Assembly: GCF_964204865.1 (NCBI RefSeq)
Contig: NC_135258.1
Coordinates: 8,485,001 to 8,549,000, forward strand
Source: Styela clava
Taxonomy: Eukaryota; Chordata; Ascidiacea; Stolidobranchia; Styelidae
DNA: 64,000 nucleotides
Reading direction: 5' to 3'
Part shown: piece by piece, positions 1 through 64,000 of the stretch
Layout of the letters: each line of letters starts with the position of its first letter
Position numbering within the stretch: the stretch's first letter is position 1
The notes under the pieces: generated by a model
The model's input: only the letters and a program-made list of their open reading frames with translations
Told to the model about the DNA's origin: nothing
Databases searched by the model: none
Made by a program: the position numbers and the translations under genes

Positions 1-1431
1 TAAGCAAGTGGTAGAAGATAGACGACACCAATTAATCTTCCCCACATTCTATGACTGTATTCCATGTACCAGATAAATTTAAATTCTTTCAATGTCATAT
101 CATGATTCAATCTGAAAATGTAAAAACTTGATTTTTAATATTAAACTAACCTAATGTTAGTCAAGTGAGGAATGTTTGGTTGGGTATCTCACAGGCTGAG
201 AGCAAGTCATTTCTAGCCTCAGGTCAGCTTAATCATTGTTGGGTAGAAATCCTTAAAACCGAGTCACAAGTCAAGTCACAGGTCTTTCGAATCGCAGTCG
301 TGGTTAGTTAAGTAATTTTATTTAGAGTACTCGAATCTCTTCAAGTATTTGATAACCAGAGTTAACCATTAATGAAGTGATCTAGGATTTTAGTGTTACT
401 TCGCTTCATCTTGATTATTAATATTCGATTTTTAAACAGACACAACTTTATAACTTGACTTATATTTTTAGTATTTTTCCTAAATTTTTCCTATTTTGAA
501 TTCATTGCATTTTCATTTTATTCACAGTATTTATATTTTATCAGAATATTTATCAAACACTTACATTCGGAACTCAGGAAATTGTTTATATTTGTTGAAC
601 TCATTCTCCCAATCCTCTTGTGAAGTTGGTGGTTTCATACCTTTGATAAGATGCCAATCAACCATAGATAACCCAGATTCTGTTAGTCGAGTCACACCAC
701 CCAAAACGACAGCACCAACCACCTACCCTGACAAAAAGAAAAATAAATCAGTGGCAATCACCAGGAACATTTTTGAATTGATATCTATAAAAACACAGAC
801 ATATTATACAGTCAGAATACAGACCTTCAAGATCATAAATTATATATCAAAGGACAAATTTTTGGCCACCTTGGGCCATTTTACTGTCCTCCATAGTCAG
901 AAAAGTTATTCAGTTGCGCAGCATTTTATAACAATCTAAACTTAATATTTTTCCTATTCATACATTGCTTGTCTACAACATTTTTTTTTCAAGACTCCCA
1001 ATTTGTCGAATTCCCTTCGGTTAACAGTATTGTATTGCATGATGATATGTTATAAAAATACCATCTCATCATGAGTGACTCACTCACTCTTCTGTCAATA
1101 ATCTTCCCATTTATAATTGAGGACTCATGACAGTGTTTTTATGCAAATTCACATATAAACTCATCAATTAACTCAAGTTAAGGCATACTATCTACCCATT
1201 CTGAAATGAGTACGAAATGATTTGAATCATAAGACTGTCATGTCAGCCTTTCTTTACTAACTGAGAAATGTAAGAAATAAACAAACCAGGCCACAACATC
1301 CAGCAAGCCACCATCCGATTATTTTTTGACCAGGCTGATGAATTGGGAGTTGTTTTGCAATATCTGCAGACTTACGCAAAGGTGAAACCCATTTGAATAC
1401 AGCCGATCGCTGAAAAAAAAGTTTATGAATG
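1..1431. other. Non-coding, AT-rich stretch
   Basis: I see no supportable gene here. The longest open frame (496-939) has AT-driven composition, no recognisable domain and no convincing splice context. No tRNA or obvious transposon end was recognised. Confidence 0.5.
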
Positions 1432-1585
1432 AATAGGATTTACATATTTATCCTGGGGGAGAGGAAAGGAGATAAGACGGCTTAATCATATGGTGAACCA
1501 CAACTTCTCGTCAGGTTACAAGTCTATGTCGGGTATGGGATTAGTTAACCAGTTATTTGTTTTTGGAAGCATGGACTTGAATGCA
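1432..1585 (-). mobile_element. SINE copy A, 5'-truncated
   Basis: Shares with copies at 2948, 40530 and 52519 the body running from a GGATTTACATATTTATCC-like 3' end through a TGGTGAACCAC segment to GGAAGCATGGACTTG. The tRNA-like head present in the 2948-3297 copy is missing, so this is a truncated minus-strand copy, which is the usual result of incomplete target-primed reverse transcription. Confidence 0.7.
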
Positions 1586-1703
1586 GCAAATCAGTAATCC
1601 AACTAGAGATCCTGTATTCAAAAAGTCAAGTGATTTATTCTCTTGTATAGGGCAAAGCAAAAGCAATGTATAAAAAATATATAATGTTCCTCATTTCAGC
1701 ATT

Positions 1704-1792
1704 TACCGTATATCCCGGCGAATAAGTCGCTTTTCTAGACCCAAATTTTTGGCCTGATTTTGGGGTGGTCGTCTTATTAGGCGAGTATGGTA
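1704..1792. mobile_element. Small palindromic MITE-like element
   Basis: An 89 bp segment with inverted ends: TACCGTATATCCCGGCGAAT on the left and, read on the other strand, TACCATACTCGCCTAATAAG on the right. The centre is also largely self-complementary. Elements of this 'gcgaataagtcgc' look are common in animal genomes. I cannot name the family. Confidence 0.5.
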
Positions 1793-2518
1793 ATTTTGAT
1801 TTTTTTGGTGTCGCCTTATTATGTATTAGATATTGTTTTTTTATGGTGGACTCAATTGCGAGTTGAACATAGTTAGATTAAAATTTAAAGACAGTTTGAA
1901 CTCCCAAAGTTACCGTATTATGGATTGAATATTACGCTACAAGAAAGCGTCATTATAGGCTATTTTTGTATTTATAGTATTGTAGCTTAGTTCTATGATA
2001 GAGTGCTGACTGCTTTTTAAATTTTCTAACACCATATTATCAAAACAATAAATAATGAGATGCAAGATCTAGAATAAAACTTATAACAGAATCAAAACCA
2101 ATTGTTTTCATTAATTTTTTAAATCGAAACCCACCTGATTTTTTCGAAAAGCTGAATACTGTCTGTTTGTGAGTAAAGATAGACGTGCCTGTTGAAAACC
2201 TTTAGATAAGGTAGAACACTTCAACCAAAGGCTCATCTTTTCTGTATTGTGATACAGTAGGTGAAAGGCAGGAATCAGACAATCATCGAAAAAATGTCAG
2301 GGATTAGGTACGGCACGGTACCCTAGCTTACTGCAGTACTAGAATAAGTATAAGTTTATTTGACTCCATAATCAGCATAACAATAAAATGATTTGTAAAA
2401 AAAATAAATAAAAACCGATTATGAAATCAGGAGAGCAAACAAAACCTTAGATAGGTTTAAAACGTACAGAATGTATAAAAGATGGAAGGTTTTGCCAAGA
2501 AGAATACGCGGGTCTAGT

Positions 2519-2947
2519 ATAGTTTAGTACCACAAGAACTTCCAGTTGGGGTAGTAAAACAATTTTTGCATATGTTATTCCTAACCCTTACCTGACTATG
2601 CCATCCAAAAAATAAGGTCACTTCGACGTCACCATCACGTCAAAGGGGTTGCCAAAGTATAATTACGATCGCCCGAAATGGCATCTGCGCCGCCGATAAG
2701 AACTTGTTAAAGCCGGCGATCTCTCTCCTATCGTGATCGTTGCGACGAGAGAAATAGCTTGCTCGATTTCGGGTTATCGTCTGCGCATTTTAGACGACCA
2801 TCCGCATACTTCGGTGGGCCTTATTACGCCACTGTGACGTCGGAATGACGTAATTTTTCGATGACGTAGTCAGGTGGTGGTTAGGATTGACATATGCAAA
2901 AATTGTTGAGCCAGGCCAACTAGAAGGGGATGTGGTACTAAACTAGG
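2519..2947. mobile_element. Foldback element with ~100 bp inverted arms
   Basis: The left arm from 2519 (TAGTTTAGTACCACA, then AACAATTTTTGCATATG, then a CCTGACTA segment) recurs inverted at 2860-2947 (CATATGCAAAAATTGTT, then TGTGGTACTAAACTA). The middle carries GC-rich CGACGTCAC/GTGACGTCG sequence that also pairs. There is no coding capacity. It abuts the SINE at 2948, so one element may have inserted beside or into the other. Confidence 0.65.
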
Positions 2948-3297
2948 ATAGGATTAGGATAGGATTTATATATTTATCCTGGGGGGAAAGGAAAGCCGAT
3001 AAGACGGCTTATCCATTTGGCGAACCACGGCCTCTCGTCCGGTTACCATTCCAAGTCGGGTATGGGATTAGTTATATTGTTTGTTTTTCGGAAGCATGGA
3101 CCTGGTGGTGGAGGAAGCCGTAACCGACCAGCGGTTACGTGAACCACCCAACGACGGCGAGGAGTCCAGCAATCCTCTCGCACATAACCATCCCTGCATG
3201 GGATTCGAACCTGCGAACCCACGCAGAGTAATTAGAGGTGCGGTGGCGAGCGTATTCCTAACGCTTAGCCCGTTGAGCCTCACCGCCGCGCCGTATT
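2948..3297 (-). mobile_element. tRNA-derived SINE, full-length copy B
   Basis: Read on the minus strand, it begins with a tRNA-like head (about 3290 to 3195). A GAGGCTCAACGGGCTAAGCG segment resembles an A box and GGTTCGAATCC (complement of 3201-3211) is a canonical B box, the internal RNA polymerase III promoter. A unique body follows, then a 3' tail of ATCC/TCCTA repeats (about 2942-2965). Three headless copies of the body occur elsewhere in the window. The head has a long variable-arm-like insert, suggesting a Leu/Ser-type tRNA origin (inference). Confidence 0.8.
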
Positions 3298-6200
3298 ATA
3301 CCATACTATACTACCGTACTATAACGTATACACCGTACTATACCATACCCAAATACGCTACCGTATTCTATAATTACCGGTACCGAATTATGCTAATCAA
3401 TGGAATATCAACATTATTAATTTAAATTTATAGCATTAATGCAGTAATAGCGCGCAAATTCGTACCACAATACGGTACTGCAATAACTTCCAGTGAGCAG
3501 ATTGATTGTGACGACGTAGACTCGATATCTGACTGTCTGATACAACAGAACGCCGCAGTTCTGTCTCGCGTACCGGTACGGTAATACACAGATCACAGAC
3601 GTTTCGGCCCATAGACAAATACACGTTTCTCAACAATGCGCGATGCGACAATAGACGAGTCTATCTTTACCGAAACAGGTAAAATATCCATCAAACTGAA
3701 GCTACCTTAACGGTCCTGTAGCTGCAGATATTTTGCAAGGGTCATGTTCTCATGTAATACACAGTACTATTTTGCACAATTTTTCTATTTAAATGAACGA
3801 AAATAGGGGATCAAAAACAACACTTTCGCGCCGCGCATTGGACCCCGGATAATTCCCCCAATATCACTCCACGTTTTACGCACACAAATTCTATAATTTA
3901 CAACATTATGTTCCTCCAAGTGTGTTCCCCAGCTTTTCATTTGTCGAATTTGGTGGGTGGTAGAGAATATGCAACTTTCAGGGTTTCCTGTTCTTGGAAT
4001 GTCCTGATATCAGCGAACCTGTTTCAGACGTTAGGCGTTCTCTGTAGACTAGCGTTATTTATATTTGACGTTCAGAAAGTTATGTATTATATATATTTAT
4101 TTAAAGCGCATCGTGTTGATGTAGATTACGCAGTGACGTAGGTACATTTCCCGAAATAAGAAAACTTTTTAGTGAGTTCGATACGAAGGAGAACTCGTGT
4201 TTAAAAAATAGAATCCCACCTCTGGTTAGCCTTGTTGCAAAATACTTTTGTAGCTAATGTAGAATTGAGTGTAAATTCGGTAATGTCATGTGGTATTCGT
4301 GTCTCATAGAAAAGCTGAAAATAGTTGTTCGTTTTCAATTAGAGTATTTGAAAAATCCCGAATTTTAATATTTTGTATGATTATGGGCTGAAGACAGACA
4401 AAAATTGAAATTACTCTTTTGATATTTAAATTATTTCTGATGAAGTATTTGACATTTATCAAACATTTTCTCTTCTGACCAGCAAATCATTCATTTCAAG
4501 ATGCCAGAACAAACGCCTAAAGGCCGTTTAGCAGGTTCATTCTAATAACATGTCGTGTGTGAATACATGTATTAGCTACATGACATATTCGTGAAATTCA
4601 GAAACATCCGTCGAATCAACCTTAGGCCTATTTGCAGGCTTGGGAATTTTTATATAGGATTACGTTTTGTGCGTCAACATAATTATCATTGTGTTAACTT
4701 TTATTTATTCCTAAATTTTCTATGAATCCTATGAGATCTGATATTTCATCCAAAATTTCACTGTATTATTTCTAATCTATGGGAACACGGTTTTGAAAAC
4801 TGAATCATGCAGCATAGATCATCTTCACAGGACCTGGAAAAGTTGGGACAGTCGGCGTACCGTAACCGGTACCGTGATTCAAGTACTGGTAAGTTACCGT
4901 GGCGGTTCAGGTTTGTTCAGGATACCTTGTGATTTACGGGGAATTGATGGTAAAACATTCCGTTATGAATTTCGTGTCCATATATTTGAGCATAGTTTTT
5001 GTTAGTTATATAATAGTTCTGAATTTTAAAAGTTAACAAAATCAAAGAAATTGAATGTTTCGCATGTCTCTTTGTGGTGACAGCACATTTGAACCCATAC
5101 ATTTGCACCCGTATTTTCGCGGGTTCAATGTATATGAGGGTGCTAAAATCCATAGGTCAGGGTTAGTATGGGTTCAAATATCCGTAGGTGCAAATTTCCA
5201 TAGGTACAATAGTATCCCAAGTGATTCCCACTGCTTGCGGAGGCGAAAATGAAGTAGACCAGGCCATCAGCGCATTCCAGGCTGAGATCAGAAGTAAATC
5301 GATCTGCCCTTTTTCTGCTGCATATTACCTTGTCAATCAGAGGTTTATAAACAAACGAGTTTGAAGAATTCACGCACGAGACGGGTTTACGCAAAATGCT
5401 ATGATGGCCTATAACACGAAAATGTTCAACATTTCTAATGTCACCCCGTCTAATCTATATTGAACAAACCAGTATAATATATTATATGTATATGTGGCCA
5501 CATGTATAAACAGTTATATATACAAGATTGCTGGAGGGCGAAGTTCAAGGATTGGTTTAGAGATGGCTACGCTATCTTCATGTATTGCGCATTTATGCGG
5601 TCTTTCATGCTAAATGCAGTCAATGTTATTTGAAAGTGGAGAAGAGTAGACATATATTTGTGGGAGCTGACCTCGATGACCGTATGGTCGTATCGTTCCC
5701 TCCTGTACATACCAAAACAATTTTATTGCTGTTGCTATTTTATTGATGACTGTCTTTTTTGGTTGACGAAATTAAAAATCTCTCTCTATATATATTTTAT
5801 TTGAATTCAAACTTGAACCCCAGCGAATCAGTAGAAGTTTAAGCAGCTTGTCTTTTTTGTTCTTTCAATTTATTTCTTTAACTCACTTGTTCCCTCATTA
5901 AAACTTAATGAATCGTGTCGCAACCCCGATTTTTTTCAATTTGTATCAGAAAAGAACGCAAAGGATTATATATATTACTATTTTCCAATGTTTTGGAATG
6001 TATCTATTCTTTTGATATCGGTGGTTAGATTGAATCAACTAAATGAAATTGAATCCACTAAACTTGAACACTGCAGAAACTTTTTTTTCCGGAAAATGAG
6101 TATATTGTGATCCCTAAATGAAAAACGTGCGATGCGCAGGCAAATATTGTTATAATATCGGATACAACACCGCATAGCATAGTAAATTTATGCAAGCAAA

Positions 6201-6397
6201 CAAACGCAATGAAAGCAAACTAGGGTGTTGTTTTCGACGATATAAAATATTAACCAAATATTTGCTATTTTATTCCAACTCGAGTCCCCGAGTAATAGTG
6301 TTGATGAAAACGTACGGTCATTTTGGAACCAGCTTAGATTTGTTCAAACTCCTTAAAAATTCAGATTCGTTATATAATGAGGTAGCTAATGTTCACA
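3298..6397. other. Non-coding with repeat fragments
   Basis: No gene recognised. It starts with a degenerate TACCGTACTATA microsatellite (3298-3370) flanking the SINE head. At 4965-5000 there is a CGTGTCCATATATTTGAGCAT segment that recurs in the arms of the MULE at the window end. At 5088-5180 TTTGAACCCATAC recurs inverted, suggesting another small palindromic element. Confidence 0.4.
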
Positions 6398-7089
6398 TAC
6401 ACTGTTAAAAAAATTAGTAAATATACTAATTTTTCTAGTAAATTTTTACTAATTTTTCGTTGAATTTTACTTTCTACAAGAGTATTTTATTGAAATCACG
6501 TGACTTGCTTAGCTGAGCCAATCAGGGTGCTTGTTTGTTAATAGTTTACTAATGAATAGTAATTTCACTGATCAGTTAGTAATTAATATAACAGAAAAAT
6601 AGTAAAAAGATTAGTATACTTGGAAAAGTAAAAAAATCTAAGATCCTCTAATTTACGAGTAACTATTCTTTCCAATAAACGAATTTATCTACCTACGCAT
6701 GCGATATAGTCACGAAGCAAATTTAAATACTCCTTTAGAATTTCATCTAAATTTTGCTCTGGGTATTAATTTGAATTAATTTTATTCTAAAATTATTTTG
6801 GTTCATCACCCAAAAATTCTGATTGTTTTGCTATTGCATTAGACAAGATAAGATATTGTTTTTATATATTATTTTTCCGGAAGTAAGCGGACCTATTCGT
6901 CCAAAAATTCATCCGCAAAAACTCCACGAGGCAGGTTGCGTGCGCAGCATTTTTGATTTCGAGTTTCCTTGCCCATCTAGGCTGGGACGCTAAGCTGTTT
7001 GGGAGCTCAGCATCGGTTGCGTGCGTATGAAAACTGAATGCGGTACGTATGTTAAGTATGCAATAGCGTGAGTCTGAGTTTGATGATTG

Positions 7090-7700
7090 TGTTAGCAACG
7101 GTCTGTACGGTAGCTGCGAATTTACCACGGGTAGTGGTCTGAATATTGAGGTACCGGTACTGGTACTTTTTGCAGAGATCAAAGTGTCCTATATTTTAAT
7201 CCTTCTCTTTACCGTCATAGGTCATTTAGTACCGGTAATGTGCCAATTATGACATCACTCAAATGTCACGTGCCTGTAGCCCGCGCTTTTTCTGGTTCGG
7301 TAAGCGAGGCTCTTTGTCGTTAGTGGATGTTTATTTTAGGCGGTTGGTTTTTGTAGCTTTTCATGCGTTAATTGAGCATGTTTGTGTTACAGTAGCAGAC
7401 TTGTAGTTGGTAGACCAATATATTCTTTAAATACCGTGTACATCAGCATCTAATGGTACCGGTACCGTACCTGTATACAGCGACATGCTTACACACTGCG
7501 TTAGTTTCGCCGTCTTACCGGTACCGGTATATATCGACGACCAAGAGTAAAAATCTGAATTGGCTATTTCAGTATTTGTTTCGGACCCTAACTTACCGGT
7601 AGCCTATGGTGATATGATACGTTCAAACGTTACAAGTCAGTGGCAACAATAGGTACGGTACCGGTAACAGACAGATGAATTCAACTATACCTACAAAGTC
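7090..7700. repeat. Cluster of ACCGGTAC palindromic motifs
   Basis: Repeated GGTACCGGTAC/TACCGGTACC motifs are scattered through this stretch (for example near 7150, 7230, 7455, 7515 and 7660). Smaller numbers occur near 3390, 4865 and 16180. They look like a degenerate palindromic microsatellite. No gene is seen here. Confidence 0.5.
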
Positions 7701-7761
7701 TACAAGGCGGCCATCTTGTTCGGAACGTATTTGGCGATTTCACAATTTACACTGTATTATT

Positions 7762-8096
7762 TGACTGTTTTTAAGCGTTTTAGCAGGGTTCTTGGTGTTT
7801 TTTGACGGTTTTTCACTGTTTTTAAGGGTTATAGCAGGGTTCTTGGTGTTTTTTTACGGTTGTTCACTGTTTTTAAGCGTTTTAGCAGGATTCTTGGTGT
7901 TTTTTGACGGTTTTTCATTGTTTTTAGGCGTTTTAGCAGGGTTCTTGGTGTTTTTCTGACGGTTTTTCACTGTTTTTAAGCGTTTTAGCAGGGTTCTTGG
8001 TGTTTTTTGACGGTTGTTCACTGTTTTTAAGCGTTTTAGCAGGGTTCTGGGTGTTTTTTGACGATTTTTCACTGTTTTTAAGCGTTTTAGCAGGCA
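7762..8096. repeat. ~51 bp tandem array, seven copies
   Basis: The unit is about 51 bp: a CTGTTTTTAAGCGTTTTAGC-like half followed by AGGGTTCTTGGTGTTTTTTG. AGCAGG occurs seven times at near-regular spacing. Because 51 is divisible by three, the minus strand reads as a repetitive Lys/Arg-rich frame, which I do not regard as a gene. The last copy ends in TTTTAGCAG at 8093, which serves as the apparent acceptor for the exon starting at 8094. Confidence 0.85.
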
Positions 8097-10161
8097 TTAT
8101 TATTTAGAACATTGAAATATTCAACCAATAAGAAAATTTCTGAATTTATAAGTTCTTCAAAATCGGAATCAAAGAGTCTGAAAACTGAATTACCAAAATC
8201 GACTGGGGTGGTCACGTTGATTGCCTATTATTTCGGAGAGAACCTAAACCAAATATTTAAGTGTTTCCAGGTATGTTCTATGCTTTTTTTGTGTAAAGTA
8301 CTTTTTTTTGAAAGTTTTTGCATCAAGAGTAATGTAACTTCTGCACAACACTGTTCGTATAAAGTTTTGTGAGCCGACTGCAAATTAATTGGAAACTAAC
8401 TGCATGATAGTGGTTAACGGAATTTTTTTGCATATACATTCACTACTTTGCCTATTTTCAGAAAGAAACCACTTTTTCCCAGATATTAAAAGATATTCCA
8501 AAATCTCCATTTATTGCTTGCATAGGTAAGTGTTAGAGGTGAGCGATGTAATTGTGAATATCGGGAACAATTTCGAAAAATGATATGATAGCTGTTTTCC
8601 TGTGATTAATTCTGCGCAACTTTTTCAAAGACCATTTTGTGTCGCCATATACTTCTCAGTTGTGATTATTATAAAATAATATCACCAGCTTCTGTCATGC
8701 AACCTGCTTTAACTGTTGCGTCACAGTATGCATTGCTTGAAATATGAAATATAATATTTCTGAAAGAACGTAATGCGCATCCTAAGCCTCATCAATGTAA
8801 TAAGTTCTCCCTTCGTTTTATCAGTGTTGCGCTTGCTATCAACGGTGAGTGAAAATAAGAACAAATCCATGTCTGCTATGTTAGATATATAGCCAAAGCC
8901 AATTTGGAGATGATCGTACTATTATACAATTAATAATTGTGTAATTGCATATTATCAAAAAAATCACTTATCGTCCACCTCTAGTAAGTGTATTTGTTAT
9001 TAGTTGGCTTTAGAAGTTGAGATAATAAGATTAATCAACCTGTCGAGTGACTTTCACTTTATTCATAAGCCTATAGATTCGAAGCTAAAGTTTACAATCT
9101 TGTGTTTCAGGTAACACGGTAGCGACTGCTGAGACTTTTTACGTCATCGCTGAACGAGAAGTGGTATGTTCCTGTAGATCGTTTTTTGAAGCGGTAGCTT
9201 TTCAGTTTGCTTCGTTCTATGTTTTCAACATAGAATATCCAAAGAAGGCCTTGCTGACGTTTGATTTTATTCAGAGGTAAGAAAAAATGTGCTAGTCTAC
9301 AGTGCTGATATAATTCTTGCTGTTGGCACAATGTACACGTTGTTGACGAATTACCTGTTTCTTCTGTCATGTAGTGTTATTTGATGACATACAATACAAA
9401 AAATGGGTTGTGAAAAGGAAATATGTGACTGGACTTGCACAAACTCATGGTGTCCATATCCTGGGGACTGGGCCATAAGTAGGGCTGAGAATAATTTAAT
9501 TAGTTAAACAGTTTTAGGTGGTTAATAATAGACTGACTGGCGGTACCACACATGTTTCCTCCTAATCTAATATGTTTTACATCCATATGTGAAAAATGAA
9601 CTCACAACAATCCTATTTTAGTGAACTTCAATTTCAAACGATGTCACTGTGCTCTCCATTTTGTAGCAGGAAATTTTTGATATATTTGCAAAAAATCATT
9701 ACTAATGACAGAAATTAATACAATATTTTTCAATTGCTGCATTTGCAATCGAATGTCAACGAGCGGATGAGCCTATTGCGATTTGCGACAACTGGAGGCT
9801 AGGAGGATCTGGTGCTTCCTGGTTTAGCAATTGCATTCCTGGCCCACTGGCAGTTTTTTGTTTATCCCTTGGCAAGGCACGATACATTATAAATACCTGA
9901 CATTTTTACTATTTTTGTCCAGTGTTTGTGTTTTTACTATTTTGGTGGTGAGATGACAGGACGTTTTCCAAATTTCATATGTGAAACCTATTCGCCATTT
10001 AAGTTCGGTCTTTTTTCAGGTTCTTCGGTGACATAAACCCCAGAGGCACTAAGTCGAAAAAAAGTAAAGGCAAAGACGTTCATGCAAAAGTAATCGGCCT
10101 TGCAAGAAGAGTGAATCTATCACAGGCGTTATATGTGCCGTTGTTAGAAATTGATGTTTAA
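8094..10161 (+). CDS. Uncharacterised protein, 3' exons (partial gene)
   Basis: Four exons chain in phase: 8094-8270, 8462-8525, 9111-9276 and 10020-10161 (stop TAA). All have AG/GT borders, with strong donors (gtatgt, gtaagt, gtaaga) and pyrimidine-rich acceptors on the last three. The joined product contains KSPFIACIGNTVATAETFY, FFEAVAFQFASFYVFNIEYP and a Lys-rich tail SKKSKGKDVHAKV. This resembles a poorly characterised family with a 'FYVFNIEYPK' block, seen (from memory) in many fish and invertebrate uncharacterised or SAM-domain-like proteins. I assign no function. The 5' part was not found upstream and may be lost. Location between CACTGTTAAAAA ends raises the possibility that it belongs to a transposable element. 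Confidence 0.6.
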
Positions 10162-10389
10162 GTAAACTTTGGTGGTGTTACTGCAGCTTACATCACTTTT
10201 GACCAGGGGTGAAAACTCGATCAAATTTTCACATGCCTTTGATTGAGTTTCTCAAGTTCGAGTTCATTACCATGGTCAGGGGTTTGAGTTCATGTATTTG
10301 ATAGAGTTTTTCGAAGTTCGAGTTCGCAGCCCTGCTTTTGGCTGATCGATTAATTTGATAAAAAATGATTTAGCTGTGTGTTGGGTGTG

Positions 10390-10815
10390 AAGTCTGGATA
10401 ATTTTAAACAAACTCTGCTCCGTAATCTTCTTCAACCACAAAATTTCTGGCTTCCACTCATGACTATCAACTCCCACATTTGCAAATATATGACTCCGTC
10501 TCCTGCTCAAGACTCTTTCAAAATATGAATTAAAACTCTTGACTCCCTGATCTTATAAGATTTGACTGCTGCTATGCTAGCTGCTTTAGTGTAACTTTTT
10601 GTCCAGTTTTATCAATTTTAACATTTTCGAATTTGCAACTTCTGCAAACTCTGCTCCTAGCTCATGAGCTTTAAAAATGTCCAGTCAAACTCTATTCATA
10701 AGTGTGGATAAACTCCGACTATGATTAACTCTATAGACTCTGCAAGCTTCAAAATTTAGAACTCCCACTCATGCTCCTACCAAAATCCTCAAACTCCCGC
10801 TCTTCGACTTCATGC
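10390..10815. repeat. Degenerate CTCC/ACTCC-rich repeat
   Basis: Recurrent AACTCT/ACTCCCAC/ACTCCGACT motifs at irregular spacing form a degenerate low-complexity tract. No gene is seen between 10162 and 11410. Confidence 0.45.
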
Positions 10816-11414
10816 CCCTTGAAATCTTATCTTGAAAATTATCTTGCATAATTAACTTTAGAATTTGTCATCTTTGAAACTCTTGCCATAGCTACAAAAT
10901 AGGTTGCATGATATTTCCCAAAATATTCATTTTGAAACATTATAATTAGAGTAAAGTGCAAAAAATCGTGAAATTCTTACAATAGTCTCGTTATTATGTC
11001 ACGTTTGCCAGCGTCTCATAGCCTGGTATCCAGAAATTTGATTTTAAAATAAGTTTGTCAACTAAACAACCCAGTCCTAAAACGTTTTCTTGTTTGACTT
11101 TATTTGGATCTATTGAGATAAATAAATAGACCTCGAAATGTATAGACCAGATTTCTAACAAGTGCCAATAGAAACTCGATTTTGATCCATTACATACAGA
11201 ATTCCTATGTCCTACAAGAACTTGTGCCCTCATTTTATTGCATGGATAGCCTTCAACGTCTCCTAATAGGTGTTTAAATTTGACTGTAGACCATATATTT
11301 TCTGAAATTTCTTTCGAAACTGTTTTACAAGCCTTAAAGGCATTCAGTGTGTATTTATGGTTTTATAAAAATATCAATTGTAATAAAATGATTTTCGTTT
11401 CCAGAATCTCGTTT

Positions 11415-11808
11415 TTTTTATTTTAACTGTAATATGTGTGTTTACTGTTGTGTCGTGCTAGTAAATAGCTTTGCTACTCTCGTAGTGGTTCGGTCATCGC
11501 GAGTGAGAAATTACCATCATGCTAGTATTGTATGGTACTACTGTCGGGTAAGGTAGCTGCCATCGAGATAGTAATTTTATTTACTATTTTAAGGTAAAAA
11601 ATATTACTACTGGTGGGTAGGTTTACTGCCGTCAAAAAAGTAGTATTTTTTACAGTTTTATAGTAATTTTTGCTACCATCAATCTCTGTAAATTTACTGA
11701 AAATACTGTTCATAATACTACTGATAGGGCCTGTAAATTTTTTTACATGGGCCAGTACTTTTGCTGCCATTTTTTTTTAGTAAATTTGGAAAAAAATTTT
11801 TAACAGTG
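11415..11808. repeat. AT-rich subterminal repeats with inverted end
   Basis: Iterated TAGTAATTTT, ACTACTG and GCCATC motifs end in TTTTTAACAGTG. The same motifs in opposite orientation start the block at 6400, so this is either the right end of the putative 5.4 kb element or a separate related MITE. Confidence 0.45.
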
Positions 11809-12118
11809 TATATATTACGCAATTGTTCGTTATCGAAATGCATTTTCACGATTCATTGTCCTAAATGAATTTGCAAAAACAAGACTCTCGAAATAGGCCA
11901 GACCGATTAAATTCAAAGGTTCTTGACATATTTAACTTGCCCTATAGCACGGCCATGTATGATTTCGAATCAAGATTTACAATCTATGCAAGTTGTAAAC
12001 GCCTGTTAATATTTAAGCTATTGTAATACTGCGATTATAACTGCCTGAGGCAAATTTGATATTTAGCATACATTGGAATTAAATTGTACTCGCAGTGTTT
12101 TGTTTTTAACACCAGGAC

Positions 12119-15100
12119 ATGAAAAGAGCGTTTTGTACTGTAGGTAAGTCAGTTCTCCAGTTTGATTTTCTTGCAATGGCATAAAAATTGTGTTTTCTAA
12201 TTAGCTGGGTCGTTTATGTTATTGCCTAGTTGTCTGATATAACAATGATTTCAAATCTAAATTAGATGGCGGTCACCTAACTAAGGCACGCCAATTCATA
12301 ATATATATATCAGTAAGACTTAGCCAACAAAAAGTACTGTAGTTCTACATTTTCGAAACAATATTTCCAAACTCGCGGGAAATATTTGGTCCTCAAAGTT
12401 TGTTTGATTTAGTTTAGCAATTTCTCAACAACATGTTGTTTAGGTCACTTTAGTGTCTTTACGTTGCATGCTCAAACACAACTTTCATAGAAGTTTAGCA
12501 ATTTCTCAACAACATGTTGTTTAGGTCACTTTAGTGCCTTTACGTTGCATGCTCAAACACAACTTTCATAAAAGTTAGAAATCGAAGTTGTAAGGAGATA
12601 AGGCAGGCAATACAGTTCATTCATCCCCTTCAATTTTATCAAAAAGTATTGCTGTGAAATCCAAATAATTTCGAGGTATTTACTTTGAATTTTAAACATA
12701 TTTTTAAATTTTTTAGTAGCATTATTGCTGTTGATTACAAACGGAGTTTCTTCACAAACCGTAATCGACTATGTGGCGTCGAACCTTGAAATCAAGTACG
12801 AAGTTATATCGAACCTGGTGGGAGGGTTCAGCAATTTTACAGCCAGAATTTCATTAACCAACCTTGGTAATCAACAAATAAGCTCGGTAAGCATCGATGT
12901 AGAGACTAATGAATGAGTGCTATTAAATTAGACCAAAATTTTCTTGGTATTCCTTAGCAGCTATTTGTCGTTCATATTGAAATTTCTTAATGTTTTTGAA
13001 AAACTTCTGTTCGACCTTCAGTGAGTGGGTCGATTTTAGACTATCCTACGCTAGTATTAATGTTGCAATTATGGCATATTTAGCTCCTACAATATTAGAT
13101 TTGTAAGATAATAATTTTAGAATAGATTCTGCAAATAGCCACAACTTTTCGCCTAGTCCCCAGTGAAATTACAGTATATATATGATATAGCTATCAAGTT
13201 AATCCTGTCAAAGCATTGCTTTTTATAACAATGCGCATTCTCAGTGGTTTTGATCTACATATATATTATATTTATTGCAGAATGGCTGGGAATTATACTT
13301 TATGAATATCTACATGATTCAACCAGATCAAGAGCTTTGGAAAACAACTGACGGATATGAGATTCCAGATTCGAATTTTAGAGTTTATCACATCAATGGC
13401 TGCGTGTTTAAATTTGTACCTACCCAGAACTTTGCTGGTGAGTGATATGATATGTATGCGTAAGGTTGTAAACAGATCGGGGTGGTTTTATAACCATGGT
13501 TAAACAAAGCAATGTCTGAGCACTGACAGTATTTGGGTTGCCTGTTATAAAACGCGTATGGCTTTCGTAGAGTGCGAATTTACTTTAATGTTTGACTGCA
13601 GTCTCATAATAAATAGTGTCGGTTTGGTATAGTCCCAGGACTGGCTGGTAACTTCATATTCACCTCAAATGTGCTTTAGATTCTGCGTTACATTGGGCAC
13701 ACATAAAGTACGATTTAGCATGATTAAGATTCAATATATATTTTGTTATATGAAACCCAAACGTGAGCCATGGAGAATCCTTAACTTCCTCAAGAGTTCT
13801 CTTGTAGACGTAGATTTTCTTGAGATATTTCAGTGGAACAAAATTAGTTTTGTCTGATTTAAAATGATTCATTTAAACGTCGCTGATCAGAATTACTCCT
13901 TTGTAGTTTAGTCGATTCGTTGAAATTCAATGTTTGGCATGATTGAACAAATAGTTCAATTATTCAATATCAAATTCACCATTTGTCAGCTCTCTTTTAT
14001 TTCTTTTATCTTTATCAAAGAGAAGAATTTTATTATACCATACCGCGCGCGATGTGTGCAAACCTGAATACGATTTATAGCTCAACGTTATATTATAGGT
14101 ATCCCGGCAAAAAGTTCTGCCGTAATAAACCTCGTTATTCAAAACTGGAGCGTGGCAAGAACTGACATGTTACCAAATTGGTGGGTTGCTACTAGCGATG
14201 GCGAACAATACAAAACTATTGAATCAACAGCGACTGAACAATTAGAAACATTTACGGGTGATTTCACGACCCCGGAACAATGGAAAAGATACGAGGAAGA
14301 CCAATTTGATCCATGGACTCCTTCCATAAGATGGGATAGGTAACAAATAGCAATTTTGTTCTTGCGACTCGACGCATACAAAAGATGTGTCGAGTATCCA
14401 CAAATCACACTATCAAGGCCTTCTATTTATATATAATTACGTATTATACCGTATTCGAAGCCGTTGCAATGCAGATTAGGGTATTTAACTTGGTGAAGCT
14501 AGTGTTGCAGAGACGGGTGACATTTACAATCCACTCCGACTCGGGGTTAAATAAAAATCCGGGTGAATCCACACTTTAGATCGGCCATCGTAGCTGTCTT
14601 TATTCAGTGCTTTTTTTTTACTGTACGTCATTTAATGTTACATAAAGTGAAATGGAAATAACTAAATTTTCAAAAAATCCAAAAATATTGGAAAGAGAGC
14701 ATCTAGTTCTAGAGTTTTTGAAATGTTTTTCGAAATTACACTCCAAACAATGATTCAGACATGCAGCTCTTCAAACGTTCGCGGCTGCGGAGTTCCATAG
14801 ACGGTCCAGGTCATTTCTGATTATATATATATATGCACAAACAGGTGACTCATGCCATTGCACTTCATAAAAGATTTTTATTTATCTTTTGATTTTCAAA
14901 TTCTATTTTAGAAATAACGTTGCCGATCTAGGATCTCCACAAAAGCCTGTGATTCCAACTCCGATAACAACAACATCAACCAGCGGTGCTAAAATACCAA
15001 AACCTCTCTCTGGTTGGCAGATTGTCAATTTGAATAACAGTATTTTGAATGAAGCAAGTATGCTGGGCGGTGAGTTTTTTACTCTGGTGTTTTATACTTG

Positions 15101-18100
15101 TATTGCTTCTCAATATTTTTCCACTGTCCAATAGGAAACTATTGTAACATAACTCTTCTTTATGAGATCTAAGAATCTCGACATTCACACTTCTGACCTT
15201 TACGTCGCCAAGCACTTATCTGCCCCTAACGTACTTTCTTGTCAATTATCAATTATTTGATCTCATTGTTTTTGGATAACACTAATTTTTAAATTTTTAG
15301 AAAAATTGAATCTTGAAGTTGTAGATACATTACCTGTCTCGAACGAAATGTACGTGACTTTGGTGATAAAGACATCGATTGAAGATGACGAATCTTATAT
15401 TCTCAATATTGACGGAGATAGGTAAAAAGTTGCTTTCTTTATTGTTCATTGAAAATGCGCTACACGGATTTTTAAATTTAGAATCAGCGCACGAACCGAT
15501 ATGCCGTTTCTTATAAATACCTAATTTGGACATTTTGCCGCAAATTTAGAATCAATTAATTAATCGGAACATTTGATGACATTATGGTCAATGCATCAAT
15601 CACTAATCTGCAATAGTAAGTTCGAATCTCATAGCTTATGAAGGACTGCTTATTGGCGACTGATTTTTGCATTGATAACTAATTCCTCTACCATCCACTT
15701 CCATGCATCCGACAATTGTGGATAGCTATTGACAGTTTTCCATTATTGTATCCTAATTTGATTTTTACGTATAGCCTGTAACTAAATTAATTAATTGTTT
15801 CATTTGCAGCAAAACCATTGAAATTTCGGCAAAATCTCCTGCTGGAATTTACTATGGATGCCAGACATTGATTTCTGTTGTTGAAACAAATTCCGAAAAA
15901 GAAATATCTTCAATGAGAATCGAGGTTTGGCTTTTGTTTGCGAAGTCATGAGTTTATGTTTCAGCCTACGCGTTGTAAATATATTCTATGAAGTTACTCA
16001 CAAACTATTTCAACTATTTTAACTTTCCTATGCTCTGAGTACCCAGTAATAATTTTTAACACATAGAGCTGTTATGTATGTAGACGTCCAATATTTCAAG
16101 TAACAAGAGAGCAATGCTCAAATATATGGACACGAAAGCCAAAACAAAGTAGCACGGGGATGTAATATTAAAATATACCGGTACGGTAGTCATCACGATT
16201 TGGACAGACCACCCCATCGCAACCAACTCGAAACGCCACAAGAGGCGCAGCATTTAATTTTGATGACGTCATCACATACATAACGAATCCCATTGAGCAC
16301 ACAATCATTTTTAAAATAAATAAAAGTAATTGCCTTCTAGCGACAACAACAATCTCAAACCAGTGAAAATTCTAAGCAATTGAACCAGTATTTAAAGAGA
16401 AAGACAATTTTTTAAAATAAAGAAAAAAAGAATTCTAATACGAACAACAACATAATACCAAAACGATCTTTTGTTCAATAATTTCGTGTCCAATAATTTT
16501 AATTTATTTTTATCTTCTCAAAAATAGGCAATATCCCACTGGTCGATAAACTGAGCAATTCATATGATTCCAAACGCATATTTAACGCAGACAATGAACG
16601 CAAAGACGAAAATTTTATTTATTCGCCCATAAACATTTTGAATAGCGTTTGTTGCATTGACTGAAATAAATCTGCCCAGTGTTCGGCGCTTCCGCCAGTT
16701 GTTTATTCTGTAATGCATTTTTAACGACTTTCTGGCCATATTGCCATATTACAGTTTGACAAGTTTTACAATTACCACAGATACACATATACCTGAAAAT
16801 TTTGGTATCAGATGGAATCTTCCAATATATAAAGTAGAAACAACAAGTATTTGAAAAAGTACTCTCGTAGTGTGTGTACCAGGTTAGGGTTAGGCCACAA
16901 TTGTATTCCTATTTTTCCTATTTTAGTTCATTACAAATTCGGGGACTGTCTGTGTTAGCCAAGTGAATATACCTCCTGCCCATAGGTTTCAGTCCCTTTA
17001 CACAACTCGATGTAAAGTAGGCGAACAAAATTAATTACCTCCATTAGTTTGGTACACACACTTCTGGAGCGCCTTTGAAAATACATACAAAGACAGCCTT
17101 TAATTCTAAACAACGTTACTTTGTATACTTATACTCCAGCAATTCCGGGTACTTTCAGTTTGCTCAATTGTACCAGTTTGCTTTCAGGATTCTCCCCGTT
17201 ACAAACACCGTGGAATGCATGTGGATGTTGCCAGACATTTTGTCCCTTACAATGATATGGTCAAGCTGATCAAGGTCGGAATTCTTTTACTGTTGTAAAG
17301 AAATCATTTTGTAGTAATGATAGTAATAGTAGATGGACGCAGTAAACGCTTCTTTATTCTTAAGCATTTGTACTGTAATGTTAATTTGTATTTAATTTTG
17401 ATATTAAAAAATACACGGTTTAATTTGGGCTTAGATGCTGCGATGACGTTCAATATGAATTTTTTTTCGCGATTTCGACTTTCTAATACGTTACTTACGT
17501 CACAACTAATATTTTTTTAGATTATTTTCGATTACTTCAGCTAAACTAAAACTCCTCCGAAGTAAAAATTATTTAATTCCAGCCAAAATACTGGGAATAA
17601 AACTTAAAAGCCCAAATTTCTATCATTCTTAAAATATATCTGAGCTGCAGGTTGAGTCTTAATCGTTACGTCATCGTTAACTAATCCCCAATAACTCATT
17701 GTTGCGAACATAGATGCGGAAGTGGATTCCCAGGTAAAGCTCCGTTAGGAAAATATGATCGTATTTAATTCGGACAAAACTTATGTTGAACCACATCATT
17801 GTCGGCTATGCTGATAGCGAACCAATTCTGCGTCAGTGGCGTGGAAATGAGAAAACGTGAATCCCTCACACCACCAGCCAGAGCAGAGAATTCAGTAACC
17901 CACCTTACGGCGTACTGAAGCAGTAGTTTGGAACCTGGGTTCGTTCCCTGACACTCTGGGGTTCTGCCAGTACAGGCAAGGCGTTACAAAGTTTACATTC
18001 AAATCCGAGAGTCTATATTAATATATGTATATTGTTTAAATAAAATCGAACACCTTGTAGGTTTGCCACTATTATTGAATTTGCTAAATTTTAACGATTA

Positions 18101-21100
18101 TTCATTACTTATCGATCTCGATCGGTAAGTATGTTGATGGGTATTTGTCTGCCTGTTTGTCTGTTAGACACTTTCGTACGTTACGCGATATCTCACGAAA
18201 GCGAGGTTAAACCTGCTCCAAATTTTACACGTGTATTCATCATATCGCCTTGATTTTGAATGAATTATCGTCGTATAATTAGCGAATTGATTAGTGATGG
18301 GACACGCGGTGTCGCTATTGAGTCAGAGCGAAGGATACACGTTGCTAGATCGATAAGTCGGCGGTTTCCTATCGCTATCTCGTTTTTGTCATTAATAGGT
18401 ATTTGTATTTTCTCGAGCTTCTGGAATCTTTCATTAGGATTCCGCTCTACCAAAAAGGGGAAAAACCACTGGCTGAGAGCGATCAGCTGTCCTACGATCA
18501 AAAATTCTATATTATTCACGCTTCTAAAACTCGTCTCTAAATATTGTTTCAATTTTGTAAGGTGATGGGAATGTATAAGTTGAACAAACTTCACTTCCAT
18601 CTTACTGATGACGAAGGCTGGAGGGTTGAGATGTCATGGTGTTCGTACCTCACCACAGTTGGAGCCACACAGTAAGAACTGTTTTGCTATAATGAGTTAT
18701 GTCCCCTCTTGCGACCCAGAATTCTTATTCGTCTGTGATTCAAGATGCCTGCTATTCTGATGTTTATGTGCTTTTTGGTGTTGCTAAAATTGTCTTCAAT
18801 TTGGTTGACTGGTAACCACTTTATAAACAATTTATTAACTATTGTACGTAACGAACGACACATCAATGTGACGATTGCTATTAGATTCACCAGATCTTTG
18901 ATGTTCAACTGTAAAAATTAAATACGAGTAGTGAATTTTTATCCTATTGGTTCAATATTGTTCTCCTAAAATCTTTACAGATGTTTTGACTCGACAGAGC
19001 AATCCTGCATCATTCCACAATTCGGTTCAAGACCAGACGGAACCGATCGAGGCTCTGGGTTTTATACGATTGAGCAATACAAAGATTTATTGAGATTAGC
19101 AAATAGTCATCACATTGAAGTTATTCCTGAAGTTGACATGCCAGGACACGCCAGAGCTGCAATTAAAGCGACTCAAGCGTAGTGAGTGAAGGAATACAAA
19201 ATTGTGTACAATATGTTAACATGATGGTTTCATAATAAACCTTTCGCCAGAATACACATTAATACAATAACGTTACTCGGTCAATAGGCAACAATAATCT
19301 TTAGCAGGTACTATAGTTAATCGGAATGGCAGAATATTATAATCAGACCGGTTTTACCTCATCAAATTCTGCGTTCTTTCTTGAATAGCTATTGGACATA
19401 ATTATATATTATTGATACATATAATATAAATATTTATATATTAAGTTTAGTTAGGGTCGGACTAGAATCTTTAGCGATGGCCATGACCTCTTGCCCTTGC
19501 AAAAATTTTATCGATGGATAAATTAAGATTCCATTCTGTGCGGGCCCAACAAATCTAAACAACTAAAGAGTCGCCACCAAGTTTTGGAAACATATCTGAA
19601 TGTATTTCAAGCCGTTTATAATTATTTTTATTAGTTTACAGGCAGCAAGAGACAAGGAAATCGAAGTCTCTGTTACCGAAGCTGAAGAAATTCAAATATC
19701 GGAACCGAATGATCCTTCTCAATACATATCTGTACAAATGTACACTGACAATGCGATAAATCCATGTCTGGAATCCACATATAAGTGAGGAATTTCTGAC
19801 ATTTGATTTTAGCACTTTATTCTTGGGGATGCTGAGGTATTTGTTTCCTAATTAAAAATTACTTAAGTGATTAAGTGATTTTACATGCCTAAAATCTCGC
19901 TCCAACCAAGAGATTTTGAATACGGATATTTGAAAGGATTCGCCAAAACGAGATAAAATAGATATTTTACTGTGTTTTGGACAGAATCTTTTCGGTTAGT
20001 CGCAGCCTTCCCGTTTTGTACTGTCATGGTTGGGAATAGTCTATTCGGGTTATATTTTATTGGAAGGGCTCTTATATAGATCACATTATCAATGTTTTGA
20101 CCGTGTTGACTGATATTTTGAAAAAATCTATTCGATTTTCGAAAAGATTCGAGATGATTTGGATCTCCAAAATCAATTTTTAACTTTTTATCATATATAA
20201 TACTGAATATACGTGATATATCAAACTAAAACTTTCTAAAATTCATTTTTCAGTTTCGTCGAAAAAACTGTGCAATCGTTTATCGATTATCATCGCGACA
20301 TCCAGCCACTCCGCGTTATGCATCTTGGTGGTGACGAGGTAGCTTCAGGAGCTTGGCTTGAATCAAACGCTTGTCAAGATTTAATCAATTCCGGGTAAGA
20401 AGGAAATTATACAGTATTGATTACAGATACATATTCTTCAAAAAGAAGAAATACAAAAGGCTGTTATTCTTCTATCCTTTTTCTATAGGCAAAAAATGGC
20501 GGTGAAAAGGACGTTTTCAAAATTAATAAAGTTAACGCAAATTGAAACAGATATGTCAATTTAGGCCTCTTACTTATATTTTCATTATATAAATAATATG
20601 ATCTTTAACAAAGGGCTTTTCTAAAATTTCTGTTGTCTTTTATGTACTGCGGTACCACACACACGTCTAATTTCATTTTTGTATTCACTGCCTGTAGAAT
20701 ACTTGATCTGAAGGAACATTTTGTTCGTAAAATCAGTGAAATTGTCAAAAATATCGACGAAAATTTGACTCTTGGATTGTGGGAAGATGGGGCCATGACG
20801 TGAGTAAATTATTATTGGATAAATGCAATTTTTCTTATATTATTTTAATAATATTGCTAATATCATTGTTTAGTATGTACATTTATATGATAGTTGCCTG
20901 AGTTTATTGTACTGTTTTTTTTTAATATTGAATGTATCGTGCCATCTCTACGAACAGGACTTTGTCGATGTCTTTAAACTATGCTGTATTTTGATAATCG
21001 TGAAGCTTTTTAGTTAGGATTTAGCTACTCAATTTTAGATGCCCTAAAAACAGTGGATTGACCTGAAGTCGAACGTAAAATCTATGATCTATGCCCAGGG

Positions 21101-24100
21101 TTTAACTTCAAGATAATATAAAAAAATTCGAAAATAAAATCTGTATTTATTGATTCCCTTTTGCAGCGAAAATGAAATGCCTTTCAATAGAACGGAAAAT
21201 GGCACCAAAGAAGTTTTGGTTAACGCCTGGCAAAATATTTGGGAATGGGGACTGGCTGATAGAGCTTATAAACTTGCCAATGCGGGATATAAAGTAAGTT
21301 TTGACTGTTTCTCGTTTTGTATACTGTGTTAGTGTCTCTACTTTATGTGAATCACTTTGAATATTTCATGAGGTACTAGAAAAAGCATACTCATTACAGC
21401 AGAACATAAAATAGCGTAGTGGTCTTATTCAAACCTATATTCTTAATTAAAACTAAATAACGCGTTTTTTGTGCGTAAGACGTGAATCTTGGAAGACAAC
21501 GAAATAGACAAAATATATTGCGGTCAACGATGAACATTCAATGACTTTATTGGAATAGTTTGTACGTTATCAAATGTGCGGGAAGCAATAGCAAATCTTT
21601 TCGCATTGGGAAAAAATGATATTTTTTCTATTATTGTTGAGTTAAGTAGGCAATGCTGTTACACCTTACCCCTGTCAAAACGCGTGAAAAAACTTATTAG
21701 ATTAAATGAACTTTTGTTTCTGTACTATCTCAAAAGATGCGTTACGAAAAAAATGTGAATTGCTGACGGTTTTCCTTGAGAGCTCTCGATTTGTGGAATA
21801 TCTATGTCCTTGGCCCACTGACAGTCCTTACTAGCAAAGTAGTTTACACTTCGTATTGAAGCTACATAATAGATCTTAGCGCCTTCTCAGTGATCGCTTG
21901 ACACTATTATATCAGTAATTTTAACTTTTAGTCGGGAACTTGGGACTTTGCTTTGAGCAAACTTACTTAAAAACTAATGAGCAGATTACTCTAATTCATT
22001 TCTTTTTCAATAACTCAGGACCATGGTTTGTGAGCACACTTGCATAAAAATTTAATAAGCAGAATAACCTAATTCATTTCTTATAAAATTTTAGGTAGTG
22101 ATGTCACAAGCCACACACTTATACTTTGATCATCCTGAAGAACCAGATCCAGAAGAAAGAGGATTTTATTGGGCAACAAGGTTTGCTAGCACAAAGAAGA
22201 CATTCGGTTTTAAACCAGATGATTTGTATTCGAATGTTGATACGACCAGGGCTGGGAAACCTCTAACAGGTATGACTCATTTATGACCACAAAAACTGTT
22301 ATCGCCACTGGCGTAGTATCGGGTATAAAGGGGTTAGATGTGTTTTGAAATAACCATTTATGATGTGGAGGATTAAAGTCTCCGTAATAATGAGAGAAGC
22401 ACAATATAACAATCAATAGGACGTTATTTTCAACAGAAATTTATATTCATAAAAACTATAGTTGTAACTTCAGCACACACAAGTGGGCCGGAAACCGAAG
22501 GCCGGTGGGCGGTAATTTCCCATTCATGTAATCTACTACTATTATTTTTCTTCTTCTTGTTGTGAAAAAAGGCTTTTATATTTAATTACTGAACCAATTG
22601 ATTTGAAATTTTTAGTGGTGAAATCTTGTTGTTCTCGCCGGGAGGTTATTACTTTAATTTGTTCCCAATTTCACCATGAGATCTGATATTTCATTCGCAT
22701 TTTTTTTTCATGGGATCACGTTTTTATGACATCGTGACGACAGTCTTCCATTTTAATTTTGCGAACTCGTGCCGGGTAATCAGACTACGTCGTACGACGT
22801 ACATTCTCGTCCTGCCTCGTTTTGACTTACGTGTCCATATGTTTGAACATCGCTCTCGTGGTTTCTTAAGCTGTCATATTCACTCCGGTATTATTATTAA
22901 CACATGTATTTCTGATGTTACAATTTCTTTCTATCTTTTACTTAATAAATCTTTTTTTATATTCTGCAGAGGACGATATCTGTAAATGCGATTTCTGTGA
23001 ATGTACCCCGCTAGAAATCCCAGAAAATATCATTGGAATACAGGGGCAGATCTGGACAGAGACGATGAGGAATTCGAAAGAATTTTTTGAAGCTGTATTT
23101 CCTCGGTTGATCGCACTAGCAGAGCGAGCCTGGCATAAGGTAGAACAATTTAATTCGTTGATTAACAAATTAATATCGTAAATTGAATCATTGTCTTATT
23201 TTATATTCTAGAAATGATCTTTTTCATTAGATGTTCTATTAAGCGGCGGTACAGTTTTCTAATTTATATTCACAGTTTCCACTTTGCCATTATGTTGTAA
23301 AAATGCGGGAAAACCAAAAATTTTTAGCTGAATATTACATTGCCGTTTGTTACCATTACTTCGGTGAATCTAAAAAGTAATCCAACATAAGATCACTGGT
23401 GGAATTCATGGGACGCGTTTTTGGAACGTCCTGTTTTTTTCGAACCCCGTCCTGTTTTTAGGGCTATATTATATGTACAAGAAAGTAAGTAGTGTATGTA
23501 CCAGGATAGGGTTTGGCCATAATTTTATACCAATTTTCCTTATTTTATTTCCATTACGAGTTCGGGGACTGTCTGTGTTAGCCAAATAAATATACCCCCT
23601 GACCATAGTTCCCAGTCCTTTTACACAACTTGATGTGAAGTAGGCGAACAAAATTACTTACCTCTATATTGGTACACACACTTCTGGAGCGCCTAAAAGA
23701 AAACCCGTTCTTTTTGGGTCCCATCACTGCGCAAGATCCATATATATATATATATATATATAGGCAAATTAACATCTTACATGCAGGCTTCTTGGGAAGA
23801 TAGTTCGACTGATAACAGCTTCGCTGATGATTGGAAAGAGTTTGCTAACACTGTTGGATACAAAGAATTCAGTAGGCTTGAACAAAATGGAATATTGTAT
23901 CGGGTGCCTGTACCGGGGGCTAAGTAAGCAGCTTGTCTCCTTATTTTCTCCTTATCTAATTACTAATGTAATCTTCACCTTACCTCATTCATTGAACCTT
24001 TGAAGGTCATTGAACATTTCCTCTCCCACACATTTTAAATTCATTTTAAGGGTAGGGTTTAATTAAAATCCTTTTTAAAATTCAAATTAGGTCTTATTTT

Positions 24101-24544
24101 CAGGCCAGGTCTTATTTTCGTTTCCTTCATCAATGTTTCATTAAAGTTAAATGGGTCGCCATAAGTTGTGGTTTTAAATAGTGGGTCCCAACTCTAAAAA
24201 GTTTGGGAACCACTGCTATATAGCATTATACAGATCCTATTAATAGTCCAATCTCAATTGATAAATTTCTTCGTTTTAGGATCGAAGGAAGTCTCATTCA
24301 AATGAATTCTGAGTTTCCTGGGCTTGATATTATCTACAGTACATCCAACAATCCACACCGATGGTCAAAATATACGGTTCCATTCGAATATACCAATGAG
24401 ACTTACTTGCAAGTTCGATCAGCGGACGGCTCCAGGGGCGGTAGAATTGTCTCGGTTAAACTACCAAGCAGTGGAACAAAACTACAAGCTAATAATATTT
24501 TTATTGTTCTTGTACTTCTCGTTTTGAGTTTCATCGTCTTCTGA
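12119..24544 (+). CDS. Chitobiase-type beta-N-acetylhexosaminidase (GH20), GPI-anchored
   Basis: Removes terminal beta-linked N-acetylhexosamine from chitooligosaccharides or glycans. Exons: 12119-12143, 12717-12886, 13281-13437, 14099-14339, 14912-15069, 15301-15421, 15810-15924, 17188-17274, 18562-18671, 18981-19181, 19635-19784, 20254-20394, 20698-20799, 21167-21293, 22095-22269, 22970-23139, 23787-23923, 24280-24544. They sum to 2652 nt: 883 residues with every phase consistent. Residues 1-22 form a signal peptide (VVALLLLITNGVSS core). A CHB_HEX-like N-domain follows (RTDMLPNWWVA), then a GH20b domain (SPAGIYYGCQT), then the barrel from about 333 (PRYKHRGMHVDVARHF; VIPEVDMPGHARAA; HLGGDEV with the catalytic pair D539-E540; THLYFDHPEEPDPEERGFYW; LAERAWHK). 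The C-terminal hydrophobic tail after SSGTKLQANN looks like a GPI signal. Architecture and length match bacterial chitobiase (about 885 residues) more than lysosomal HEXA/HEXB. Donors of exons 7 and 8 (gtttgg, gtcgga) are weak. Confidence 0.93.
12411..12572. repeat. 81 bp tandem duplication in chitobiase intron 1
   Basis: Two almost identical head-to-tail copies (12411-12491 and 12492-12572), each containing CAACAACATGTTGTTTAGG. Only a few differences are visible, so the duplication is recent. Confidence 0.9.
16055..16260. repeat. MULE-arm-like repeat fragment in intron 7
   Basis: Contains GCTCAAATATATGGACACGAA, close to the segment at 63507-63528 in the right arm of the MULE at the window end, then a GACCACCCCATCGCAACC segment and a TGACGTCATCA motif. 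It is probably a remnant or non-autonomous relative of that transposon family. Confidence 0.5.
16858..17073. mobile_element. Foldback MITE, GGAGCGCC family, copy 1
   Basis: 216 bp. The right end CTTCTGGAGCGCC pairs with the left AGTACTCTCGTAGTGTGTGT, and both ends include a GTGTGTACCA / TGGTACACACAC inverted repeat. An exact 8 bp target duplication TTTGAAAA lies at 16850-16857 and 17074-17081. It sits in chitobiase intron 7, just before exon 8. An 8 bp duplication fits a hAT-like origin. Confidence 0.85.
18107..18358. mobile_element. Small inverted-repeat element in intron 8
   Basis: ACTTATCGATCT at 18107 is repeated inverted at 18347-18358. The interior holds GCGATATCTCACGAAAGCG, a repeat motif I recognise from other invertebrate sequence but cannot name. 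Overlapping open frames on both strands (18260-18600) are explained by this repeat and flanking intron rather than by a gene. Confidence 0.5.
22560..22870. repeat. Interspersed repeat in intron 15
   Basis: The segment around ACCAATTGATTTGAAATTTT, followed by a CGTGTCCATATGTTTGAACATCG block, is partly matched at 32570-32990 and 4715-5010 and resembles MULE arm sequence near 59200. It is likely a dispersed non-autonomous relative of the MULE. Confidence 0.5.
23484..23693. mobile_element. Foldback MITE, GGAGCGCC family, copy 2
   Basis: 210 bp, closely similar along its length to the 16858 copy, including the shared core TTCGGGGACTGTCTGTGTTA and the right end CTTCTGGAGCGCC. The flanking 8-mers TACAAGAA (23476-23483) and TAAAAGAA (23694-23701) match at 7 of 8 bases. 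It lies in chitobiase intron 16. Confidence 0.82.
24150..24222 (-). mobile_element. hAT-type terminal fragment in intron 17
   Basis: On the minus strand it starts CAGTGGTTCCCAAACTTTTT, a typical hAT terminal inverted repeat, followed by GAGTTGGGACCCACT. The partner terminus was not found nearby, so this is a fragment. Confidence 0.5.
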
Positions 24545-26199
24545 CGATTTGTGGCATGCGTAATTAGAAAGCAGTGTTTATCCCGTAATTATTTTATCAT
24601 AAAAATTTTATCGCGTTTTTTGCACGTCATGAGAATTAGATTACGATCGATTAAAAATTCACTTCTTAGATGCTTTGTATCATCCCAGTATGAAACAGTA
24701 CAACAAAACGAACATGTACATCTTCTTTGAGCGTATTATATTTTATAGGAATACCGTTTGTCTTATAATTAATTCACTGTTGGTCATTGTAACTCATTTT
24801 CACTTATTTTGATTGAGAGTGATAAAAAACAAATTAAAGGCTATTGTATGCACTTTATTCTGAATCGATCCATAAGATCAAAACTCCATTGTTTGACTGT
24901 ACCTTTCACACTGATTATGCATGCCCCCACTCACTGTACTTTAGAAATTAGTGCTACCAACCCATGAAACAAAATCTACATTATTTTGCGTTAAAGGTTG
25001 GTTAAAGCCTAATTTCTGAATAAATATAATTATTGCATAATTTAATATGCAGTTTATGCTTTTGATTTTACTGTAAATAAACTCAATTTTATCATGATTG
25101 TGAATTTGTAGATTTTCAATTTACAATGTAGACGGGGAAAGTTTAGAATGGTTCAGACGGAACGTGGAAAAATTAAGAATAACCGATGTCTCTTGGAGAT
25201 TTTCTGAATCTCACTGCAGCATACTTTTCTCAAAAACAAAACTGAACTAAAAAAAACTGCAAACAAAAACTATTATCACGTTCGACCTTTAATTTCAATA
25301 TTTCAACGTCATGTCCTGCATGACAAGGCATTTTATGATGAAATATATACCCGTCATTCAATTACAAACAATAGATGTTTTGTACGCGGCAACACTGGAG
25401 CTAAAAATAGATTATTGTTTCCGTAAATTGCCTCATCATTATTAGCAATGTCATTCCTATATCGTAAAGCCACGTGGCTAAAATTAAATCGGGAAAAACG
25501 TGGAATTATCCATCTAATTGAAGCACTCTCTTCATGTAACGCGTGTGTTATTGTCACAAACCCGCATTTGCTCTGATCTCATATGAAAAATATGCTGCTT
25601 CAGTGAGTGACCAAGCGCTTTCAAAAACCAATTGCATTTCTATATGTGCAAAAGCAATATGCTTTTGTGTTCATGTAAATCATACTTTGATTAAACTGAC
25701 CAAACAAAAACTGTCCTATGACGGTTATTGGACACGTAATGGACCTGTAATTTTTTTTTCTTATTATATATATATATATATGTTGTTTTTGTTGGCGGCG
25801 GTATTCTTGTTATTGTGAAAAATCGCCTTTCTCAGACCAATTTCTGCATTAATAAGTAATAAATCGGTTGTGATTTGTTAAAAAGGCATTTTCTCCAAAT
25901 GAAATTCCAAATTCTTTGAGGACGATTTGAGATGTAGAAAACGTTTCCGAATCGTTATTCAATGAAAATGGAGCTTTGATTGAAAATCTTTGTTTGTACC
26001 AAAGTTTTTGTTAGTATTGATGAAAGTAGTTGACTTTAGAATTAAATTATCAGCATTAGCAGATTTCCTCTATGAAAGTATTTTCAAGGAATTCCAAACT
26101 TTTATCCAATTTCAAAGTTTTGTTGTAATAATAATCTTACTAAATTGAATAAAAATCTAAAGTGAACTCGAAAATTTTAATAATACGTGGAAATATATT

Positions 26200-26443
26200 G
26201 GTACTCCAGAAGTATGTGCACCAAGATGGCGGACACCGAAATGTCGTATGTTTACCAGGTTATGGTTAGGCCATAATTTTAGGTACAAATACTACGAGAG
26301 TCACTTGGCTAGTCACCGAACTCATAATAGAACTAAGATAAGGAAAATTGGAATAAAATTATGGCCTAAAGCCTTAACCCCAATCTGGTACACATACGAC
26401 GTTCAGTTATCCGCCATCTTGGTGCACATACTTCTGGAGCGCC
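26200..26443. mobile_element. Foldback MITE, GGAGCGCC family, copy 3
   Basis: 244 bp with nearly complete ~95 bp inverted arms: CAGAAGTATGTGCACCAAG on the left and its complement CTTGGTGCACATACTTCTG on the right. An exact 8 bp target duplication AATATATT lies at 26192-26199 and 26444-26451. Of the three copies it shows the most symmetric arms. No coding capacity. Confidence 0.9.
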
Positions 26444-28931
26444 AATATATTTATAATGAAGTTGAAGTGGGTGCTTCCTCAAACGTAGCTGACAAAGCAA
26501 TTGGCTATTAAATATAATAATCACTTAAAATATGAGAAGTCAACGAAAACGTTTCAACTCAATTTGACTAGCCTGTCTACCCGAGGACTTGCTTTCAACG
26601 ATAGCACCTTGGAAAAATCAGTTTATGTATGCGACAATAGTTCAGTATCAAATAATACAATCCAATTGCCTAGCACTCCACGTGGCTAGCGATTCCGTTA
26701 GAATCAACAAATCTATATTTTGTTTCCAATTTTTCGGTCGAAGTTCATAAAAACTCGGTGGGTGATACTTATAAAAGCTCGACGGGGATCAGAACTCAAC
26801 ATGAAATCAATCTTTCCAAGTAATCGCTTCATTATTTGTATTTGTTTATCGGATCGGCGTGGCTAATAATGTTCAGTAATCTCGTGTCGTTAGTTAATAG
26901 GATACTGATGGCGAAAAGTTACTTAATTTTTTTTTTCAATCAGACACCTGTTGTGATAAGGTAAAATGTAGTTAGTTTGTGATTAATTGCCTCATGTTCT
27001 GGTGCAGGTAATTTGCTCCAACAATAGAACATTTTTATCGGTTATTTGCTTCAATCATCATCTTTACTAGAGATCAATAAGAATATACGCAGCATATGAT
27101 GTAACTAGTTACAACCGTCGATTGAAATATCACCATTCAGCAAAAACGTCGAAGTTCAGCCACGCCGTCGCGATTAGTGTTTGTCGGGATATATTTCGCC
27201 GTAGCGCATTTTTTCAGGGTAAAATTAACATGTACGTAAGCTAGTAATATTCACGAAGGATGTGGTCATTCATAGGATAGTATTCATACCAAACTAACAA
27301 GCTTTTTATCGCCAGTAAATCCACATGGATATACAAAATGATGAATTGACGTCGTCACGTATATATAGAAAATGTCCAGTAAGCACAAATTTAAACATCA
27401 ATATGTTATGACTTGTTATGTATTGGTAATTGGCGATCCGTGCGTAGCCAGGTGTCTATAAACAGGATACAAACCACTGAAACGATCTTATAATTCAAGA
27501 CATTCTTTAACAAGAAGATATCGATCATGCCACCCAGCTCGTGACCGTCATTCTGGTAAATAGCTATTATTTTTATTTATTTTTATATTACTGATCAGGC
27601 TAAATTGAGGGTCTTGTATTCAACTCAACTTAACTTCGAAAATGTAATGATCCGTTATTTTTTGTTAATTGGCGGTCCGTATGTAGCCAGGTTTCTCCAA
27701 ACAGGACACAAATACCGCATACTAACCACTGATACAATCATGTCAAGTCATTCTTAACAAGCTAAGATGCCAATCATGCCGCAGGGTTCTTGTCCGCCAT
27801 TTTGGTAATTTGATTTTTATTGTCATCACTGATGGAAGTAAACTGTTTTTCTTAATTTTGTAAACTTGAATTTATACAAAAAATGATTTATATTTTTGTT
27901 ACTTTTCTTGTAGATACTTAATTTGTGTAGAGCACTAAACCGTGCAGAATTTAGTTCATTCGTTATTGTACACGAAGTGCGCTTATAAAACGATTGTTGT
28001 TTTTATTCTTGTGGTAGTTGTTGAGATGATTATTGATGTTGCGTAAGATGTAGCTTCTCCCTGCAACTGTTTGACCAATCGACTACAATTGTTCATCATG
28101 GCTGAAGTCGCTGATACGAAGGCTATTTTTCAATTTTTCTCTAGCTCCCGTAATTTTGCTGCCTCATTTTAATTAAAGGGAACACTTTTTATTGCGTTAT
28201 GCTTGGCCTCCTCATCGCCTATTATCAGAATGCTCAGCGTTAGAAAAGCACTACCAATGCACGACATTTTTGTTAATATAATAAAACGTTGTTCCATTTT
28301 TTTACCTCTTTATCATTCACTTGTTCTTAAATTACTTCATGTAGATCGAATGGTTCCAAGGTTTTTGTGTTTTAGAAATTATAATATTTACCTTGGTGCG
28401 CAACTTTATGCACATGATATTGTCATAAACAATAAGAGGGTTTGAATGATTTTTCATCAATGCGACTTAATCTTGTCTATTAATTATGAAATATTTGAAT
28501 TGAATTTTTCTTAAATTCGATCGATCGTTTCAGTTAGTGAAGTAAGGTAATTTCCAGCATGGAGGCGATACATGAATGATTAAAAAGATAAAAGCATAAT
28601 GAAGGATGTCAAGACAGCAAACAAAATCTATAATTGAGTTTAGAACGTTCAAGCAAAATTTTTGTGGATAATTGTGAAATACGAGAGGCACTTTTTTCTT
28701 ACTAATGAAAGAAAGAAATAAGAAAGAAAAAACTCACTTACACTCACTTACAAACCAGAAAATATAAGAATTTAACTTATAGAAAATAATCTAAAAACCA
28801 TTTTACAATTTGCCAATCACACTATTATTTTTCTATTCAGTATACTAGGAAACGAATAAAATATCCTCCATTGTTGCACCAAAACGCACTATATGAACAA
28901 AAGAAAACTTCATTGTTATAAAATTATAAAT

Positions 28932-28956
28932 TAAAAAAAAAAAAAAAAAAAAAATT
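28932..28956. repeat. Poly(A) tract
   Basis: An uninterrupted A run of about 24 bases inside unit 1, absent from unit 2. It may be a simple slippage tract. No SINE body is recognised beside it. Confidence 0.85.
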
Positions 28957-29996
28957 ATAATCTTAAGAATTTCCTTAAATTAGAAGAATGTGCGATTTTT
29001 TGTTTCAAATACTTTGACTTTTCAAAGTTACATTGATAATGATAACTTATATTTAGTACGGAAATGAGTAAAACCACATCTTAGAACAAGGCTTTAAAAG
29101 AGATTTGTTATTTAATCAACACAACTTCATCTAATCGCTCATCAAATCGTAGAAATACGTCATCAAAATTGACAAATAGCCCAAAAGCGAAAAACGTTTT
29201 GCAAAATCATGCAGAGTCAGTCGAAATTCCGATTTACTCGGCGATAACAAAATAACTAGTCGCTGCCATTTTGTTTTTTAGCATGCTCAATGAGCGAGTT
29301 GAACATTAAAGTTAAATTCAATACCAGCTTCATTCAAGTATTTTATTAAGGTTTCATTGCAAGTAACTCTATAAAATTGTCATTTTTGATTGGCAAAAAA
29401 TTGGAGTGCACAGAGTTCATCTATAATCGCCTTATGTTTAACAATGGTTACGAAATTAACATTGACAACACTATTGAACTCCTATTCTAAAGAGAGTCAG
29501 CGTGGTTTTGCACAATTCGAAAACTCGAAAATTTTTCCCTTTATTTACAGCTCATATTTTCATATATATACAATATTGTTCACATGCATTGGAATAAATG
29601 TTTCTGATTGAATATACATGTTTTCGATTTTGTTATAACCAAAAGGTATGAATTTATTATAAAGTTCGGTCGATGAGTAGGAAACAGTGTATAAGACGAA
29701 AATATTTACTCAATAACTTTGTATCTTCATCAAACGAGATTGTGATACGATGAAACCTTTTCTGATGCAATATTACCTGGATTACCAATTAATTGATTCC
29801 AAATTATGATATCTCGTAATTTTGACGTTGAAAATTTAAAACAACACGTAACTTCGTGATGTGAGAGAGTAGTTGTTATTGAATTTCAAATTAAATTTAA
29901 AATTTTTTTTTTAACATACGAACAAAATAAAATGAAAACAATCTTGTTAGGAATTTTTCTCCCGTTTATGAAATTTGTTTTCTGATCTTTCCACGG

Positions 29997-30130
29997 ATGT
30001 TACAAGTATGACACGATCGTGCAAGTGAAATATTGCTCGGAGGCAAATATCTTACGCAGTTTGACGAGTCACGGTATCTGTATTTATACCACGTGAAAAA
30101 CGAAAACGGCAGACAGATGATTTGGTACGT
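29997..30130 (+). promoter_or_regulatory. Conserved sulfotransferase promoter module, unit 1
   Basis: The block around ACACGATCGTGCAAGTGAAA and TATTGCTCGGAGGCAAATAT is nearly identical upstream of all three sulfotransferase genes, although flanking DNA has diverged. A TATA-like TATTTATACC follows at 30081-30090. After it, TTG then GTACGT (about 30124) resembles a splice donor for a 5' untranslated intron ending at an acceptor near 30372. The promoter role is inferred from conservation and the TATA-like motif. Confidence 0.5.
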
Positions 30131-30416
30131 AGTTACAACATTGGAAAGCATGAAAAAGTTTGAAATAACCTTCTTAAAAAGTAAATGCTTCAAAATCCGG
30201 CAATTGTGAAATTTGGGTTTTAGTTTAAATCAAAATAATCCATTGCTATTCACGTTTTGGTTCCATTTACATATTCAATATGGATGTTAAAAAGCAAAAT
30301 AATAAAAAGCTAAAACAATAAGCTTAGCTGTGCCAAAACTGAAAGTTACATAGCAATTATTTTTGTAAACAGATATCCGATTTGTTATTTAAATTTAAGC
30401 ACATAAACCTATTAAA

Positions 30417-32196
30417 ATGGAAAACATTATCAAAAACGACATGGACTTGTTGAGACCAAATGATGGAGACGTCTATCTTGTTGCTTATCCTAAAGCAGGT
30501 ACGTTAATGAGCGCATTTCTCTTTTCTAAACATTGAAGCTACTCCATGGCTTGATAAAAAAAAAAGTATAATATTTGAGATATGTTGGGCAATTTCAATT
30601 CAGATATGGAACCGTACTTTATGAAATATCTTCACACACTGGTTGAATAATAATCAAACCGTATAATATACTTTATTTAACCAAGCGATTGTATTTATTT
30701 CAGGTGTGACTTGGATGACTGAAATAGTGACAGCAATTTACCGAGAATACGCTCTCGAGAATCCGAACTGTGCTCCTGAATTTGACAACGCTGTGAGAGC
30801 TCATGCTTTCTGTGAAGTCTGTCCAATGTCTCGACGAGTCTCAGGTGGCAAAAATAAAAAAGTGATTGGCTACGATGCCAATGGAAACGAAATATTTGAA
30901 AATGAAAGTGAAAAGAGGCGACGTATTGTCAGTCTTCATTTTCCGGCCAAAAGAATGGAAAAAATGATGCCAGATGCTTTCAATAATGATAACGTTAAGG
31001 TAGGTTGTTGATTGTTACTGAATACTGAAATCTTCGAAATATTGGTATTTGACCATCATTAAAATATTTCAGTAACGAAAAATTGATTTCGGTATTAGAT
31101 ATTTCAAAGAAATGAACGAAACAACTTGTGTATTTAGGCAAGTTAGAAAAATAGTTCTTTTTTCAAATATCGTTCTATCATCATTGTTTTCTTGTATTCA
31201 ATCAGATGATATACATCGCTAGAAATCCAAAAGACATCGCCGTTTCTTATTACCACTTCCATTGTATGAATGATGTTTTACCAACACCCAATTCCTGGCA
31301 AGAATTTCTAGATGATTTTACAAATGGATCTGGTGAGTGTTAATATAAATACGGTTACAAAAATCGCGGAGAATCCCATCTTGAAATCATTTATTTCAAC
31401 GACGACCACGTATTGAATGAAAATATTTACAACTGGACTCTGCAGCTTCGGTCATTCATTTATTAATAAATTTCGCTGAATCCTATTATTATCCAAGCAG
31501 TGGTGGATTCATATAATAATTTAACTTTATACATCACAGTGAGATGGGGATCCTGGTTCGATCACGTTCGTGGTTGGTGGAGAAAGCATGAAGAAATGAT
31601 TTCAGAAAATAAATCACAGTTACTCTGGCTCACGTTTGAATCTTTGAAGAAGGTAAATATTTGTGTAATCATTTATTCAAGAAGTTGAAAAAATGAATTC
31701 ACATGAACATGATGTTTTAACTTTATCAGGATTTAAAAAGTGAAATGAAAAAAATTTGTGAACATCTTGGACTTGAGTTATCAGAGGAAGGATTGAAAAT
31801 GGCGGTAAAACGATGTACATTTGCATCTATGAAAGCAGATCCAAACAGAAATCACAGCAAAAACAAGATTTTCAAAGGGGATTTCCTAAGAAAAGGTTGG
31901 TTAAAACAGTATTGTCGCGTTAGTTAAGTTTATATTTGAAGGCGTAATAAACTAATTAATTGCTAGGTTTCCGTATTTGTGCTCGACCCACCATTACACA
32001 CACAGTTCTTCTGTGATAAAATGATTTTGCTTTCCCATTGCTGATTACATTTTATTATTTAGGCAAAGTTGGTGATTGGAAAAGCAAGTTCACAGACGAA
32101 CAAAACATGCAATTCAATTTAGCCTTGGCGAATCATTTGAAAGAAGATTTTTCAACATTAACAAGAAACTTTACTGTTGGGGAAAGAATTCAATAA
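30417..32196 (+). CDS. Cytosolic sulfotransferase (SULT-like), copy 1
   Basis: Transfers sulfonate from PAPS to a hydroxyl or amine of a small acceptor; expected to be soluble and cytosolic. Six exons in phase: 30417-30498, 30704-30999, 31206-31332, 31540-31652, 31730-31895, 32063-32196 (305 residues, the normal family length). Motifs: PAPS 5'-phosphosulfate loop YPKAGVTWM (24-32; the family norm is YPKSGTTW), catalytic His in SLHFP (H106), 3'-phosphate site YIARNPKDIAVSYYHF with R132 and S140, GSWFDHVRGWW, RCTFASMK, and the C-terminal RKGKVGDWK (260-268). The His and PAPS-binding residues fall within a few positions of human SULT1A1. A Lys/Glu-rich stretch at 75-100 is unusual. The substrate cannot be predicted. 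The exon 5 donor (gttggt) is weak but identical in all copies. Confidence 0.95.
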
Positions 32197-32559
32197 TTTG
32201 CCAGAATATTCGTTTGTGAATGACATTTTGCAAAGAATTACATTATATTTTCACGCGTATAATACATATAGTATTTATTAAGTACAATGCTGTGTTGTAT
32301 ATTTTGCTTTCATGTTTGTACTACTGCTTGACTACGCAGAACGTATGTGCCTTTTCAATTTGAGTTTTATGCTATTGAGCTTTAATTTCTATATTTCTAA
32401 GTACTTGTGATTGGCTACATTAAATATTGATAAATATCATAATATTCTCGTATTCTTATACATTTTAGCCTGCAAAGCATTATGCCATATACAGTTAGAC
32501 AGGCTGATTTTTTCAGCAAGACAACGGTTCATGGTTGTTTCCATAAATTATTTGAATTG

Positions 32560-32990
32560 GGAAAATCGCTTTTCTCTTTAACCATCGGACCAATTGCTTT
32601 GAAATTTGAAAGTAGTTAAAGATTGTTGTTGTCGCTAGATGGTTTCTGTAGGCTCTATGGGATTCGTTTTTCACTTCGACGTTTTATGAGGTGACGTCAA
32701 CAAAATTAAAAATTAATTGTAGCGGTTCGCGACCGCATGTCAGGGGGTCTCTTGAATCGCGATTAGCGAAAGTCGGAAGTATTCACGTTGAAACTGGAAG
32801 CATGAACTGTTATTGTCACAGAATCTGGTAAAAGATAAGGCAGTCCAGTACAGGTTACCGTAGCTGTTCCACAGGTCGTGCTCCATTCATGTTATGATTT
32901 TCGGGGGATTATTGATAAAAAATTTCCTTCTCGTCTCAGCGTCTACATATTTAATCATTGGTCAGATTCCTAATACATTCTTTATAAATT
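32560..32990. repeat. Interspersed repeat between units 1 and 2
   Basis: Shares ACCAATTGATTTGAAATTT-like sequence and downstream blocks with 22560-22870, and a ggttaccgtagct...ttacggggaattgatgg-like block with 4850-4960. No open frame of interest. Confidence 0.45.
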
Positions 32991-33823
32991 ACTACATTTA
33001 ATATTTATTACAAGGTAAATATATAACATTATTGAATCGATTGTGATTTGGGGGAAATGCATTTTTTCCAAAAAATTGCAACACATTTCCAACAGATTTT
33101 AGGAAAATTTCAGATGCAAAAATGTTTCTGAATCGTTATTCAATGAAAATAGAGATTTGATTAAAATGTATTTCAGTACCAAAATTCTGTTAGTATCGAA
33201 AAATGTGGATGACTTCAGAATTAACTTAGCAGATTTCCTGTATAGAAAGTATTTCTAATGATTTCCAAACTTGTATCCAATTTTAAAGTTTTTGTACAAT
33301 CTTACTAAATGAAATAAAAACCTAAAGTGAAGTTCAAAAAATTAATAATACGGTACGTGGAAATATATATGTTATCAACGATAGCACCTTGTAAAAATCG
33401 GTTTATGTATACAGCAATAGTTAAGTATCAAATAATATAATACGTGACTGGCGAATTTTGTTTTTCGGTTGAAGTTCATAAAAACTCGGTGGGTGATACT
33501 TATAAAAGCTCGGTGGGGATCCGAACTCGAACATGAAACCAATCTTTCAACGTAATCGCTCCATCATTTGTATCATCGGATCAGCGTGACTAAAAACGTT
33601 CAGTAATCTCGTGCCATTAATTTAAAGAATACTTAATGCGTGAAGTTACTTAATTTATTTTTTAATTAAACACCTGTTGTGACACCTGTAAAAATGTAGG
33701 AAGTTTCAAAAAATTCCCCTGTGCGATACAGGTGTGTTTGTAACATGAAGACATTTTATCGGTTATTTGCTTCAATCATCAATCAGAGATCAATCAGCAT
33801 AGACGCAACATATGATGTGACTA

Positions 33824-34177
33824 CCGTGTTTCCCCGAAAAAATCAGACCTAGCATGAATTTTAAAAATGATTTTAATATAGCCCTCCCCTGAAATAAGAC
33901 CTAGTCGATGGAATAATTTTTTTTTTGACCTAGTCGATAGCAAGAAATCTTTCATACTCGTTCAAAAGATTAATTATCTGTATAGCAGTTATTTGGATTA
34001 AAAACACGTTATTTATAAGTAAATGGTTCTTATAAGCAAAGTCGGTTTTCATATTTTGTATATTTGAAAATCTCGAATATTTTGTTTTTGACACTCCCCC
34101 CCCCCCAAATAAGCCCTGATGCTATATTTTGAAAGAAAATTGAAATAAGACACTGTATTATTTACGAGAAAACGGGG
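33824..34177. mobile_element. 354 bp MITE in unit 2 with TA target duplication
   Basis: Inverted ends CCGTGTTTCCCCGAAAA and, on the other strand, CCCCGTTTTCTCGTAAA, flanked by TA (33822-33823 and 34178-34179). Unit 1 has the uninterrupted site (AACTAGTTACAACC near 27105) and unit 3 is also empty. The TA duplication fits a Tc1/mariner-type origin. Confidence 0.85.
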
Positions 34178-34895
34178 TAGTTACAACCGCCTGTTAAAAT
34201 ATCACCATTCAGCAAAAACATCGAAGTTCAGCCACGCCGTTGCGATTAGTATTTGTCTAGATGTATTTCGCCATTTTTTGAGGCAAAAATAAAATAAAAG
34301 GTAACTAGTCATACTCACCAAGAGAGGATGGTCATTCAGAGGATGGTATTCATATCAGAATAACGGAATTGAGTCATATTCTATCTTAAATCTATGCTCA
34401 TATCATATTGTACAATCTTTTTATCGCCAGTTAAATCTCATGGATACACAAAGTGATAAACTGACGTCGTCACGTACAGAAAATGTTCAATTAGCACAAA
34501 TTAAAAAATCAGAGTGTTATGACTTGTTATGTATTGATAATTGGCGATCCGTGTGTAGCCAGGTGTCTATAAACAGGATGCAAACCACTGAAACGATCTT
34601 ATAATTCAACACATTCCTAACAAGAAGATATCGATCCCGCCCAGCTCGTGACTGTCATTTTGGTAAATATATTTTATTTTTATTACTGAGCTAACTTCAA
34701 AAATTGTCATGATCTGTTATTTTTTGGTAATTGTCGATCCTTAACTAGACTAACTAAATGTCTTTAAACAGGATGCAAATGCGCATACTAACCACGAGTA
34801 CAATCATGTCAAGTCATTCCTAACAAGCTAAGATGTCAATCATGCCGCCGGGTTTTCGTCCGCCATTTTGATAATTCGATTTTTATTGCTATCAC

Positions 34896-35296
34896 TAGGG
34901 CTGGGCATTTTCGAATATCTTGAGATTTCAGAATCGAATCGAATAATTTTTTCGAATCGAATCTCGAATACTTGGAAATATATAATTGTAAGCAACTTTT
35001 TTTTATAGTAATTGGTCTTCTTAACAAATGAATTACTGAAGAAATAGAATACGTCACTCAGATAGATTACTGAGCGTTCACACCTAATAACAAACACGTT
35101 TTATCAATAACTCACTACAGAGTATAGTCATATGTTAGAATCGCGTTGAAAATATACGGCTTCAATTAAAAAAAATTTGAGAATTCACCTCGACCATTGG
35201 CGGAAAGAAAAAAACAAGATGGCGGCGATTCGAAATTAAGCTCTGAACCTATTCGAATAATTCACTATTCGATTCGATTCGAAATGCCCAGCCCTA
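34896..35296. mobile_element. 401 bp hAT-type MITE in unit 2
   Basis: Ends TAGGGCTGGGCATTTTCGAA and its inverted partner TTCGAAATGCCCAGCCCTA, with an exact 8 bp target duplication GCTATCAC at 34888-34895 and 35297-35304. Unit 1 carries a single copy of the target (GTCATCAC near 27820). The subterminal parts repeat TCGAATCGAAT. Minus-strand open frames here are incidental. Confidence 0.9.
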
Positions 35297-37575
35297 GCTA
35301 TCACTGGGGGAAAAAAATTTAATTTTGAAATTATGTAAACTTGAATTTATTCAAACAAAAAATGGTTTTATATTTTGCTAATTTTATTGTAGATACTTAA
35401 TTTGTGTAGAGTAGAGCACTAAATCATGCAGAATTTAGTTCACTCTTTATTGAACACGAAATGTGTTCAATCGATTCAATGTGTTCATATGAATCGATTG
35501 TTGTTGTTTTTATTCTTGTGCTCGTTGTTGGCAAAAGGTAGCTTTTTCCTGCAACTGTTGGACCAATCGACTTCAAATGTTCATCAATTGAAGATGGCTT
35601 AAGTTGCTGAAAGGGTGTTTTCTAACTTTCCTCCAGCTCCCAAGGGGCCCATAAATTTGCTGTCTCACTTTAAGTAAAGAGAACACGTTTTACTGCGTTA
35701 CGCTTGGCGTCCCCGTCGGAATTTTCAGAAAACTTGTTGCCTTAGTAGCACTACCGATGCACGTCATTGGTGTTCATATATTTTAACATTATTTCATTTT
35801 TCTATCTCCTCAATACTCACTTGTTCTCAAATTACTTCATTACTTAGATCGAATGGTTCCAAGGGTTTTATATCTTTGGAAATATATATAATATTTACCT
35901 TGGTGCGCGACTTTATGGCAAGTCTGCCTATGATATTGTCACAAACAAAAGCAGGGTTTGAGTGTTTTTTCATTAATGCAACTTACTCATGTCTATTAGC
36001 CAATTGATTGATTGAAAAACCAAACTATATTTTTTCAATACCTCAATAACATTTCAACAAAAGAATAATGAAAACTCCATATTACTTTAACTGTCATGAA
36101 ATATCCAAACTGGAATTTTTGAAAATGCGATGTGATATATGATTATAGTTAGTAAAGTAGTTCATTTTCATTCCGTAATCAGGATGGAGGCGATACATGA
36201 ATAATAAAAACAAGGATAAAAGCATGATTATTAAAGACGTCAGGAAAGCAAACAAAACCTATAATTAATTTAAAACTTGCCAGCAAATTATTTTGTGTAT
36301 GATTGTGAAATGTGCTTCTTTACTCATAAAAAAAGAAATAAGAAAACAAAATCGATTTACATCAACATTTACTCTTCCACACACTCGCTTACAAACCAGA
36401 AAACACAAGTTTTCAACTTGCGGAGAATAATCTCAAAACACTTCTACAATTTGCCAATCACAGTTATATTAACCTGTTCACTATACTTGGGAACAAATAA
36501 AATACATTCCATTGTTACACCAAAATGTAATTTAAGTAAATTTAAACATAACAAATTTATGGGAAGTAAATAAAAACGGACATAGCGTTATCATGTGCAA
36601 TTTTCCGTTCCAAATATTTTGACTTTTCCAAGTAAAGTAATGATAACTTATATTTAGTACGGAAATAAGTAAAACCACATCATAGAAAAACGCTTCAAAA
36701 AGGATTTGTTATTTAATCGACACAACTTTATCTAATTGCCCATCTAATCCTGAATACACGTCATCAAAATTGACAAATAGATCAAAAGTGAAAAACGTTT
36801 TGCAAAATCATGCAGAGTCAGTCGAAATTCCGATTCACTCGACGACAACAAAATCATTAGTTGCCATTTTGTTTCTTAGCATGCTCAATGATCGAGTTGA
36901 ACATTATAGTTAAATTCGATACCAAAAAGAGCCTTTGTTAAGTATTTTATTACGGTTGCACTTGCACATCAAGTTTACTCTATGAAATTGCAATTTTTTA
37001 TTGACAAAAGAATTTGAGCGTACAGTGTTCCGACGTAATCGTCCTATGTTCAACAGTAAAAAATAAATTACAGGGTTGGCATTTTAACACGATTGCACTC
37101 CAATTTTGAGGGGAGCCAGATTAGTTTTGCACAATTGGGAAACTCGAGAAAATTTGTCGCTTTATGTGCAAATCATATTTTCATACATTTTCGTTCATTG
37201 GAATAAAATGTTTCAGATTGAATATACATGTTTTTCATTTTGGGCTAACCTGAAGGTATGGATTTAATATAAAGTTTGGTCTCTGAGTAGGAAACAGTGT
37301 ATACCAAATGACTTTGTAGCTTCATCAAACAAGGAAATAATGATATGATAAAGCTTTTCTGATGCAATATTACCTCGATTATCAATTAACTGATTCCAAA
37401 TTATGATTTCTCGTAATTTTGACGTTGAAAACTCAAAACAACACGTAACTTCGTGATGTGATACGTGATATTGGATTTTACATTAAACTTGAAATTTTTC
37501 TATTATTTACGAACAAAAAAAAACAATCTTGTTAGAAAATTTTCTCCCGTTCATGAAATTTGTTTTCTGATCTTT

Positions 37576-37715
37576 CCATGAATGTTACAAGTATGTTACG
37601 ATCGTGCAAGTGAAATATTGCTCGGAGGCAAATATCTTACGCAATTTTCAATTTGACGAGTCATGGTATCTGTATTTATACCGCGGGAAAAACGAAGATG
37701 GCAGACAGATGATTT
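37576..37715 (+). promoter_or_regulatory. Conserved sulfotransferase promoter module, unit 2
   Basis: Same conserved block as in unit 1 (ACGATCGTGCAAGTGAAATA, then GCTCGGAGGCAAATATCTTA) and TATA-like TATTTATACC at 37673-37682. In this copy the distance to the start codon is about 0.4 kb longer because of sequence at 37856-38265 that is absent from unit 1. Confidence 0.5.
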
Positions 37716-38417
37716 GGTACGTAGGTACAACATTGGAAAGCATGGAAAATTTTGAAATAACCTTTTTAAAAAGTGAATGCTTGAACATATGGCAATTGTA
37801 AAATTATGGTTTTGGTTTAAACCAAAATAATCCATTGCTATTCACGTTTTGGTTCACAAAAATCTCATAACATTTATCCCTACTAGCTTTGAATGGTTTA
37901 CATCGTCTTCTACTCCCTATCGAAAGATATCGGAGTCGTATTTATACGTTGATCATAAATCCAATTAAATGCTGTAAACGTGAGCTCGTGATTCACGTTA
38001 TAAACAGAAATTCCTATTATCTCAACAAGGGTAATTAGGTACATCGTACGGATGGGAACTTAGATATAATTATTCTTGGGTCTTGAGAATATAGATTTTA
38101 ATTTGATAATGACTGGATGGAACCTGTTATGTTCTTAAACCTGGTGTAATTTGATTCCTACGAAAGTCTTTGTTCGAATTTTGGGGAAAATTAACTTTGT
38201 TTTCATATTTTTAACATGAAATGGGGTACATTTGGGGGTTAGTTGCTATAGGCGAACCACCATCTATCTACATATACAATATGGATGTTAAAAAGAAAAA
38301 TAATAAAAAGCTAAAGAAATAAGCTTAGTTGTTCCAAAACTAAAACTTACTTTGCAATCATTTCTGTACACAGAAATTCAGGTTGCTATTTACATTTTAT
38401 CACATAAACCACTTAAA

Positions 38418-40187
38418 ATGGAAAACATTGTCAAAAACGACATGGACTTGCTGAGACCAAATGACGGAGACGTTTATCTTGTTGCTTATCCTAAAGCAGG
38501 TATGTTAATAAGTGTATTTCTGTTTCTAAACACTACAACTACTTCATGTCTTGATACGAAAAAGTTGTAAAAAGATTAGAGATCTATCCGGCAATTCCAA
38601 TTCAAATATAGAACCAGGCTTTATGAAATATCTTCACGCAATGGTTGAATAATCAATCAGTATAATATACTTTATTTAACCAAGCGATTGTATTTATTTC
38701 AGGTGTGACTTGGATGACTGAAATAGTGACAGCAATTTACCGAGAATACGCTCTCGAGAATCCCAACTGTGCTTCTGAATTTGACAACGCTGTGAGAGCT
38801 CATGCTTTCTGTGAAGTCTGTCCAATGTCTCGACGAGTCTCAGGTGACAAAAATAAAAAAGTTATTGGCTACGATGCCAATGGAAACGAAATATTTGAAA
38901 ATGAATATGAAAAGAGGCGACGTATTGTCAGTCTCCATTTTCCGGCCGAAAGAATGGGAAAAATGATGCCAGATGCTTTCAATAATGCTAACGTTAAGGT
39001 AGGTTGTTGATTGATACTGAATACTGAAATGTTTCGAAATATTGGTATTTGACCATCATTAAAATATTTCAGAAACGAAAAATTGATTTCGGTATTAGAT
39101 ATTTCAAAGAAATGAACGAAACAATTTGTGTATTTAGGCAAGTTAGAAAAATAGTTCTTTTTTCAAATATCGTTCTATCATCATTGTTTTCTTGTATTCA
39201 ATCAGATGATATACATCGCTAGAAATCCAAAAGACATCGCCGTTTCTTATTACCACTTCCATTGTATGAATGATGTTTTACCAACACCCAATTCCTGGCA
39301 AGAATTTCTAGATGATTTTACAAATGGATCTGGTGAGTGTTAATATAAATACGGTTACAAAAATCGCGGAGAATGCCATCTTAAAAATCATTTATTTCAA
39401 CGACGACCACGTATTAATTAAAAAATAATTACAACTGGACTCTGCAGCCTTGGCCATTCATTTTATACGAAATTTCGCAGAATCTTATTATTATCCAAGA
39501 AGTGGTGGATTCATATAATAATTTAACTTCATATTTCACAGTGCGATGGGGATCCTGGTTCGATCACGTTCGTGGTTGGTGGAGAAAGCATGAAGAAATG
39601 ATTTCAGAAAATAAACCACAGTTACTCTGGCTCACGTTTGAATCTTTGAAGAAGGTAAATATTTGTGTAATCATTTATTCGAGAAGTTGCAAAAATAAAT
39701 TCACATGAACATGATGTTTTATCTTTATCAGGATTTAAAAAGTGAAATGAAAAAAATTTGTGAACATCTTGGACTTGAGTTATCAGAGGAAGGATTGAAA
39801 ATGGCGGTAAAACGATGTACATTTGCATCTATGAAAGCAGATCCAAACAGGAATCACAGCAAAAACAAGATTTTCCAAGGGGATTTCTTAAGAAAAGGTT
39901 GGTTAAAACAGTATTCTTTGTTCATTTTGAAGGCGCAATAAATAAATTAATTGGTATGTTTCCATAGTTGCGCTCGACCCACCATTATACACACAATTCT
40001 TCTGTGATAAAATAATTTTGCATTTTCATTGCTGATAACATTTTATCATTCAGGCAAAGTTGGTGATTGGAAAAGCAAGTTCACAGACGAACAAAACATG
40101 CAATTCAATTTAGCCGTGGTGGATCATTTGAAAGAAGATTTTTCAACATTAACCAGAAACTTTACTGGGGGAGAGAAAATTCAATAA
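38418..40187 (+). CDS. Cytosolic sulfotransferase (SULT-like), copy 2
   Basis: Tandem paralogue of the copy at 30417 with identical exon sizes: 38418-38499, 38703-38998, 39206-39332, 39542-39654, 39732-39897, 40054-40187 (305 residues). All catalytic and PAPS motifs are intact (YPKAGVTWM, the His of SLHFP, YIARNPKDIAVSYYHF, RKGKVGDWK). Visible substitutions against copy 1 cluster in exon 2 (CASEFD for CAPEFD, SGDKN for SGGKN, EYEK for ESEK, AERMGK for AKRMEK), around the catalytic His and acceptor-side loops, with a few more in exon 6 (AVVDHL for ALANHL). Exon 3 and intron 2 are almost identical to copy 1, suggesting recent duplication or gene conversion there. Confidence 0.95.
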
Positions 40188-40529
40188 TTTGCAAGAATAT
40201 TGTTTGTGAATAACATTTTGTAAAGATTTACATTGAATTTATACACGTATAATGCATATATATATATATGTTATTTATTTGGTACAATGCTGTGTTGTAT
40301 ATTTCGCTTTCATGTTTGTACGACTGACGACGCAGAACATATGTGCCTGTTCAATTTGAATATTATGCTATCGAGCTTTCATTTCTATATTTCTAAATAC
40401 ATGTGATTGGCTGCATCAAAGGTTGATAAATCATAATGTTGTCGTATCTTTATACTGAGTTGTTGCCATTTCAGCCTACAATGCATTATGTAATATATAG
40501 TTAGACAGGCTGTTTTTTTTTAATATGGG

Positions 40530-40692
40530 TAGGATTTACATATTTATCCCGGGGAGAGAGGAAAGCCGATAATATGGCTTAATCGTATGGTGAACCACGG
40601 TCTCTCGTCCGGTTACCAGTCCAATTCAGGTATGGTTTTAGTTAGCCAGTCATTTGTTTTCGGAAGCATGGACTTGATGGCGGAAGAAGCCA
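40530..40692 (-). mobile_element. SINE copy C, 5'-truncated
   Basis: Body shared with the 2948-3297 SINE, from AGGATTTACATATTTATCC through GGTGAACCACGG and TCTCGTCCGGTTACCAG to GGAAGCATGGACTTGATGG. There is no tRNA head. It lies just downstream of sulfotransferase copy 2. Confidence 0.75.
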
Positions 40693-40799
40693 GCGGATAT
40701 GGTTGTTTTCATGAATAATTTGAATCAACACATTGAAATTTGACTTATCGCTTGTTATGAAAATCGCATTTTTGTGATCATCGAGATAAAGTTTTACAC

Positions 40800-42910
40800 C
40801 AGCGTTTCCCAACCTTTTTTTGGTCGCGGACTATTTTCTCACTGGCGAAAACCTCTGCGGACTCAACGTGAGTTTATTGCAACCGTACTCTGTGTGAAGA
40901 AGGAATAAAACCAAACACAACAGAATTTTACCGAATTTCAAACTCGGAAATGCTACGCCTTTGTTAGAAGGGCCGACTTCTTTAGTGTATAAATGGCCTT
41001 TTCTGTCGCACAATATTCAATCCTTGACAACGACAATAATTTAAAATGTGTTCTTTTTTAAATTTAATTGTGTTCATGGTCACTCGCGGTTGCGTTGACT
41101 TATGACAAGATGAAAGCATTACTTCTTTTAAATGCCACGGCAATCTGCGAACATAATAATGTGAGAATATATTGCCCGGTTATATTTAGTTTTGATATAA
41201 ATTATTTGCGATCTTGCGAATTTGTTATCGCCGTTGTACAACTTGATTTAGTACTTATTAAAAATATAATTGGTATATTAGTAAATAGAAATAAAAAAAT
41301 ATTTATCGTCTTGTATTAATATTAATTTAATTGTGGTCATTTTAATCTGCGGTTGTGTTGACGAAATAAAAGCAATACTATTCAGAAAATATTATGACAA
41401 TCCGTGGCCCAAAAATGCGTGGTAAAGTGCCCGAATATATTTTGTTATGATTCATATTTTTGTGAATTCGACAAATATGAGCTGTTCGTACAACAGTAAA
41501 GCCAGGAGTCGGCAACATTTTGTCGCTCGCAGGCCAAAATTAAAGGTTGCAAGTCATTGGTGGGCCGCGCATATTTTTAGAAAGTTAAAAGCCGGGCGTA
41601 TGGCCAATGAATCACATTTTTTCACACAGATCAGAAGTTAAATTTCTGCTATAAATTTCTAGAGAGTACAACTTGATTTAGTACTTATTAAAAATATAAT
41701 TAGTATATTGGTAAATCAAAAAAAATATATTCATTTCCTTGCTTTAATATTAATTTAATTGTGATCATTGCAATCTGCGGTTGTGTTGACGAAATAAAAG
41801 CAATACTATCCCGAAAATATCATGACAATCCGTGGACACAAAAATGCGTCGTAAAGTGTCCGATTATATTTTGTTTTGATTCGTATTTTTGTGAATTCGA
41901 CAAATCTGAGCTGTTCGTACAACAGCAAAGCCAGATGTCGGCAACATTTTGTCGCTCGCAGGCCAAAATTAAAGGTTGCAAGTCATTGGTTGGCCGCGCA
42001 TATTTTTGGAAAGTTAAAAGCCGGACGTATGGCCAATGAATCACATTTTTTCATACAGATCAGAAGTTAAATTTTAAGTAGCGCCCGAAGACTGACCATT
42101 TAAATATTGAACCAATTGCACTTAGCGTTCAATTTTTCTGCGTTTTGTTGCCATTGAATGCCTAATTATAATTAATTTATAGGCTCATTCAACGAGTAAT
42201 TGTGAATTATATACTTGATCGGTTATGATATAATTTAGTCTAAACGTGCCGCAAAATAAATTCTGTCACGTAAAGAATATAATCGTAAAAACAGCTGTTT
42301 TGTTACTATAATTCAGAGAAGCATCGCTGGTCTGATTATATTGCTCCGCGGGCCGTAGGTTGCGGATCCAGCAGAAAAGCAAAGAAATCTGAGGGAAATG
42401 CCCTGATACGAATACTACGGTAGCTCCCCAAATTTTGCATTTGCAACATGTCTAAAAAAGCGTTTTTAAAAAACTTAGGGTGTTTTCAGTTTTATTTTCA
42501 GTATTTTGTATTGCCGCTTTTCAATTTAGAAAATTTAGGTTAATTATTATGTTAAAAATTATTCCTCGAACAACAACGACTAAATCCAATCGTTTGATTA
42601 AACGATGCGCAAGTGACCTGTCGCGTCACCTGTTACCAAATTCTCGAATATTAACTTGCTATTCTAATAGTTGAATATTTGAATATATGCCAAGCCCTAC
42701 TCATTCAGTATCCAGAAATTATTGACTCGATTAATGTTATATGAATAAACTTTCTTTTTATGTTTTATGTAAATTCTAACGTAAATCGTGGCTGATGGTT
42801 AAGTTTCGCAAAAACGTTTGCGACCCGCAGTGAATTTCTGGCTCGTTGCGGACTTATTAAAACGCTCCGCGGACTCATTTGAGACCGCGGACTCGGGTTG
42901 GGAAACACTG
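40800..42910. mobile_element. 2.1 kb degenerate hAT element
   Basis: Inverted ends CAGCGTTTCCCAACC (40800) and GGTTGGGAAACACTG (ending 42910), with flanking 8-mers TTTTACAC (40792-40799) and TTTTAGAC (42911-42918) that match at 7 of 8. Subterminal GTCGCGGACT and GCGGACTC motifs are mirrored at the other end. No transposase frame is present, so it is non-autonomous or decayed. It separates the convergent sulfotransferase copies 2 and 3. Confidence 0.85.
41236..42075. repeat. 430 bp internal tandem duplication of the hAT element
   Basis: Direct repeats with a 430 bp offset (GTACAACTTGATTTAGTACT at 41236 and 41666; TCGCTCGCAGGCCAAAATT in both). A weaker third partial copy precedes them near 41065. 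The paired 64-codon open frames at 41447 and 41876 are a by-product of the duplication. AGTCGGCAACATTTT near 41510 and GGTTGCGGATCC near 42360 hint that a second hAT-like element is nested here. Confidence 0.85.
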
Positions 42911-42918
42911 TTTTAGAC

Positions 42919-44396
42919 CCTTTTCTGAAATTATTAGGAATCGATAGTTTTAATACAAGCCAGGTTAAAGTTATTACCGTGTTTTGAGCTCTGAATTTTC
43001 ATTGCTACGTGGGGTCCCGGTTGCGACATAATTTTGGCTTTAGAAACTATTCAGTTATATATAGCAAGTAAATTGCATGGTAACGTGATTTTCACGTATA
43101 GTCCAGACCGACTGGCCGACCCTGGAGAGAAATAAAAAATAATAACAAATATGAATATGCGCAATTGAATTTTGATTTGAGCGCACTTTAGTAAAATTCT
43201 GAAAATTATATTAATGTGAATAAAATACGAAATAACTTTACATAAGAAAAAAACAAGTTAAAACGCGTAAAAGCCTCCTAGACGAGACAGGGTGACTTAA
43301 AATTCAGTGTCAGATAGTCCACACCAGAATCACCAATGCTTGGGGCCCGCACCATTTCAGGGTTTCAAACGGGTAATAGCGGAAATTGACAAATTGCTGT
43401 GGGGTGGGGCCCGAGTGACGAGGCTTCTCCCAATCCCATACGTATTTTATTGTTCGTGGTGAAGCGTAATCAGTAGTATATATTACTAATACGAACACAG
43501 TTTATTCTCCCGTGTCAAGACAAAATAAAAAATCCAAACCTGATCCAATCCTCCTCACTTTCATCAACGTGCGATTTAAACAGGAAACTTTCTAATATTG
43601 CCGGATTCCACTATACTGTAGTGAAGTGTAGTCCACTACAACATTCCGCTACTACATTTGCAGAACTGTAACGCAGTGTGCAGGGAACACAGAGGTTACC
43701 GAAACCACCGAAACTATCAGTTCGTTTTAACGCTGCGCGTCTCTTCGGCATTCTTGCGAGACATGTAGCGCTTTCTACTGTGGCGAATAAGCATTCTCAC
43801 TGAAATTCCGACGGATTCCTCATGTTATGGAGTACCGAGGTCAAAGATAGCTCGTTCGAAAGATTTTTTTCTTCCGCGAGTGAGAGTATTTTCGGAACTT
43901 TAATTTTCGGCTCAGTGTTTCCAATGACAATAAATGATAAGACAAACATGAGATATATAAAATTTAGTTTAAATCACAATCAGTCAATTAAAAAGCATAA
44001 AGTAAGTAAAATATTAGCATGCAGCAGACACAGAGGTTACCGAAAGTGTCAGTTCATTTGAACCCTGCGGAATTCTTGCGCGAGAGGGAGCGCTTTTACT
44101 GTGGCTAATAAGCATTTTCACTGAAATTCCTACGGATTCTCCAGGTTATGAAGTACCGAGGTGAAAGATAGATTCGGAGAAGTATTTTCTTCCGCGAGAG
44201 GTATAACTCTCGGAACTCTAATTTTCGACTCAGTTAACGAAAAATTGGAACAAATGGTGACTAAATTTAGATTGTAAATTCACCCATGATCGCCGTGTCT
44301 TTTTTTGCTTCATTGCGAGACACAAATCCGGACTATGCGTGAAATGCACATTACTAAGGTGACAGTGTAATCATTTGCTAAATTTCATTCAGATTG
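42919..44396. other. Non-coding with a diverged direct repeat
   Basis: No gene recognised. About 220 bp (43692-43917) recurs as 44032-44235, sharing AGAGGTTACCGAAA, AATAAGCATT and CGGATTC blocks with many differences. This is an older tandem duplication of unknown origin. Confidence 0.55.
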
Positions 44397-44404
44397 GTTT
44401 AGAC

Positions 44405-44451
44405 CACTGGTTCTCAAGTGGGCCGCGCGAGAAAAAGGTTGAGAACCACTG
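44405..44451. mobile_element. 47 bp minimal hAT remnant
   Basis: Just two inverted ends (CACTGGTTCTCAA and TTGAGAACCACTG) around about 21 bp, flanked by a perfect 8 bp duplication GTTTAGAC (44397-44404 and 44452-44459). It is an extreme deletion derivative whose integration signature is intact. Confidence 0.9.
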
Positions 44452-44956
44452 GTTTAGACGATACAGCTGAAACATATTTGAACTTACGCCAAGGAATACG
44501 GAATCGCCACAAGGTACGCAATTTTTAATTATAACGTGACTGCTCAAGCCTCAAGGTCACACACTACACGTCACTAAGTTTGTATCTGCAAATTCAAATA
44601 AATTCCTGGAAACGACCACATATTCAGGACTAACAATGCATCAGCGCACCCAACGATTTTTCTATAAAACGTTGAAAAATTAGGTTTGTAACGAATTAGT
44701 ATAACGATACGAAATAATAAGATATTTATCAATATTTATTGCAAACAAATATAAGAATTGTGAATATAGAAACTAAAGCTTAACAGCGTAAAATCCTAAA
44801 TGAGCAGGCATATGTATCTGCGTCGTCATAGTATGAATATGAAAGCAAGGTGAATAGCACAGTATTGTAACTAATAAATAATATACACATTATTCATGTA
44901 AAAATACAATGTAAATCTTTTTAAAATTGCATTCACAAAACAAATATTCCTGGAAA

Positions 44957-46793
44957 TTATTGAATTCTTTCCTCAACAGTAAAGTTTCTGGTTAATGTTG
45001 AAAAATCCTCTTTCAAATGATCCACCAAAGCTGAATTAAATTGCATGTTTTGTTCGTCTGTGAACTTGCTTTTCCAATCACCAACTTTGCCTAAATAATA
45101 CAATGTTATCAGCAATGGAAATGCAATGTCATTTTATTACAGAGGATCTGTGTGTGCAATGGTGGGTCGAGCACAAATATGGAAAGAAACATACAATTAA
45201 TTTATTTTTTACGCCTTCAGAAATGAACTTAGCTAACGTACCAATACTGTTTTAACCAACCTTTTCTCAAGAAATCTCCTTTGAAAATCTTGTTTTTGCT
45301 GTGATTTCTGTTTGGATCTGCTTTCATAGATGCAAATGTACATCGTTTAACCGCCATATCCAATCCTTCCTCTGATAACTCAAGTCCGAGATGTTTACAA
45401 ATTTTTTTCATTTCACTTTTTAAATCCTGGAAAAAATAAAAAATTATGTTCGTGTGAATCTAATTTTTTCGACTTTTCAAAAATAAATCAACGATTATTA
45501 ATTTTTGAACAAATATTTACCTTCTTCAAAGATTCAAACGTTAGCCAAAGTAACTGTGATTTATTTTCTGAAATCATTTCTTCGTGTTTTCTCCACCAAC
45601 CACGAACGTGATCGAACCAGGATCCCCATCTCACTGTGAAATATAAAGTTGAATCAATATATGGTCAACACTGTTTGAGTAATAATAAGATTCTGCGAAA
45701 TTTACGTATTAAAGGAATGGCCGAAGCTGCAGAGTCCAGTTGTGATTATTTTGATTGAACAGTCCATTTTATCGCGGTATTCCATTTTTAGATAGCTTTC
45801 CTCAGATAAAGATCTTTGTAAGCCTATTTATAATAATTTTACATGGTGAATAACTTACCAGATCCATTTGTAAAATCATCCAGAAATTCTTGCCAGGAGT
45901 TGGGTGTTGGTAAAGCATCATTCATACAATGGAAGTGATAATAAGAAACGGCGATATCTTTCGGATTTCTAGCGATGTATATCATCTGATTGAATATGAG
46001 AAAACTATTATTGGTAAAACGATTTTTGAAAAAAAGAAGTGTTTCTCTAACATGCCCAAATACACAAATTGTTTTGTTCATTTCTTAGGAATTTCCGGCA
46101 ACGAAATCAATTTTTTTCGTTTCTGAATTTTTTTTTGTCATACCTATTAATTATCAAATGCCACTATTCTGAAACATTTCAGTATTCAGTAACAATCAAC
46201 AACCTACCTTAACGTTAGCATTATTGAAAGCATCTGGCATCATTTTTTCCATTTTTTTGGCCGGAAAATGAAGACTGACAATACGTCGCCTCTTTTCATT
46301 TTCATTTTCAAATATTTCGTTTCCATTGGCATCGTAGCCAATCACTTTTTTATTTTTGCCACCTGAGACGCGTCGAGACATTGGACAGACTTCACAGAAA
46401 GCATGAGCTCTCACAGTGTTGTCAAATTCAGGAGCACAGTTGGGATTCTCGAGAGCGTATTCTCGGTAAATTGCTGTCACTATTTCAGTCATCCAAGTCA
46501 CACCTGAAATAAATACAAGCGCTGGGTAAAAAGCTGTAAAGTTTATTATACGGTTTGAGTATAATTCAACCACTGTATGAAGATATTCCACGAAGCCTGG
46601 TTCCATATTTGAATGGCAATTGCTGGACAGATATCTAATATTTTACTTTTTTTGATCAAGCCATGGAGTAGCTCCAATGTTTAGAAAAGGGAAATGCGCA
46701 AATTAACATACCTGCTTTAGGATAAGCAACAAGATAGACGTCTCCGTCGTTTGGTCTCAGCAAGTCCATGTCGTTTTTAACAATGTTTTCCAT
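44957..46793 (-). CDS. Cytosolic sulfotransferase (SULT-like), copy 3
   Basis: Minus-strand paralogue with the same six exon lengths, in transcript order: 46793-46712, 46503-46208, 45985-45859, 45633-45521, 45426-45261, 45090-44957 (305 residues). The PAPS loop, catalytic His, YIARNPKDIAVSYYHF and RKG...GDWK motifs are intact and no stop or frameshift is seen. Differences include NTVRAHAF for NAVRAHAF, AKKMEK, CKHLGLELSEEGLDM and MNDALPTP. It is convergent with copy 2. Intron 2 is about 16 bp longer than in copies 1 and 2 (222 versus 206 bp) and intron sequences are more diverged, consistent with an older copy. Expected to be functional; substrate unknown. Confidence 0.94.
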
Positions 46794-47124
46794 TTTAGGT
46801 GGTTTATGTCGTGAAATTTAAATAGCAACTCAAAAATCTGAAGAAAAACAACAGTTGTAATATAATTTCAGCCTTGGTACATACAACTACAGAAATATTA
46901 TATTTTTGATAATTCACTTTCAAAAATTTCGATTGAATGGTATAGCTATAGGCTTTTTAGGATAAAAACGTAAATGAAGACTGATTTTGAGTCAAAATTT
47001 GTCCTCGAACCAAACTTTTACATTTGTAAGATTTTCAAGCATTGCATTTATGGGGAAAGAAGTTCAATGCAAACGTTTCTATGGTTTTCAAGATGAAACT
47101 ACGCACCAAAGACCAAATCATCTG

Positions 47125-47265
47125 TCTGCCATTTTCATTGTTTACGCCGGTATAAATACCGATACCATGACATGTCAAATTATCAATTGCGTAAGATATT
47201 TGCCTCCGAGCAATATTTTACTTGCACGATCGTGTCATACTTGTAACATTCATGAAAAGATCAGA
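47125..47265 (-). promoter_or_regulatory. Conserved sulfotransferase promoter module, unit 3
   Basis: On the minus strand, the same block (ACACGATCGTGCAAGTAAAA, then GCTCGGAGGCAAATATCTTA) is followed by TATTTATACC (complement at 47151-47160). Most surrounding sequence has drifted, so conservation of this module is more than background. Confidence 0.5.
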
Positions 47266-50200
47266 AAACAAATGTCTTGAACGGGAGAAAATTTTCTAAC
47301 AAATAATTTCCATTTTTATTTTGTTCGTGAATTTTAGAAAAATTTCAAGTCTAATTTAAAATCCAATATCAACCTATACTGTCTCACATCACGAAGTTAC
47401 GTGTTGTTTTGAGTTTTCAACGTCAAAATTATGAGAAATCATAATCTGAATCAATTGGTAATATTGCATCAGAAGAGGGTTTATCATTGAAGATAATAAG
47501 TCATTCAATCTAAGCGAAATATATTTCTTTACCTCTTATTTCTACTCAATTGCAGCCGACAACAAACTGTATAATGACTTTATCGCTTCATGGCTGCCTC
47601 CCTATCGCCAAAGATGAGCGAATTCACGTTGAAACAGAAGCAATAGTATATGAATACATCAATTGCAAATAGGACGATGTTAATTTTCTATTTTTACAAA
47701 AACTAAAAGCCAGCTTCTTCGTTGAAAACTCTGATGTGAATTTTTTACGGTTGGTGGATGTACTAAGTTTATGGTTCGAAATTGTTCGCAGGTATGTTCT
47801 TTTGTCCATTAAAAAACTGGCAGTTTTAAAAATTATTTGTGACACACACCAATCCGGATAAACTTGTTTGGCGTTCGAAAAGATTAGAATCCAGTTCTAA
47901 ACCCACTCGTTGAATACGCTTAGAAACAAAATGGTCGACTAGGTATTTTGTTATCGTCGAGTCAATCATAATTTCTACCTGACTCTGCATGATTTTGCAA
48001 AACGTTTTTCACTTCTAATTTCTGCAACGTATTTTGAAGATTTGAAGCCGATAGCGGAGTTGTGTTTATTATGTAAACTAAATTTTTATACGTAAGCGCG
48101 TTGTCTGACGTGGTTTTGCTCACTTTCGTGATATTTATATTTACATAAGTTGATATATTAGTAATCTATGATTAGATTGTTGGGAATGGAATTTGCTGAT
48201 GCAGAAGTTGAAGTCAAAATTTTAGATTCCTAAAGTCGTGGATTCCTAAATTTGTGATTCTAGTGTAGGGTGTTATATCAAAATATTTGAATGAAAAGAT
48301 CCCCGTCATTGCGTTACCGGAAGTTGCCTTACCGGAAGAGTCAAACGGTGAATATGAAATACTGATTACACGATGAAAACCTTTTCCCCAGAACTTCTAT
48401 ATTTCCCGTTGATCTTTTTGTTTCAATTTTTATCAAATATAAATAATACAATTACGTTTTTCTAATATTATGTCACCTTTCCGCTCTTATCACCATCGGT
48501 ATAACCTGAAAGCATTTGAACACTAATACTTCGTCCGTAGAATTACCTGCAATATTTTGTAACTTGTGGCTGAAACAATGAAAAAGCCGGGATATAATGA
48601 GAATAATATTATTCTGCATGTTCTAAAAATCGATGCAAATATATCAGGACAGGTTTGCTCATAAAATTTCTTCAATTTTCTTTTGGTAGATTCTTTCGTT
48701 GAAATTTTACCGAGATTCTGAATAAGTATGGTTTTGTTTTTCAATCATTTGATAAATAATAATAATAAACAAAGTAAAGTCACATTCAGGAGCAACAATA
48801 TAAACCCCTTATTGTTTGTGACAAGACCTGCAGTTCTTTAAAGAATAAGATAATGTTTAGAAAGTGAAATGAAGAATAAATAAAACGCAGGGACATCATG
48901 TGAATGTCGGACTATAAAATGCACTGGCATAGTGACGTCATGAAATGGGGGGGAAATTTATAAAAACGTCAATCTAAAAAAAATTGGAATTCTGTGTGTC
49001 TTATTTCGTCACTGTGATTCATGGCTCCAGACAAGCGGTAACTAAAATTTCTTTGAAAAATAATTGTAATAAATAGTCCAACCGTGCCGAATCTGATTCT
49101 TTTCATGCTGCATTTTTCTGTATATGAATATTGGATGAAAACGTATTTTGGACAAATACGTAAAAAATATTTTTTGCGGTGACGTTGAGTTTTGAAAAAA
49201 AATTTTTTTTTATTCTTCTCAATAATAACAATGAAAATCATACACAATTACCAAAATGGCGGTCACGAGCCCGACTTAAGAATGACTTGACAAAATCATT
49301 TTAGTGGTTAGTATGCGGCACTTGCATCCTGCTTACAGACGTTTCGTTAGTCTAGTTAGGGATCGCCAATTATCATAAAATAACGGATTATAACATTTTT
49401 CAAAGTGAAGTTGTGTTTATAAAGAACAAGCAAATCGATTTATCTCGCTCAAAAAATAATATATATATATATATATTCATCAAAATGACGGTCACGAGCT
49501 GGGCAACATGATCGATATCTTCTTGTTAAAGAATGTCTTGAATTATAAGATCGTTTCAGTGGTTTGTATCCTGTTTATAGACACCTGGCTACACACGGAT
49601 CGCCAATTACCAAAACATAGCATGTCACCTAAATTTGATATTTGAATTTGTGCTAAGTGAACATTTTCTGTACGTGACAACGTCAACCCATTATTTTGTG
49701 TATACATGGCGATAAAAAGCTTCTATTATACGATACAAACATTTTAAGATTTGGTATATGACGAATTTCCGGTACTTCGCGATGGCGTGGCCGAAATTCG
49801 TAGATTTTGCTGAATGGAAATATTTTTACAAGAATTTGTAACTTGTCAAATATGCAGCGTCTAGATTGATTGATCCCATCTTGATGCTTGAAGCAAATAA
49901 CAGATAAAAATGTCCCACTGATGTTACAAACTCATTATCTCAGGTTTCTAATTTTTAAGATATTAATTAACCATACGCCATCATTTGTGACGTTTAAGCA
50001 AAAAATTTAAAAAATTTCTTTATCAGTATAGATAGGTTCCATAGCGAAAGTCGTTAGCCATGTGGAAAGTTAAACAATGCGATGGTGAATATCCCAAGTA
50101 ATGGATATTATAATTTTTAAATATTTGTATTATGTTTAGTATTAATTGATATTAAACCATTTTTATTTACACAAAACCAACTTCTTAACCCAAAGGATGC

Positions 50201-51245
50201 TTTATCGTCAAGAAGAAGTCATTGGTAATAGTGAAAAAAGATAAAATATGGCCTAACAGCTAAAGTAGAGCTATTTTACTTTGTGTGATAACTACAATAC
50301 TGCAAACAGTCTTTCTTTCTTAACTACTTATATGACGTTCAATTAATGCACCTTTTTAACGTCATTCAAAATATGTTTTCATATTTTTTATTCAAAACTT
50401 CAATTTCTATTCCATTTTCGACATCACTCAAAAATTTAAAGCAAGTTCGGAAATTATTGGGAACACTTCACCTACAGGAAATCTTGATTAAAGTCTGAAA
50501 ACATTGACTTTTTTCAATACTAAGATTTTTTTTTAAATCTACTTTTTCATTGAACAACGATACGAAATCGATTTCTGTATTCAAAATTTGGTTGCAATGT
50601 TTCGGAAAAAATGCATTTCTACCAAATCACAACTAATTTATTACTTATTAAATGCATTCATCAAATTATTTATGTAGTAAGTAATATCTATTAAATCTAG
50701 TAATTTTTCTTAGAATGTTTCAGAAAATAACCTCAAATAGCTACTACATAGTTTCGTTTTTTAGCAATTTTTTTTTTGTTCCGTCTTCGAATCATCATCG
50801 AAATAACGTGAACTTAAAGCATATTGCTTTCGTACACAGATACTCAATTGGTTTCTAAAAGTGCTTGGTCACTCCCCGAATCTCAAGTAGCATATTTCTC
50901 ATATGAGATCAGAGGCACAGAGCAACTGCGGGTTTGTGACAACAGGACACGCGTACTAAATAAATAAAATAAAAAGGCTTTATAAACGCGAATAATTTCA
51001 CGTTGTCCCCGATATAGTATAGAGCTGCGTGATTTTATGGTAGGAAAGACATTTTTTCATAATGACAAGACAATTTACGGAAACAATGAACTATTTTTAG
51101 CTTTAATTGCCACAAACTCGATCTTACGAATCATCGACTTCATTGTTATTTCATCATAAAATGCCTTGTCATGTAGGACATAGAGTTAAAAAATCGAAAT
51201 TAAAGTCCGGACATGATTCAATTTCATATTTTTAGTTTTGTCTGA

Positions 51246-52518
51246 AAACAAAACGACCATTTCGCAACATGTATTTTTGCGCAGTTCAGAATTCTTCGAT
51301 AAGACTTCAGCAAACTTACTTTTTCCATAATTCACCTGAGCAATCCCTAACGTACTCTACCTACAAGACACGATTAATCTAGATTTAGTTTTCCGATAGT
51401 TTGAAGCGATTGAATATAGAATTTGAAATCATTCATTCCTATATATCCAATATATATTAAAAAATTTGTGGCCTACCATTGCATAACCAATATATATAAT
51501 GCACGACAGTGACGACACAATCCGCTATGTGGTTAACGGCCACATTCAGTCATGTACGGGAATGAAATTTACACCATATATATGGTCAATTTATCTCTAG
51601 GGCATTGCTTTAGATACTAGTCTCCAGAAGTCCTACTTCTACTGTAAAGATTACCAACGTTATTATTTGGCTTATCGATACGGCTTGAGCGCGGGTATTT
51701 TTTTAAACTAGGCTTGATTTCCTTCTGTTTTCTTCCCTAATGATAGTATGCTTTGAATTTTATTTAGTTTTCCACAATTTTGTATGCAAATTTTTACAGG
51801 ACGGAAAAAATAAACTTGACTATGAATAAGACTTTTGATTCTAGGGCCATTCAAATAAAATATATATAACTTATAAAAACACACTCGTGACTAAGTATAC
51901 TAATCAGAATTACTGTGAAAACTTTTTGTTAATTGGTGGAATGAATTTTACACCACATGGTAAAATTATCCCGGTGGAGGCCCCCGCTTTGGACACTGGG
52001 TTGTAGAAGTCACTACTTGGGCTGTAAAGATTACCAACGTTATCTATTTGGCTTATCGCTACGGCTCAAGCGCAAATATTTTTAGCCAGATTTGAATGCC
52101 CGCTGCTTCCCTCCCCAGTGAACAGTGCGTCGAATTTTATTTTTTTCCCCTCAATTTGGTATGCAATTTTTTATTGGACGGAAAAAATAAACTTGGCCAT
52201 GACTAAGGCTTTTGATTCTCGAGTTCGCACCAAATATAAGAAACTCGCTTTGTTACCTGCCATTCTTATATATGAGACTTTCAGCTGCAAATACTATTCA
52301 GTATTACTAATAAAATTGGTCGGCATTTTGCGGATCATATTCCAATTTGGCCTCGAATCATTGAGTTCACATCAAATATGAGAAAATCTGATTTTTCATC
52401 GATATATGAAGGTTCATATTAGAACTATTGTCAAAAGTTGTCGGCACATTGCGGATCATATTCGGAATGAATTTCATCTCAAACCTCCGAGTGTGAATAT
52501 AATATGGTAATATAATAC
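51246..52518. repeat. Non-coding with ~375 bp diverged direct repeat
   Basis: No gene seen. About 51563-51860 recurs at 51938-52240 (shared GTAAAGATTACCAACGTTAT, GGACGGAAAAAATAAACTTG, AAGGCTTTTGATTCT-like blocks). A shorter pair, CATTTTGCGGATCATATTC and CACATTGCGGATCATATTC, follows at about 52325 and 52447. Confidence 0.7.
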
Positions 52519-52688
52519 GGCTTCCTCCACCAGCAAGTCTATGCTTCCGAAAACAAATAACTGACTAACTAATTCCTCACCTGACATGAACTGGTAACCG
52601 GACGAGAGGTCGTGGTTCATCATATGAATGAGCTGTTTTAGCGACTTTCCTCTACCACGGGATAAATATGTAAATCCTGTCCTATCTT
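52519..52688 (+). mobile_element. SINE copy D, 5'-truncated
   Basis: Plus-strand copy of the SINE body: GGCTTCCTCCACC, then ATGCTTCCGAAAACAAATAA, then GGTAACCGGACGAGAGG, ending GATAAATATGTAAATCC. It lacks the tRNA head. It is the only copy in this orientation. Confidence 0.75.
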
Positions 52689-52696
52689 AAAAAGGG

Positions 52697-53450
52697 TAGT
52701 TAGAAAATGGCTATATATATCCCTTCTGAATTGGTTATGTCCCTACTAAAATGGCTATGTTCCTACTAAAATGGCTATGTCCCTACTAAAATGGCTATGT
52801 CCCTATTAAATTGGCTACGTCTCTTTTAAAATCGGGAAACTGATATGTTGCTAATAAAATGGCCGTGACCGTTATGCTCATACTAAACCAGCGATGGTTG
52901 CTATGTCCCATTTTAGCAGTGACATAACGGACATAGCCATTTAGGTAGGAACATATTGGGGATCGCGATTTTGGAAGGGACATAGTCATTTTAGTAAGGA
53001 CATAGCCCTTTCAGAAGGGACAACTCGGGATCGCGATTTTAGTAAGGACATAGCCATTTTAGTATGAACATAGTCATTTTAGTTGGAACATCGCCATTTT
53101 AATACGGACAAAAACATTTTTGTACTTTGTAGTGGCATAGCTATTTCAGTGGGGATATAGCTATTTTAGTAGGAACATATCAGGTTCGCGATTTTAGAAG
53201 GACATAACCTTTTTAGTAGTGCCATAGCGGACATAGTCGTTTTGGTAAGAACATATCGGGATCGCCATTTTAGAAGGGACATAGATATTTTAGTAAGGAC
53301 ATATCAGACATAGCCATTTTAGTAGGGACATAGCGGACATAGTCATTTTAGTAAAGACATATTAATAGGGACATCGCTGTTTTTGTGTGGACATGGTCGT
53401 TTTAGTGGAAACATATCGGGATCGCGATTTTAGAAGGGACATAGCCATTT
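52697..53450. repeat. Minisatellite with internal inversion
   Basis: Monomers of about 18-28 bp built on 'ATGGCTATGTCCCTACTAAA' fill 52697-52900. From about 52905 the same monomer runs in the opposite orientation (GACATAGCCATTTTAGTA), interspersed with CATATCGGGATCGCGATTTT. The array therefore flips strand partway. No gene. Confidence 0.85.
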
Positions 53451-54141
53451 CAGTAGGTTTCTATTGGACATATACATTCTATAACTACCGTCCTAAAAGT
53501 ATTTTTTCAGTGACATGGGTGTTCCCCCGTAATAGGGTATTTTTATTTTCCACATCGTGCAGATCTATTCTTATATCCTTTCGAGCGTCTACATTATGTT
53601 AATTACATGTGTACTGATAATCATTTACCAGTATCAGCTTAATGAGATCAAATACTGTATATTTTTAAGCTTGAGTTTTATTATTTTGGAAAATTAATTC
53701 TGCGTAGGATTAATCACTTCCGCGTGGAAATCAATTGAAAACTGTAGAATAATTTTCTGATAGATTTACAGTGGTCAACGGTCAAGCGTTGCTGTATTAC
53801 AGGTGTTTCAATGATTTTCATGAAGCGGTGAGCCTGGTTTTCTACAAAAATTTCATTTTAAGAGTGTGGCAATGAAAACACATTCATTGTTCGCTTCATT
53901 TTAGTCAGCTCATCTATAAAATTTCAGTAAACATAGTCTAGCTTTACTATTTACTTTAGTATTATTGAAGAACCTTTTTTTATCCTAATACAGTCTGACA
54001 CTAATAGACCAGTCACAACAGTGCAGATCATCATTTTCATTTTCTTCCTAATGGTTATCAATGCTTCGCTTTTTCATCCCGCAGCCGGGTTTAAAAATTG
54101 TGTTGAAATCAAGGTTAACAACTTGTAGTTGAACCCAAGGA

Positions 54142-54913
54142 CCAGTCTGGATTTCATGGCCTTTTTGATTGAGAAATCGGGCGTGCAATCAATAAGAATT
54201 TCTGGCGTGCAATTATAGCTCACGGCGTGCAAAACAACTGCGCCCGCGTGAAACTGACTTCGACCTAAGATACCTCAATAGACTACATCTGCATAAAATT
54301 ACCGGTATTGGATAAAAAATATGTTGAATCATAGCAAAAATGGACGTTTGACCTTTGACCCCCAAACATTTTTCTACAGTTTGTTGCAAATTTTGAGAGT
54401 GTTTGTGCGACTTTGGTTACCAGTACAGTTCAGTACATTCGCGTAAAATTATTAAATGAAAAATACGTCAAAGCAAAAATGGACGTTTGACCTTTGACCC
54501 CAAACATTATTTCTATATTTTGTCACTAATTTTGAGAGTTTTTGTGCGACTTTAGATACCGGTACTGTTCAGTACATCCGTGCAAAATTATTGTATGAAA
54601 AATACGCTGAATCAGAGCCATAACTGGCCAGCGTCGGCGATCCTTCTCACGGGATTCCTATCATTCAACACGATATGGTGTCTTTTGCTTTGCATTTTTC
54701 GATCAGGCCAAATCTTGCAAGCTAGTATTAGTCGACAATTGTGATTTTTTTGGCATCTTTATATTACTAGATTATTGATTTAAAAACTATTTAAACCGAT
54801 TTACATTGGTGAGCAATTGCAAATTTTCGGCGTGCAAAATTGAATTCGCTCGCGTGCATTTTTGTGGAGCGCTAGCGTCCTCGGGCATGCATCTGCCATG
54901 GAATCCAGTCTGG
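54142..54913. mobile_element. 772 bp non-autonomous hAT-type element
   Basis: Ends CCAGTCTGGATTTCATGG and CCATGGAATCCAGTCTGG are inverted repeats with two mismatches, flanked by an exact 8 bp duplication CCCAAGGA (54134-54141 and 54914-54921). Subterminal GGCGTGCAA motifs repeat near both ends. Inside are about two copies of a ~140 bp tandem repeat (54290-54600) carrying GGACGTTTGACCTTTGACCC. No coding capacity. Confidence 0.9.
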
Positions 54914-54921
54914 CCCAAGGA

Positions 54922-55794
54922 GTAACTGGAGTAGTGACGTTTTGCAGTTTCGTTTGATCTTGAACCAAGCTCATCATGTTCTGATGTTAGAAGCTATCAA
55001 AAATTTTTGTGTTTTCAGTTCCTGCTCCTAACCATTTATTTAAGTTTCCTGATCTATAATTTTCCAATACTTCATCCAAATCTCAGAATCAATCCTTTTC
55101 ACCTTACAGCTTTATATATAGATTTTAATTTATTTTAAAGTGTAATTCCAATTTTGAAATTTGATGACTTTATCAGTATATTGTAGTTGCATGTCCCGCA
55201 TTCACAAAACTGCATTTTAGCTGATGTTTTATAGTAGCAGTCATACTAGAAAACAATATTCTGTTAATGGCGCCAGAGCCAAAGTTTGAATATACTGAAA
55301 TACAGATATAGCACTGGGATCAGAGCCATCGTGATTTCCCATCAGTTCGTTATTTCTCAGTGAAGAATTTGGTTTTTGATTTTTCATATTTTTATTTGGT
55401 CTCGTTTTTTCTTTCAGATAATGACCAAGACTTACATTGAAAAGTCATTTGATATTGCAAATTTTTTCAGACTATCACAATAGTAACATTCTTCTAACAC
55501 AAAGAATCATTGAAGCGTGATCCCATTCTATTTATATTGTGCCCATGCTGCTATTTCAATATTTATTACCTTCTATTTTTTTTTGCTGGTGCGATATAAA
55601 TCATGTTAGTCAGAATGTTGACAGTCATATTTCATTTATTACGTGGTTATATTTCTAGTCCATCAGAGAATAATTGGGAATTTTTGCAATCTATTCACAG
55701 TTGTATATACTGATATATAGTCTATAGAATGTGAATACATGCTTCAGTGCTCCAAACATTGTAAAACTGATTATCAAAGATAAGCAGCATAAAA
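54922..55794. other. Upstream region of the OTULIN-like gene
   Basis: AT-rich with no recognised repeat or gene. It must hold the promoter and any 5' untranslated sequence of the gene starting at 55795, but I cannot place a promoter. A non-coding first exon is possible. Confidence 0.4.
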
Positions 55795-57551
55795 ATGTCA
55801 AATATAGGGGGTGAGAGACAACTCTTTGGCAGAATGTTCAGGGTCAATGAATGTGATGCTGACCCTGAGTTTGCCGCAAAGGTTGCCAGAATACAAGAGG
55901 ATCTTGCTACGACTTCAAGAAGCAGTAGTCTGTCTCAGGAACCTGAACAAAATGAAGCAATGGTTTCATTTGAGGAAAGCGAGGATGTAACGGAAAAAAT
56001 TGATCATGAAATTAGTGAAACGCAGGAATCAGCCGCAGGAACATCTACACTTGATGACTCTGTTGAACCAGATGGCCCGTGTTATTCACGTCCAAAAAAG
56101 TCAAAAGGTAGTTCTCAACCAACTGAACCTATTCCTGCTACAATTAACACTAAAAACAGCCATGATATGTTAAAAATCTCACAATCTGGAGAAAAATCGA
56201 ATAATAATAACAATAAGAACGACTCAGAATTATCAGATCAGGAAGAAACTCCACCATCAAGTGAAGAACCGGTTGAGTCCTTCAAAGGAGGATATTCATC
56301 TCAAGAAGCTCTCGCAGAAGATTCTGGAGTAAGTCTGCAAGAATTTGATGATTCTCATGATGGCGTGGAGTATAATACCACAATCGATAGACAGTCATCT
56401 AAAAGTGTTTCTGGTCGTATAGACTTATTAGAATATTCGGAGAGAGAGTGGAATGGCAAAACCCTTACGGCCGAGCATATGAAATTGGGCTATGTTAAAA
56501 TAATAGAGAAAACTGGCTACAAAGCAATGCGAAGAATACGTGGAGACAACTACTGTGGTCTTCGAGCAACTTGTTTTCAAATTTTAAGTCAAAATTTAAA
56601 CGTTTTGCGGGATTGGGATCGAATTGAGGACATTGAGCAGATACCCCAAAAGCTCATTGATAATCATGGCTGTAACTGGCTTGTGCAATGGTCTTTTGCA
56701 AACCGTCTTCAAGTTTTGCCAAAGAAGAAAATTGACACTATGGTACAATGTTTAAAATGTTTCAACAATCAGTTGAAATATTGTAAATCAATTGAAGATG
56801 ATGATAGTAGAATACAGCACTTGTTAAAATACTTCAATTCTGGAAATTCTGATGAAATACTCCTTTTCGAAGCAATAAAGTTGTTGATGCTTTATTCAGC
56901 AGTTTTGATACATGACTGTATGAAAGCAGAAAAAGAAATTCCAGATTATGGAATGTTGTTATTTGCCAGAGACACCAGTGAGACGCCAGAACAACTAATG
57001 AAGCAACATCTTAATACTGTTGGGGATACTGGCGGCTTGGAACAGGTTAGTGTTGTTGTTTCCAACTTGATTTTAAACTGGAAGTTTGTAGACAGACTGG
57101 TGTATGCTATTGGCAGTTTGCTTTCTCTGTGTTATGGATGGCATGACCATATATTGAGAGTTTGGTATTTTACATTTAGGTATTTTAATTTGTTTCCATT
57201 TTGCTTGGGAGCTGCAATCGAAAATGCCTGTCCTGAATACCTCACCTTGAGTTTATTAATTTACTGTAATTTCATGAACAAAATCAACATACCAGCATCT
57301 TTTTAAAAGCTTTGCTCATAGCAGAACGCAAACGACTTTTTACTACCGGTAATTCCACTTTTATATGTCTTTTCCAGATCGAAATGATGCTACTCGGTTA
57401 TACCCTCAAAGTTACGATTCGTGTCGTGAGACCATCGCAAGCAGAACAAGAAGATTTTATGAGTTATTATCCAGACAATCATAAAGAAGATTGGGACACT
57501 TGTGATTTAATTGCGGAAGATGACAGACATTATAATATTATTGTTGATTGA
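55795..57551 (+). CDS. OTULIN-like linear-ubiquitin deubiquitinase
   Basis: OTULIN/FAM105 proteins cleave Met1-linked (linear) ubiquitin chains made by LUBAC, in cytosolic immune and death signalling. Exon 1 is 55795-57045 (donor gttagt after LEQ); exon 2 is 57378-57551 (acceptor tttccag, stop TGA). Together they give 474 residues in phase 0. Residues 1-200 are acidic, Ser/Glu-rich and probably disordered. The catalytic fold follows: MKLGYVKIIEKTGYKAMRRI, then RGDNYCGLRATCFQ with nucleophile C254, and at the C terminus AEDDRHYNIIVD with H468 and N470, matching the Cys/His/Asn triad of human OTULIN. LLGYTL and VVRPS also match the family. Human OTULIN is about 350 residues, so the N-terminus is longer. 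No clear PUB-interacting motif or C-terminal PDZ ligand is visible. The reading frame stays open for 87 codons into the intron, so intron retention would give a catalytically dead form. Confidence 0.9.
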
Positions 57552-58333
57552 GTATTTTTTTTTGTGCTTCTTGTTTTATTAAATTTATTGAACATATTAT
57601 ATCAATTATAAAAGCCATTATTATATGCTTATTTTATGTATGCATGCGTGATAACCATTGGTTTTTTGGAGCCTTCCTTACGCTAAAATGCCATTTTTAC
57701 TTTATTTGAATTTTCAGTTTATGAAAAAAAGAAGTACTGTTACCAGTACACTACCAGTGAACCCATGTCATAATGTAGAAGGACTCAAAGTTACATATGT
57801 TCTAGGACAGGGGTGGGCAAATTACGGACTGTAGGCCGAATACAGCTCACCGAAGTGGTTCATCTGGCCCACTTATACCCAGTGCAATTACGACTGTCAT
57901 TTTTTATTGCTGAATAAATATTTAATTACCGGTACATAAGTGAAATCATCGATGCTAGTTATTTGTGAATAAACTGTTTTTCATTCATAGTTTTATATTG
58001 AGTTTTGAACATCCGGCCCAGTATCCAAGTCTATCATCTGTGTAAGTGACCCATTTATAGGGTTACCATATTTTTGTGACTTCAAAGCGGGCCCCCTAAA
58101 GACCATTAGCTGTGATTTTTACCTTTACATTTTCCGATTTCACTACATAGGCCTACATTTAAAGCCATCCCGACTGTCTTCATTGGCCATATTGTCATCG
58201 GGAGTTTATGGGCATATTCTCTGTCTAAATATCGATTTCTTTTCAAAAAATAGAAAGGAATTGACGTTATCGATACAAAATAATTCGGATTTAGCCACAA
58301 TGATTGTAGTGCACTTACCCTTTGTCGGTTCCT
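57552..58333. other. 3' flank with hAT-like terminal fragment
   Basis: No gene recognised. ACAGGGGTGGGCAAATTACGG (about 57806) resembles a hAT terminus followed by CTGTAGGCCGAATACAGCTC, and CATCCGGCCCAGTAT at 58010 may belong to its other side, but a matching end is missing. The start of the MULE arm follows. Confidence 0.45.
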
Positions 58334-59290
58334 TTAATTACCGGAACGGACCCTAAATTACCGGAACGGACCGGAACGGGGTGGAAAACATACATAAACC
58401 TACCGGAACGGACCTTTAGATGTCTTGCAAATGTCATTTCATATACTCCCATGCAATTTTTATATTAAATCGGCAAACTTGGGGGGGTACAGTGGTAAAT
58501 TTAATTTTCTTTAATTACCGGAACGGACCCTAATTTGCCGGAACGGAGTGGAAAACCAACATAAACCTACCGGAACGGACCTTTAGATGTCTTGCAAATG
58601 TCATTTCATATACTTCCTTGCAATTTTTATAATAAATCGGCGAACTTGGGGGGGACAGTGGTAAAATTAATTTTCTTTAATTACCGGAACGGACCCTAAA
58701 TTGCCGGAACGGAGTGGAAAACCTACATAAACCTACCGGAACGGACTTGTAGATATCTTGCGAAGGACATTTTATGTCCCTCCAAGCGATTTCCCAAGTA
58801 AAATGGAAAAATTGAGGGGGATAGAATGATAGAAAATAACAATTTCATTTTACGCCACCTAGCGGATGTAAATTGAGCAATGAATTCCTGAATCATCTCT
58901 TATCAATATGAATTGATGATAAAAATCGATAATCAAAACTTTCTTACATGTTATTAGCCTTTAATTTTCCTTGTCGATAAGATAACGTAGTCATAGATTC
59001 AGATTGGAACAAATAAAAATTGTTTCCAATTGTTTCCACATTCTTGAGCAGGTGTTGCAACTATGTAGCACAACATAAATATCCACCTAAACCTGTCATT
59101 ATTAAAAATAATGTTGTTATTTTGGTTCGTGTTCCTGTCAGCCGTAAAGACTGCCGTTCTGGCACTGTAATCTACCGTGATAGATTGCATATTGCTTCGT
59201 GTTCATATATTTGAGCATCGTCCTCTTGTTTACCTACATACATACAAATCTGATCCTCTAAAATGACTTCTCAAAATTTACTAATATGCT
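58334..59290 (+). repeat. MULE left inverted arm with subterminal tandem repeats
   Basis: The outer part has repeats starting at 58334, 58511 and 58677 (periods 177 and 166 bp), each containing TTAATTACCGGAACGGACCC, ACATAAACCTACCGGAACGG and a G-run (ACTTGGGGGGG in the first two). ACCGGAACGG therefore recurs many times and is a candidate transposase-binding site. The inner part (58800-59290) is unique sequence mirrored in the right arm. A short duplicate of 59025-59075 follows at 59294-59347. Confidence 0.9.
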
Positions 59291-59439
59291 GAAAATTGTT
59301 TCCACAAAATTCTTGTGCAGGCATTGTAACTATGTAGCTAAACATTTTATATTGGAACTGGTTGAAGTACGTGACCTTAAGTTATGATGAAAGTGGGGAT
59401 GTCGTTGTATTTCATCAAATATGAAATATTTGTGATATA

Positions 59440-59482
59440 TATTTAAATATGATATATATGTGATATATATATATATATATCG
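59440..59482. repeat. TA-rich microsatellite inside the MULE
   Basis: GATATATATGTGATATATAT-type run ending in (AT)n, between the left arm and the transposase gene. No function inferred. Confidence 0.7.
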
Positions 59483-60191
59483 GTAAATATATAAAACCAT
59501 ACATAAATGTTTTATTATATCAATAACGTTAACATATTTGACAAAATACTTGAATTTAAAATTTCAGCATAGGAAAATGCGAGAGTTGACCACGAGTTGA
59601 AAACGATTGTCGCTATAGCCTTTATAGCGAGGACGGTTCAAAGTGCTCCTACTGATTTATCTACTGATAACACAGCTTCGAGCCTCCAAAGTTGAAATGC
59701 AGCAGGACTGGCGCTGGGCTGTTCGTCATGGCCGGAGATTTCTTTGCGACAGAAAAGCGACCTATGTGCCATTTCGAATTAATATTCGAACTATTAGCAT
59801 CAGGAATTTAAAGCAGATTATTTACGATTCTTGTAATTGTACTCCTAGTTTTTATATCTTCTCCATCAACGTGCCAAGGATAGAATACCAAGCCAGTTCG
59901 ACGATTTTATCGGTATGTACAACTTTTGCTAGCTCAGATAACTTGTATTTAATATAAGGATTAATATATTTATTGAAGTTTACTTCGAATGAGGAAATGG
60001 TGTCCATATTTTAAAAGTGTCTTTGTTGCAAAACGCTAAGATCTTGAATGTATATAATATATGAATGAGTCAGAATGATAATTTTTAATTGTACTAGTCG
60101 ATATCAAATATACCTTTATTACTTTTAACTAAGAGTTCCATTTTCTGGTTCAGATATTCAACGCAAACGTCAAAAGACAGCCTACTACGCT

Positions 60192-63107
60192 ATGTCTAGT
60201 GCATTGAGATACCCATGTGCCACCTGTTCCATTGAATGCATTGACGAGTGCATTGAATGTGAAATGTGTGAGACCTGGACACATGCTTCCTGTCTTGGAG
60301 AACAACCAAAAGTCATGGAAGTATGGAGCAAGAAAGACATGCACTTTTTATGTGCAAGGTGCTTGTGCCCGAATCAAAAGTTCGATTACGACATGGCGTT
60401 ACGGATGTTAGCAGGTCGCCCTTACTTGACCAAATCGTTGCATTGTTTGTTAGGCAATCACCAACTTATACCTTTAGAAGCACCACAATCTGAGAATCAT
60501 ATAAGAGAATGTGCAGTGTCTAAGAATATTTTGCAAAAGTTTCATCCAATCATGCTGGACTGTTTTACTCCAATGTACGTGGAAGGCGATGGAAACTGCT
60601 TATACAGGGCAGTATCCGTCTCGTTATATGGAACACAAGACTATCACAAACATTTACGCCTCTTGACAGCAATTGAAATTATGGAACATCAAGAATTTTA
60701 CGACATAGAATTTCCTGCTTTCAAAAACCCGATTTATGATGATCGGGTTGTGACATCAAAATACTCGGATTTGATACATTCAGCTCGAACGGATGGATGT
60801 TTTTCAGAAATGATGCACATGTATGGCTTGAGTTCAGTTATCAAAGCTCCGATTCAATCTTATTACCCTCAAACCAGCGCCAACGTTTTCCTAAGCCAGC
60901 CTTTCACAAGGAAAATTTGTGGCCGTGACGTCAGAGCCACGCAACAATCGAAAACGACAATAATGTGGACCCAAATGACGATTCCTCCAACAGCCAAAGA
61001 TTTTAGAACAAATCATTTTGTACCTCTCCTCGAAGAACCAGTTCAAAAATACGATACGATTTTAATTCCGGATTCCCCTAGTATACTATCGGACTCGGAA
61101 ACATTTTGTAATGATGACAAATTAATATCAGACGAGTCGACCAGCAAAGACGAACATGTTGATGCAGCAAAGGACTCTGCAACTGTAGATGTTGTAACTC
61201 CTGACATGCCTCATTCTATATCCGATACATGCAGAGTATCCAATAATCGAGGCGTTCCTCTGCCAAACGGTAAATTCCTAAGCTTGGAACATATTATTCA
61301 AATTTTTGGCCGTTGTGAACCAGGCACGGTGTTACCTGAAATTCCAACTGGTAGCAAAGAAAATGTATATTTTCTCATCACAAACACCAAAAATGCAGAG
61401 AATCGTAGGAATGGATACCGAAGCGAATTTTCGGACGATTGTGGCGTCTGGAATTCTAAGAAAGGCACATCTCCTAAAACGTTTTATTTTGTGGAAGAAG
61501 GTTGTAGGCCCAAAAAAGTTTTTAAAAAAGCGGGACAATTTTGCAACGAAAAAGAAATCAAAGGAAGAAGAACCTACATTCCATTAATCCCACAACCGAG
61601 TTCTGAACAATTGCTCGAAATACAGCGTTACTACGCGTCTCTGAAAGGGACTATAATGTTTAAAAAACGTGTTACGTGTATACTGTCAGCGCCGACATAT
61701 TTAATAAAGGTCAAAGATGAAATTGCTCTGGTTGAGTTTGTCGGCAGTAATCAAGTGAAAACCATCCATTGCAATGCAAAATGTGATGAACAGTATTTTC
61801 GTACCAGACCGGCCACCCTCGAGAAAATTTCACAAGAATTGCAACAAAAGAAGCCGAGAGAGGTTTACAATGACTTTCTCCTACAAGACAAAGAATTAGT
61901 ACAAACACCGAGGAATCTCTGTCAACTGTACTCTAAAAAGCACAACGACAAAAAAACAAAAAACAACCATAATGGTCCCGTCGGAAATCTAGCTGACAGA
62001 ATGCTGCGTGTTGTTTCCCTATGTCAGCAGGAACCAATGGTCCGCTCCGTCACTTTTACCAGTAATAGTATCGGTGTGACAATATTCAGCGACGATCAAA
62101 TCAGCGACATTAAACGATTTTGTTGTACAGGCCGAACACCACTAACTGTGGACAAAACTTTCAATCTGTGCGAGATTCATGTGACAGTGACCACATTTAA
62201 GAATTTATCTGTAACAAATAAAACAACTGGGGAACCACCAATTATGCTCGGACCTTTATACATTCACTCGTCATCTTCTGCAAAATGCTATAATCAATTT
62301 TTCTCATTACTTTCCGGTGCTTTAAACGACGTTGATACAAAATTACTGACAATAGGAACTGATGATGAAAAAGCTATGCGTAAATCAATCTCTGAAAACT
62401 TTCCTGATTCAACTAATATAATATGCTCTCGTCATCTGAAGAGTAATGTCGAGGAATTTATGAAAAATAAAGTGGGGCTGAATATGAGCGAAAGAAGACG
62501 CATTAATGAGACCATCTTTGGACGTACAGGGATAATAACAACTGAAAATGAAGAATCATTTGCGAAAAAGACTTCGGATCTACTACACAATACAGAAAAC
62601 CCGTCATTGAGGAATTATTTGGTAAGACGGGTTTTACCGCTGATAAAGAAGGGTATTTTTTGCGTAACAAAGAACAAACAGCTTAGCGCACACTGGACTA
62701 ACAACAACACGGAAAGTATGAACCACGTACTCAAGCACATGATTGATTGGAAATCTACAAACATAGATATTCTCATAGAGCGGCTGATTGCTCACACAAA
62801 AGCCCAATATAAAGATGTGGAGCGTGCGCTTATTGGAGTAGGCAATTACCGTCTGGCAACTGAGTTTAATCATTTTTTCATTGCCCCAAACAAATATTTT
62901 GGGAAATCAAAAGAAGAAAAATTAAATTTACTAAAAAGATTTCTTACCTACTCTTCAATTAATCAACGAAAATCGTTGCTGTCATCGGATGGAATGTTAA
63001 TGATCGGAGTAAATTCATCTGGTGGCAGAAAACCGTGTCAAAGAAAACGACCTCGATCCGAAAAAACCCGAACTGTAAAGAAACTCAAGACAAGAAACAA
63101 AAACTAA
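60192..63107 (+). CDS. PHD-OTU-MULE transposase
   Basis: Single 971-residue open frame. Residues 9-57 form a C4HC3 PHD-type zinc finger (C9, C12, C23, C26, H31, C34, C54, C57), a fold that often reads histone tails. Residues 125-280 form an OTU cysteine-protease domain: VEGDGNCLYRAVS with D133 and C136, and NHFVPLL with H275, all catalytic positions kept. After a low-complexity acidic linker and a Cys/Lys-rich middle region comes a MULE DDE core: TVDKTFNL (D654), TIGTDDEKAM (D724), CSRH (C745, H748; the CxxH typical of the superfamily) and NNTESMNHVLK (E841). The C-terminus is Lys/Arg-rich (a nuclear signal). It presumably excises and inserts the surrounding element in the nucleus. ATG 60192 is the first Met before the zinc finger. 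The OTU domain should confer deubiquitinase-like activity, with unknown role in transposition. The frame is intact. Confidence 0.9.
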   Translation: MSSALRYPCATCSIECIDECIECEMCETWTHASCLGEQPKVMEVWSKKDMHFLCARCLCPNQKFDYDMALRMLAGRPYLTKSLHCLLGNHQLIPLEAPQSENHIRECAVSKNILQKFHPIMLDCFTPMYVEGDGNCLYRAVSVSLYGTQDYHKHLRLLTAIEIMEHQEFYDIEFPAFKNPIYDDRVVTSKYSDLIHSARTDGCFSEMMHMYGLSSVIKAPIQSYYPQTSANVFLSQPFTRKICGRDVRATQQSKTTIMWTQMTIPPTAKDFRTNHFVPLLEEPVQKYDTILIPDSPSILSDSETFCNDDKLISDESTSKDEHVDAAKDSATVDVVTPDMPHSISDTCRVSNNRGVPLPNGKFLSLEHIIQIFGRCEPGTVLPEIPTGSKENVYFLITNTKNAENRRNGYRSEFSDDCGVWNSKKGTSPKTFYFVEEGCRPKKVFKKAGQFCNEKEIKGRRTYIPLIPQPSSEQLLEIQRYYASLKGTIMFKKRVTCILSAPTYLIKVKDEIALVEFVGSNQVKTIHCNAKCDEQYFRTRPATLEKISQELQQKKPREVYNDFLLQDKELVQTPRNLCQLYSKKHNDKKTKNNHNGPVGNLADRMLRVVSLCQQEPMVRSVTFTSNSIGVTIFSDDQISDIKRFCCTGRTPLTVDKTFNLCEIHVTVTTFKNLSVTNKTTGEPPIMLGPLYIHSSSSAKCYNQFFSLLSGALNDVDTKLLTIGTDDEKAMRKSISENFPDSTNIICSRHLKSNVEEFMKNKVGLNMSERRRINETIFGRTGIITTENEESFAKKTSDLLHNTENPSLRNYLVRRVLPLIKKGIFCVTKNKQLSAHWTNNNTESMNHVLKHMIDWKSTNIDILIERLIAHTKAQYKDVERALIGVGNYRLATEFNHFFIAPNKYFGKSKEEKLNLLKRFLTYSSINQRKSLLSSDGMLMIGVNSSGGRKPCQRKRPRSEKTRTVKKLKTRNKN

Positions 63108-63424
63108 GTTGAATTTTACGCATGTCTCGTGTTTTGTTTATTCTTTCATTTCTTCGGTTCTTTCCTTTTTTTTAAATATTTTTAATCGTTCCCACTTCCC
63201 GTTAGTTAGTTTTCAATATTCTATTTTTGTCTATTCATTTTTTTGTTGTATTTTTTCTATTTTTTTCTACTCTTGTAAAATACAAAAACCTCCACTGGCA
63301 GAACGAATTTGAGCATGAGTTCCTACGTTTAAGTTGGTGAAAAATTATAAGAAAGCACGTTTTATATTTTGCGTATAAATTTCGAGACCTAGTGGGGAAA
63401 TTAACAATCTGCAGCTAAGTCAAT

Positions 63425-64000
63425 AGCATATTAGTAAATTTTGAAGGAGTCATTTTAGAATTTAGAGGATCAGATTTGTATGTATGTAGGTAAACAAGAG
63501 GACGATGCTTAAATATATGGACACGAAGCAATATGTAATCTATCAAGGTAGATTACAGTGCCGGAACAGCAGTCTTACGGGTCACACGAACTTAAATAAC
63601 AACATCATCTCTAATAATGACAGATTTAGGTGGATATTCATGTTGTGCTACATAGTTACAATACCTGCACAAGAATGTTTGTGGAAACAATTTTTATTTG
63701 TTCCAATCTGAATCTATGTTATCTTATCTACAAGGAAAATTAAAGACTAATAACATGTAAGAGGGTTTTGATTATCAATTTTTATCATCAATTCATATTG
63801 ATAAGAGATGATTCAGGAATTCATTGCTCAATTTACACCCGCTAGGTGGCGTAAAATGAAATTGTTATTTTCTATCATTCTATCCCCCTCAATTTTCCCA
63901 TTTTACTTGGGAAATCGCTTGGAGGGACATAAAATGTCCTTCGCAAGATATCTACAAGTCCGTTCTGGTAGGTTTATGTAGGTTTTCCACTCCGTTCCGG
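63425..64000 (-). repeat. MULE right inverted arm (partial)
   Basis: Complement of the left arm from 59290 out to about 58704, with scattered substitutions and small indels (for example a TTTAGAATTTAGAGG stretch for a shorter left-arm equivalent). The CCGGAACGG-containing outer tandem part is cut by the window edge. Confidence 0.9.

Follow-up and report, generated by a model that had tools for sequence, protein, structure and literature searches.

A probable Foldback-type Mutator transposon of Styela clava encoding a PHD finger, an OTU protease domain and a MULE core in one protein

The stretch of DNA analysed, hereafter the window, comprises 64,000 nucleotides of Styela clava contig NC_135258.1 and lies on the contig designated C10 in the 376.6 Mb genome that was searched. 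An element of 6,050 bp, reaching from 58327 to window-equivalent position 64376, occupies its right-hand end. The features are listed below.

58318..58326, no strand: left target-site duplication CCCTTTGTC, with its partner CTCTTTGTC past the window
58327..59290, forward strand: left inverted arm of 964 nt with terminus GGTTCCTTTAATTACCGG, from arm alignment
58329..58837, forward strand: tandem array of three left-arm units, 177, 166 and 166 nt long, from repeat analysis
60192..63107, forward strand: transposase frame of 971 residues with the order PHD-OTU-middle-MULE, from the frame list and Pfam
60216..60362, forward strand: PHD finger, C4HC3, residues 9–57, from the pattern, below the Pfam cut-off
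60585..61031, forward strand: OTU cysteine protease domain, residues ~132–280, from Pfam and the alignment of three families
61341..61811, forward strand: middle domain, residues ~384–540, no Pfam match, from conservation between families
62145..62720, forward strand: MULE DDE core, D654-D724-CxxH 745/748-E841, from Pfam and alignment
63425..64000, continuing to window-equivalent 64376, reverse strand: right inverted arm of 952 nt, from arm alignment

The window also holds exons of a GH20 hexosaminidase and of a sulfotransferase, recognized with Pfam, the sulfotransferase matches lying at 39699–39938 and 45842–46084. Close to the sulfotransferase exons are three near-identical frames (30667–31008, 38666–39007, and 46199–46642; Pfam E = 0.2), which likely form a tandem or inverted gene family. 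An OTULIN-type gene with two exon frames is found at 55795–57545, 0.8 kb from the OTU-bearing transposon. This gene and the exons named above point to an animal host. A non-autonomous Foldback element is present at 52694–53490, 5 kb from the large element. Its ends, GGGTAGTTAGAAAATGGC and CGGTAGTTATAGAATGTA, resemble those of family B described below, it contains the same TATGTCCCTACTAAAATGGC arm repeat, and its flanks, TCTTAAAAA and TCCTAAAAG, are alike in 7 of 9 positions by eye.

The two arms are 93.4% alike, and both ends of the element read GGTTCCTTTAATTACCGG. The outer half of each arm contains tandem units of about 166 nt containing CCGGAACGG words, of which 11 exact copies were counted in the window, ten in the left-arm units and one in the right arm. 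Just a low-complexity 14-nt repeat (63217–63261) precedes the right arm. A sequence-only reading of the window had placed the left terminus at 58334; it is corrected here to 58327, give or take 1–2 bases. The matching inverted terminus that was anticipated past position 64000 was located in the flanking DNA, 376 bases beyond the window edge. Two 23-nt stretches elsewhere in the window (4971–4993 and 16114–16136) are 96% alike to the inner arm at 59196–59218, and the three are perhaps copies of a common short dispersed repeat. On C6, between 21.78 and 22.51 Mb, at least 10 partial matches to the 166-nt unit, 76–82% alike and on both strands, look as though the arm unit had given rise to a dispersed or satellite-like repeat.

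Target-site duplications were counted in nine two-ended copies, six of family A, to which the window copy belongs, and three of family B. Copies of which the examined DNA covers one end only were excluded, as were a second C19 copy with flanks identical to those of the first (L038/L056) and the family B copy L016, whose right flank is too short. An exact word of 8–10 nt is shared across the junctions of 6 of the 9 copies; the longest common word in 72 mismatched pairs of flanks was 4 nt. The expected duplication of 8–10 bp was thereby found in exact form in most copies, but not in the window copy, where CCCTTTGTC and CTCTTTGTC are alike in 8 of 9 positions, two bases off the terminus. This imperfect duplication and the two copies of the nine that show none (on C19 and at 4.11 Mb of C1) count against a transposon identity. 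The Mutator superfamily is marked by duplications of 8–11 bp and by terminal inverted repeats that are often long; both features are present here, the exact duplications measuring 8–10 nt.

The frame of 971 residues announced between long inverted arms runs from ATG to stop within an open stretch of 992 codons. In 20 simulated windows (first-order Markov, same composition), such stretches reached at most 170 codons. A possible splice acceptor was noted by eye near 60151, upstream of the frame. A small frame at 59628–59954 has no Pfam match. The residues D133, C136, H275, D654, D724, C745, H748, and E841 were found where the sequence-only reading had put them. Its domain assignment was upheld by Pfam for OTU and MULE, which exceed the gathering score, while the PHD finger of the window protein remains below it.

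The PHD finger shows a complete C4HC3 spacing at residues 9–57, and this pattern did not arise in any of 20,000 shuffles of residues 1–70 or of 20,000 shuffles of residues 1–300. Its Pfam E-value is 3.7 in the whole window protein and 0.0025 when a piece of 70 residues is submitted, with 18.3 bits against a cut-off of 24. Among solved structures, its sequence is matched best by the PHD fingers of EBS and CFP1 (E = 0.006–0.007), and a query with the family profile retrieved CFP1 with E = 0.00095. The finger of family B also scores below the cut-off of 24 (13.3 bits, 18.8 as a piece). That of family C is above it (E = 1.1e-7, 32.2 bits), in an upstream frame of L019, the one copy examined for it. 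This frame ends near GTAAGT and the main frame starts after a pyrimidine-rich TTTCTAG, so that the family C finger is likely a separate exon. By its sequence, the PHD finger most likely binds the histone H3 tail.

The OTU domain of the window protein is detected over residues 132–226 (E = 2.4e-6, 28.5 bits, cut-off 23.3), and the solved chains nearest to it are those of OTUD1 and OTUD5. As the profile match ends at residue 226, short of H275, the assignment of this histidine depends on the NHFVPL motif and on its invariance. The same profile gives 27.5 bits in family C, above the cut-off, and 16.8 bits in family B, below it.

The middle domain, conserved between families, is a putative terminus-binding module. 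The MULE profile matches residues 652–752 (E = 2.8e-6, 28.1 bits, cut-off 27.6), and the CxxH motif sits between the second D and the E of the DDE core, as in the Mutator superfamily. Against the same cut-off, family B scores 26.1 bits in the protein scan and 29.7 in the genome search, and family C 16.6 bits, which is below. No family passes all three Pfam cut-offs (PHD, OTU, and MULE), and each of them is passed by some family. Mutator kinship is further hinted at by two scores below their cut-offs, that of Pfam Transposase_mut in family B (E = 0.001) and, far below, that of NCBIfam IS256 in the window protein (E = 0.014). A single PDB match of residues 337–971 (E = 1.1) was judged to be due to chance.

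Further copies in the host genome, which the sequence-only reading would require, do exist. The protein search gave at least 60 matches, with 47 of 166 first-look candidates scored and several of the matches being pieces of one copy; the arm search gave 46. Twenty genomic stretches around protein matches were examined. Family A consists of the window copy and four loci at 89–97% identity, all broken or deleted. The C13 copy covers residues 1–419 only, in two frames, and consequently has no DDE core; the C17 copy joins residues 1–93 to 702–971; and those on C6 and C1 have stops in frame. More distant broken copies, such as L024 and L027, are 48–81% identical. Family B (L014–L018) shares about 32% identity with the window protein, and its members are 96–99% identical among themselves. 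Four of its five copies have long tandem-repeat arms, with a longest aligned stretch of 1.2–1.9 kb, and an exact 8-nt duplication flanks all three copies in which it is readable. Family C (L019–L023 and L025) is about 28% identical to the window protein, with 99–99.7% identity among its members. Given these values of 96–99.7% within families, the copies of families B and C have probably moved recently.

The order PHD-OTU-MULE is common to the three families. One protein from each was aligned, and of the 799 columns without gaps 156 are invariant, among them D133, G134, N135, C136, N274, and H275 of the OTU domain and D654, D724, C745, H748, and E841 of the MULE core. The claim that all catalytic positions are intact is therefore borne out for the window copy and for the compared proteins of families B and C, at the level of sequence; the presence of a catalytic residue does not equal demonstrated activity. 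As the fusion recurs in distant families, it looks like a stable design and not a one-off accident. Among 13 transposon frames, the PHD pattern was found in 4, DGNC in 9, NHFVPL in 11, and CxxH in all 13. The frames without DGNC are L018 and L025, whose start lies within or past the OTU part, together with L015 and L026. The last (L026:1726-4509) is an open frame of 928 codons without OTU, with two copies of the middle domain by eye and with the second D of the MULE core replaced by E. It adjoins a frame that we take to be synaptojanin-like, and is a possible domesticated transposase.

With OTU and MULE recognized by Pfam, a second terminus, and further copies, the proposal of a DNA transposon combining PHD, OTU, and MULE in one protein stands. 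The element is very probably a full-length cut-and-paste DNA transposon of the Mutator superfamily and of Foldback type, whose one protein is the transposase. That the frame is instead a domesticated host gene of transposon origin is highly improbable. It is the sole undamaged frame among the five family A loci examined at 89% identity or more, as a domesticated gene might be, but it is flanked by matching arms and a near-perfect target duplication, and the sister families B and C comprise several near-identical copies with open frames.

A recent capture of the OTU domain from a host gene can hardly be credited. A candidate donor is at hand in the OTULIN-type gene 0.8 kb upstream (Pfam Peptidase_C101, E = 3.7e-64). 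Yet the similarity between the OTU domain and the first exon frame of this gene is not beyond noise, which leaves this origin unsupported, and the OTU domain has the same position in families that are about 30% identical.

At least 82 matches to the MULE profile over the cut-off were found in the genome, 9 of them within loci from the protein search; the remaining 73 lie in frames of 117–476 codons. At least 33 OTU matches were over the cut-off, 8 in or beside the protein-search loci; of the others, 12 belong to frames longer than 1,000 codons. Within 170 kb of the 73 remaining MULE matches no OTU match over the profile cut-off was found, the nearest being 172.9 kb away. From this, OTU appears to characterize the present lineage rather than MULEs in general, although the same cut-off also misses the OTU domain of family B. 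Viral contigs, queried with the whole protein, its MULE and middle parts, and the alignment of the three families, gave no confirmed relative, and neither did prokaryote genome contigs, phages, and plasmids; absence from these collections carries no information on animals.

Selection was estimated as omega by the Nei–Gojobori method on tblastn pieces, which yields values raised by decay and misaligned stretches. Compared with the diverged broken copies L024 and L027, the window protein gave 0.27 and 0.30 overall, 0.07 and 0.04 for PHD, 0.44 and 0.33 for OTU, 0.18 and 0.45 for the middle part, and 0.19 and 0.18 for MULE, respectively. Close family A copies gave 0.48–0.80 overall, with 0.67–0.71 for OTU in the two that cover it. 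Five family C frames differ from the majority codon by 17 nonsynonymous changes and 1 synonymous change. Judged by the 0.48–0.80 of family A and the 17:1 of family C, recent insertions show no visible constraint.

The OTU domain may be a working deubiquitinase serving transposition, for which its sequence leaves somewhat less than an even chance. Against that role stands L015 of family B (L015:3015-5834), an otherwise open frame of 940 codons in which a 10-residue in-frame loss removes the OTU catalytic cysteine. Together with an omega higher for OTU (0.33–0.44) than for PHD (0.04–0.07) and MULE (0.18–0.19) in the comparison with the two diverged copies, this loss would fit a domain that has lost protease activity, or never had it, and is kept in the transposase for structure or binding. 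Such a non-catalytic domain is unlikely, since D133, N135, C136, and H275 are invariant across family proteins sharing about 30% identity, and since L015, without long arms within the 9 kb examined, is probably not a working element.

Proteins with both OTU and MULE occur in public protein databases. Helentrons, of the Helitron group, are not known to have a DDE transposase or inverted arms. They resemble the present element in that an OTU-like protease is carried by an animal transposon, and differ as rolling-circle elements with Rep/helicase, according to the accessible text of PMC6431247. OTU has been described on Helitrons, and a role of the protease in transposition or repair has been proposed only, in the part of PMC2836005 available. 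The same source describes Ginger1, in which an OTU or Ulp1 protease is fused to the transposase, once with a PHD finger; its DDE is of the Gypsy-integrase type, however, its extra domains are C-terminal, and the sole PHD tabulated there is paired with Ulp1, not OTU. It also describes MULEs of hydra, lancelet, and plants that likewise combine a Mutator transposon with a cysteine isopeptidase, which is Ulp1 (SUMO-type) instead of OTU, and a figure legend aligning Ulp1 and PHD of Ginger1 and Mutator transposases places PHD on MULEs already in print.

The window element appears, from its sequence, to show features of the little-known Rehavkus, a Repbase group placed as outgroup or sister of MULEs and present in arthropods and annelids, in the accessible text of PMC6446971. 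A PHD finger in the transposase, a duplication of about 9 bp, inverted ends, and tandem repeats near an end are described there; here, the C4HC3 finger is below the cut-off in families A and B and above it in C. In contrast, the arms are about 960 nt long here and the TIRs listed there 26–400 bp, and tandem units lie inside both arms. For Rehavkus, a minisatellite is described before the 3' TIR. The likeness is by description only, and the main text of PMC6446971 is without the words OTU and protease.

The Foldback elements Tm1 and Tetris have long composite arms with tandem repeats and duplications of 8–10 bp, and their structure has been tied to Mutator kinship (PMC3169594, PMC4079207, as far as accessible). 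Arms of tandem repeats are found here over 1.2–1.9 kb in family B and partly, in the outer half, in family A. PHD and OTU, by difference, occur 0 times in the main text of either paper, and likewise in that of a survey of arthropod MULEs (PMC13359780). The accessible parts of PMC6875170 and PMC12220107 hold nothing relevant to a PHD-OTU-MULE protein. Such a triple protein was not found in the searchable literature, which leaves aside Repbase and most subscription papers, and, as far as that literature goes, it is a new combination of parts already known on transposons.

In the mechanism that we propose, the DDE core with CxxH would cut and join DNA. Recognition of the long arms, in which the word GGAACGG recurs, would probably fall to the middle domain, possibly assisted by the PHD finger, and insertion would generate the duplication of 8–10 bp. 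The PHD finger would most likely dock on the histone H3 tail. The OTU domain would most likely act in cis, as a deubiquitinase keeping the transposase or target chromatin proteins free of ubiquitin. The sequence-only reading had likewise suggested that the protease might stabilise the transposase or counter host silencing, and that the PHD finger could direct insertion by chromatin mark. It is further conceivable, if rather doubtful, that this is an old lineage whose transposase cannot do without its deubiquitinase; the PHD finger would sit on chromatin of promoter type, and the OTU domain would strip ubiquitin from transposase or histones. If so, the element would shield itself from the proteasome and open its target, and would represent a natural cis-acting fusion of a deubiquitinase and a recombinase.

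Ubiquitin and SUMO proteases on unrelated transposons suggest that transposition must deal with the ubiquitin system. In this ascidian genome, three distant families each preserve the OTU triad within the transposase protein itself, and two of these three OTU-bearing families have probably been active recently. Families A–C would constitute a naturally occurring series for testing what the protease does by the change of a single residue.
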